From Paludibacteraceae bacterium (GTDB taxonomy: Bacteria > Bacteroidota > Bacteroidia > Bacteroidales > Paludibacteraceae): a stretch of 35,218 bases of DNA. The notes below the pieces were generated by a model, which was not told where the DNA came from, ran no database searches, and saw only the letters and a list, made by a program, of their open reading frames with translations. A program made the position numbers and the translations under genes. This document shows positions 1 through 35,218 of the stretch, piece after piece. Location of the stretch: contig JAKSKV010000031.1 of NCBI GenBank assembly GCA_024401555.1, positions 1 to 35,218 of the forward strand, written 5' to 3'. Within the stretch, counting starts at the first letter, position 1; each line of letters begins with the position of its first letter.

Positions 1-45
1 TTATTCTCCCGGAAAGATTCACCCATAGAACAATCCGTGCTGTAC

Positions 46-81
46 AAACAAAAAGGGCGGTCACAATACAGCGACCGCCCT
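46..81 (-). terminator. Rho-independent terminator of the gyrA-TPR unit
   Basis: A perfect 9-bp stem (AGGGCGGTC at 54-62 with GACCGCCCT at 73-81) has a 10-base loop. Read on the minus strand it is followed by TTTTTGTTTG. It lies just past the stop of the TPR gene, so it should end transcription coming from gyrA. Bases 1-45 hold nothing else I can recognise. Confidence 0.85.
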
Positions 82-102
82 CTCTTATCGGGAAATAAAC
101 AA

Positions 103-1332
103 TTACTTCTTTGCCTCGATTGCCTTGAGCGCCTTGTCCACCTCAGTGTATTTGTCGTTCATAGACAACTTGTAGTAAACCGAACGAAGGAAACGAAGGT
201 TCATCTCATCCTCGCCATTGATTTGTCTTGCCTTCTCCAAGAATGGAAGAGACTTCTTAAACTCATCGATAGCCTTGTTTCTTTGAGCATTGTACTTCTT
301 CATATCCTTGATCTTGTTAGCAGCGTCTTGGAGCTCCTCGCCCTTCTTCTCGTGAGCCAAACCACACTCGAATTGTGCGTTGAAATTGTTTGGATCCAAA
401 GAAATAGCCTTCTCCAAATTAACGATTGCATCGTCGAATTGGTTCTTCTTGATCAACATCTCACCCTTAATCATATAGTATTGAGGGTTGTTTGGATCTT
501 TTTGGATAGCGGCGTCACAATATTGAACAGCCTCTTGCTCCTTGTTGTTATCCAAGTAGTAGTTGATCATGTTACCAATCAAGTACTTGTTTGAAGGGAA
601 CTTCTTGATACCCTCATCAAGCACCTTCAACATCTTGTCGTAATCCTTCATGTCACCATAAGTGCTGCTCAACCACTCGTACATGGTCTCCTCCTTATAG
701 CCTGCGCCCTTCAACTCGTTCATGTACTTGATCATAGTTGGGCGAAGCTTTTCATTTCCTGCAGACAAGTTCACAACAAGGAACTTCACATCGTTGTAGA
801 TAGAACTGCTCTTGAGATTCTCGGCCTTCAAGATATCTTGGTCAACCAAGTTCAAGTACTTTTCCATCATCTTGATAGCCTTCTCATTCTCACCCTTCTT
901 TTGGTGCTCTTGTCCCTCGGCGATCAAATAGTCAGCGTAAGATTTCAAGTTCTTTACGACATCTTTGTTGTATTTAGGCTTTACCTTACCCTTTGCGTCT
1001 GGCTTTTGGTCCAAATCGCCACACTTCAAGTAAGCGTCCACCGCATTAACAAGCGCCTCGCTCATCTCATCTTGAGAATATTGCATACCTGTTTGTCTCT
1101 TTGCCGCACCATCCATGTATTGTTTATCATAGACCTGTCCTGCGATAAAATATGTCTTTGCCCAATTAGCAGTCTCAGGATTCTTCATGGCTGCCTCGAT
1201 CAAAGTCTTACCTTCTGCAAAGTTTACTGGTTGCTCGTACAAACAACCCTCTGCCAAAGAAACATTCTTCTTTTGAGCGAATCCGCCCATAGCCATGGTC
1301 AACGCCAATGCTGTTAATGTAATCTTTTTCAT
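103..1332 (-). CDS. Secreted tetratricopeptide-repeat protein
   Basis: This 409-residue protein begins with a classic signal peptide (MKKITLTALALTMAMGGFAQ), so it is exported and probably periplasmic. The mature part is helical. TPR motifs are clearest around residues 235-335, with the typical pattern of a small residue, an aromatic, and Asp-Pro-Asn-Asn at helix ends (KDPNNPQYY, LDPNNFNAQF). The C-terminal third is Lys/Glu-rich and helical. TPR arrays bind partner proteins, but nothing shows which partner. The gene starts only 26 bases after the gyrA stop on the same strand and has the terminator at 46-81 behind it, so it is probably cotranscribed with gyrA. I can infer no link to topoisomerase function from this. 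Confidence 0.85.
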   Translation of the reverse strand: MKKITLTALALTMAMGGFAQKKNVSLAEGCLYEQPVNFAEGKTLIEAAMKNPETANWAKTYFIAGQVYDKQYMDGAAKRQTGMQYSQDEMSEALVNAVDAYLKCGDLDQKPDAKGKVKPKYNKDVVKNLKSYADYLIAEGQEHQKKGENEKAIKMMEKYLNLVDQDILKAENLKSSSIYNDVKFLVVNLSAGNEKLRPTMIKYMNELKGAGYKEETMYEWLSSTYGDMKDYDKMLKVLDEGIKKFPSNKYLIGNMINYYLDNNKEQEAVQYCDAAIQKDPNNPQYYMIKGEMLIKKNQFDDAIVNLEKAISLDPNNFNAQFECGLAHEKKGEELQDAANKIKDMKKYNAQRNKAIDEFKKSLPFLEKARQINGEDEMNLRFLRSVYYKLSMNDKYTEVDKALKAIEAKK

Positions 1333-1358
1333 GATGTTATAATTTCTAAATTAAAATC

Positions 1359-3905
1359 TTAGTTATTACTCTCTTCATTATTCTCTCCTTCAATTTCCGT
1401 GCCAACGTTTGTCTCGTCACCCTCGATCAATTCCGATTCACCCTCAAGTTCCTCCCCTTCCTGCTCGGACAACACCTTGCAGACAGAAGCGATTTGGTCA
1501 TTCTTCTTGGTCAAATTGATCAAACGGACACCTTGTGTCGCACGTCCCATGACACGCACATCGGTCACCTTCAAACGGATCGTGATTCCAGACTTGTTGA
1601 TAATCATAAGGTCATTCTCTTCGGTAACGCTCTTGATTGCCACCAAAAGACCTGTCTTATCCGTAATGTTCATGGTCTTCACACCCTTACCGCCACGGTT
1701 GGTGATACGGTAATCCTCCAAGTCGCTACGCTTTCCGTAACCTTGCTCGGACACCACCATAACAGTCTCTGTTTGAGGATCGTTGATAGCGATCATGCCG
1801 ACAACCTCATCCTCCGGACCATCCAAGGTCATACCACGAACACCTGTTGCGGTTCTACCCATCTCACGAACCTTAGACTCATTGAAACGGATGGCACGTC
1901 CATTGCGGTTAGCCATGATGATCTCACTGTTTCCAGTGGTCAATCTTACCTGGATCACCTTATCGTCCTCCCTGATGGTGATTGCGTTCACACCGTTGGT
2001 ACGAGGACGTGAATATGCTTCGAGGGATGTCTTCTTCACCACGCCGTTCTTGGTACAGAACATCAAGTAGTGGTTCTTGCAGAACTCCTCGTCGTTCAAC
2101 GACTTAATCTTGATAAATGCGTTCACCGCATCGTCTGAATCAATGTTCAACATATTTTGGATCGCGCGTCCCTTCGTCGTCTTGCTACCCTCTGGAATAT
2201 CGTAAACCTTCAACCAGTAGCAACGACCCTTTTGGGTAAAGAACAACATCGTGTTGTGCATAGACGCAGGATAGATGTACTCGATGAAATCCTCATCGCG
2301 CGAACTGCTACCCTTCGAACCGACACCGCCGCGGCCTTGTGCCTTGAACTCAGCGAGTGGCGTACGTTTGATGTAACCCAAGTGAGAGATCGTGATGACC
2401 ATCTCATCGTCAGAGTAGAAGTCCTCTGGATTGAACTCCTCGGAAGTATATTTGATTTCGGTGCGTCTTGCGTCACCATATTTGTTCTTCACATCGAGCA
2501 ACTCCTCTTTCACTACCTGCATTTGGAGCTCCTCGCTCGCCAAGATAGCCTTCAAATGGTTGATCAACTTCATCAACTCCTCGTACTCGGCACGCAAATC
2601 CTCGATAGCAAGTCCAGTCAACTGACGGAGACGCATCTCGACAATCGCTCTCGCCTGCTCCTCATCGAAGTTGAAGCGGTTCATCAATCCCTCTCTCGCC
2701 TCTTGTACCGTCTTGGAAGAACGGATGATGCGAATCACCTCGTCAATATTATCGACAGCGACAATCAAGGCTTCCAAAATGTGCGCCTTCTTCTCTGCCT
2801 CCGCCAATTCGAATCTGGTTCTACGAACGACAACCTCGTGGCGGTGATCGATGAATTCCGCAATCAAATCCTTCAAGTTCAACAACTTAGGTCTTCCGTG
2901 TACCAATGCGATATTGTTTACGCTGAAAGAGGATTGGAGGGCTGAATATTTGTACAATTTATTCAAAAGGACATTGGAGTTGGCGTCGCGCTTCACATCG
3001 ATCACGATACGCATACCCTCACGGTCCGACTCATCGTTGATGTTGGCGATACCCTCGATCTTTTTGTCGGCGGCCATATCGGCGATCGCCTTAATCATCT
3101 CGGCACGGTTCACCAAATATGGAATTTCACGCACAACGATCTTCTCACGGCCATTCTCGTTCTCGATCTCGACCTTTGAACGAATTACCACGCGACCGCG
3201 GCCTGTCAAATAGGCGTCACGAACACCTGAATAGCCATAGATGATACCACCCGTTGGGAAATCAGGAGCTTTGATCAACTTAATCAACTCCTCGATATCG
3301 ACATCCTTGTTATCCACATAAGCGACGCAAGCGTCGATTGTGTCGGATAGGTTGTGAGGTGGCATATTGGTCGCCATACCTACGGCGATACCAGATGCTC
3401 CGTTCACCAACAATTGTGGGATACGGGTAGGTAAAACGGTAGGTTCTTGATGCTCACCATCGAAATTATCTTGGAAATCAACGGTATCCTTATCCAAGTC
3501 GATCAAAATATCCTCGGTAATCTTCTGAAGACGCGCCTCGGTATAACGCATAGCCGCTGCAGAGTCACCATCGATGGAACCGAAGTTACCCTGTCCATAT
3601 ACAAGCGGATAACGAAGCGTCCAATCCTGCGCCAAACGCACAAGGGTACCATACACGGAGGAATCACCGTGAGGGTGATACTTTCCTAATACCTCTCCTA
3701 CGATTCTGGCGGATTTCTTCGTTGGCTTGTTAGAAACCAAGCCCAATTCGCTCATACCATACAACACACGTCTATGAACTGGCTTGAAGCCATCCCTGAC
3801 GTCTGGTAACGCACGGGACACAATCACTGACATTGAGTAGTCGATGTACGATGAACGCATCTCCTTGTCAATGTCGATTTGGATAATTCTGTCTTGATCA
3901 ACCAT
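1359..3905 (-). CDS. gyrA: DNA gyrase subunit A
   Basis: GyrA is the DNA-breaking and rejoining subunit of the A2B2 gyrase that introduces negative supercoils. The chosen start gives 848 residues beginning [20 protein letters not shown], which matches the family N-terminus. The open frame continues 21 codons upstream to 3968, but those codons overlap the likely promoter and do not look like GyrA. The active-site tyrosine is Y121 in [11 protein letters not shown]. The quinolone-determining helix is [10 protein letters not shown] (residues 77-86): Ser is present at the E. coli Ser83 position (S82), but Gly replaces Asp87 (G86). The C-terminal beta-pinwheel has a degenerate GyrA box, QGRGGVG. 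The end is a very acidic tail rich in Glu, Gly and Asn. ParC is the main alternative, but the C-terminal domain and the box favour GyrA. Confidence 0.96.
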
Positions 3906-3941
3906 TATTTTAAGTTCTACTTTTAGTCTAAAAATTATCCG

Positions 3942-3973
3942 TAAAGGTACGAAAAAAAAAGTTACCACACAAA
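3942..3973 (-). promoter_or_regulatory. Probable gyrA promoter
   Basis: On the minus strand TTTG (3973-3970) is followed after 20 bases by TACCTTTA (3949-3942), one base off the Bacteroidota -7 consensus TAnnTTTG. Transcription would begin near 3935, about 30 bases before the gyrA ATG. This supports the start at 3905 over the upstream in-frame one. Confidence 0.5.
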
Positions 3974-4075
3974 GCCACAGCTCTAAAATTGCTTTTTTTT
4001 GTTAAAAATTCATGGTGGCACAACTTTTTTCAAGTCTTTGGTTTTGTATATGTAGGAATTGAACCGCCTATTTAT

Positions 4076-4083
4076 TATATTTG
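4076..4083 (+). promoter_or_regulatory. -7 promoter element of clpC
   Basis: TATATTTG matches TAnnTTTG exactly. No well-spaced -33 element is visible. Transcription should start near 4090, which excludes the in-frame TTG at 4081 as a translation start and favours the ATG at 4105. Confidence 0.5.
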
Positions 4084-4104
4084 CATATTATAAATGTAAT
4101 ATAT

Positions 4105-6636
4105 ATGGCTCTATACAAATATTCACAGGGCGTTAGAGATGTGATTTCATACAGCAGAGAGGAGGCGCAACGATTGGGAAATTCCTGCATCGGACCAGAG
4201 CATCTGCTTTTAGGCATATTGAGAGATGGGAACGGCACAGCCAACCAACTGCTCGACAAAATGAATGTCGATTCCAAAGCGGTGAAGGAATATATTGAGG
4301 AGAGGCTTCGTCAAACGAATGAAATAGCCTTCGATACTGACCTGCCCCTACTCAAATCAACGGAAAAAATATTAAAATACGCCGATCTTGAGGCTCGTCT
4401 TTTGAGGAAAGACGAGTTAGAGACCGAACATCTATTACTTGCAATTATGCGTGAAAATACCAGTCTTGCGGCCGATTCGCTCCGCAAGCAGAACGTCACA
4501 TACGAACAGGTTTTCAAACTGGCCAATCCAGAAGAGCCTAAGTTCGGTTACAAAGATTATAATAATGATGATGAGGATGGCGCCATTTTGGATGGAGAAA
4601 CCCCGGATTACAACAGCGGTAAACGCCCATCCAACACCACAACGCAGACAGCTGATGCCAGCGGCGACAACGACACACCGGTTTTGAACAATTTCGGTGT
4701 GGACCTGACCAAAGCGGCTGCGGACGGCAAATTGGATCCTGTGGTGGGAAGAGACACAGAGATGGAGCGATTGGCCCAAATCCTTTGCAGAAGGAAGAAG
4801 AACAATCCAATCCTGATTGGAGAGCCTGGCGTCGGAAAGACCGCTATCGTAGAGGGACTCGCCCTCCGTATCGTCAACAAACAGGTTTCCAGAATCCTTT
4901 TAGACAAACGCTTGGTATCACTCGATTTAGGTTCTGTGGTGGCTGGCACAAAATACCGTGGACAATTCGAAGAACGTATCAAAGCGATTCTGAATGAGTT
5001 AGCCCAAAATCCGAACATCATCTTGTTCATCGACGAAATCCACACCATGGTGGGCGCCGGTGGAACACAAGGCTCGTTAGACGCCGCCAATATGTTGAAG
5101 CCAGCTTTGGCAAGAGGCGAAATCCAATGTATCGGCTCCACCACGTTAGACGAGTACCGTACAAAAATAGAGAAAGATGGCGCCTTGGAGCGTCGTTTCC
5201 AAAAGATCATCGTGGAACCTACTTCCGCAGAAGACACGCTTCAGATCCTGAAAAACGTGAAGGGACGTTACGAGGAGCACCACAATGTGATCTACTCCGA
5301 CGAAGCGTTGGAGGCTTGCGTAAGATTGACCGGCAGGTACATTTCCGACCGTTGTTTCCCAGACAAAGCCATCGACGCTTTGGACGAAGCGGGCGCCGCT
5401 ACGCACCTCGCCAACATCAGCGTTCCCAACTCCATCTCCGTAATTGAAGAGGAAATCGAACGTGTCAAAGAGCGTAAGATGCAAGCCGTCGCCTCACAAG
5501 ATTTCGAATTGGCCTCGGATTTCAGGGATAAAGAGAAGAGCCTAATGGTTGAATTGGCCGAAGAGCGTAATAGATGGCTGGAGGAGTGCAAGGAGAGCAA
5601 ACAGACGGTCTCCGAGGAGGATGTGACCAAGGTGATCTCTAAAATGTCAGGCGTTCCGGTTCAGCGTATGGCACGCTCCGAAGGTGAACAACTCGTAAGG
5701 ATGAACGGAATCCTGAAATCAATGGTGATCGGACAGGACGAAGCGGTCGATAAGACAGTCAAGGCAATCCAAAGAAATAGAATCGGACTGAAAGATCCCA
5801 ACAGACCAGTCGGCTCCTTTATCTTCCTCGGACCAACAGGTGTCGGCAAGACCTACTTGGCGAAAACGCTTGCGAAGGAGATGTTCGGAAGCGCCGATGC
5901 GCTCATTCGCGTAGATATGAGCGAATATATGGACAAATATTCGGTTTCCCGCCTCAATGGAGCTCCTCCGGGATACGTTGGTTATGAAGAGGGAGGACAG
6001 TTGACCGAACAAGTCAGAAGAAAACCCTACTCCATTGTTCTTTTCGATGAGATAGAGAAGGCACATCCTGATGTATTCAACCTATTGTTGCAGGTTTTGG
6101 ACGAGGGAAGATTAACAGACAGTACGGGCAGACATGTCGATTTCCGCAACACCGTCATCATCATGACCTCCAATGCGGGAACACGACAACTCAAAGAGTT
6201 TGGAAAAGGCATTGGATTCTCCATGTCGAACGATGTGGTGGAGAAAAAGATGGCCCAAAGCGTCATCATGAAGGCTCTGAACAAGACCTTCTCGCCCGAA
6301 TTCCTCAACCGTGTGGACGATGTCATCTTCTTCGACCAATTGAGCAAAGATTCCATATTTAAAATCATCGATTTGGAATTGACCCACATCTACAAACGGA
6401 TGAACGAATTGGAGCATCCACTCACCATTGAGGAGGAGGCTAAATCGTTTATCGCAGAGCAGGGATATGATCCGCAATATGGCGCCCGTCCGATGAAACG
6501 CGCACTCCAGAAGCATGTGGAAGATCCTGTAGCGGAGACTATTCTTGGAAAGGCGCCCCAAAAGGGAGTGGCATTGGTCATCCGCTTCGACAAGGAGAGG
6601 AAAGAGACCTATTGCGATGTTGTGGAACCCCAATAA
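4105..6636 (+). CDS. clpC: ATP-dependent Clp protease, ATPase subunit ClpC
   Basis: ClpC is a double-ring AAA+ unfoldase that feeds substrates to ClpP in the cytoplasm. From the ATG at 4105 the product has 843 residues. A Clp N-domain (repeat motif IGPEHLLLGILR, then ELETEHLLLAIMR) occupies about residues 1-145. An acidic, low-complexity linker follows (NNDDEDGAILDGETPDYNSG). D1 has Walker A GEPGVGKT at 239-246 and Walker B ILFIDEIHT. A UVR-type coiled segment lies near residue 463 (QDFELASDFRDKEKS). D2 has Walker A GPTGVGKT from about 576 and Walker B VLFDEIEKAH. The tripeptide IGF at 703-705 fits the loop that docks on ClpP. The UVR segment separates it from ClpB and ClpA. ClpP is not encoded in the window. 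The gene is divergent from gyrA and is followed after 13 bases by the patatin gene. Confidence 0.95.
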   Translation: MALYKYSQGVRDVISYSREEAQRLGNSCIGPEHLLLGILRDGNGTANQLLDKMNVDSKAVKEYIEERLRQTNEIAFDTDLPLLKSTEKILKYADLEARLLRKDELETEHLLLAIMRENTSLAADSLRKQNVTYEQVFKLANPEEPKFGYKDYNNDDEDGAILDGETPDYNSGKRPSNTTTQTADASGDNDTPVLNNFGVDLTKAAADGKLDPVVGRDTEMERLAQILCRRKKNNPILIGEPGVGKTAIVEGLALRIVNKQVSRILLDKRLVSLDLGSVVAGTKYRGQFEERIKAILNELAQNPNIILFIDEIHTMVGAGGTQGSLDAANMLKPALARGEIQCIGSTTLDEYRTKIEKDGALERRFQKIIVEPTSAEDTLQILKNVKGRYEEHHNVIYSDEALEACVRLTGRYISDRCFPDKAIDALDEAGAATHLANISVPNSISVIEEEIERVKERKMQAVASQDFELASDFRDKEKSLMVELAEERNRWLEECKESKQTVSEEDVTKVISKMSGVPVQRMARSEGEQLVRMNGILKSMVIGQDEAVDKTVKAIQRNRIGLKDPNRPVGSFIFLGPTGVGKTYLAKTLAKEMFGSADALIRVDMSEYMDKYSVSRLNGAPPGYVGYEEGGQLTEQVRRKPYSIVLFDEIEKAHPDVFNLLLQVLDEGRLTDSTGRHVDFRNTVIIMTSNAGTRQLKEFGKGIGFSMSNDVVEKKMAQSVIMKALNKTFSPEFLNRVDDVIFFDQLSKDSIFKIIDLELTHIYKRMNELEHPLTIEEEAKSFIAEQGYDPQYGARPMKRALQKHVEDPVAETILGKAPQKGVALVIRFDKERKETYCDVVEPQ

Positions 6637-6649
6637 AAAGTGAGTATAT

Positions 6650-8995
6650 ATGCACCTCCGCCAAACTTTCAGATGCCTACTCTTCTTGCTGATGACGTTT
6701 TTCGCCATCAGCGCGGCGCAAGCGCAAAGCGTAGGATTGGTGTTGAGCGGAGGTGGAGCGAAGGGCTGTGCCCACATTGGCGTCATCAGAGCCCTTGAGG
6801 AGGAAGGAATTCCGATCGATTATGTGGCAGGAACCTCTATGGGCGCCATCGTCAGTTCACTCTATGCCATGGGCTACACGCCCGACCAGATGACTGAACT
6901 AATCACTTCCGACCAGTTTGTACGCTGGAAAAATGGTGACATCGATGAACACAACCTCTTTTTCTTCAAGCGGGATGACCCTTCCCCTGAGTTTGTCACC
7001 TTCAAGGTGAACTTGCGCGACTCCTCCACCAACAAAGCCAACCTACTGATTCCCAATAGTGTAATGGCTTCCGACCAGATCAACATCGCGATGATGGACC
7101 TCTTTTCGAAAGCCAATGCGGCCTGCAAAGGCAATTTCGACAGTTTGTTCGTTCCATTCAGGTGTGTAGCATCCGACATTACACACAAATGCGCTTACAT
7201 CCACCGAAAAGGTGATTTAGGCGACGCCGTACGCACCTCCATGTCCTTCCCCTTCGTATTTAAACCCATAGAGGTGGACAACCGATTGATGATGGACGGT
7301 GGCATCTACAACAACTTCCCCGTTGATGTGATGGAGAAGGACTTCAATCCTGATTATATCATCGGTAGCACGGTCAGCGACAATCCGACGTTGACCTCCG
7401 ACAGCAAAAACAACCCTATCCCACTCTTGGAACGTCTGATCATGGATGAGACCAATTACGAGATTCCAAGCGACAAAGGCATTGTCATCGATTTTCATTT
7501 CGCCGACATAGGATTGCTCGATTTCCATAAGGTAAGGGAGTTGGAACAGATGGGCTACGACTCCACCAAAGCCATGATCGCCAAGATCAAGGAGCGAGTG
7601 AAACGGAAAGTGGACACCGCACAACTACAAGCTCGTCGCGCCGAATATTTAGAGAAAGAGAAGGATTTGGTATTCCAATCGGTCACCATTAGCGGAGTCA
7701 ACGCCTCCCAGCGTAAATACTTGATGAACAGCCTCTTTTCAGGTAGCAAGAACACCACGTTGGATATGAAAGGATTCCAAAGGGCCTACTTCAAATTGCT
7801 ATCCGACGAGAAGATCTCCGAAATTGTCCCCCACGCCTATTACAACGATTCGTTGCAAGGATACGACCTCCATTTGGATGTTGAAATGAACAGTGATTTC
7901 TGCATGAGTTTCGGCGGAAACTTCTCCTCCACGGCAGCCAACGTCCTCTTTTTAGGCATCCAAAAACGGGGTGTCGCAAAGTTGGGCTACAACGTCACCT
8001 TAGACGGCCAAATCGGTACGCTCTATCGCAACGTCCACATGCAGACACGTATCGACAAACCAGGCAAGCTTCCATTGAGCGTCAAATTGATTGCGGACTA
8101 CTGTTACCTCAACACCCTGAACGAACAGGAGCCCTTCTACGAATTGGACATCAAGAACAATGTGTCAACACAAGCCTACTCTTCGGAAGCATTCGGAAAA
8201 ATAAAGATCATGACACCTCTCTTCCTAAAAGGGAAGGTGGATATTGGCATGTGTTATGGCCACAAAAGCGACCATTACCACCGTTTTCCAGGAGAGACCG
8301 ACACTTGGAACCAGACCAAATACAATTTAGGTATCGCCTCTATCCAATACAAGCACAATTCCCTTTCACACAAGCAGTATGCGGTGGATGGATCGCGATT
8401 CAGCCTCACGGGACAATATGTGTTTGGTAGATATTGGTCCAACAAATACGAGATGAACGAAGAGAATATCTTGGTAAGGATGAAGTCCCCGCACCAAAAG
8501 ATAAGTTGGTTGCAGTTCTCCGCCAATATGGACTACTACTTCAACATCGCGAAGCACTTCTCCTTGGGCACCTACATAGACGGCGTCTATTCCACCGTTC
8601 CTTTGATGGACAACTACATGGAGAGTCTCTTAATCTCCCCAAGTTATACTCCTTCGGTACACAACCACCTATTATTCAACTCGGCTTTTTGTGCCCATAC
8701 CTACTTGGCAGCCGGAATCGCACCGATCTATAAGTTCAACAAAATCTTACAGTTACGCTTCGAAAATTATGCCTTCGTATCCTACAAACCAATTATGAAT
8801 ACCGGCAGTTACCATTCGGAGTATAGGAAGAAGAAATTTTCGGACTTCTATTTCTTCAATGAACTATCTTTCGTGGCTAATCTGAAATTCATCACAGCGG
8901 CGGTATATGTGAACCGATACACCTATCCAGGTAAGTTCAACATGGGACTCAACATCGGTTATCTACTTTTCCACGACCGCATGATAGAGAAATAA
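6650..8995 (+). CDS. Patatin-like phospholipase with C-terminal outer-membrane barrel
   Basis: This 781-residue protein starts with a signal peptide ending near AAQAQ. The patatin domain follows at once: oxyanion loop SGGGAKG (33-39), nucleophile elbow GTSMG with Ser63, and the dyad aspartate in MDGG (Asp216). Patatins hydrolyse acyl esters of phospholipids. After about residue 335 there is a POTRA-like segment (LVFQSVTISGVNASQRKYL) and then about 380 residues of alternating, aromatic-rich beta strands typical of an Omp85/BamA-type barrel. This is the layout of PlpD-like type Vd autotransporters, so the enzyme is probably anchored in the outer membrane or exposed at the surface. It starts 13 bases after clpC and may share its transcript. 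Function rests on motifs only; the substrate is unknown. Confidence 0.88.
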   Translation: MHLRQTFRCLLFLLMTFFAISAAQAQSVGLVLSGGGAKGCAHIGVIRALEEEGIPIDYVAGTSMGAIVSSLYAMGYTPDQMTELITSDQFVRWKNGDIDEHNLFFFKRDDPSPEFVTFKVNLRDSSTNKANLLIPNSVMASDQINIAMMDLFSKANAACKGNFDSLFVPFRCVASDITHKCAYIHRKGDLGDAVRTSMSFPFVFKPIEVDNRLMMDGGIYNNFPVDVMEKDFNPDYIIGSTVSDNPTLTSDSKNNPIPLLERLIMDETNYEIPSDKGIVIDFHFADIGLLDFHKVRELEQMGYDSTKAMIAKIKERVKRKVDTAQLQARRAEYLEKEKDLVFQSVTISGVNASQRKYLMNSLFSGSKNTTLDMKGFQRAYFKLLSDEKISEIVPHAYYNDSLQGYDLHLDVEMNSDFCMSFGGNFSSTAANVLFLGIQKRGVAKLGYNVTLDGQIGTLYRNVHMQTRIDKPGKLPLSVKLIADYCYLNTLNEQEPFYELDIKNNVSTQAYSSEAFGKIKIMTPLFLKGKVDIGMCYGHKSDHYHRFPGETDTWNQTKYNLGIASIQYKHNSLSHKQYAVDGSRFSLTGQYVFGRYWSNKYEMNEENILVRMKSPHQKISWLQFSANMDYYFNIAKHFSLGTYIDGVYSTVPLMDNYMESLLISPSYTPSVHNHLLFNSAFCAHTYLAAGIAPIYKFNKILQLRFENYAFVSYKPIMNTGSYHSEYRKKKFSDFYFFNELSFVANLKFITAAVYVNRYTYPGKFNMGLNIGYLLFHDRMIEK

Positions 8996-9072
8996 TCGGA
9001 GGCATGCACAACCCTTTCCAAGAGACGCAACCGAATTTTTCTGTCGATAGAATGTATTTTTACTGAATAAAT

Positions 9073-9104
9073 TTTGTAAGAATGTGTAACTATACCTATT
9101 TTTG
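9073..9104 (+). promoter_or_regulatory. Promoter of the 9128 lipoprotein gene
   Basis: TTTG (9073-9076), 20 bases, then TATTTTTG (9097-9104) is a full match to the Bacteroidota promoter. The start site would be near 9111, leaving a leader of about 17 bases before the ATG at 9128. Confidence 0.72.
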
Positions 9105-9127
9105 AGTATAAATTAATTTATAGAAAA

Positions 9128-10000
9128 ATGAAAAAGAGTTTAATTTTTGCGGCGAACCTATTATTGGCCTCTTCCCTATTGGTCTCATGTGAGAAGACAG
9201 AGGGCGAAGGCGGCAAAGGAAGCATCGTCGGCAAAGTGTACACTGTCATTGACGACGGCGACATATTTGGGGTACCAGAGATTTACCAAGAGGGTTCGGA
9301 AGAGGCGAAGTCCGTTCAGGACATCCTCAATAACAACAACAAGATCCTCTCCAAAATTTACAGTGGCAAGGCGAGCGAAAGCGATATGGAAAGCTACAAT
9401 GCCGAGAGAGATGACTATTCATGGCAGATGAATCAACTCTTCTACTTCGGCATGGACACCGTGGTAGGAATCAACGAAGATGTTTACATCATCTATGGCG
9501 ACCACGAATATGGCTGCGACGACAAGGTGAAGACCTCTTACAATGGAACATACAGCTTCAAATATTTGAATGACGGTAATTACAAGGTTTACGCTTGCAG
9601 TGACAACGCCAACAGCAAGGAGGCGATTGTATTCGACGTGAAGGTGGATGGCGGCCAAACTTATGGTGGCGACTTCTTCATAAAGGATGGCAAGAACGCG
9701 GGCATGTGCGGTGTCGTAGGCAGAATGGAGGTTTTTCCAGCGAAGGGAACTGAATATTTACCAGGTATTGACCGCAGGGTGTTTATCCGCGAAGTCAACC
9801 AAATCTCTTCTGACGATTGCCGTGTGGATGACGCGGGCTACTACTATTACGGCAGGTTGAAGCCAGAGACCGAATATGTGGTGTACACCGTTACCGAGCC
9901 TGTTAAAAACGAAGGCGAAGTACCTGTGGTTGGCCACTTCAAGACAGGCAAGACTGGAACCATCGTACCAGGACCAACCCTACAAGCAGATGTGTTCTAA
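9128..10000 (+). CDS. Lipoprotein of unknown function
   Basis: The 290-residue product has a lipoprotein signal with lipobox LLVSC (Cys21), followed by a Glu/Gly-rich tether (EKTEGEGGKG). Asp after the Cys, the E. coli inner-membrane retention signal, is absent. The mature protein is acidic and rich in Tyr, Gly and Asp. The region around YNGTYSFKYLNDGNYKVYAC resembles a carboxypeptidase-regulatory-like or SpaA-like beta sandwich, and a second such fold may follow near GYYYYGRLKPETEYVVYTV. Such folds are structural or adhesive. I do not recognise a catalytic motif. It has its own promoter (9073-9104) and terminator (10033-10060), so it is a single-gene unit. An envelope or surface role is inferred from the lipid anchor only. 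Confidence 0.82.
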   Translation: MKKSLIFAANLLLASSLLVSCEKTEGEGGKGSIVGKVYTVIDDGDIFGVPEIYQEGSEEAKSVQDILNNNNKILSKIYSGKASESDMESYNAERDDYSWQMNQLFYFGMDTVVGINEDVYIIYGDHEYGCDDKVKTSYNGTYSFKYLNDGNYKVYACSDNANSKEAIVFDVKVDGGQTYGGDFFIKDGKNAGMCGVVGRMEVFPAKGTEYLPGIDRRVFIREVNQISSDDCRVDDAGYYYYGRLKPETEYVVYTVTEPVKNEGEVPVVGHFKTGKTGTIVPGPTLQADVF

Positions 10001-10032
10001 TCCAATTTTTTGACACAACTTATATGCAAACG

Positions 10033-10060
10033 AAAAGGCATCCCCAAGGGATGCCTTTTT
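10033..10060 (+). terminator. Rho-independent terminator after the lipoprotein gene
   Basis: The stem AAAAGGCATCCC / GGGATGCCTTTT has a 3-base loop (CAA) and runs into a T tract. The reverse strand also ends in TTTT, so it may work in both directions and close the small minus-strand unit starting at about 10281. Confidence 0.85.
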
Positions 10061-10102
10061 CATTGTGTACAACATCAAAAACTAACCTATTTAAAATGCG
10101 AA

Positions 10103-10135
10103 ACGCATCCCTAATGAGTTTAGACGAGGATGCGT
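10103..10135 (-). terminator. Hairpin behind the 19-codon minus-strand gene
   Basis: ACGCATCC (10103-10110) and GGATGCGT (10128-10135) form an 8-bp stem with a 17-base loop. On the minus strand it is followed by TTCGCATTTT. The T tract is poor, so this is either a weak terminator or an RNA-stabilising hairpin, with 10033-10060 as the stronger stop further on. Confidence 0.45.
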
Positions 10136-10180
10136 AAGCAATTTAATAACCTTAAATAAAGAGTTTTTCTCTTCCCTTAA

Positions 10181-10240
10181 TTAGAGCTTCGAAGCACACT
10201 TCTTGATCAAAGCGATAAGGATCATATTCAAACAGACCAT
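10181..10240 (-). CDS. Putative small membrane-active peptide, 19 residues
   Basis: The reading frame encodes MVCLNMILIALIKKCASKL. It has a hydrophobic first half (residues 4-12), two cysteines and a Lys-rich end, the profile of a membrane-associated small protein. Support for a real gene: a full promoter lies upstream (10288-10318), the roughly 40-base leader is A-rich (AAAAATAAAAACAAC before the ATG) as is usual for translation starts in this phylum, and hairpins follow. The rest of 10001-10457 carries no longer gene. Alternatively the transcript is a non-coding RNA and the frame is chance. No function can be assigned. Confidence 0.45.
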   Translation of the reverse strand: MVCLNMILIALIKKCASKL

Positions 10241-10287
10241 GTTGTTTTTATTTTTATGTTTAACTATTTGTTTTAATTTTTACGCTG

Positions 10288-10318
10288 CAAAAGTATGTTA
10301 TAAAACATAATTGCACAA
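10288..10318 (-). promoter_or_regulatory. Promoter of the small gene at 10181-10240
   Basis: On the minus strand TTG (10318-10316), 20 bases, then TACTTTTG (10295-10288) matches the Bacteroidota consensus fully. No annotated gene except the 19-codon frame lies downstream on that strand before terminator-like hairpins. Confidence 0.68.
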
Positions 10319-10434
10319 TAGTCAAATTCATATTTAACAGATTTTAACACCAATAATAGGAGAAAGAGGGAAACTGAATGCACCTTCGCAGAACAAATGC
10401 CTAAAATATAGCATAAATAAAGCACGAAAATTCC

Positions 10435-10442
10435 TAATTTTG
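10435..10442 (+). promoter_or_regulatory. -7 element of the metallophosphoesterase gene
   Basis: TAATTTTG matches TAnnTTTG. It lies 16 bases before the ATG at 10458, so the leader is very short. The in-frame TTG at 10440 overlaps this element and is not the start. Confidence 0.52.
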
Positions 10443-10457
10443 CCCAAAATAGGAATT

Positions 10458-11114
10458 ATGAAACTTATTGTAACATCAGACATACACGGCCATTTACCGC
10501 ACATCAACTCTTGCGACATCTTCATTGTCGGAGGAGACCTATTTCCCAAAGAGATGGACCGCGACGCAGAGGCGCAGGAGCGCTGGTACCATGAGGTATT
10601 CGAACCTTGGATGGAGCAACTTCCTTGTCGCTATATGGTGATGGTTCCAGGCAACCACGACTACTTCTTAGAGAAACTCTATCAGGAGAGACATCTACAA
10701 AACCTTAGTAATCAAAAGTTGAAAATCCTCTGTAACAATGCGATGAAGTTGGAGGGATTGACCATTTATGGAACCCCTAATACCCTACCACCCAAACACA
10801 ACTTCGCCTTCTGCCAGGAATCGGATGCCTTGAAAGAGACCTTCGAGCGGATTCCGGATCGTCTGGACATCCTAATCGCCCACGCCGCTCCACACGAGGT
10901 GGGAAGATTGGCAGGCGTGGAAGATGGTCTGGATGTCGGTTCTCCAGAATTGACAGCCGCATTGAAATCCCGCAAGATCCGCTATGTGTTCTGCGGCCAT
11001 ATCCACAACGGCAACCACAAAAGAGTAAAATGGAATGGCATGACACTCTACAATGTCGCCCGATGCAACAATTTGAAGGAGGTATGCTACCCTCTTTTGT
11101 CAATAGAAATATAG
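10458..11114 (+). CDS. Calcineurin-like metallophosphoesterase
   Basis: The 218-residue product carries the whole metal-binding set of the family: DxH in SDIHGH (Asp8, His10), GGD (25-27), GNHD (65-68), a histidine in LIAHAAPHE and the terminal CGHIHNG. These residues hold two divalent metals that activate water to hydrolyse phosphoester bonds. There is no signal peptide, so it acts in the cytoplasm. Size and motif spacing fit the MPPED/rhamnogalacturonate-type cytosolic phosphoesterases, but the substrate cannot be read from sequence. It is followed by trkA after 80 bases, which has its own -7 element, so the two are probably separate units. Confidence 0.87.
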   Translation: MKLIVTSDIHGHLPHINSCDIFIVGGDLFPKEMDRDAEAQERWYHEVFEPWMEQLPCRYMVMVPGNHDYFLEKLYQERHLQNLSNQKLKILCNNAMKLEGLTIYGTPNTLPPKHNFAFCQESDALKETFERIPDRLDILIAHAAPHEVGRLAGVEDGLDVGSPELTAALKSRKIRYVFCGHIHNGNHKRVKWNGMTLYNVARCNNLKEVCYPLLSIEI

Positions 11115-11165
11115 GTTGCACCCCGATTGTGGAAAATTGTCGCACCCTCATATCGTTTTTTTAGT

Positions 11166-11173
11166 TATTTTTG
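11166..11173 (+). promoter_or_regulatory. -7 element of trkA
   Basis: TATTTTTG matches TAnnTTTG and lies 21 bases before the ATG at 11195. No -33 element is seen at the normal distance. Confidence 0.48.
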
Positions 11174-11194
11174 CCTTCGAGTAAATATAAGTGT

Positions 11195-12526
11195 ATGAAA
11201 ATTATTATTGCAGGAGCAGGAGAAGTAGGTACCCACTTGGCGAAAATGTTGTCAAGGGAGAACCACGATATTATCCTATTGGATGACGACCGTGAGAAAC
11301 TGCAAAAGTTAGAGACCAACTATGACCTTCTGACGGTAGAAGGTCGCACAACCTCCATAAAAGATTTGGAAGAGGCCGATGTCCCTTCCGCAGACCTTTT
11401 TATCGGCGTCACCCCGCACGAGAGTTTGAATATCACCTCTTGCATTCTCGCCCATAGCATGGGCGCCAAGAAGACTGTGGCCCGAATCAACAACTACGAG
11501 TATTTAAAACCCGAAAATCAAGCGCGTTTCCGTTCGCTTGGTATAGACTCCCTGATTTATCCTGAAGTGTTGGCGGCCAAAGAGATCGTCAACTCGCTAC
11601 GTATGAATTGGGTGAGACAATGGATGGAGTTCAACGAAGGTGAATTGACCTTGATTGGTATGAAGGTGAGGAGCAACGCCCCTATCATCAACCAACAGTT
11701 GAAAAACCTGACACATAGTGAATCTTATCGTATCGTAGCCATCCGAAGGGATTTGGAGACCATTATCCCGAAAGGAGACGACGAAATACGCGCCAACGAT
11801 ATTGTTTACTTCATCACCACCCGCGATTCCGTGTCCGACGTACGCGAACAGGCGGGAAAAGAGGTGATTCAAGTGAAAGACCTAATGATTATGGGAGGCG
11901 GAAACATTACGGAACGCACCGTTCTCTCCCTACCAGACGATATTCATGTGAAGGTATTGGAGAAGGTCCGCACCAAGACATCAGAACTTTCCAACAAGAT
12001 GGACAACGCATTGGTGCTTCAAGTGGACGCCACCGATTTGGATATGCTTCGTGAGGAGGGAATCGAAAATGCGGACGCCTTTGTGGCCCTAACGGATAAC
12101 TCCGAGGCCAACATCTTGGCATGTATCTCCGCAAAACGTTTCGGCCTACGCAAGACAATTTCCGAAGTGGAGAATATCGACTACATTCCATTGGCAGAGA
12201 ATTTGGATATCGGTACCGTTATCAACAAGAAATTGATCGCCGCAAGTTACATCTACCAATACACACTGGATGCGGATGTACGCAACGTGAAGGGTCTGAC
12301 TCATGTGGACGCCCAAGTGGTGGAGTTGACACCCAAGGAGAACGCCTATATCACCAAGTCGGAGATCAAGAACTTAAAGATTCCGCGCGACATCTTCATC
12401 GGTGGTGTCATCCGCAACGGAAAGGGCTTCATCGCCAACGGTAACACGCAGATATGCGAAGGCGACGACGTGATCGTTTTCTGTCTATCCTCCAGTTTCC
12501 ACAAATTGGACAAACTATTCAATTGA
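11195..12526 (+). CDS. trkA: Trk system potassium uptake protein TrkA
   Basis: TrkA is the cytoplasmic NAD(H)- or nucleotide-binding regulator that gates the TrkH potassium channel. The 443-residue product has two RCK units. The first starts with the Rossmann motif GAGEVG (7-12) and the acidic strand end LLDDD. The second begins near residue 234 (IMGGGNITERTVLSL). Each is followed by a TrkA-C-like domain, for example IPRDIFIGGVIRNGKGFIANG near the end. Two tandem units and this length are typical of full TrkA. The ATG at 11195 starts at the Rossmann strand; the in-frame TTG at 11171 overlaps the -7 element. The usual partner trkH is not in the window. The next gene starts 5 bases after the stop, suggesting cotranscription with the M23 lipoprotein. 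Confidence 0.93.
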   Translation: MKIIIAGAGEVGTHLAKMLSRENHDIILLDDDREKLQKLETNYDLLTVEGRTTSIKDLEEADVPSADLFIGVTPHESLNITSCILAHSMGAKKTVARINNYEYLKPENQARFRSLGIDSLIYPEVLAAKEIVNSLRMNWVRQWMEFNEGELTLIGMKVRSNAPIINQQLKNLTHSESYRIVAIRRDLETIIPKGDDEIRANDIVYFITTRDSVSDVREQAGKEVIQVKDLMIMGGGNITERTVLSLPDDIHVKVLEKVRTKTSELSNKMDNALVLQVDATDLDMLREEGIENADAFVALTDNSEANILACISAKRFGLRKTISEVENIDYIPLAENLDIGTVINKKLIAASYIYQYTLDADVRNVKGLTHVDAQVVELTPKENAYITKSEIKNLKIPRDIFIGGVIRNGKGFIANGNTQICEGDDVIVFCLSSSFHKLDKLFN

Positions 12527-12531
12527 TCACG

Positions 12532-13794
12532 ATGCGAATAAAGAGTGCCATAGCCACCCTATCCCTAATGGGATCATTGTTCGTCTCATGCGAGAAAGGA
12601 GGCAATACGCCTACGACTCCGACGCCCCCAGATACCGTCGCGACATGTGTCACACACCAGGAACCAGAGGTGCGTCACGACTCGATATGGGGTGCACCAT
12701 TCGACACCACCACACAAGTCCACATAGAGGATTTCATCCCTAAAAACAAGACACTCAGCAATGTTCTGCTCCAATACGGTCTGAGTCAAGCGGCCATCAA
12801 TCAGCTGGCCCATACCTCCGCCCCTGTTTTCGACGTCAGAAAGATTCGGCCCGGCAACCGGTACCATATCATACAAAACAAAATCATCCCAGGCAAGGAT
12901 AGCCTGCCCGTCACCGCCCATTTCATCTACGAGATCAACGCATCCGAATATGTGGTGTACGACTTGAGGGGAAGCGAGATAACGGCAAAAAGGTGCGAGC
13001 GTCCTTTACAACGCAAGAGCCGATTGGTGAAGGGAGAGATCGAGACCTCGCTTTGGAATGCGGTGGTCGGCCAAGGCATTCCCTTCGCATTAGCGCTGGA
13101 ACTCTCGAACATTTACGCATGGAACATCGATTTCTTCGGACTACAAAAGGGGGATCACTTCACAGTCAAGTACGACGAGATATGGTGCGACTCCACCTTT
13201 ATCAGGATCGACACGATCTACGGAGCCCGATTCAACCATTGCGGCGTCGATTTCCATGCGATTCCTTTCGTGCAAAACAATCGCCGCGACTACTTCGATT
13301 ACGAGGGTAACAGCCTTCGCAAAGCCTTTTTGAAGGCTCCGCTCAGTTACTCACGCATCAGTTCACACTTTTCGCATAGCAGGTTCCATCCCGTCCTGAA
13401 ATATTACAGGCCGCACCATGGCGTGGACTACGCAGCACCAACCGGTACACCTGTCTCCACAATCGGAGATGGCAAGGTCATCTACAAGGGCTACTCCGGC
13501 GGAGGGGGCAACACGGTGAAAATACAACACAACAGCACCTATACCACCGTATATATGCACTTGTCAAAATTCGGCAAGATCAACGTCGGCAGCTTTGTGA
13601 AGCAGGGCGAGGTGATCGGACTGGTGGGAAGCACGGGTACTTCGACAGGCCCCCATCTCGACTTCCGTGTCTATGAAAACGGGAGACCCATCGATCCGCT
13701 CAAGCTAAAGTCACCACCCGTAGAACCAGTTGACTCCACCCTTAAAGAGCGCTTCAATGCGTGCAGAGACTCCATATTGGAGTTTCTCAAGTAA
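12532..13794 (+). CDS. M23-family peptidoglycan peptidase, lipoprotein
   Basis: The product has 420 residues with a lipobox LFVSC (Cys20) and a Thr/Pro-rich tether (TPTTPTPPDT). The N-terminal half (IPKNKTLSNVLLQYGLSQAAINQLA, then RKIRPGNRYHII) resembles the OapA/LysM-like region of MepM-type endopeptidases. The C-terminal LytM domain has HHGVDY (His295, Asp299) as the first zinc motif, then YMHLSKF. The last motif is GPHLDFRVY (His375, Asp377) instead of the usual HxH. M23 enzymes cut peptide cross-links in the wall. The changed residue is at a zinc-ligand position; Asp can bind zinc, so activity is possible but not certain. The open frame extends upstream into trkA, but the start at 12532 gives the lipoprotein signal. 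Confidence 0.9.
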   Translation: MRIKSAIATLSLMGSLFVSCEKGGNTPTTPTPPDTVATCVTHQEPEVRHDSIWGAPFDTTTQVHIEDFIPKNKTLSNVLLQYGLSQAAINQLAHTSAPVFDVRKIRPGNRYHIIQNKIIPGKDSLPVTAHFIYEINASEYVVYDLRGSEITAKRCERPLQRKSRLVKGEIETSLWNAVVGQGIPFALALELSNIYAWNIDFFGLQKGDHFTVKYDEIWCDSTFIRIDTIYGARFNHCGVDFHAIPFVQNNRRDYFDYEGNSLRKAFLKAPLSYSRISSHFSHSRFHPVLKYYRPHHGVDYAAPTGTPVSTIGDGKVIYKGYSGGGGNTVKIQHNSTYTTVYMHLSKFGKINVGSFVKQGEVIGLVGSTGTSTGPHLDFRVYENGRPIDPLKLKSPPVEPVDSTLKERFNACRDSILEFLK

Positions 13795-13914
13795 TTATGG
13801 TCGCAGAACATCCTCGCCAAGACAATATTTATCAAATGTCAATACATCGATTTCATAATCAACTATATACAAAGGATAAAATTCGATTATTTAACAAAAA
13901 TCAATCGTAAAAAA

Positions 13915-13945
13915 TTGGAAAATATAATAAATATACATAATTTTG
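13915..13945 (+). promoter_or_regulatory. Promoter of the tandem Crp/Fnr genes
   Basis: TTG (13915-13917), 20 bases, then TAATTTTG (13938-13945) is a full match. The start site would be near 13952, giving a leader of about 23 bases. The region between the M23 gene and this promoter (13795-13914) is AT-rich without a visible gene. Confidence 0.72.
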
Positions 13946-13974
13946 TAGTGTATGTATTTAAAGTCTAATGAGAT

Positions 13975-14574
13975 ATGGATCTAATCGGTAAAGAAGCTTT
14001 TTGTAAATTTGAGGAGAAGATATTAGGTGAATCACCTCTAAAAGTCTTGTCTCCTGAGGCCATCGGTATTTTGGATTCCATTGTCAGAGTGGTCAAATTA
14101 AGCAAAGGTGAATATCTTCAGTTAGAAGGCAATGTCAGCAAACATTGGGGAATTGTAGCAGAAGGTTTAGTACGCGTCTATTACATGGAAGGTGAAGAGG
14201 AAATCACCGAACAGTTGATTCGCGAAAACGAGGACTTTATGGATTACGACAGCTTCTTGGATCAAACGCCAAGCCGTCGTTTCATTCAAATGATCGAACC
14301 AACTACCCTATTTCTTATCTCCCGACTTGAGTGCGAAGAGGCTAGTGCCAACAACCTTGAGTTGAGACGTTTATTCAGAAGAATGATGGAGTGCAAGTTA
14401 CTCTATGTAAAGAGAAAGACACAACAATCCATCTTCAAATCCGCCAAGGAACGTTACGACGACTTGATCGCAAGGAAGCCTGATTTGATCCTTCGCGTAC
14501 CATCCGTTTACATCGCCTCTTTCTTAGGCGTCACACCGGAAACATTGAGTAGAATTCGTTCTAATGTGAAATAA
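13975..14574 (+). CDS. Crp/Fnr-family transcriptional regulator (first of a pair)
   Basis: This 199-residue protein has a cyclic-nucleotide-binding-like beta roll at about residues 30-125 (LSKGEYLQLEGNVSKHWGIVAEGLVRVYY) and a C-terminal helical DNA-binding region ending SVYIASFLGVTPETLSRIRSNVK, a typical Crp-type recognition helix. The canonical phosphate-binding cassette with Arg-Ser/Thr for cAMP is not evident, and there is no Cys cluster like that of Fnr, so the ligand is unknown. Bacteroidota carry many such regulators. It lies 18 bases before a paralogue with the same layout and shares a promoter with it. Confidence 0.85.
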   Translation: MDLIGKEAFCKFEEKILGESPLKVLSPEAIGILDSIVRVVKLSKGEYLQLEGNVSKHWGIVAEGLVRVYYMEGEEEITEQLIRENEDFMDYDSFLDQTPSRRFIQMIEPTTLFLISRLECEEASANNLELRRLFRRMMECKLLYVKRKTQQSIFKSAKERYDDLIARKPDLILRVPSVYIASFLGVTPETLSRIRSNVK

Positions 14575-14592
14575 CAACCCAAACGACACAGT

Positions 14593-15198
14593 ATGAAAAG
14601 AATTGTTATCAACAAACCATTGGTTTTAAGCGAGGCACAACGTGTCTATGGTAGTATTGACATCAACGAAGAGGTTTTAGGTCAAATCATGCAATACGCC
14701 ACCATCGAGAAGGCGAAAAAACACGAAATCATCCTCAATGCGGGCGAAGTGAGCGATTTCTTCGGATTCGTATTGAAGGGAATGGTGCAGACCTATTACT
14801 ATAAAAACAACAAATTGATCACCGACTACTTCGCGTCAGAGGGATACGGATTTTTCGAAGTGAACAGTTTCATCACAGGAGAACCAAGCCAATCTTTCAT
14901 TGAGGCTTTGGAACCAACAGTCTATGCTAAAATCCCCAAAGAAAAGTTCGTTGAATTAGCGGACTCCGACTTGAAGATCGACTCGCTTCATAGAAGGATT
15001 ATGAGACACGCTGTGAAAACTTCCAGCGACCGACTAAACTCCATTCTCCACGAAACTGCGGAGCAGAAATACGCCAACCTTGAGCACAGAATTCCGGGAT
15101 TGACTTCCCGCGTGAGCGCGATCAACATCGCCTCCTACATTGGCGTGACGCAAGAGACGCTTTGTCGTATCAAGTCTAAACAAGGCATGTTTATTTAA
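14593..15198 (+). CDS. Crp/Fnr-family transcriptional regulator (second of a pair)
   Basis: The product has 201 residues and the same architecture as its upstream neighbour: a beta-roll domain (KHEIILNAGEVSDFFGFVLKGMVQTYYY) and a helix-turn-helix end SAINIASYIGVTQETLCRIKSKQ. The two proteins are clearly homologous but diverged, so this is an old tandem duplication, not a recent one. With 18 bases between them they should be cotranscribed from 13915-13945. They could form heterodimers, since Crp proteins act as dimers; this is inference. No ligand-specific residues are recognisable and no target gene is shown by the sequence. Confidence 0.85.
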   Translation: MKRIVINKPLVLSEAQRVYGSIDINEEVLGQIMQYATIEKAKKHEIILNAGEVSDFFGFVLKGMVQTYYYKNNKLITDYFASEGYGFFEVNSFITGEPSQSFIEALEPTVYAKIPKEKFVELADSDLKIDSLHRRIMRHAVKTSSDRLNSILHETAEQKYANLEHRIPGLTSRVSAINIASYIGVTQETLCRIKSKQGMFI

Positions 15199-15293
15199 AC
15201 AAACATAAACATCAAAAAATAAGCGTTGTAACACTGGTTATGGCGCTTTTTTACTTTCTTTGCACACCATTATTATCAAATCAATATCATACC

Positions 15294-17867
15294 ATGAAGA
15301 AGAGATTTCTCCTACTGACCACCTTGTTTTTCACAAACATCGCCGCCGCTTTGGCGGACATAGACGTCACGCATCTATACCTTCAAAATGGCGGATTTGA
15401 CGATGCGGAGCATTTCGACTATAAAGCGGGCGAATCCGGCAATGTGGCGCAAGAGATTCTCCCTATCTATGGCTGGAGCAAAGATATCAGTGTCGATTAC
15501 ACCATCACCGGCATCTACGAATACGGCACCCAAAAGACATTCAACACAAGCGGCACAGTTCCTTCCGCCGGCTACCAAGGCTCAAAAGGCGGATGTTTGG
15601 CCCTCAGCACAGGATGGGACCAAAGTCTGAAACTCTATCAGCAAGTAACCCTACCCGCTGGTACCTATAAACTACAAGCCCCTTTCTTCAACGGTAGTAA
15701 TTCGACCAATGGATACAGTCTCTTGGGATGGATTCCCAGCAGCGGAAACGCCTCTCTGTCCCGTCTCTCCGAGTTTCCTATGAATTGGACACTTGACGAG
15801 GTTACCTTTACCCTATCCTCCGCTCAAGAGGGAAAGGTGCAGATCGGCTTCAAGGGGGCGCCCAACGGATCGGCCAATTCCGCAAAGGTGGTGGTCGATT
15901 ACGTTAGACTAATTTTGGTAGGCGACGATCAGACCATCTTGTCCAACATGCGGTCACAACTGCAAAAAACAGTGGCAGCAGCCCAATCATTGTTGGATCA
16001 AACCCTCTACGAGGCGCACCGAAGCGAACTCATTTCCTCCATCTCGGAAGCGGAGAGCTGGATCGAACAGCCCGACTTGACGCAGATAGAGGTGATCGGC
16101 AGACTCAACAGCGCCTACGCCGCCACTAAGACATCCGCCGAGGCCTTCTCCCGTCTCAAAAAAGCGATCGAACAAGGCGACAAGATATACGAAGAGGGCA
16201 AGAAAGGAAGCGACGCGCTCCATTCGCTCTTGCTTCAAGCAAAATATGTTGTTGAAAGAGAGACATATAGCACCGACGAGGTAAATCTCTATACCCGCAA
16301 GTTGGAGGACGCCACCTTCACCTTCCAGATAGAGAACGCATCAGGAAACGCCCCTAAAGTGACGACAGATCCTCGCCATGCACGAGGCGCCACCATGGCT
16401 TTCGGACGTGCCACATTCGCTGGAAATGACATCATAGAGAAGGGATTTTGTTGGGCAACCCACGCCAATCCATCCATTCTGGACAACCGTTCCACCCTCT
16501 CCTACAGCAACAATGGCGACATCTACGTCATCAAAGATTTGACTCCCGCCACCATTTACTACATGCGCCCCTACGCCATCTCCCGCGCCAACACGGTGGG
16601 TTATGGCGAACGCATCAAAATCTGTACCCTTCCCAAAGGCGAGGTGACTTGGAGCTACAACAATGGAGGCTCCGACGAGGAGAACAGACGCATCAATAGC
16701 GCCGTGGGAGACGCCTGCGACATCTGGAACGACATCACCAGCATCAAGGGACTGCACCTAACCGTCAATTATGGAGCCAACACCCCTACCGCCGATTGCA
16801 GCTACGGCGGATGGATGCGCGTGGGTCCGAACGCCAGCTACCAACGTACAGGAACCATCCAGCACGAGATGGCGCATGCCATCGGCGTGGGTACAACCGA
16901 TACTTGGTACAACTCCGACATATACAGACAATCCACCAGCTCTGGATTTTGGTTGGGAGAGCGTACCGATCAAGTCCTCCACTTTTTGGAGAACGACAAC
17001 ACGGCGCAATTGAGGGGCGACAAGACACACTTTTGGCCTTATGGTATCAATGGCGCCCATGAGGATGATGGTTCACGCATGCTCTACTACGCCAACGCAT
17101 TGATCGTACAATCCCTGGGAGAAGACAACTTACCACCAGTGTCAGGCGCCTTCGCCTCCCCAGCCTACACTTTCACGCAAGAGGATTACGAAACTTACTA
17201 CATCCTGTCAGCAAGCGACGCGCTCTCCATGCCGACCATGCTTAGAATGGACAATGGTAGCCTCAGTTTGAAATCGTGCGATTGGCGAGACGCGCTTAAA
17301 GAGGAGGAATATGGATGGAAGGTTAAATTCAATCCGACAACGCAACTATATGAGGTCCGCAACGAGGCAACAGAGAAGGCATTATCTCACAATGGGAAAT
17401 TGGCATTGGTGGATTCCGAGAATTTTCAGATCCAACTGATGGGTTCCCGTCAAAATATCTCTAACAACTATTTCAACCTCAAATCTTACTGGATGGTATT
17501 CGCAAACGGTTCCAACCAACCCATGGCATTGACCGCCAGTGGCAATGCGGTCTCTGTAAGCCGTTTCAACCACCAAAACAGCGCATCACAGCAACGATGG
17601 GTGATCCTCTCAAAGGCGGAGGTCAGGGCACTATCCGGTGATTATACCGCCATCGACCAAACCGAGGCCAACAACCACCATTACATAGTCTATCACACAG
17701 AGAACGGTATTACTATCGAGACATTCGACAAGGGACAATGGATGACCATCCATACCGTAAAAGGAGAGTTGGTGAACCAATTTTACCAACAACCCCACCT
17801 CTCATCCACCCAAACACTCGCACCTGGCATCTATTTGGTTAATGGAGAGAAGGTGTTGGTAGAATAA
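15294..17867 (+). CDS. Large secreted multidomain protein with a zincin-like motif
   Basis: From the ATG at 15294 the product has 857 residues and a signal peptide (to about residue 22); the in-frame ATG at 15240 would bury this signal. In order: a carbohydrate-binding-like beta domain (about 23-215, LYLQNGGFDDAEHFDY onward), a long helical stretch (about 220-355), a fibronectin-III-like domain (LTPATIYYMRPYAI), a putative protease domain with HEMAHAIG (His524, Glu525, His528), a ricin-like or wrapping beta region (NFQIQLMGS through ASQQRWVILSK), and an end LAPGIYLVNGEKVLVE resembling a type A type-IX-secretion sorting domain. HExxHxxG suggests a zinc metallopeptidase, but the usual third ligand at the +11 position is Thr. 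It probably acts outside the cell on glycoproteins or polysaccharide-linked proteins; this is inferred. Confidence 0.75.
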   Translation: MKKRFLLLTTLFFTNIAAALADIDVTHLYLQNGGFDDAEHFDYKAGESGNVAQEILPIYGWSKDISVDYTITGIYEYGTQKTFNTSGTVPSAGYQGSKGGCLALSTGWDQSLKLYQQVTLPAGTYKLQAPFFNGSNSTNGYSLLGWIPSSGNASLSRLSEFPMNWTLDEVTFTLSSAQEGKVQIGFKGAPNGSANSAKVVVDYVRLILVGDDQTILSNMRSQLQKTVAAAQSLLDQTLYEAHRSELISSISEAESWIEQPDLTQIEVIGRLNSAYAATKTSAEAFSRLKKAIEQGDKIYEEGKKGSDALHSLLLQAKYVVERETYSTDEVNLYTRKLEDATFTFQIENASGNAPKVTTDPRHARGATMAFGRATFAGNDIIEKGFCWATHANPSILDNRSTLSYSNNGDIYVIKDLTPATIYYMRPYAISRANTVGYGERIKICTLPKGEVTWSYNNGGSDEENRRINSAVGDACDIWNDITSIKGLHLTVNYGANTPTADCSYGGWMRVGPNASYQRTGTIQHEMAHAIGVGTTDTWYNSDIYRQSTSSGFWLGERTDQVLHFLENDNTAQLRGDKTHFWPYGINGAHEDDGSRMLYYANALIVQSLGEDNLPPVSGAFASPAYTFTQEDYETYYILSASDALSMPTMLRMDNGSLSLKSCDWRDALKEEEYGWKVKFNPTTQLYEVRNEATEKALSHNGKLALVDSENFQIQLMGSRQNISNNYFNLKSYWMVFANGSNQPMALTASGNAVSVSRFNHQNSASQQRWVILSKAEVRALSGDYTAIDQTEANNHHYIVYHTENGITIETFDKGQWMTIHTVKGELVNQFYQQPHLSSTQTLAPGIYLVNGEKVLVE

Positions 17868-18018
17868 GGATAGGATTGTCCATTCCCACTACCAATCTCT
17901 AACAAATAGCATACAATAAAGCAAAAACAGTAAGGAACTATCATTTTGCAAAACGAAATTATAATTTCATTATCTTTTTGACATAAAAACAACCAAAAAC
18001 ACACCAAATACATCTAAA

Positions 18019-18056
18019 CATAGGCTAATTTTGCACAAAAAGAAATATAGCCTATG
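18019..18056. promoter_or_regulatory. Perfect 9-bp inverted repeat across the amidotransferase promoter
   Basis: CATAGGCTA (18019-18027) and TAGCCTATG (18048-18056) are exact reverse complements whose centres are 29 bp apart, close to three helical turns. The left arm overlaps the start of the -7 element and the right arm covers the start codon. Since transcription should begin between the arms, the repeat cannot form an RNA hairpin in this transcript and is better read as a DNA operator. Confidence 0.4.
18026..18033 (+). promoter_or_regulatory. -7 element of the glutamine amidotransferase gene
   Basis: TAATTTTG matches TAnnTTTG and lies 21 bases before the ATG at 18054. No -33 element is visible in the AC-rich sequence upstream. 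Confidence 0.58.
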
Positions 18057-18770
18057 AAATTAAACATTTTACTTTGCGACACATTTCCAGGATTATTACC
18101 TGAAAATATCCCCTCTTACGAATGGATGTTCACCTCCCTGTTCAACAAAGTCAGAGGAGATATAACCTACCGTATATTCGAGGTTTATAACGAACAATTA
18201 CCTACGGAATTTTCTTCTGACGACATCTATCTCATCACAGGATCAAATGTCAGCGCATACGACAATATAGCATGGGTAAATGGGTTGAAAAAGTGGATCG
18301 TAGAAGCCAAACGACAAAATGTCAAAATAATGGGCATCTGTTTCGGCCATCAAATCATTGCGGAGGCCTTGGGCGGAAAGGTTGAAAAGGCTAAAAAAGG
18401 ATGGGGCGTTGGAATACGCACATCCAAGGTTGTCGACAAAATGTTCGCGACAAGCTTCCCTAACGCAAAAATGCGTCTGCTCTACAACCACCACGATCAG
18501 GTAACGAAACTTCCGTCCGACGCTACACTCATCGCCACAAGCGATTTCTGTCCGAATGAAGCTTACCGCATCGGCACAAACATTATCTCCCTTCAAGGTC
18601 ATCCAGAGTTTTCCGAGCAATACGAAACCCATCTACTCACAGACTTCCCTAATGACGGAGAGTCGGAAGACGTAAAACGGGAAGCATTGCAAACCATGAG
18701 CAAAGAGGAACCACAAAGCGTCTTAGTGGCCAATACAATGATCAAATTTCTTGCGGAGAAGCGAGCTTAA
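18054..18770 (+). CDS. Class I glutamine amidotransferase (GuaA-like, stand-alone)
   Basis: The 238-residue product has the full catalytic triad of class I amidotransferases: nucleophile Cys96 in GICFGHQ and His183/Glu185 in QGHPEF. The domain liberates ammonia from glutamine. There is no synthetase domain, so it is not complete GMP synthase. It resembles the stand-alone GMP-synthase-like amidotransferases and gamma-glutamyl hydrolases such as YfeJ or the Klebsiella GatD-type enzymes. The substrate that is aminated or hydrolysed is unknown. It is convergent with the next gene: the two stops are only 4 bases apart, and I see no terminator between them. Confidence 0.85.
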   Translation: MKLNILLCDTFPGLLPENIPSYEWMFTSLFNKVRGDITYRIFEVYNEQLPTEFSSDDIYLITGSNVSAYDNIAWVNGLKKWIVEAKRQNVKIMGICFGHQIIAEALGGKVEKAKKGWGVGIRTSKVVDKMFATSFPNAKMRLLYNHHDQVTKLPSDATLIATSDFCPNEAYRIGTNIISLQGHPEFSEQYETHLLTDFPNDGESEDVKREALQTMSKEEPQSVLVANTMIKFLAEKRA

Positions 18771-18774
18771 CCGA

Positions 18775-19761
18775 TTATTTCACGGGAGAAGAACCACGCT
18801 TCTCCCTCCACATAAAGAGCGCCGCCAAAAGCGTGCCTGAAATGGAGTGCCAAACGCAGGAAATCGCGCAAGGAACCACAGCCAAAGGCAGCGTGGCCAT
18901 AAAGAAATTGGAAGATAGATTGGTCGCCAATCCCGCATTTTGCATTCCCACCTCGATGCTGATAGTACGGTTTTGCGCCACACCGAAATGGGCTAATTTT
19001 CCTGCCATATAGCCGATGAAATAGCCCAAACTATTGTGGCAGAAGACGACGCAGAAGGTCCACAAGAAGAGGATGAGACCATTGTCCACCAAATATCCGT
19101 GAACACTGCTGATCACACCGCCTACGATACAGGCCAAACAGATCACGCCAAAACCAGGCATAATGCTTTGCGCCACGGGAAAAGATGGTTTACTGCCAAA
19201 CTTATAATTGAGCAAAAAGCCTATCGAGATCGGTATGATAGTAACAATCAATATATTAACGAACATCCCCACCGCATCAACATTTACCGTTTTATTGGCC
19301 AACAACAACACCAATAGAGGCGTCACAAAGGGGGCAAGGAGAGTGGAGACCGTCGTCATGCCAATAGAGAAGGCGACATCTCCTTTACAGAGATAACTCA
19401 TGATATTGCTCGACACACCGCCAGGGCAACAACCCACCAAGATGATACCAATGGAGAGCGCCTCGTCCAGTTGAAAAATCTTGCACAAGCTCCATGCGAT
19501 ACAAGGCATGATCGTATATTGCGCAAGGGTACCAATCAAAATATCAGTGGGACGAGAGGCGAGGATCTTAAAATCCTTCGTGGTGAGGGTTAAACCCATC
19601 GAAAGCATAATAAAACCTAAAATGGCTGTCTGTCTGTAACCCGTCACCCAAGAAAATAGCGATGGAAAAAGGAAGGTAATAATTGCCGTCGCAATGATAA
19701 AGGGCGAGGTATAAGTGGAGAGCCAACGGCTCATCTTCTGCAATGTGCTGATCAAATCCAT
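18775..19761 (-). CDS. Bile acid:sodium symporter (BASS) family transporter
   Basis: The 328-residue protein is strongly hydrophobic with about ten membrane segments. Family signatures are visible: GFIMLSMGLTL, then VGCCPGGVSSNIMSYLCKGDVAFSIGMTTVSTL (the conserved G-G-x-x-S-N region of the BASS core that binds sodium) and IEVGMQNAGLA with Glu and Gln of the second sodium site. Members move bile acids, pantoate, pyruvate or other organic anions with sodium. The substrate here cannot be named. The ATG at 19761 starts the protein just before the first helix; a longer in-frame start at 19800 overlaps the promoter. The gene is divergent from the nhaC-like gene. Confidence 0.88.
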   Translation of the reverse strand: MDLISTLQKMSRWLSTYTSPFIIATAIITFLFPSLFSWVTGYRQTAILGFIMLSMGLTLTTKDFKILASRPTDILIGTLAQYTIMPCIAWSLCKIFQLDEALSIGIILVGCCPGGVSSNIMSYLCKGDVAFSIGMTTVSTLLAPFVTPLLVLLLANKTVNVDAVGMFVNILIVTIIPISIGFLLNYKFGSKPSFPVAQSIMPGFGVICLACIVGGVISSVHGYLVDNGLILFLWTFCVVFCHNSLGYFIGYMAGKLAHFGVAQNRTISIEVGMQNAGLATNLSSNFFMATLPLAVVPCAISCVWHSISGTLLAALFMWREKRGSSPVK

Positions 19762-19797
19762 GATGCTGTTAATTTTTTCTATCACAAAATTTTCGCA

Positions 19798-19805
19798 CAA
19801 AGTTA
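19798..19805 (-). promoter_or_regulatory. -7 element of the BASS transporter gene
   Basis: On the minus strand TAACTTTG (19805-19798) matches TAnnTTTG. It lies 37 bases before the ATG at 19761, and this argues against the in-frame start at 19800. Confidence 0.55.
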
Positions 19806-19850
19806 CGCAATATCCCCTACCATTGTGCCTTCACTATGGCTCTTTCATCA

Positions 19851-19858
19851 TATCTTTG
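19851..19858 (+). promoter_or_regulatory. -7 element of the nhaC-like gene
   Basis: TATCTTTG matches TAnnTTTG, 18 bases before the ATG at 19876. TTG at 19823-19825 is 25 bases upstream, further than the normal spacing, so the -33 element is uncertain. Confidence 0.55.
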
Positions 19859-19875
19859 CAAAAATTTAACGACTT

Positions 19876-21177
19876 ATGGACAACAAAGCCCCTAACAGAG
19901 CGCCCAGTTTTTTAGCGCTCACCCCACTGATACTATTCCTATGCCTCTACTTAGGCACCTCTCTCCTACTCAATGACTTCTATAAAGTGCCTATTACGGT
20001 GGCCTTCGCAATCTCCTCGCTCTACGCCATCGTCATCACCCGCAAAATCAAACTCGAAGATAGAGTCAATCTATTCAGCCAAGGAGCTGGCAACAAAACC
20101 TTGCTGCTAATGGTCTGGATTTTCATCTTGGCGGGCGCATTCGCAAAGAGCGCCAAAGAGATGGGAGCCGTGGAATCCACTGTCAATCTGACACTTAACA
20201 TTCTACCCGCCAACTTCATCCTTCCTGGATTATTTTTGGCGGCTTGTTTCATATCGCTATCAATCGGCACATCAGTCGGTACCATTGCAGCGCTGACGCC
20301 TGTGGCAGTCGGTATCGCACAAGATATGAATACGCCAATAGCGCTTGTTGTCGCCATCATAGTAGGCGGCGCCTATTTCGGAGACAACCTATCGTTCATA
20401 TCCGACACCACCATTATCGCCACCCAAAGCCAAGGATGCAAGATGAGCGATAAATTCAAAGTGAATATCTTTATTGTGGCCCCAGCGGCCATCATCATGT
20501 TGATCTACTATCTTATGTTAGGACAGGACGTATGCCTTGTTTCAGAAGCCAAAAATGTCGAATGGATAAAGATCATCCCCTATATTGTGGTATTGCTGAC
20601 CGCCATCTTCGGCGTCAATGTCATGGTGGTGCTTACCATCGGACTCCTTCTTTGCGGTGTGATAGGCATTGCGACAGGTTCCTATGATTTCTTCGGATGG
20701 TTAGCTGCCATGGGCGAAGGTGTCATGGGTATGAGTGAATTGATCATCGTCACCCTATTGGCGGGTGGTATGCTGGAACTGATCCGTTACAATGGCGGCC
20801 TCGCCTTCCTTACGGAGAAACTAACCAAACGAGTGAAGGGGAAACGTGGATGCGAACTCTGCATCGCCCTGCTTGTCGCTTTGAGCGATTTCTGCACCGC
20901 CAACAACACGGTGGCGATCATTACGGTAGGCCCCATCGCCAAGAGTTTAGCGGAGAAATACGATGTGGACCCTCGCCGTTCCGCCAGTATCTTGGACACC
21001 TTCTCCTGCTTTGCGCAAGGCATCATCCCTTATGGAGCACAGATGTTGATCGCTGCGGGTTTAGCATCGCTACAACCCAATGAAATCGCCCGCTACATGT
21101 ATTACCCTATCCTCGTCGGAATCATCGCATTGGTGGCAATATTGCTGAGGTATCCAAAGATGAAGACTAGCAACTAA
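19876..21177 (+). CDS. NhaC-family Na+/H+ antiporter
   Basis: The 433-residue polytopic membrane protein has about eleven or twelve hydrophobic segments. Family marks are the stretch LSIGTSVGTIAALTPVAVGIA, the GGAYFGDNLSFISDTTIIA motif with Asp residues in a membrane segment, and CTANNTVAIITVGPIAKSLAEKYDVDPRRSASILDTFSC, all typical of NhaC-type exchangers. Such proteins export sodium against proton or malate/lactate gradients. The exact exchange cannot be told from sequence. The C-terminus is intact, and the repeat island begins at the base after the stop codon. Confidence 0.88.
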   Translation: MDNKAPNRAPSFLALTPLILFLCLYLGTSLLLNDFYKVPITVAFAISSLYAIVITRKIKLEDRVNLFSQGAGNKTLLLMVWIFILAGAFAKSAKEMGAVESTVNLTLNILPANFILPGLFLAACFISLSIGTSVGTIAALTPVAVGIAQDMNTPIALVVAIIVGGAYFGDNLSFISDTTIIATQSQGCKMSDKFKVNIFIVAPAAIIMLIYYLMLGQDVCLVSEAKNVEWIKIIPYIVVLLTAIFGVNVMVVLTIGLLLCGVIGIATGSYDFFGWLAAMGEGVMGMSELIIVTLLAGGMLELIRYNGGLAFLTEKLTKRVKGKRGCELCIALLVALSDFCTANNTVAIITVGPIAKSLAEKYDVDPRRSASILDTFSCFAQGIIPYGAQMLIAAGLASLQPNEIARYMYYPILVGIIALVAILLRYPKMKTSN

Positions 21178-21220
21178 GGCGTCCGTAGGACGCTACCTCT
21201 ATAACCCCGTACATCAGAGC

Positions 21221-21360
21221 GCAGCGAGATGTGCGGGGATCTACAAGCAGTCGGATACTATACGATAGTGCAGCGAGATGTGCGAGACGAACAAGCAGTC
21301 GGATACTACACGATAGCGCAGCGAGATGTACGGAACAAGAGCGTGGAGGGTTGGTATATG
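21221..21360. repeat. Tandem array of 48-49 bp units, left arm
   Basis: Three units begin GCAGCGAGATGT at 21221, 21270 and 21318 (spacings 49 and 48). Each full unit carries ACAAGCAGTCGGATACTA near its middle. The third unit diverges after GTACGGAACAAG into the block shared by both arms. The whole unit repeats, with no unique spacers. Confidence 0.8.
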
Positions 21361-21520
21361 CATGAGATATCAGATAAGCAGTCGCATGCGATCGATGTCC
21401 GAGCGTACGCACTGGTGGTAAGTACAGGATGTACGTGAGAGGATGACATGCACCATACTCGCTACCGCCACCTATAGAGTGACTACTATCCGCCTTTCCC
21501 TTGTCTGGCAAGCCCTATCA

Positions 21521-21625
21521 CCCACACTTCTACGATTTACCTGCCACACTGACACACCACGCTCATCTACGATATACCTGTCACCCTGTCGTACCACGCA
21601 CGTCTGCGATTCGCTACGACGTACA
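21521..21625. repeat. Second degenerate tandem array, left arm
   Basis: About three copies of a 30-40 bp unit occur with the core CTACGATWTACCTGYCAC preceded by CACGCWCRTC. The match between copies is imperfect, and the last copy runs into the conserved end TTCGCTACGACG. Confidence 0.6.
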
Positions 21626-21696
21626 TGGTTACTGAGGTATCGTCCTTCGGACGGATTATTTTAGCGTAATACATACACTTGTTTATGATTTTATTG

Positions 21697-21704
21697 TATA
21701 TTTG
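21697..21704 (+). promoter_or_regulatory. -7 element of the transposase gene
   Basis: TATATTTG matches TAnnTTTG. A TTG at 21679-21681 is only 15 bases upstream, so the -33 element is doubtful. The start site would fall near 21711, after the first in-frame ATG at 21707. Confidence 0.48.
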
Positions 21705-21736
21705 CAATGAAAATGTCTAACTTAAACTTAACTAAA

Positions 21737-22210
21737 ATGTCATACAGTGTTTTGTTATATCACATCATTTGGAGAACCAAGTATTCGTATTACACCATTA
21801 ACCCTGATCATGAAAGGGATTTGTATGGTTACATATATGGATTATGTGAAAATAAGCGTTGTAAGTTATTACGTATCGGAGGCATAGCTAACCACATCCA
21901 TATGTTCGTCGGCATACGGCCTGATATAAAGGTCAGTGAGTTTATACAGGTTATAAAGGTGGAAAGTTGCAAGTGGATGAAAGAGAGACGATTCATGTTC
22001 CCTATCTTTGACGGATGGGCCGATGGATATGGTGCTTTCTCATACAGTGAAAAAGATAAATACATGATAATCAATTACATTAAAAACCAGAAGAAACATC
22101 ACGAAATCCAAGATCTCATGGAAGAGTACGCTAAGATACTGAAAGAATGGAAGATAGATATCAAAGAGGATAGGTTTCTTCACGACGACAAAGGCCTCCC
22201 GCGTCCGTAG
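21737..22210 (+). CDS. IS200-like single-tyrosine (Y1) transposase, RAYT type
   Basis: The product is a small HUH-fold DNA nuclease-ligase. From the ATG at 21737 it has 157 residues and starts MSYSVLLYHIIWRTKYS, the usual family beginning; in-frame ATGs at 21707 and 21713 are possible but lie at or before the predicted transcription start. The metal-binding HUH motif is NHIH (His53 and His55) and the catalytic tyrosine is Tyr114 in NYIKNQKKHH. Length and motif spacing resemble REP-associated TnpA. All key residues are present, so the enzyme may be active. The stop codon TAG is supplied by the first hairpin of the right arm. The gene looks more AT-rich than its arms. It is flanked by two related repeat arms, as expected for a transposase that recognises hairpin ends. 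Confidence 0.85.
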   Translation: MSYSVLLYHIIWRTKYSYYTINPDHERDLYGYIYGLCENKRCKLLRIGGIANHIHMFVGIRPDIKVSEFIQVIKVESCKWMKERRFMFPIFDGWADGYGAFSYSEKDKYMIINYIKNQKKHHEIQDLMEEYAKILKEWKIDIKEDRFLHDDKGLPRP

Positions 22211-22242
22211 GACGCTACCTCTATAACCCCGTACATCAGAGC

Positions 22243-22610
22243 GCAGCGAGATGTGCGGGGATGGACAAGCAGTCGCATGCTATACGATAGTGCAGCGAGA
22301 TGTGCGAGACGAACAAGCAGTCGGATACTATACGATAGCGCAGCGAGATGTGCGGGGGTGTGAGCAGTCGCATGCTATACGATGCAGCGAGATGTGCGGG
22401 GATCTACAAGCAGTCGGATACTATACAGCGTAGAGAGATGTACGGATGTACGAGCAGTCGGATGCTATACGACGCAGCGAGATGTGCAGGGGTGTGAGCA
22501 GTCGCATGCTATACGATGCAGCGAGATGTACGGGGATCTACAAGCAGTCGGATACTATACGATAGCGCAGCGAGATGTACGGAACAAGAGCGTGGAGGGT
22601 TGGTATATGC
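22243..22610. repeat. Tandem array of 44-49 bp units, right arm
   Basis: Eight units begin GCAGCGAGATGT (one variant GTAGAGAGATGT) at 22243, 22292, 22340, 22384, 22430, 22474, 22518 and 22567. Spacings are 49, 48, 44, 46, 44, 44 and 49. Two subtypes alternate: one with CTACAAGCAGTCGGATACTA and one with GTGTGAGCAGTCGCATGCTA. The mixed spacing breaks any reading frame. Confidence 0.82.
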
Positions 22611-22770
22611 ATGAGATATCAGATAAGCAGTCGCATGCGATCGATGTCCGAGCGTACGCACTGGTGGTAAGTACAGGATGTACGTGAGAGGATAACATGC
22701 ACCACACTCGCTACCGCCACCTTATAGAGTGACTACTATCCCCTTTTCCTTGTCTGGCAGGCCCTATCAC

Positions 22771-22898
22771 CCACACGCATCTACGATTTTGCGGTCACAC
22801 CACGCTCGTCTGCGATATACCTGCCACCTGTCATACCACGCACGTCTGCGATTTACCTTTCACTCTGTCACCCCGACACTCCACGCACGTCTGCGCTT
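22771..22898. repeat. Second degenerate tandem array, right arm
   Basis: About four copies of a 26-45 bp unit occur, with the core CACGCACGTCTGCGATTTAC and variants. It corresponds to 21521-21625 in the left arm but has one more copy and more length variation. Confidence 0.6.
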
Positions 22899-22960
22899 CG
22901 CTACGACGTACATGGTTACTGAGGTATCGTCCTTCGGACGAGGAGAATGGGAGAACAAAA

Positions 22961-22997
22961 AAAAAGCGGAACGTGTGAACGTTCCGCTTTTGCTTTT
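22961..22997 (-). terminator. Rho-independent terminator of purA
   Basis: The stem AGCGGAACGT (22965-22974) / ACGTTCCGCT (22979-22988) has a GTGA loop. On the minus strand it runs into a tract of at least nine T. The plus strand has TTTTGCTTTT, so it may also stop transcription leaving the repeat island. Confidence 0.88.
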
Positions 22998-23011
22998 ATT
23001 AGTCAATTCAA

Positions 23012-24289
23012 TTACATGAACTCTTGATATCTAACAATTGTTTGCTCACGGTCTGGACCGACTGAAACGATCTTGATAGGCACCTCAAGGTAATCCTCCA
23101 AGAAATCGATGTAGGCGTTGAACTCCTCTGGGAATTCGTTCTCGCTCTTCATAGAGGTCATATCAGTTTTCCAACCATCCATCTCTTGATAGATTGGCTC
23201 AACAGAACCCTCTGTCACATCGAATGGGAACTCGTCTGTCTCCTCGCCATTCACCTTGTAAGCAACGCACGCCTTGATCTTATCGAATCCATCCAACACA
23301 TCGCTCTTCATCATGATCAACTTGGTAACACCATTGATCATCACAGCATATTTCAAAGCCACAAGGTCAATCCAGCCACAACGACGCTCACGACCTGTCA
23401 CTGCACCATACTCATGACCGAGGTCACGGATGGTCTTGCCAGTCTCGTCGAACAACTCCGTTGGGAAAGGTCCTGAACCTACACGGGTACAATATGCTTT
23501 GAAGATACCGAACACATCACCAATCTTGTTAGGAGCGACACCCAAACCGGTACAAGCACCTGCGCAGATGGTATTGGAAGAGGTCACAAATGGATAAGAA
23601 CCGAAATCCACATCCAACATGGTACCTTGCGCACCCTCAGCCAAGATGGTCTTGCCCTCAGCAAGCAAGCCGTTCAACTCATATTCGCTGTCGATGAACT
23701 TGAACTCCTTCAACTTCTTCACGCCTTCCATCCAATCCTTCTCGATTGGAGCCAAGTCGTATTGGAAGTCATAGTGGCTCAAAATCTCTTTATGACGAGC
23801 GATCGCCTTTGCGTATTTCTCTTCGAAATTGTTGATCAAATCACCTACACGAAGACCATTTCTACTGATCTTATCAGTGTATGTAGGACCAATACCCTTA
23901 CCAGTGGTACCAATCTTAGAAGAGCCCTTCGCAGACTCGTATGCGGCATCCAACAAACGGTGGGTTGGCAAAATCAAGTGAGCCTTTTTAGAGATGTACA
24001 ATCTGCTCTTCAAATCGTGACCAGACTTCTCCAACTCCTCCACCTCTTTCTTGAAAAGAGCTGGATCAAGCACTACACCATTACCGATTACATTCACTTT
24101 GCCACCTTGGAAAATTCCAGATGGAATGGAGCGCAACACATACTTTTGTCCTTCAAATTCAAGAGTATGTCCAGCGTTTGGTCCTCCTTGGAAACGGGTA
24201 ACCACATCATAGCTGGGCGTCAAAACGTCCACTACTTTACCTTTACCTTCATCTCCCCATTGGAGACCTAACAATACGTCAACTTTCAT
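23012..24289 (-). CDS. purA: Adenylosuccinate synthetase
   Basis: PurA joins IMP and aspartate with GTP hydrolysis, the first of two steps from IMP to AMP, in the cytoplasm. The 425-residue length is normal for the family. The N-terminus MKVDVLLGLQWGDEGKGKVVD carries the GDEGKGK P-loop with the catalytic Asp, followed by GGPNAGHTLEF with the catalytic His. IGTTGKGIGPTYTDK, LAEGAQGTMLDVDFGSYPFVTSSNT and TGRERRCGWIDLVAL are all family signatures. It lies 17 bases after the pseudouridine synthase gene on the same strand and ends at a strong terminator, so the two are probably cotranscribed. Confidence 0.97.
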   Translation of the reverse strand: MKVDVLLGLQWGDEGKGKVVDVLTPSYDVVTRFQGGPNAGHTLEFEGQKYVLRSIPSGIFQGGKVNVIGNGVVLDPALFKKEVEELEKSGHDLKSRLYISKKAHLILPTHRLLDAAYESAKGSSKIGTTGKGIGPTYTDKISRNGLRVGDLINNFEEKYAKAIARHKEILSHYDFQYDLAPIEKDWMEGVKKLKEFKFIDSEYELNGLLAEGKTILAEGAQGTMLDVDFGSYPFVTSSNTICAGACTGLGVAPNKIGDVFGIFKAYCTRVGSGPFPTELFDETGKTIRDLGHEYGAVTGRERRCGWIDLVALKYAVMINGVTKLIMMKSDVLDGFDKIKACVAYKVNGEETDEFPFDVTEGSVEPIYQEMDGWKTDMTSMKSENEFPEEFNAYIDFLEDYLEVPIKIVSVGPDREQTIVRYQEFM

Positions 24290-24306
24290 TTGATATACAT
24301 TTTATG

Positions 24307-25770
24307 TTACTCGAATGCGCCCATGCGCAACATATTCACTTCCTTCTCTGAGAGGAATCTCCATTGACCGCGTTTGAGGTTCTTCTTGGTCAAACCAGCG
24401 AAATAAACTCTATCCAAACGCATTACCTTGTAGCCCAAGTGCTCGAAGATACGACGAACGATACGGTTTCTTCCAGAGTGGATCTCGATACCGATCTTTC
24501 TGTGCTCCTCCTCATCCAAGAAGCTAACTTCGTCTGCCTTGATCTCGCCATCCTCCAACATGATTCCGGCCATGATCTTCTCGTAATCCTCTTGCTCAAG
24601 CGCCTTATCTAAAGTCACTTGGTAAATCTTCTTCTTATTGTACTTAGGGTGAGTCAACTTAGCCGCCAAGTCACCATCGTTGGTAAGAAGCAATACACCT
24701 GTCGTGTTTCTATCCAAACGACCTACTGGGTAGATACGCTCGTGACATGCGTTCTTCACAATGTCCAAAACAGTCAACTTTGCGTATGGATCGTCGTTAG
24801 AAGTGACACAATCCTTTGGTTTGTTCAACAAGAGGTAAATTCTCTTATCTGGAGAGACCAATTGGTCGTGGATCATCACCTTGTCGCCACGAAGGATCTT
24901 CGTACCCAACTCAGAAACAGTCACACCATTTACGGTAACCACACCAGCTTGGATCAACTCATCTGCCTCACGACGAGAGCAGATTCCCGCATTGGCCAAG
25001 AATTTATTCAAACGGATTTGCTCGTTTGGATCCTCGACAATCGAACGATACTCAATAGGACGAGTAATGTTCTTAAATTGTCTGTTATTGTTGTTACCAC
25101 CCTTTTTGAAGCCGCCACGATTGTTATTAGGGCGTTGTTGGCCACCACGGTTGTTGAAACCGCCACGGTTGTTATTGTAACCACCGCGATTGTTGTAACC
25201 ACCATTGTTATTATCGTAACCGCCACCGTTATTGTTATAACCACCGTTGTTGTTATTGTAGCCACCACCATTGTTGTTGTAGCCACCACGGTTGTTATTG
25301 TAACCACCACGGTTGTTGTTATAGCCGCCACGGTTGTTGTTGTAACCACCACGGTTGTTGTTATAGCCGCCACGGTTGTTGTTATAACCACCACGGTTGT
25401 TGTAGCCACCCTCCGACTCGCCATTGTTTTGGTTGTCGTTGTTGTAACCACGATTGTTATAACCACGGTTATTATATCCGCCGCCATTGTTGTCGTAGCC
25501 ACCACCATTGTTATTGTAGCGGTTGTTTGGACGATAAGGACGGTTATTTTGGTATTCGCTGTCGTTCTCCATGTTGAAACGAGTCGACGAATCGCCGATT
25601 CTTCTTCTTGGACGCTTTGCCGCAGGATCTGCGTTGTTGCGGATCACCCTATTTTCACTATTGAAGTTAGGATTGAAACTTTTTCTTTCTCTTGGATTTT
25701 CTCCGTCGTTGTTCTCGGCACCGTAGTTCCTCCCGGAATCTTTCTGCCACTCTTCTTCGTAAGGATACAT
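24307..25770 (-). CDS. RsuA/RluB-family pseudouridine synthase with Asn/Gly-rich N-terminal extension
   Basis: The enzyme isomerises uridine to pseudouridine in rRNA. From the ATG at 25770 it has 487 residues. The first 75 are polar and charged, then a low-complexity region (about 75-240) is made of 7-residue repeats YNNNRGG and variants. An S4 RNA-binding domain follows (about 258-305, IRLNKFLANAGICSRREADELI), then the catalytic domain with GRLDRNTTG (Asp360) and the family end KVMRLDRVYFAGLTKKNLKRGQWR. The core fits RluB (23S rRNA) or RsuA (16S rRNA); I cannot choose between them. The extension resembles RGG-box RNA-binding or condensate-forming segments. In-frame starts upstream of 25770 have no homology. 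A promoter candidate lies at 25910-25917. Confidence 0.9.
   Translation of the reverse strand: MYPYEEEWQKDSGRNYGAENNDGENPRERKSFNPNFNSENRVIRNNADPAAKRPRRRIGDSSTRFNMENDSEYQNNRPYRPNNRYNNNGGGYDNNGGGYNNRGYNNRGYNNDNQNNGESEGGYNNRGGYNNNRGGYNNNRGGYNNNRGGYNNNRGGYNNNRGGYNNNGGGYNNNNGGYNNNGGGYDNNNGGYNNRGGYNNNRGGFNNRGGQQRPNNNRGGFKKGGNNNNRQFKNITRPIEYRSIVEDPNEQIRLNKFLANAGICSRREADELIQAGVVTVNGVTVSELGTKILRGDKVMIHDQLVSPDKRIYLLLNKPKDCVTSNDDPYAKLTVLDIVKNACHERIYPVGRLDRNTTGVLLLTNDGDLAAKLTHPKYNKKKIYQVTLDKALEQEDYEKIMAGIMLEDGEIKADEVSFLDEEEHRKIGIEIHSGRNRIVRRIFEHLGYKVMRLDRVYFAGLTKKNLKRGQWRFLSEKEVNMLRMGAFE
25111..25410 (-). repeat. 21-bp tandem repeat coding for YNNNRGG units
   Basis: Within the pseudouridine synthase gene, residues 121-220 are a 7-residue period (GGYNNNR), with at least five near-perfect copies in a row and degenerate copies on both sides. 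The period is a multiple of three, so gain or loss of units would keep the frame. It also creates long open frames on the opposite strand that are not genes. Confidence 0.85.
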
Positions 25771-25909
25771 AATTTTAAGATTACTTATTAAAAAAAACAA
25801 TTACAACTTCTATTCTAAATCTCCGGCTTTATTTTCCACGAAACGTCGCCAGCTTATTTTTTCAATCAGTTATAAATAAACCTATCGGCATTTCTACCCA
25901 CAAGCCTCG

Positions 25910-25917
25910 CAAAAATA
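25910..25917 (-). promoter_or_regulatory. -7 element candidate for the pseudouridine synthase-purA unit
   Basis: On the minus strand TATTTTTG (25917-25910) matches TAnnTTTG. It lies about 140 bases before the ATG at 25770 and downstream of the terminator at 26013-26047. No clear -33 element is seen. Confidence 0.42.
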
Positions 25918-26012
25918 CTACTTTTATTTTTACCTGACACTCTTTTTTTGTGAATTTTTCGTTAATTTCTCAAAATTAAAAATTAACAAAACCCAAAGTC
26001 TTCAGGTAGGGA

Positions 26013-26047
26013 CAAAAAAAAAGGAGTTGAACACCCCTCTTTTTTTT
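26013..26047 (-). terminator. Rho-independent terminator of the putative small RNA
   Basis: On the minus strand AGGGGT (26038-26033) pairs with ACTCCT (26027-26022) through one G-T wobble, around the loop GTTCA, followed by TTTTTTTT. On the plus strand the wobble becomes an A-C mismatch, so the minus strand is the likely functional direction. Confidence 0.62.
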
Positions 26048-26170
26048 GCAAACGGTAATTAATCATTCATCAATGTTTAGTTACGTGGTTTTCTAAAAGT
26101 TATTCAATATATAGTTTTCATAAAATTCGTAACTCGAAGTGATTGTCGGGAAAACTTGTTCCCTCATCAC
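26013..26170 (-). ncRNA. Putative structured small RNA
   Basis: The gene-free stretch 25771-26310 contains what looks like a short complete transcription unit on the minus strand. The -7 element (26183-26176) predicts a start near 26170. The 5' end folds into a nested stem: ATCAC/GTGAT (26166-26170 with 26139-26143) around GGGAA/TTCCC (26159-26163 with 26148-26152). A perfect 7-bp pair, AGTTACG/CGTAACT (26128-26134 with 26079-26085), closes a further domain. The unit ends in a terminator at 26013-26047. A 24-codon frame, rich in Phe and Tyr, also lies inside (26167 down to 26093), but its ATG would be almost at the transcript end. I do not recognise the RNA family. Confidence 0.45.
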
Positions 26171-26175
26171 ACTTG

Positions 26176-26183
26176 CAAAGTTA
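26176..26183 (-). promoter_or_regulatory. -7 element of the putative small RNA
   Basis: On the minus strand TAACTTTG (26183-26176) matches TAnnTTTG. No TTG is found at the -33 distance, so the promoter may need an activator. This agrees with the direct repeats just upstream (26224-26268). Confidence 0.5.
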
Positions 26184-26223
26184 TCCATTGCAGCGTTTTC
26201 GACTATGTAAAATCCTCCTATTC

Positions 26224-26268
26224 ATATGGACAATTATCGCAAAATATATGGACAATTTATATGGACAA
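26224..26268 (-). repeat. Three TTGTCCATAT direct repeats
   Basis: The 10-mer ATATGGACAA on the plus strand (TTGTCCATAT on minus) is present exactly at 26224-26233, 26246-26255 and 26259-26268. Spacings are 22 and 13 bases. It lies 41-92 bases upstream of the -7 element at 26176-26183 and just after the end of the SDR gene. Confidence 0.6.
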
Positions 26269-26310
26269 AATTTACAATAAACTATATATCAACACATTAA
26301 AACGCACTAA

Positions 26311-27135
26311 CTATGAATAGAGCTTATCTACCACAAACAACAAAAAACGATTTGGGACAAGTCTAAAAATGAATGATATTAACTTATAACTGATGCCTGG
26401 TACAACCACCAACGACATCTTTTTCTTCTTTATCTGCTTTAAAATGGCACGGGAAATCTCAACGGGCTCCATACCATTCTGCTCGTCGTGGGCCATGGTA
26501 TCCACCGCCTTTTTCATTCGCTCCGTATAGGCCGACTGAGGAGATTGAGCAGCCGCCGTAAACCTCCTTGCTGCCGTGAAATCAGTCTTGGCATCGCCTG
26601 GCAACACGCAACAGCACTGCACGCCAAATTGCTTCATCTCAATGGCCAATGTCTGCGTCAAAATCTTCACAGCGGCTTTGCTGGCCGAATAATAGCCTTG
26701 ATAAGGAATCGGTATAAAACCCGCTACGGACGAAGTGGTGATGATCTTACCCTCCCCTTGACTCCTCAACACAGGCAAAACAGCGTGCAATACATTGACC
26801 GTACCGAAGAAATTAGTCTCCATTTGGAAACGAGCCTCCTCCTCAGCAGTATCTTCAATGGATCCAGCGATACCATTTCCCGCATTGCAGATCACCACAT
26901 CGATTCGACCACGCTCCGCCACAATGCGATCCACGCCTGATTGAACACTCTTCGCATCGGTCACATCCATCTGAAGCGGAATGATTTCACCCTTTGAAAG
27001 AGCATCCGTATGAGGATCTGATAGCCTTCTGGAACCAGAATAGACGATATAACCACTCTTCATCAATAATTCAGCGGTAGCTTTTCCCAAGCCAGCGCTA
27101 CCTCCTGTCAGGAGGACAATGTTGTTTGTTGCCAT
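26311..27135 (-). CDS. Short-chain dehydrogenase/reductase (SDR)
   Basis: The 274-residue classical SDR has the cofactor motif TGGSAGLG (10-17), Asp57 of MDVTD, NAG in ICNAG (83-86), the catalytic Ser in TTSSVAG and Tyr149/Lys153 in YSASK. It uses NAD(H) or NADP(H); the Arg pair after the second strand (GSRRLSD) suggests NADP. The C-terminal helix (KLISFIFRLVPNRFLLFVVDKLY) is hydrophobic and may touch a membrane, as in the retinol- or sphingoid-type members. The substrate is not evident. It lies 69 bases after the metallo-hydrolase gene on the same strand and may share its transcript. Confidence 0.88.
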   Translation of the reverse strand: MATNNIVLLTGGSAGLGKATAELLMKSGYIVYSGSRRLSDPHTDALSKGEIIPLQMDVTDAKSVQSGVDRIVAERGRIDVVICNAGNGIAGSIEDTAEEEARFQMETNFFGTVNVLHAVLPVLRSQGEGKIITTSSVAGFIPIPYQGYYSASKAAVKILTQTLAIEMKQFGVQCCCVLPGDAKTDFTAARRFTAAAQSPQSAYTERMKKAVDTMAHDEQNGMEPVEISRAILKQIKKKKMSLVVVPGISYKLISFIFRLVPNRFLLFVVDKLYS

Positions 27136-27204
27136 ATAATAGATCTATGGATAATTTCTAACTTTCAATGAAAAACGCCACCTCCAACAGCCCTAAAGCT
27201 GCGG

Positions 27205-27987
27205 TCATAAATTAAAAAGCATCGCCTCATTGCGCTTCAACACAATGACCTCCGTATCATATTTCACTCCTTTTTTTACGGTTTCCAAGGCCAACTCCGG
27301 CGTATTATTGGTCTTACTGAGGTGGCAGAGGAAGATTTTTTGGAGGAATGGCTGAGCCGACTCCGCTAAGACAGCAGCAGTCTGCTGATTATTCAAATGA
27401 CCACCCTTACTGAGGATACGAGCCTTCAATTGGGGCGCATAGGGGCCGGTTACCAACATATTTTCATCGTGGTTCGCCTCGATCACCAAATAATCCGAAA
27501 TGGAGATGTAATTTTTCAACTCATCGGTCACATAACCGATATCAGTCGCCAAAGTGAAGCGAACGTTGCCATGTTTAATGAAAAAACCATTGTTATCTTT
27601 GCTGTCATGCGGCACAAAGAAAGGGGTAATGGAGAATTGCCCCAACTGCAAAGGCACATTGCGGTTCAAGATCCGTTGATTGACAGGAGAGACCTTCTCC
27701 GTGATGCCATAATTGGCATTGATACCATCATGGGAAGCTTGCGTCGCATAGATCGGAATATGCTGTTTTTCACTGAAATAGCCTACTGAACGCACATGAT
27801 CATAATGGTCATGCGTCACCAACACCGCCTTTACCTTCGAGACGGACAACCCTACTTGCTCCAAATGTTTGCGTATAGTACGGAAAGGGACGCCGACATC
27901 CACCAGGAAGCCGCACTCCGCATCTCCGAAATAGTAGCAATTACCACTACTTCCAGAGGCCATACTATAAAAGATAAAATCGTTCAT
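27205..27987 (-). CDS. MBL-fold metallo-hydrolase, YycJ/WalJ-like
   Basis: The 260-residue product begins with a short YSMASGSSGNCYY strand typical of the YycJ (WalJ) group. The metal site is THDHYDH (His59, His61, Asp63, His64), with more ligands in VPHDSKD, LATDIGY and the later HLSKTNNTPE region. YycJ homologues in Bacillota are thought to be DNA exonucleases linked to the WalKR system, but in this phylum there is no WalKR link, so a nuclease role is only an inference. No signal peptide is present. A -7 element lies just upstream at 28014-28021. Confidence 0.87.
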   Translation of the reverse strand: MNDFIFYSMASGSSGNCYYFGDAECGFLVDVGVPFRTIRKHLEQVGLSVSKVKAVLVTHDHYDHVRSVGYFSEKQHIPIYATQASHDGINANYGITEKVSPVNQRILNRNVPLQLGQFSITPFFVPHDSKDNNGFFIKHGNVRFTLATDIGYVTDELKNYISISDYLVIEANHDENMLVTGPYAPQLKARILSKGGHLNNQQTAAVLAESAQPFLQKIFLCHLSKTNNTPELALETVKKGVKYDTEVIVLKRNEAMLFNL

Positions 27988-28013
27988 CCGTAAAACTTGT
28001 CCAAAAACGACTG

Positions 28014-28021
28014 CAAAGGTA
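28014..28021 (-). promoter_or_regulatory. -7 element of the metallo-hydrolase gene
   Basis: On the minus strand TACCTTTG (28021-28014) matches TAnnTTTG, 26 bases before the ATG at 27987 and 7 bases after the stop of the upstream gene. No -33 element is obvious. Confidence 0.5.
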
Positions 28022-28027
28022 GCAAAA

Positions 28028-29407
28028 CTAATCGGTTATCACATCCACATACTCCTGATATCTGACCATAATTTCTTCAACAAATTTATACACCTCCTCG
28101 CCACGCAGGTATCCATGGCGCACGACAGGGTCGTTGAAGAACTCCGGTTTGGACTTCAAAAGGGCAAATATCTTCACATCCTCCCACTTCTGGGGATTCT
28201 TACCATTCTTCTCCGCCAAGGCCATCGCGTCACGCACATGTCCCACGCCAGCATTATAGCTTGCCAAAACAAATTTGGTACGCTCGCTACGATCCTCTAT
28301 GTAATTGTAGATGTTATCGACTCTTTTCAAATAGTTGGTTGCCACCTTAACGCTCACATCAGGATGCGTCATATCGGTGCTGTCCGCACCCAATTTCACG
28401 GCAGTTCCCGGCATCAGTTGCATCAACCCCACAGCTCCCGCCCATGATTTCGCATTGGGGTTAAACTTTGACTCCTGATAGGCGATAGAGGCCAATAACT
28501 TCCAGTCCCAATCAAGCTCCTTGGCGTATTTACGAAAAATCTGATCATACTCCGAGATCTTCTGCTTACTAAGATACCGAGGCCTCTCCTTCGAATTGAC
28601 CAACTTGCTTTGCTCGAAATACTTATGGTAAAGGTATTTACAGGTATAATCGCTTTTCGACTCAGCAAACCACTTATTTACAGCATCTTCCAATTCATTC
28701 GAATGCTTGCGAACAACCCAAGCGGAGCGCTGTGTGAAGCTCGTTCGCATAGAGATGTCGATATTTTTAAAGTAAGTCTTGTTTACGGAGGCAATGTTTT
28801 CGTCGGCGATCGTATAGTCGATTTCTCCTTTCGACACCTGCTCTATCAGCGACTCCTCGTTCTCCTCGTTGGAGACTGTCGAGATTTGGATGCCCCCCCC
28901 CATCTCGTCATCCAAATTAAGCAACCGTTTATGGTATTTGGAATTCTCCACCACCACAATCTCCTTATCGATCAGCTCGACCACATCCTTCACTTGCTCG
29001 AACTTATTCTTTTGCTTTCTCTGCACCAAAACCTGATTGGAGGTGAAGGTGTGCGAAGAGAAGGCCACCTTCTCTTTCAAATCGTTGGAGATCACCACAG
29101 GATAGGCGATCAAATCCACCTCCTTATCCTCAAGCATTTGGATCATACCCGGCTCATCCTTAGCCGTCACCACCTCCAATTCCACGCCCAACGATTGAGC
29201 GAAGCGCTGCGCCAACTCATATTCAAAGCCCATCTCCTCCCCTTTGTAGTCAAAATAAGAGGTCGAGCGGGATAAAGTCACTACACGCAACTTACCCGCC
29301 TCCTCGATTCGTTCCAAATCGGAGAGGTTCTCGCCATTATCGTTTCTGCCTATACAAGCTAAAAGCGCCGGCACTAAGAACAATATGAATAGGTGTCGCT
29401 TCATCAT
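28028..29407 (-). CDS. MltF-like membrane-bound lytic transglycosylase
   Basis: The 459-residue lipoprotein has lipobox LLAC (Cys18). An ABC-type solute-binding domain (about residues 35-265: GKLRVVTLSRSTSYFDYKGEEMGFEYELAQRFA) is followed by a soluble-lytic-transglycosylase domain with YQESKFNP, whose Glu312 is the catalytic acid, then GAVGLMQLMPGTA and ASYNAGVGHVRDA. This two-domain layout is that of MltF, which cleaves the glycan strand to 1,6-anhydro ends and is controlled by ligands binding to the first domain. It is probably anchored in the outer membrane. In-frame codons upstream to 29479 are likely leader sequence, as they would remove the lipoprotein signal. ATGs at 29407 and 29404 are both possible starts. 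Confidence 0.92.
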   Translation of the reverse strand: MMKRHLFILFLVPALLACIGRNDNGENLSDLERIEEAGKLRVVTLSRSTSYFDYKGEEMGFEYELAQRFAQSLGVELEVVTAKDEPGMIQMLEDKEVDLIAYPVVISNDLKEKVAFSSHTFTSNQVLVQRKQKNKFEQVKDVVELIDKEIVVVENSKYHKRLLNLDDEMGGGIQISTVSNEENEESLIEQVSKGEIDYTIADENIASVNKTYFKNIDISMRTSFTQRSAWVVRKHSNELEDAVNKWFAESKSDYTCKYLYHKYFEQSKLVNSKERPRYLSKQKISEYDQIFRKYAKELDWDWKLLASIAYQESKFNPNAKSWAGAVGLMQLMPGTAVKLGADSTDMTHPDVSVKVATNYLKRVDNIYNYIEDRSERTKFVLASYNAGVGHVRDAMALAEKNGKNPQKWEDVKIFALLKSKPEFFNDPVVRHGYLRGEEVYKFVEEIMVRYQEYVDVITD

Positions 29408-29532
29408 ATATATACCTTTTTGTCCACAATGAAACATTGCCCCAAATGAGACAATGAGAGAGCTTCTACAGGCGGCCACTGGCGTCGGAACACGCCACGT
29501 AATACCTCATATACATAGATCTCTTCACACAT
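29404..29532 (-). other. Possible 42-codon upstream frame in the mltF-like leader
   Basis: A frame from ATG at 29532 runs 42 codons to TGA at 29406-29404, which overlaps the mltF-like ATGATG start. It carries a stem TGGCGT / ACGCCA early on. It follows the -7 element at 29575-29582. It could couple translation to the downstream gene, or be chance. The peptide itself resembles nothing I know. Confidence 0.25.
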
Positions 29533-29574
29533 TATTCGTGCTTTTCATGTGCGACTTTAATTTTCATATTATAA

Positions 29575-29582
29575 CAAAGTTA
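29575..29582 (-). promoter_or_regulatory. -7 element upstream of the mltF-like gene
   Basis: On the minus strand TAACTTTG (29582-29575) matches TAnnTTTG. It would give a leader of about 160 bases. It is divergent from the menF -7 element, whose core starts 24 bases away. Confidence 0.45.
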
Positions 29583-29605
29583 ACAAATATTTTTAAATAA
29601 TAAAC

Positions 29606-29613
29606 TATCTTTG
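29606..29613 (+). promoter_or_regulatory. -7 element of the men operon
   Basis: TATCTTTG matches TAnnTTTG. It lies 11 bases before the GTG at 29625, so menF would have an extremely short leader. The upstream AT-rich DNA has no TTG at the right spacing. Confidence 0.55.
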
Positions 29614-29624
29614 CATAGTAAATT

Positions 29625-30686
29625 GTGAACGTCGTGACGATATCAGAGGCAAAAAAACTATTAATCAGCGAAAAGCACTATGTTCTTTTCCGATTGCCAA
29701 ACGAGAAAACAGCACATCTCGTTGCAGCCAACCATATCCATGCCTACGACACGATCCCTTCCGATTGGTCGCAACTCAGGAACAGTTTTGTATTCGCTCC
29801 ATTTTCCACCGGAAAAGAGCAATTTTTAGCGATTCCATCGGAGAAATCACACCTAATTGAAATAGCAGGGAAGCCAATGAAGGCCCTGGAGTACCTCCCT
29901 ACGGAGAGCACCCCTACAAGCGAGTACAGACAAGCCTTCAAAGCCTTTTCCTCCGCCATACGAAGCAGACGTTTCCAAAAGTTGGTTCTCTCCCGTTCGT
30001 GCGACATTGCCATCCCGACACAAGATCCAATCGACTTGTTCGAAAAGGCAGCCCTCGCCTATCCCAACGCGATGGTTTACCTTTTCCACTCTCCACAGAC
30101 CGGCCATTGGTTAGGAGTCTCCCCCGAACTGCTCATTGCGGGCGACGATATTCAGTTGCGCACCATCGCTTTGGCGGGTACCCTACGCAACAACGGAGGC
30201 ACCATTCCCATAGAGAATTGGGGAGAAAAGGAGCGTTTAGAACAACACATTGTGGCCGACTACATCCGCGACCGCATCGCAGGATTCGGCACTTGCAAGG
30301 ATGAATGGGGCCCTTACAGCATCAATGCGGGCCACCTCTCCCACCTTCGGACAGATTTCTATTTTCAAGTGGAGGAGGAACGACGAGCCGATTTCATCTC
30401 CGCCATCCATCCGACACCTGCGGTCTGCGGACTCCCCAAAGAGGAGTCCATCGCCTTCATCCAACAACACGAAGGGTACGACAGAGGTTACTATGCCGGC
30501 TTTTTAGGCATGGTGGAAGACTCCTCCCGAATGGAACTCTACGTCAACCTCCGCTGCATGCGCTTCGATGAAAAGAGCGCAACACTCTATGCGGGTGGAG
30601 GAATTTTATCGACCTCCGACCTAACATCCGAATGGATGGAGACGGAAGAGAAGATGAACACACTGAAACGAATCCTATTTCAATAG
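29625..30686 (+). CDS. menF: Isochorismate synthase
   Basis: MenF converts chorismate to isochorismate, the first committed step to menaquinone. The 353-residue product is shorter at the N-terminus than E. coli MenF but has the complete chorismate-binding core: LSRSCDIAIP, TGHWLGVSPELLIAGD, ALAGTLRNNGG, ENWGEKERLEQHIVADYIRD, HPTPAVCGLPKEES and LYVNLRCMRF near the end. Position upstream of menD separates it from salicylate or anthranilate synthases. The start is GTG at 29625; a second GTG at 29634 is possible. It overlaps nothing and ends 2 bases before the menD ATG, so translation is likely coupled. Confidence 0.92.
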   Translation: MNVVTISEAKKLLISEKHYVLFRLPNEKTAHLVAANHIHAYDTIPSDWSQLRNSFVFAPFSTGKEQFLAIPSEKSHLIEIAGKPMKALEYLPTESTPTSEYRQAFKAFSSAIRSRRFQKLVLSRSCDIAIPTQDPIDLFEKAALAYPNAMVYLFHSPQTGHWLGVSPELLIAGDDIQLRTIALAGTLRNNGGTIPIENWGEKERLEQHIVADYIRDRIAGFGTCKDEWGPYSINAGHLSHLRTDFYFQVEEERRADFISAIHPTPAVCGLPKEESIAFIQQHEGYDRGYYAGFLGMVEDSSRMELYVNLRCMRFDEKSATLYAGGGILSTSDLTSEWMETEEKMNTLKRILFQ

Positions 30687-30688
30687 AT

Positions 30689-32329
30689 ATGTATTCCACC
30701 AAAGAGAATATTAGGCAACTGACCTCCTTGATGGTCGCACACGGCGTGACGGAGGTGGTAATCTCGCCAGGTTCCCGCAACATGCCTTTAGCGGAGACTT
30801 TCGCCCACTGCGAAAAACTGCATTGCCACGCTGTCACCGACGAACGAAGCGCAGGTTTCTACGCGTTAGGACTTGCCCAACAGAAGGAATCGCCCGTTGC
30901 GGTCTGCGTCACATCGGGTTCCGCACTGCTGAACTTGGCCTCCGCTGTTTCAGAAGCCTACTACCAACAGCTTCCGCTACTCGTCATTTCAGCCGATCGT
31001 CCCGAAGCGTGGATCGGACAGATGGATGGCCAGACAATTCCTCAAATGGGATCCTTCGGAAGGCTCGTCAAATCGAGTGTCTGCCTAAACGAACCCAGCA
31101 ACGACACCGACCGTTGGCACAACAATAGAATGATCAACGAAGCCTTGTTGGCGCTTCAACTGCACCACCCTGGTCCAGTACACATCAACGTTCCCATCAC
31201 GGAACCCTTCTTCGATTGTTCCGCCACAGAGCTACCCCAAGAGCGTACCATCCAGTGCGTTACGGGCAATGAAACTGCACTTTTTGAGGCGTGGAGAGCC
31301 GCTCATGCGCCAATGATCATCGTCGGACAGCTATCCCCCAAATCAGCCAAGGAGATCGAACCTCTTTTGGAACGGATAGGCGTTCCGGTACTTTGCGAGT
31401 CGCTCTCGAATCTGCACACATCCACAGCCATCCACCTTTTCGACCTCACATTAGTGGCGAAAAAGGATCTTTCCCACCTCGTTCCGGACTTGGTCATTTA
31501 TTTAGGAGGTCATATTGTGTCGAAACGGTTGAAGCGTTGGTTACGCAATCAGCCCCCCAAGAACCTTTGGCGCATATCCCCCGAAGGAGCTGTCCAAGAC
31601 ACATTCCAAGCCCTTACACATGTAATCAAGGCCACACCTCTCCATTTTTTATCGCTGTTAGAATCGCATATTTGCGACAGCCATCGAATGTACTTCGATA
31701 TATGGCAATCTGAAGAGGATTCGGTGCGGCAAAAATTATGTTGCCCGAAGGCGTACGCCGCACTAAGCGTCGCCTACAAATTTTGCGAAGAGATACCGCA
31801 AGGATCCACATTGGTCTTGGCCAATAGTTCCTCCGTCCGATATGCGCAATTGGCCCCAAGCCAACCACACGTCAACATCTACTGCAACCGAGGTGTCAAC
31901 GGCATCGATGGTTCTCTCTCGTCCGCTGTGGGCATCGCGGCGGCCGACACAAGCCGTCCAGTCTATCTACTGATCGGCGACCTCAGTTTCTTCTACGACA
32001 TGAATGGCCTCTGGAACACCCACTTGCCACACAACCTACACATTCTACTGATAAACAATGGAGGCGGCGAAATCTTCAGAACCCTCCCTGGTCTGCCCGA
32101 CAATCCATCGACAAGAACCTTTGTCATGGCATCTCATGGAGCTACCGCTAAGGGATGGGTAGAATCAATGCAGTGCCGTTACGTGTCGGTGAAAAATGCG
32201 GAGGAATACCAACAGAAATTGAGTCAATTCATTCAATATCAAGGAGAACGCCCTATCGTAATGGAGGTATTCACTGATCCGTTCCAAGATGAGGAGGCAC
32301 AAAAGAGCCTCTATCGTCAATTCGAGTAA
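30689..32329 (+). CDS. menD: 2-succinyl-5-enolpyruvyl-6-hydroxy-3-cyclohexene-1-carboxylate synthase
   Basis: MenD is the thiamine-diphosphate enzyme that joins 2-oxoglutarate and isochorismate. The 546 residues start MYSTKENIRQLTSLMVAHGV. Visible motifs are VISPGSRNMPLAETF, the catalytic Glu in TDERSAGFYALGLA, VCVTSGSALLNL, and the cofactor motif GDLSFFYDMNGLW through INNGGGEIF, where Asp, Asn and Gly bind Mg-ThDP. The open frame extends into menF, but the start at 30689 is right for the family and follows the menF stop after 2 bases. It is flanked by menF and menB, which confirms the role. Confidence 0.95.
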   Translation: MYSTKENIRQLTSLMVAHGVTEVVISPGSRNMPLAETFAHCEKLHCHAVTDERSAGFYALGLAQQKESPVAVCVTSGSALLNLASAVSEAYYQQLPLLVISADRPEAWIGQMDGQTIPQMGSFGRLVKSSVCLNEPSNDTDRWHNNRMINEALLALQLHHPGPVHINVPITEPFFDCSATELPQERTIQCVTGNETALFEAWRAAHAPMIIVGQLSPKSAKEIEPLLERIGVPVLCESLSNLHTSTAIHLFDLTLVAKKDLSHLVPDLVIYLGGHIVSKRLKRWLRNQPPKNLWRISPEGAVQDTFQALTHVIKATPLHFLSLLESHICDSHRMYFDIWQSEEDSVRQKLCCPKAYAALSVAYKFCEEIPQGSTLVLANSSSVRYAQLAPSQPHVNIYCNRGVNGIDGSLSSAVGIAAADTSRPVYLLIGDLSFFYDMNGLWNTHLPHNLHILLINNGGGEIFRTLPGLPDNPSTRTFVMASHGATAKGWVESMQCRYVSVKNAEEYQQKLSQFIQYQGERPIVMEVFTDPFQDEEAQKSLYRQFE

Positions 32330-32349
32330 TTAGTATAACATAAAATAAT

Positions 32350-33171
32350 ATGGAGAAAAGAAATTGGGAAACCATCAAAGAGTACAAAGAGATACTCTTC
32401 GACTTCTACAACGGCATTGCCCGTATCACCATCAACCGTCCGCGCTACCGCAACGCCTTTACCCCCACCACCACAGCGGAGATGAGCGACGCGCTTGTCA
32501 TCTGTCGGGAAAGACAGGATATCAGCGTAGTGGTCTTCACAGGCGCTGGTGACATGGCATTCTGCAGCGGCGGAGATATGCACATCAAGGGACGAGGTGG
32601 ATACATCGACGAGGGCGGTGTACCACGCCTCTCCGTATTGGATGTGCAGAAGCAGATACGTTCCCTTCCCAAACCAGTCATCGCGGCGGTCAACGGTTAC
32701 GCCATCGGTGGTGGCCATGTCTTGCATGTGGTTTGCGACCTGACCATCGCCTCCGAGAATGCGAAGTTCGGCCAAACCGGACCAAAGGTAGGCAGTTTCG
32801 ACGCTGGATTCGGATCCTCCTACTTAGCCAGCATTGTAGGACAAAAGAAGGCTCGTGAAATTTGGTTCCTTTGCCGGCAATACACCGCACAAGAGGCATT
32901 GGAGATGGGCTTGGTTAACAAGGTGGTTCCTTTCGACCAATTGGAGGATGAATATGTAGCCTGGTCGGAAAAGATGATGGAGCACTCACCGCTTGCACTC
33001 CGCATGATCAAACGAGGCTTGAACGCAGAGTTGGACGGACAGACTGGTATCCAAGAGTTTGCGGGCGATATGACCATGCTCTACTACTGCCTCGACGAGG
33101 CGCAAGAGGGAGGAAAAGCCTTTTTGGAGAAACGTAAACCGAATTTCAAGGATTACCCTAAATTCCCTTAA
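32350..33171 (+). CDS. menB: 1,4-dihydroxy-2-naphthoyl-CoA synthase
   Basis: MenB closes the second ring of the naphthoquinone from o-succinylbenzoyl-CoA. This 273-residue crotonase-fold protein has the oxyanion-hole segments [11 protein letters not shown] and [20 protein letters not shown] and the MenB signature [21 protein letters not shown]. Gly in QTGP, where actinobacterial MenB has Asp, marks the bicarbonate-dependent type I enzyme, as in E. coli. The length and the C-terminal end [20 protein letters not shown] are typical. It starts 20 bases after menD. Confidence 0.95.
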
Positions 33172-33182
33172 ACGTCACAATC

Positions 33183-34199
33183 ATGTACCACGCAACCATC
33201 ATCCCGAAAAAGCTGCTCTTCAAACATCCAGCCGGCACCTCCCGTGGCGTCTATACCGATCACCAGGTATGGTATATCCGTTTGACCCACGACAATATGC
33301 CAGGCAAAACCGGATGGGGAGAGTGTGCGCCTTTGGTTCAGCTCAGTTGCGACGACATACCTGATTATGAGCAGGTTCTGCAAAGATTCTGCGATCAATT
33401 CGACGGAACGATCAACTACGAGGCTCTCCGAAATTATCCCTCTATGCTCTTCGGATTCGAAACTGCACTGAGGGATTTACACAGCCAAGACGGCACCCTT
33501 TGGGAGAGTGATTTCGCACGGGGCGAAGCGGGCATCACTATCAACGGGCTAATTTGGATGGGTACCTTCGAAGAGATGTCCACCCGCATCGAAGAGAAGC
33601 TAAAAGCAGGCTTCTCCTGCATCAAATTGAAGATCGGCGCCATTGGATTCGAAAAGGAGATGGCCTTGCTCAAAAAGATACGAGGCAGGTTCTCAAAAGA
33701 GAGCATCACGCTACGTGTGGATGCCAACGGCGGATTCAAACCAGCCGACGCCATGAAAAAACTGGATCGTTTGGCCCAATTGGATATCCACTCCATCGAA
33801 CAACCCATTATGGCTGGACAGTGGGAAGATATGGCTCGTCTGTGCGCCCAAACACCCCTTCCTATCGCCTTGGACGAGGAGCTGATCGGCATCAATGACC
33901 GCATGCGTAAAATTGAGCTATTAAACTGCATTCGCCCTCAATACATCATCCTTAAACCCACCCTGCACGGAGCTATCCGAGGATCGGAAGAGTGGATCGA
34001 ATTGGCCAAGGAACGAAACATAGGCTATTGGATCACCTCCGCATTGGAATCGAACATCGGACTGAATGCCATCGCTCAATGGGCAGCTACTTTAAAGATC
34101 GAAATGCCGCAAGGATTGGGTACAGGAGGACTCTACACCAACAATGTGGAGAGTGATTTGCGTATTATCGGGGAGAAATTATGGTTAGTAAAGAGATGA
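33183..34199 (+). CDS. menC: o-Succinylbenzoate synthase
   Basis: MenC dehydrates SHCHC to o-succinylbenzoate. The 338-residue enolase-superfamily protein has the catalytic lysines in CIKLKIG (Lys148, Lys150), metal ligands Asp180 in RVDANGG, Glu206 in IEQP and Asp231 in LDEEL, and a Lys in LKPTLHG that is the second acid-base residue. The C-terminal motif SALESNIGLNAIAQWAATL is also typical. In pathway order MenC acts before MenE and MenB. It begins 11 bases after menB. The o-succinylbenzoate-CoA ligase gene menE, which often follows menC in Bacteroides, is not here. Confidence 0.93.
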   Translation: MYHATIIPKKLLFKHPAGTSRGVYTDHQVWYIRLTHDNMPGKTGWGECAPLVQLSCDDIPDYEQVLQRFCDQFDGTINYEALRNYPSMLFGFETALRDLHSQDGTLWESDFARGEAGITINGLIWMGTFEEMSTRIEEKLKAGFSCIKLKIGAIGFEKEMALLKKIRGRFSKESITLRVDANGGFKPADAMKKLDRLAQLDIHSIEQPIMAGQWEDMARLCAQTPLPIALDEELIGINDRMRKIELLNCIRPQYIILKPTLHGAIRGSEEWIELAKERNIGYWITSALESNIGLNAIAQWAATLKIEMPQGLGTGGLYTNNVESDLRIIGEKLWLVKR

Positions 34200-34269
34200 T
34201 ACAGAATAGATTATTCAACCATCCGAACGCAAATGCCGCAATTTTATACAATTATACATTGAAAGTGTG

Positions 34270-34277
34270 TATCTTTG
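34270..34277 (+). promoter_or_regulatory. -7 element of the second SDR gene
   Basis: TATCTTTG matches TAnnTTTG, 31 bases before the ATG at 34309. Its presence suggests that the SDR gene is expressed apart from the men operon. Confidence 0.5.
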
Positions 34278-34308
34278 GTCTTCGTTTAGAAAGTAATGAA
34301 TAAATAAT

Positions 34309-35085
34309 ATGTTAGCATTAGTAACAGGAGCCAGTTCAGGAATTGGCGAGCAATACGCCACCGAATTGGCGAGATTGGGACATAATTTAATTATCGTCAG
34401 TAATCAAAAGAAGGAGATCGCGCAAGTAGCCGACCGTCTATCAGCACAGTACCACGTCGAAGTGGAACCTATCTTTATGGATTTGGCCAGAAGCGAGGCA
34501 GCCGATGAACTATTCGCCCATTGCCAGGCATCGGGCAAAAAGGTAGAGATATTGGTCAACAACGCTGGCGTTTTCTTCTTCAATGAATTCACCAAAACCG
34601 ATATGCGCCGCATCGAATTGATGCTTCAATTGCACATCAACACCGTCAGCAAAATGTGTCGTCTTTTCGGCGAAGCAATGAAGCAAAACGGAGGTGGATA
34701 CATCCTCAACATGTCTTCCCTATCAGCTTGGATGATGTTCCCTGGCATCTCGGTTTACGAGTCATCCAAAGCCTACATTCTATCCTTCTCTGTAGCGCTA
34801 TCCTACGAATTGGAGAAGTACAATGTGGGGGTTACCGCCATCTGTCCAGGAGCCGTCGATACAGGACTATACAACCTCAGCATGAACCTCAGAAAATTGG
34901 CGGTCAGAATTGGCGTCTCCATTCCGCCAGAGAAATTGGCGAAAAAGGCGATCGCAAAGATGTTCAAGAAGAAGCGCAAATATATTCCAGGAGCGATCAA
35001 TTACCTCTTCTTACCATTCTGCAAACACCTTCCCGACTTCATTATCTCTTTGATAATGAAAAAGATAGAGTGTTTTCAAAAATAA
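34309..35085 (+). CDS. Short-chain dehydrogenase/reductase (SDR), second copy
   Basis: The 258-residue protein has TGASSGIG (6-13), NNAG (84-87), Ser136/Ser137 in NMSSLSA and the catalytic pair Tyr150/Lys154 in YESSK. The C-terminal part holds a basic segment (KMFKKKRKYIP) before hydrophobic residues, as in the DltE/YqjQ-like group of reductases. It is a different subfamily from the SDR at 26311-27135. The substrate is unknown. It follows the men cluster by about 110 bases and has its own -7 element, so a role in quinone synthesis is not supported. Confidence 0.88.
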   Translation: MLALVTGASSGIGEQYATELARLGHNLIIVSNQKKEIAQVADRLSAQYHVEVEPIFMDLARSEAADELFAHCQASGKKVEILVNNAGVFFFNEFTKTDMRRIELMLQLHINTVSKMCRLFGEAMKQNGGGYILNMSSLSAWMMFPGISVYESSKAYILSFSVALSYELEKYNVGVTAICPGAVDTGLYNLSMNLRKLAVRIGVSIPPEKLAKKAIAKMFKKKRKYIPGAINYLFLPFCKHLPDFIISLIMKKIECFQK

Positions 35086-35118
35086 ATTGAAAATAATAGG
35101 CAAAAAATGTCCTGAAAA

Positions 35119-35150
35119 TTTGGTGGAGAAAAGTAAAAGCACTACTTTTG
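35119..35150 (+). promoter_or_regulatory. Promoter of the tRNA-Lys gene
   Basis: TTTG (35119-35122), 20 bases, then TACTTTTG (35143-35150) is a full consensus match. The start site would be near 35157, about 17 bases before the tRNA 5' end. Confidence 0.72.
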
Positions 35151-35173
35151 CATCGTCAAAACGAAAGGACAAT

Positions 35174-35218
35174 GACTCAGTAGCTCAGCTGGTAGAGCAA
35201 CAGACTCTTAATCTGTGG
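35174..35218 (+). tRNA. tRNA-Lys (anticodon CTT), 5' part only
   Basis: GACTCAG begins the acceptor stem, TAGCTCAGCTGGTAGAGCA is a standard D-arm, and CAGACTCTTAATCTG is the anticodon arm with loop CTCTTAA, giving anticodon CTT (codon AAG). The window ends just after the anticodon stem, so the variable loop, T-arm and acceptor 3' half are missing. Confidence 0.9.

Follow-up and report, generated by a model that had tools for sequence, protein, structure and literature searches.

The tnpA gene and its flanking arms

The window, the whole 35,218-nucleotide stretch of Paludibacteraceae DNA analyzed here, contains a Y1/HUH transposase gene (tnpA) on the forward strand between two direct-repeat arms at 21179-21653 and 22201-22940. 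The longest frame (21707-22210) matches Pfam Y1_Tnp (PF01797, E 9e-23) and has the motifs NHIH and NYIKNQ, which confirms the intact-looking transposase recognized in an earlier sequence-only reading of this DNA. The start common to relatives (MSHS.. or MAHV..) points to ATG 21737 as the beginning of the gene, giving a protein of 157 amino acids (21737-22210; Pfam, alignment A2, and AF2 model) with catalytic residues H53/H55, Y114, Q118, and HH121-122. The gene and its arms are flanked by a gene of the Na+/H+ antiporter family and by a second gene that we take to be purA. Rfam has no match across 20900-23100, no relative was found in viral contigs, and a PHROGs search matched two generic transposase families.

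The two arms, 475 and 740 bp long and in one orientation as first described, are 96% identical over their first 155 nt and 92% identical over their last 76 nt. Repeat analysis and TRF bear out the hairpin ends and the internal tandem arrays; the hairpins at the outer edges are GCGTCC-GTA-GGACGC and CGTCC-TTC-GGACG. The arms are not non-coding throughout, as had been proposed, because the right arm starts inside tnpA: the stop codon TAG (22208-22210) is the loop of the first hairpin of this arm (22201-22215). The end of tnpA likewise overlaps the start of an arm in G322, apparently the closest relative.

Each arm is built of two REP-like units of about 60 nt, inverted around tandem arrays that consist partly of hairpin halves. 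A unit has two hairpins, HP1 and HP2, joined by a linker that has TAA at its end and measures 11-12 nt in these arms and 11-13 nt in the repeat generally; the HP2 stem has CC at its start. The L-type unit of the left arm (21179-21239, + strand; alignment A1 and fold) has HP1 GCGTCCGTAGGACGC, the 11-nt linker TACCTCTATAA, and HP2 CCCCGTACATC..GATGTGCGGGG, and the R-type unit of the same arm (21593-21653, - strand; alignment and ssDNA fold) has HP1 outermost. In the right arm, the L-type unit (22201-22261, + strand, HP1 at 22201-22215; sequence and fold) is identical to 21179-21238 over 60 nt, and the R-type unit lies at 22880-22940 on the - strand (alignment and ssDNA fold). The arrays, placed by TRF and motif positions on the + strand, are a 48-bp array of 2.4 copies that takes in the inner half of HP2 (21218-21334) and a 37-bp array of 2.3 copies that takes in the HP2 half of the R-type unit (21525-21610) in the left arm, and an array with periods of 44, 90, and 134 bp based on the inner half of HP2 (22240-22583) and a 36-bp array of 2.1 copies (22794-22871) in the right arm. 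Both arms are BIME/REPIN-like doublets extended by tandem duplication of HP2 halves. Arrayed arms are also present in G326 (41 bp, 3.8 copies) and G327 (periods of 41 and 77 bp); the tnpA proteins of these two genomes share 54% and 53% identity, respectively, with that of the window.

As single-stranded DNA, the L-type unit folds better than shuffled sequences (z -4.0), as do the R-type units on the - strand, which reads HP1-TAACC-HP2 (z -2.8 in the left arm and -2.5 in the right), compared with -1.1 and -0.6 on the + strand. For the right arm as a whole, the fold gains little over shuffled sequences (z -1.45) and is uninformative. On the R side, a pyrimidine-rich flank was noticed by eye only and was dropped.

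Relationship of the enzyme to described Y1 transposases

TnpA scores above the cut-off for the NCBIfam IS200 family model and has no match to the RAYT model NF047646 at E<=0.001. In 45 aligned relatives (167-aa numbering), H65, Y124, Q128, H131, and H132 are invariant and H63 is nearly so. The AF2 model (pLDDT 86) has a helix at 137-147 after the Y helix; its nearest folds are ISDra2 and IS608 TnpA, and the REP-bound transposase 4er8 ranks 30th among the structures compared. TnpA thus has the HUH/Y1 catalytic core and fold of IS200/IS605 (subclass 1.1), and none of the several near-identical gene-containing copies typical of that subclass was found in the window's genome (G000), where tnpA is represented by one close copy, one paralogue of 35% identity, and one fragment. 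The paralogue (G000:C13:32692-33138, L046) has the sequence YIKGQEEHH and is surrounded by other hairpins, with no unit found near the gene under the strict rule given below; the fragment (G000:C71:33238-33375) lies within an open frame of 52 aa.

The signature Y---Q--HH is present in the window protein (YIKNQKKHH) and at all loci examined, 74 of 74 within the family and 29 of 29 outside it. Quentin et al. (2018, PMC6006769) print this signature for TnpA-Y1 subclass 1.2, and their table has "no" under REP for the subclass. The low genomic copy number of subclass 1.2 is also found for the window tnpA; however, the window protein has WA where WQ is printed for the subclass, and is called 1.2-like here rather than filed as a member. 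WQ was found at 31 of the 103 loci examined, the C13 paralogue among them. The RAYT class 2 motif Y---NP is absent, the window protein having YIKNQ. Judged by its motifs and family models, TnpA is an IS200-side enzyme and not a classical RAYT, so that the term "RAYT-type" applied in the sequence-only reading suits the repeat association of the enzyme but not its family.

Dispersal of the unit in the genome and genus

The left arm as query against the window's genome produced 37 match rows, and outside the locus only the first or last 60 nt or so match. What recurs is thus the ends of an arm, where the two inverted units of this length lie, and not the whole arm; no second copy of the complete arms, or of the gene plus arms, was found in this genome. 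The 13-nt HP1 core CGTCCTWCGGACG has 26 exact sites in the 3.52 Mb genome, 22 of them outside the window; about 0.2 would be expected in the genome from even base composition. Among 16 genomes of the genus, the core occurs 26 times in G000, three times in G322, and in none of the other 14; read backwards as a control, it occurs once in G000, not at all in G322, and four times across the others. The two genomes with the core are the two with a tnpA of at least 70% identity (Fisher p 0.008), so that within the genus the arm-end family and a close tnpA occur together.

Neighboring HP1 pairs within 800 bp number 13, of which ten are doublets of one polarity with HP1 outward; the other three are the pair around tnpA, a ++ pair, and a -- pair. 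Eight of the ten doublets lie outside the window. The doublets are 208-739 bp long, their interiors are mostly unrelated with some shared pieces, and an L unit faces an R unit in nine of the ten, the doublet in C103 having a variant. The proposal that the arms belong to a non-autonomous family holds for their ends, of which many copies are dispersed without the gene, but complete arms were found only at this locus, and the repeated entity is a REP of about 60 nt in inverted doublets.

Ten regions were fetched for an alignment of 26 units, from which one L010 unit was excluded because of its irregular HP2; the distant loci L012-L015 were left out of the analysis. The alignment has the HP1 core CGTCC-T[T/A]C-GGACG, the linker, an invariant GGTTA/TAACC side, and HP2. 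Both hairpins are kept in the fold, with two-sided changes at five of 17 pairs, two of which mostly divide the L from the R subtype. No consistent target duplication was found at the ten doublets: the flanks match over a mean of 1.4 nt, compared with 1.0 nt in swapped flanks, and the match is 2 nt or less at eight doublets and 4 nt at two (4 of 90 swapped pairs reach at least 4 nt). With the genome in draft form (159 contigs), junctions at repeats may contain assembly errors. The interiors of the doublets at L002, L003, and L007 also contain palindromic stretches that look dispersed (GGCTTCGACTCCGCTCAG.. and GTAGGGGCGTATTGCATACGCCC..) and may belong to other repeat families.

Association of the unit with tnpA across Bacteroidales

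A tnpA match is present in 101 of 358 genomes of the family at E<=1e-10 and in 186 of 393 sampled genomes of the order at E<=1e-15. The loci examined comprise 74 from the family, which include the window and the second paralogue and were drawn from the highest-ranking listed matches, though not every one of these, and only the best 29 from outside it. A strict unit was defined as an HP1 stem of at least 5, up to 20 nt, TAAC, and an HP2 stem of at least 5, within 500 bp of the gene, a rule that is conservative because the window's own R units fail it. Such a unit was found at 53 of the 103 Bacteroidales tnpA loci (window included), with about 1 expected from shuffles, and at none of 13 purA genes of the genus used as a control; the loci with a unit are 38 of 74 in the family (0.55 expected) and 15 of 29 outside it (0.4 expected), counts that, like those of genomes, are not independent because loci and genomes are related. 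No strict unit was found at the other 50 loci. Unit density is 1.06-1.09 per kb near tnpA and 0.06-0.08 per kb at a distance of 500-1500 bp, a contrast that is partly one of intergenic and coding DNA since the far stretches are richer in coding sequence.

When the foot of HP2 is left free, TAAC is the commonest of 156 foot types: it accounts for 69 of the 628 hairpin pairs, from 32 of the 103 loci, and the runner-up for 19. The TAA-footed pairs vary in sequence, with 59 different HP1s and 41 different HP2s, and their hairpins are mostly 11-13 nt apart. At 27 of 30 loci, the inverted-repeat score between the upstream and downstream sides of tnpA is higher than in 60 shuffles, and in G242, a single-contig genome, the unit flanking tnpA is found again elsewhere, twice as inverted pairs.

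Across the family, 46 of the 58 genomes with a match to the REP model (scored on at most 15 candidates per genome and used as presence only) have a tnpA match, compared with 55 of the 300 without. Because the genomes are related, the p-value of this comparison should not be read as a clean test. The association of subclass-1.2-like tnpA with TAACC-footed units is well supported. In the remaining 12 of the 58 genomes, no tnpA match reaches E<=1e-10. G290 and G291, with at least 15 and at least 14 REP-model matches, have no Y1 gene at E<=0.001, so that the repeats can be present, or be retained, where the gene is missing; G301, also with at least 15 matches, has only a weak Y1 match. The many REP-model matches of G290 and G291 (genus g20; L065 and L066) have the HP1 CGTCTTCCAGACG.

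Locus comparisons

Some orthologous tnpA loci stay in place across species with a varying number of repeats, as at L018 and L020; repeat number also varies between the orthologous loci L093 and L095. In G322, the orthologous antiporter gene is adjoined by the start of the left arm, of which about 180 nt are present before the end of the contig; the close tnpA is on a different contig, with a REP on each side, beside a presumably mscS-like gene that differs from its neighbor in the window. The outcome for the refuting condition named in the sequence-only reading, a relative with the same arms at this locus but no transposase, is therefore mixed: an arm start lies at this position in a relative whose tnpA is on another contig, and it can be followed only to the end of the contig.

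In contig C116 of G000 (L002, 2301-6270), a segment of 3.97 kb is bounded by two directly oriented doublets and contains three ORFs (199-504 aa), one of them DUF805. The corresponding flanks in G322 (L122, G322:C74) are separated by 86 bp, in which a degenerate REP-like remnant lies, and this is compatible with either gain or loss of the segment. In G301 and G302 (L063 and L062), which belong to another genus, one doublet joins the flanks of the G000 doublets in C111 and C69 with 98-99% identity; the homology to G000 (L003, L007) runs through the outer REP and ends near its inner edge, and the interior differs. One of the shared flanks encodes a SUKH-family protein. The sharing is perhaps due to transfer, to exchange at REPs, or to a binning error. 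As far as draft sequences can be trusted at repeats, where they may err, the comparisons at C116 and in G301/G302 show that synteny breaks coincide with doublets, and they do not give the cause.

No arm follows purA in 13 genus genomes with a readable flank, a comparison that is uninformative as to an empty site because the neighboring sequence differs. The flank of L004 in G322 was considered as an insertion site and is not clean, and no clean insertion site was found at purA, L004, or C116.

Nature of the system

Like the RAYT/TnpA-REP systems and REPtrons of E. coli and Stenotrophomonas, the locus has a low-copy Y1 gene flanked by dispersed inverted REP doublets, and like BIMEs and REPINs, the doublets are inverted REP pairs of one polarity, with an L- and an R-type unit in nine of the ten. 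The arms resemble these systems more than the sequence-only reading allowed, but their tag is another, TAACC at the foot of HP2 and not GTAG 5' of the REP hairpin. Other differences are the enzyme signature (Y---Q--HH and not Y---NP), the bipartite unit of HP1 and HP2, and the nested arrays within arms that reach hundreds of bp; compared with BIMEs and REPINs, the doublets have a greater length, interiors that are mostly unrelated, and tandemly expanded parts. TIRYTs and TIRtrons, as outlined by Di Nocera (2013, PMC3733652), also have a Y1 gene with long inverted flanks. The CGTC-tagged REPs of that paper, reported there without a dedicated transposase, have CGTC as an unpaired tag, whereas CGTC here starts the HP1 stem, within it, and varies between genomes. 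Subclass 1.2, as tabulated (PMC6006769), shares the signature, low copy number, and occurrence in Bacteroidetes, but is printed without REPs and with WQ, in contrast to the bipartite REPs and WA found here. No link of subclass 1.2 to REPs was found in the open-access literature searched.

The locus is probably a REPtron-like system, in which a low-copy 1.2-type Y1/HUH enzyme from the IS200 side lies amid cognate bipartite REPs tagged with TAACC. This suggests that an enzyme branch reported without partner repeats does have them. Counting against the interpretation are the 12 REP-model genomes in which tnpA is not matched and the 50 of 103 tnpA loci, the second Y1 gene of G000 among them, where no strict unit was found. 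TnpA would bind a folded unit where the DNA strand is single, for example on the lagging-strand template, and the unpaired TAA(CC) foot would do for it what GTAG does for REP enzymes. For those enzymes, the part that GTAG plays in cleavage rests on experiment (PMC8266576); by this analogy TAACC is a candidate cleavage guide. Tyr114 would nick the strand and the ends would be rejoined, so that doublets could be copied or moved without target duplications, and doublets near each other might also become exchange points. The arms may likewise have been duplicated or mobilized by TnpA.

The doublets might instead be MITE-like elements or fossil repeats moved by another enzyme (a DDE enzyme or another HUH), with tnpA merely in a repeat-rich spot. 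The 12 REP-model genomes without a tnpA match, two of them without any Y1 gene at E<=0.001, would fit this explanation, as would the 4-nt flank matches at two of the ten doublets. BrickBuilt and MITEPgRS of Porphyromonas gingivalis are also dispersed, with inverted ends and internal minisatellites; the ends printed for them in PMC4596501 are 12-nt TIRs of IS5 type, however, and its account of these elements describes no two-hairpin TAACC ends or Y1 gene. Identity with BrickBuilt was set aside on these printed ends, and the two 4-nt flank matches remain. Strict units by 53 of 103 tnpA genes, in many families and with differing stems, but by no purA gene, and the lack of consistent target duplication make an origin from MITEs or fossil repeats unlikely.

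An ordinary IS200-like insertion sequence, with the arms or their hairpins as its ends and moving together with the gene, would agree with the NCBIfam assignment and with the different gene adjoining the REP-flanked tnpA of G322. It is quite improbable given the single close copy in the genome besides the 35% paralogue and the fragment, the lack of a second gene-plus-arms copy, and the fact that some orthologous tnpA loci stay in place across species with differing repeat numbers (L018/L020). Very improbable is that the doublets are structures useful to the host, such as terminators or gyrase or IHF sites, that were selected and spread by homologous recombination, tnpA being a relic: recombination between repeats could give the end of G301/G302 homology near the inner edge of the outer REP, but the window tnpA has an open reading frame, its catalytic residues show no or almost no variation across the 45 aligned proteins, and the adjacency of unit and tnpA is left unexplained.

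A wider form of the REPtron-like interpretation is offered tentatively. The 1.2-type enzymes may be an independent REP-associated line across Bacteroidales, with a superfamily of TAACC repeats whose stems vary with enzyme lineage, and doublet pairs may act as joints for gain, loss, or exchange of segments such as the DUF805 cassette in C116, the SUKH-type gene of C69/C111, and tnpA itself. If so, a branch near IS200 with its own repeats and a foot other than GTAG would be an independent case for comparison on the question of how IS200-type transposases became REP-associated house enzymes, and a guide function of TAACC could be addressed with the same cleavage assays. A class of Bacteroidales intergenic repeats would also gain a name and a likely maker; repeats of the TAACC kind break assemblies and may mark rearrangement joints.

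Elsewhere in the window, a tandem array with periods of 21 and 42 bp (25142-25403) encodes an Asn/Gly/Tyr-rich stretch of the ORF at 24307-25800 on the - strand.
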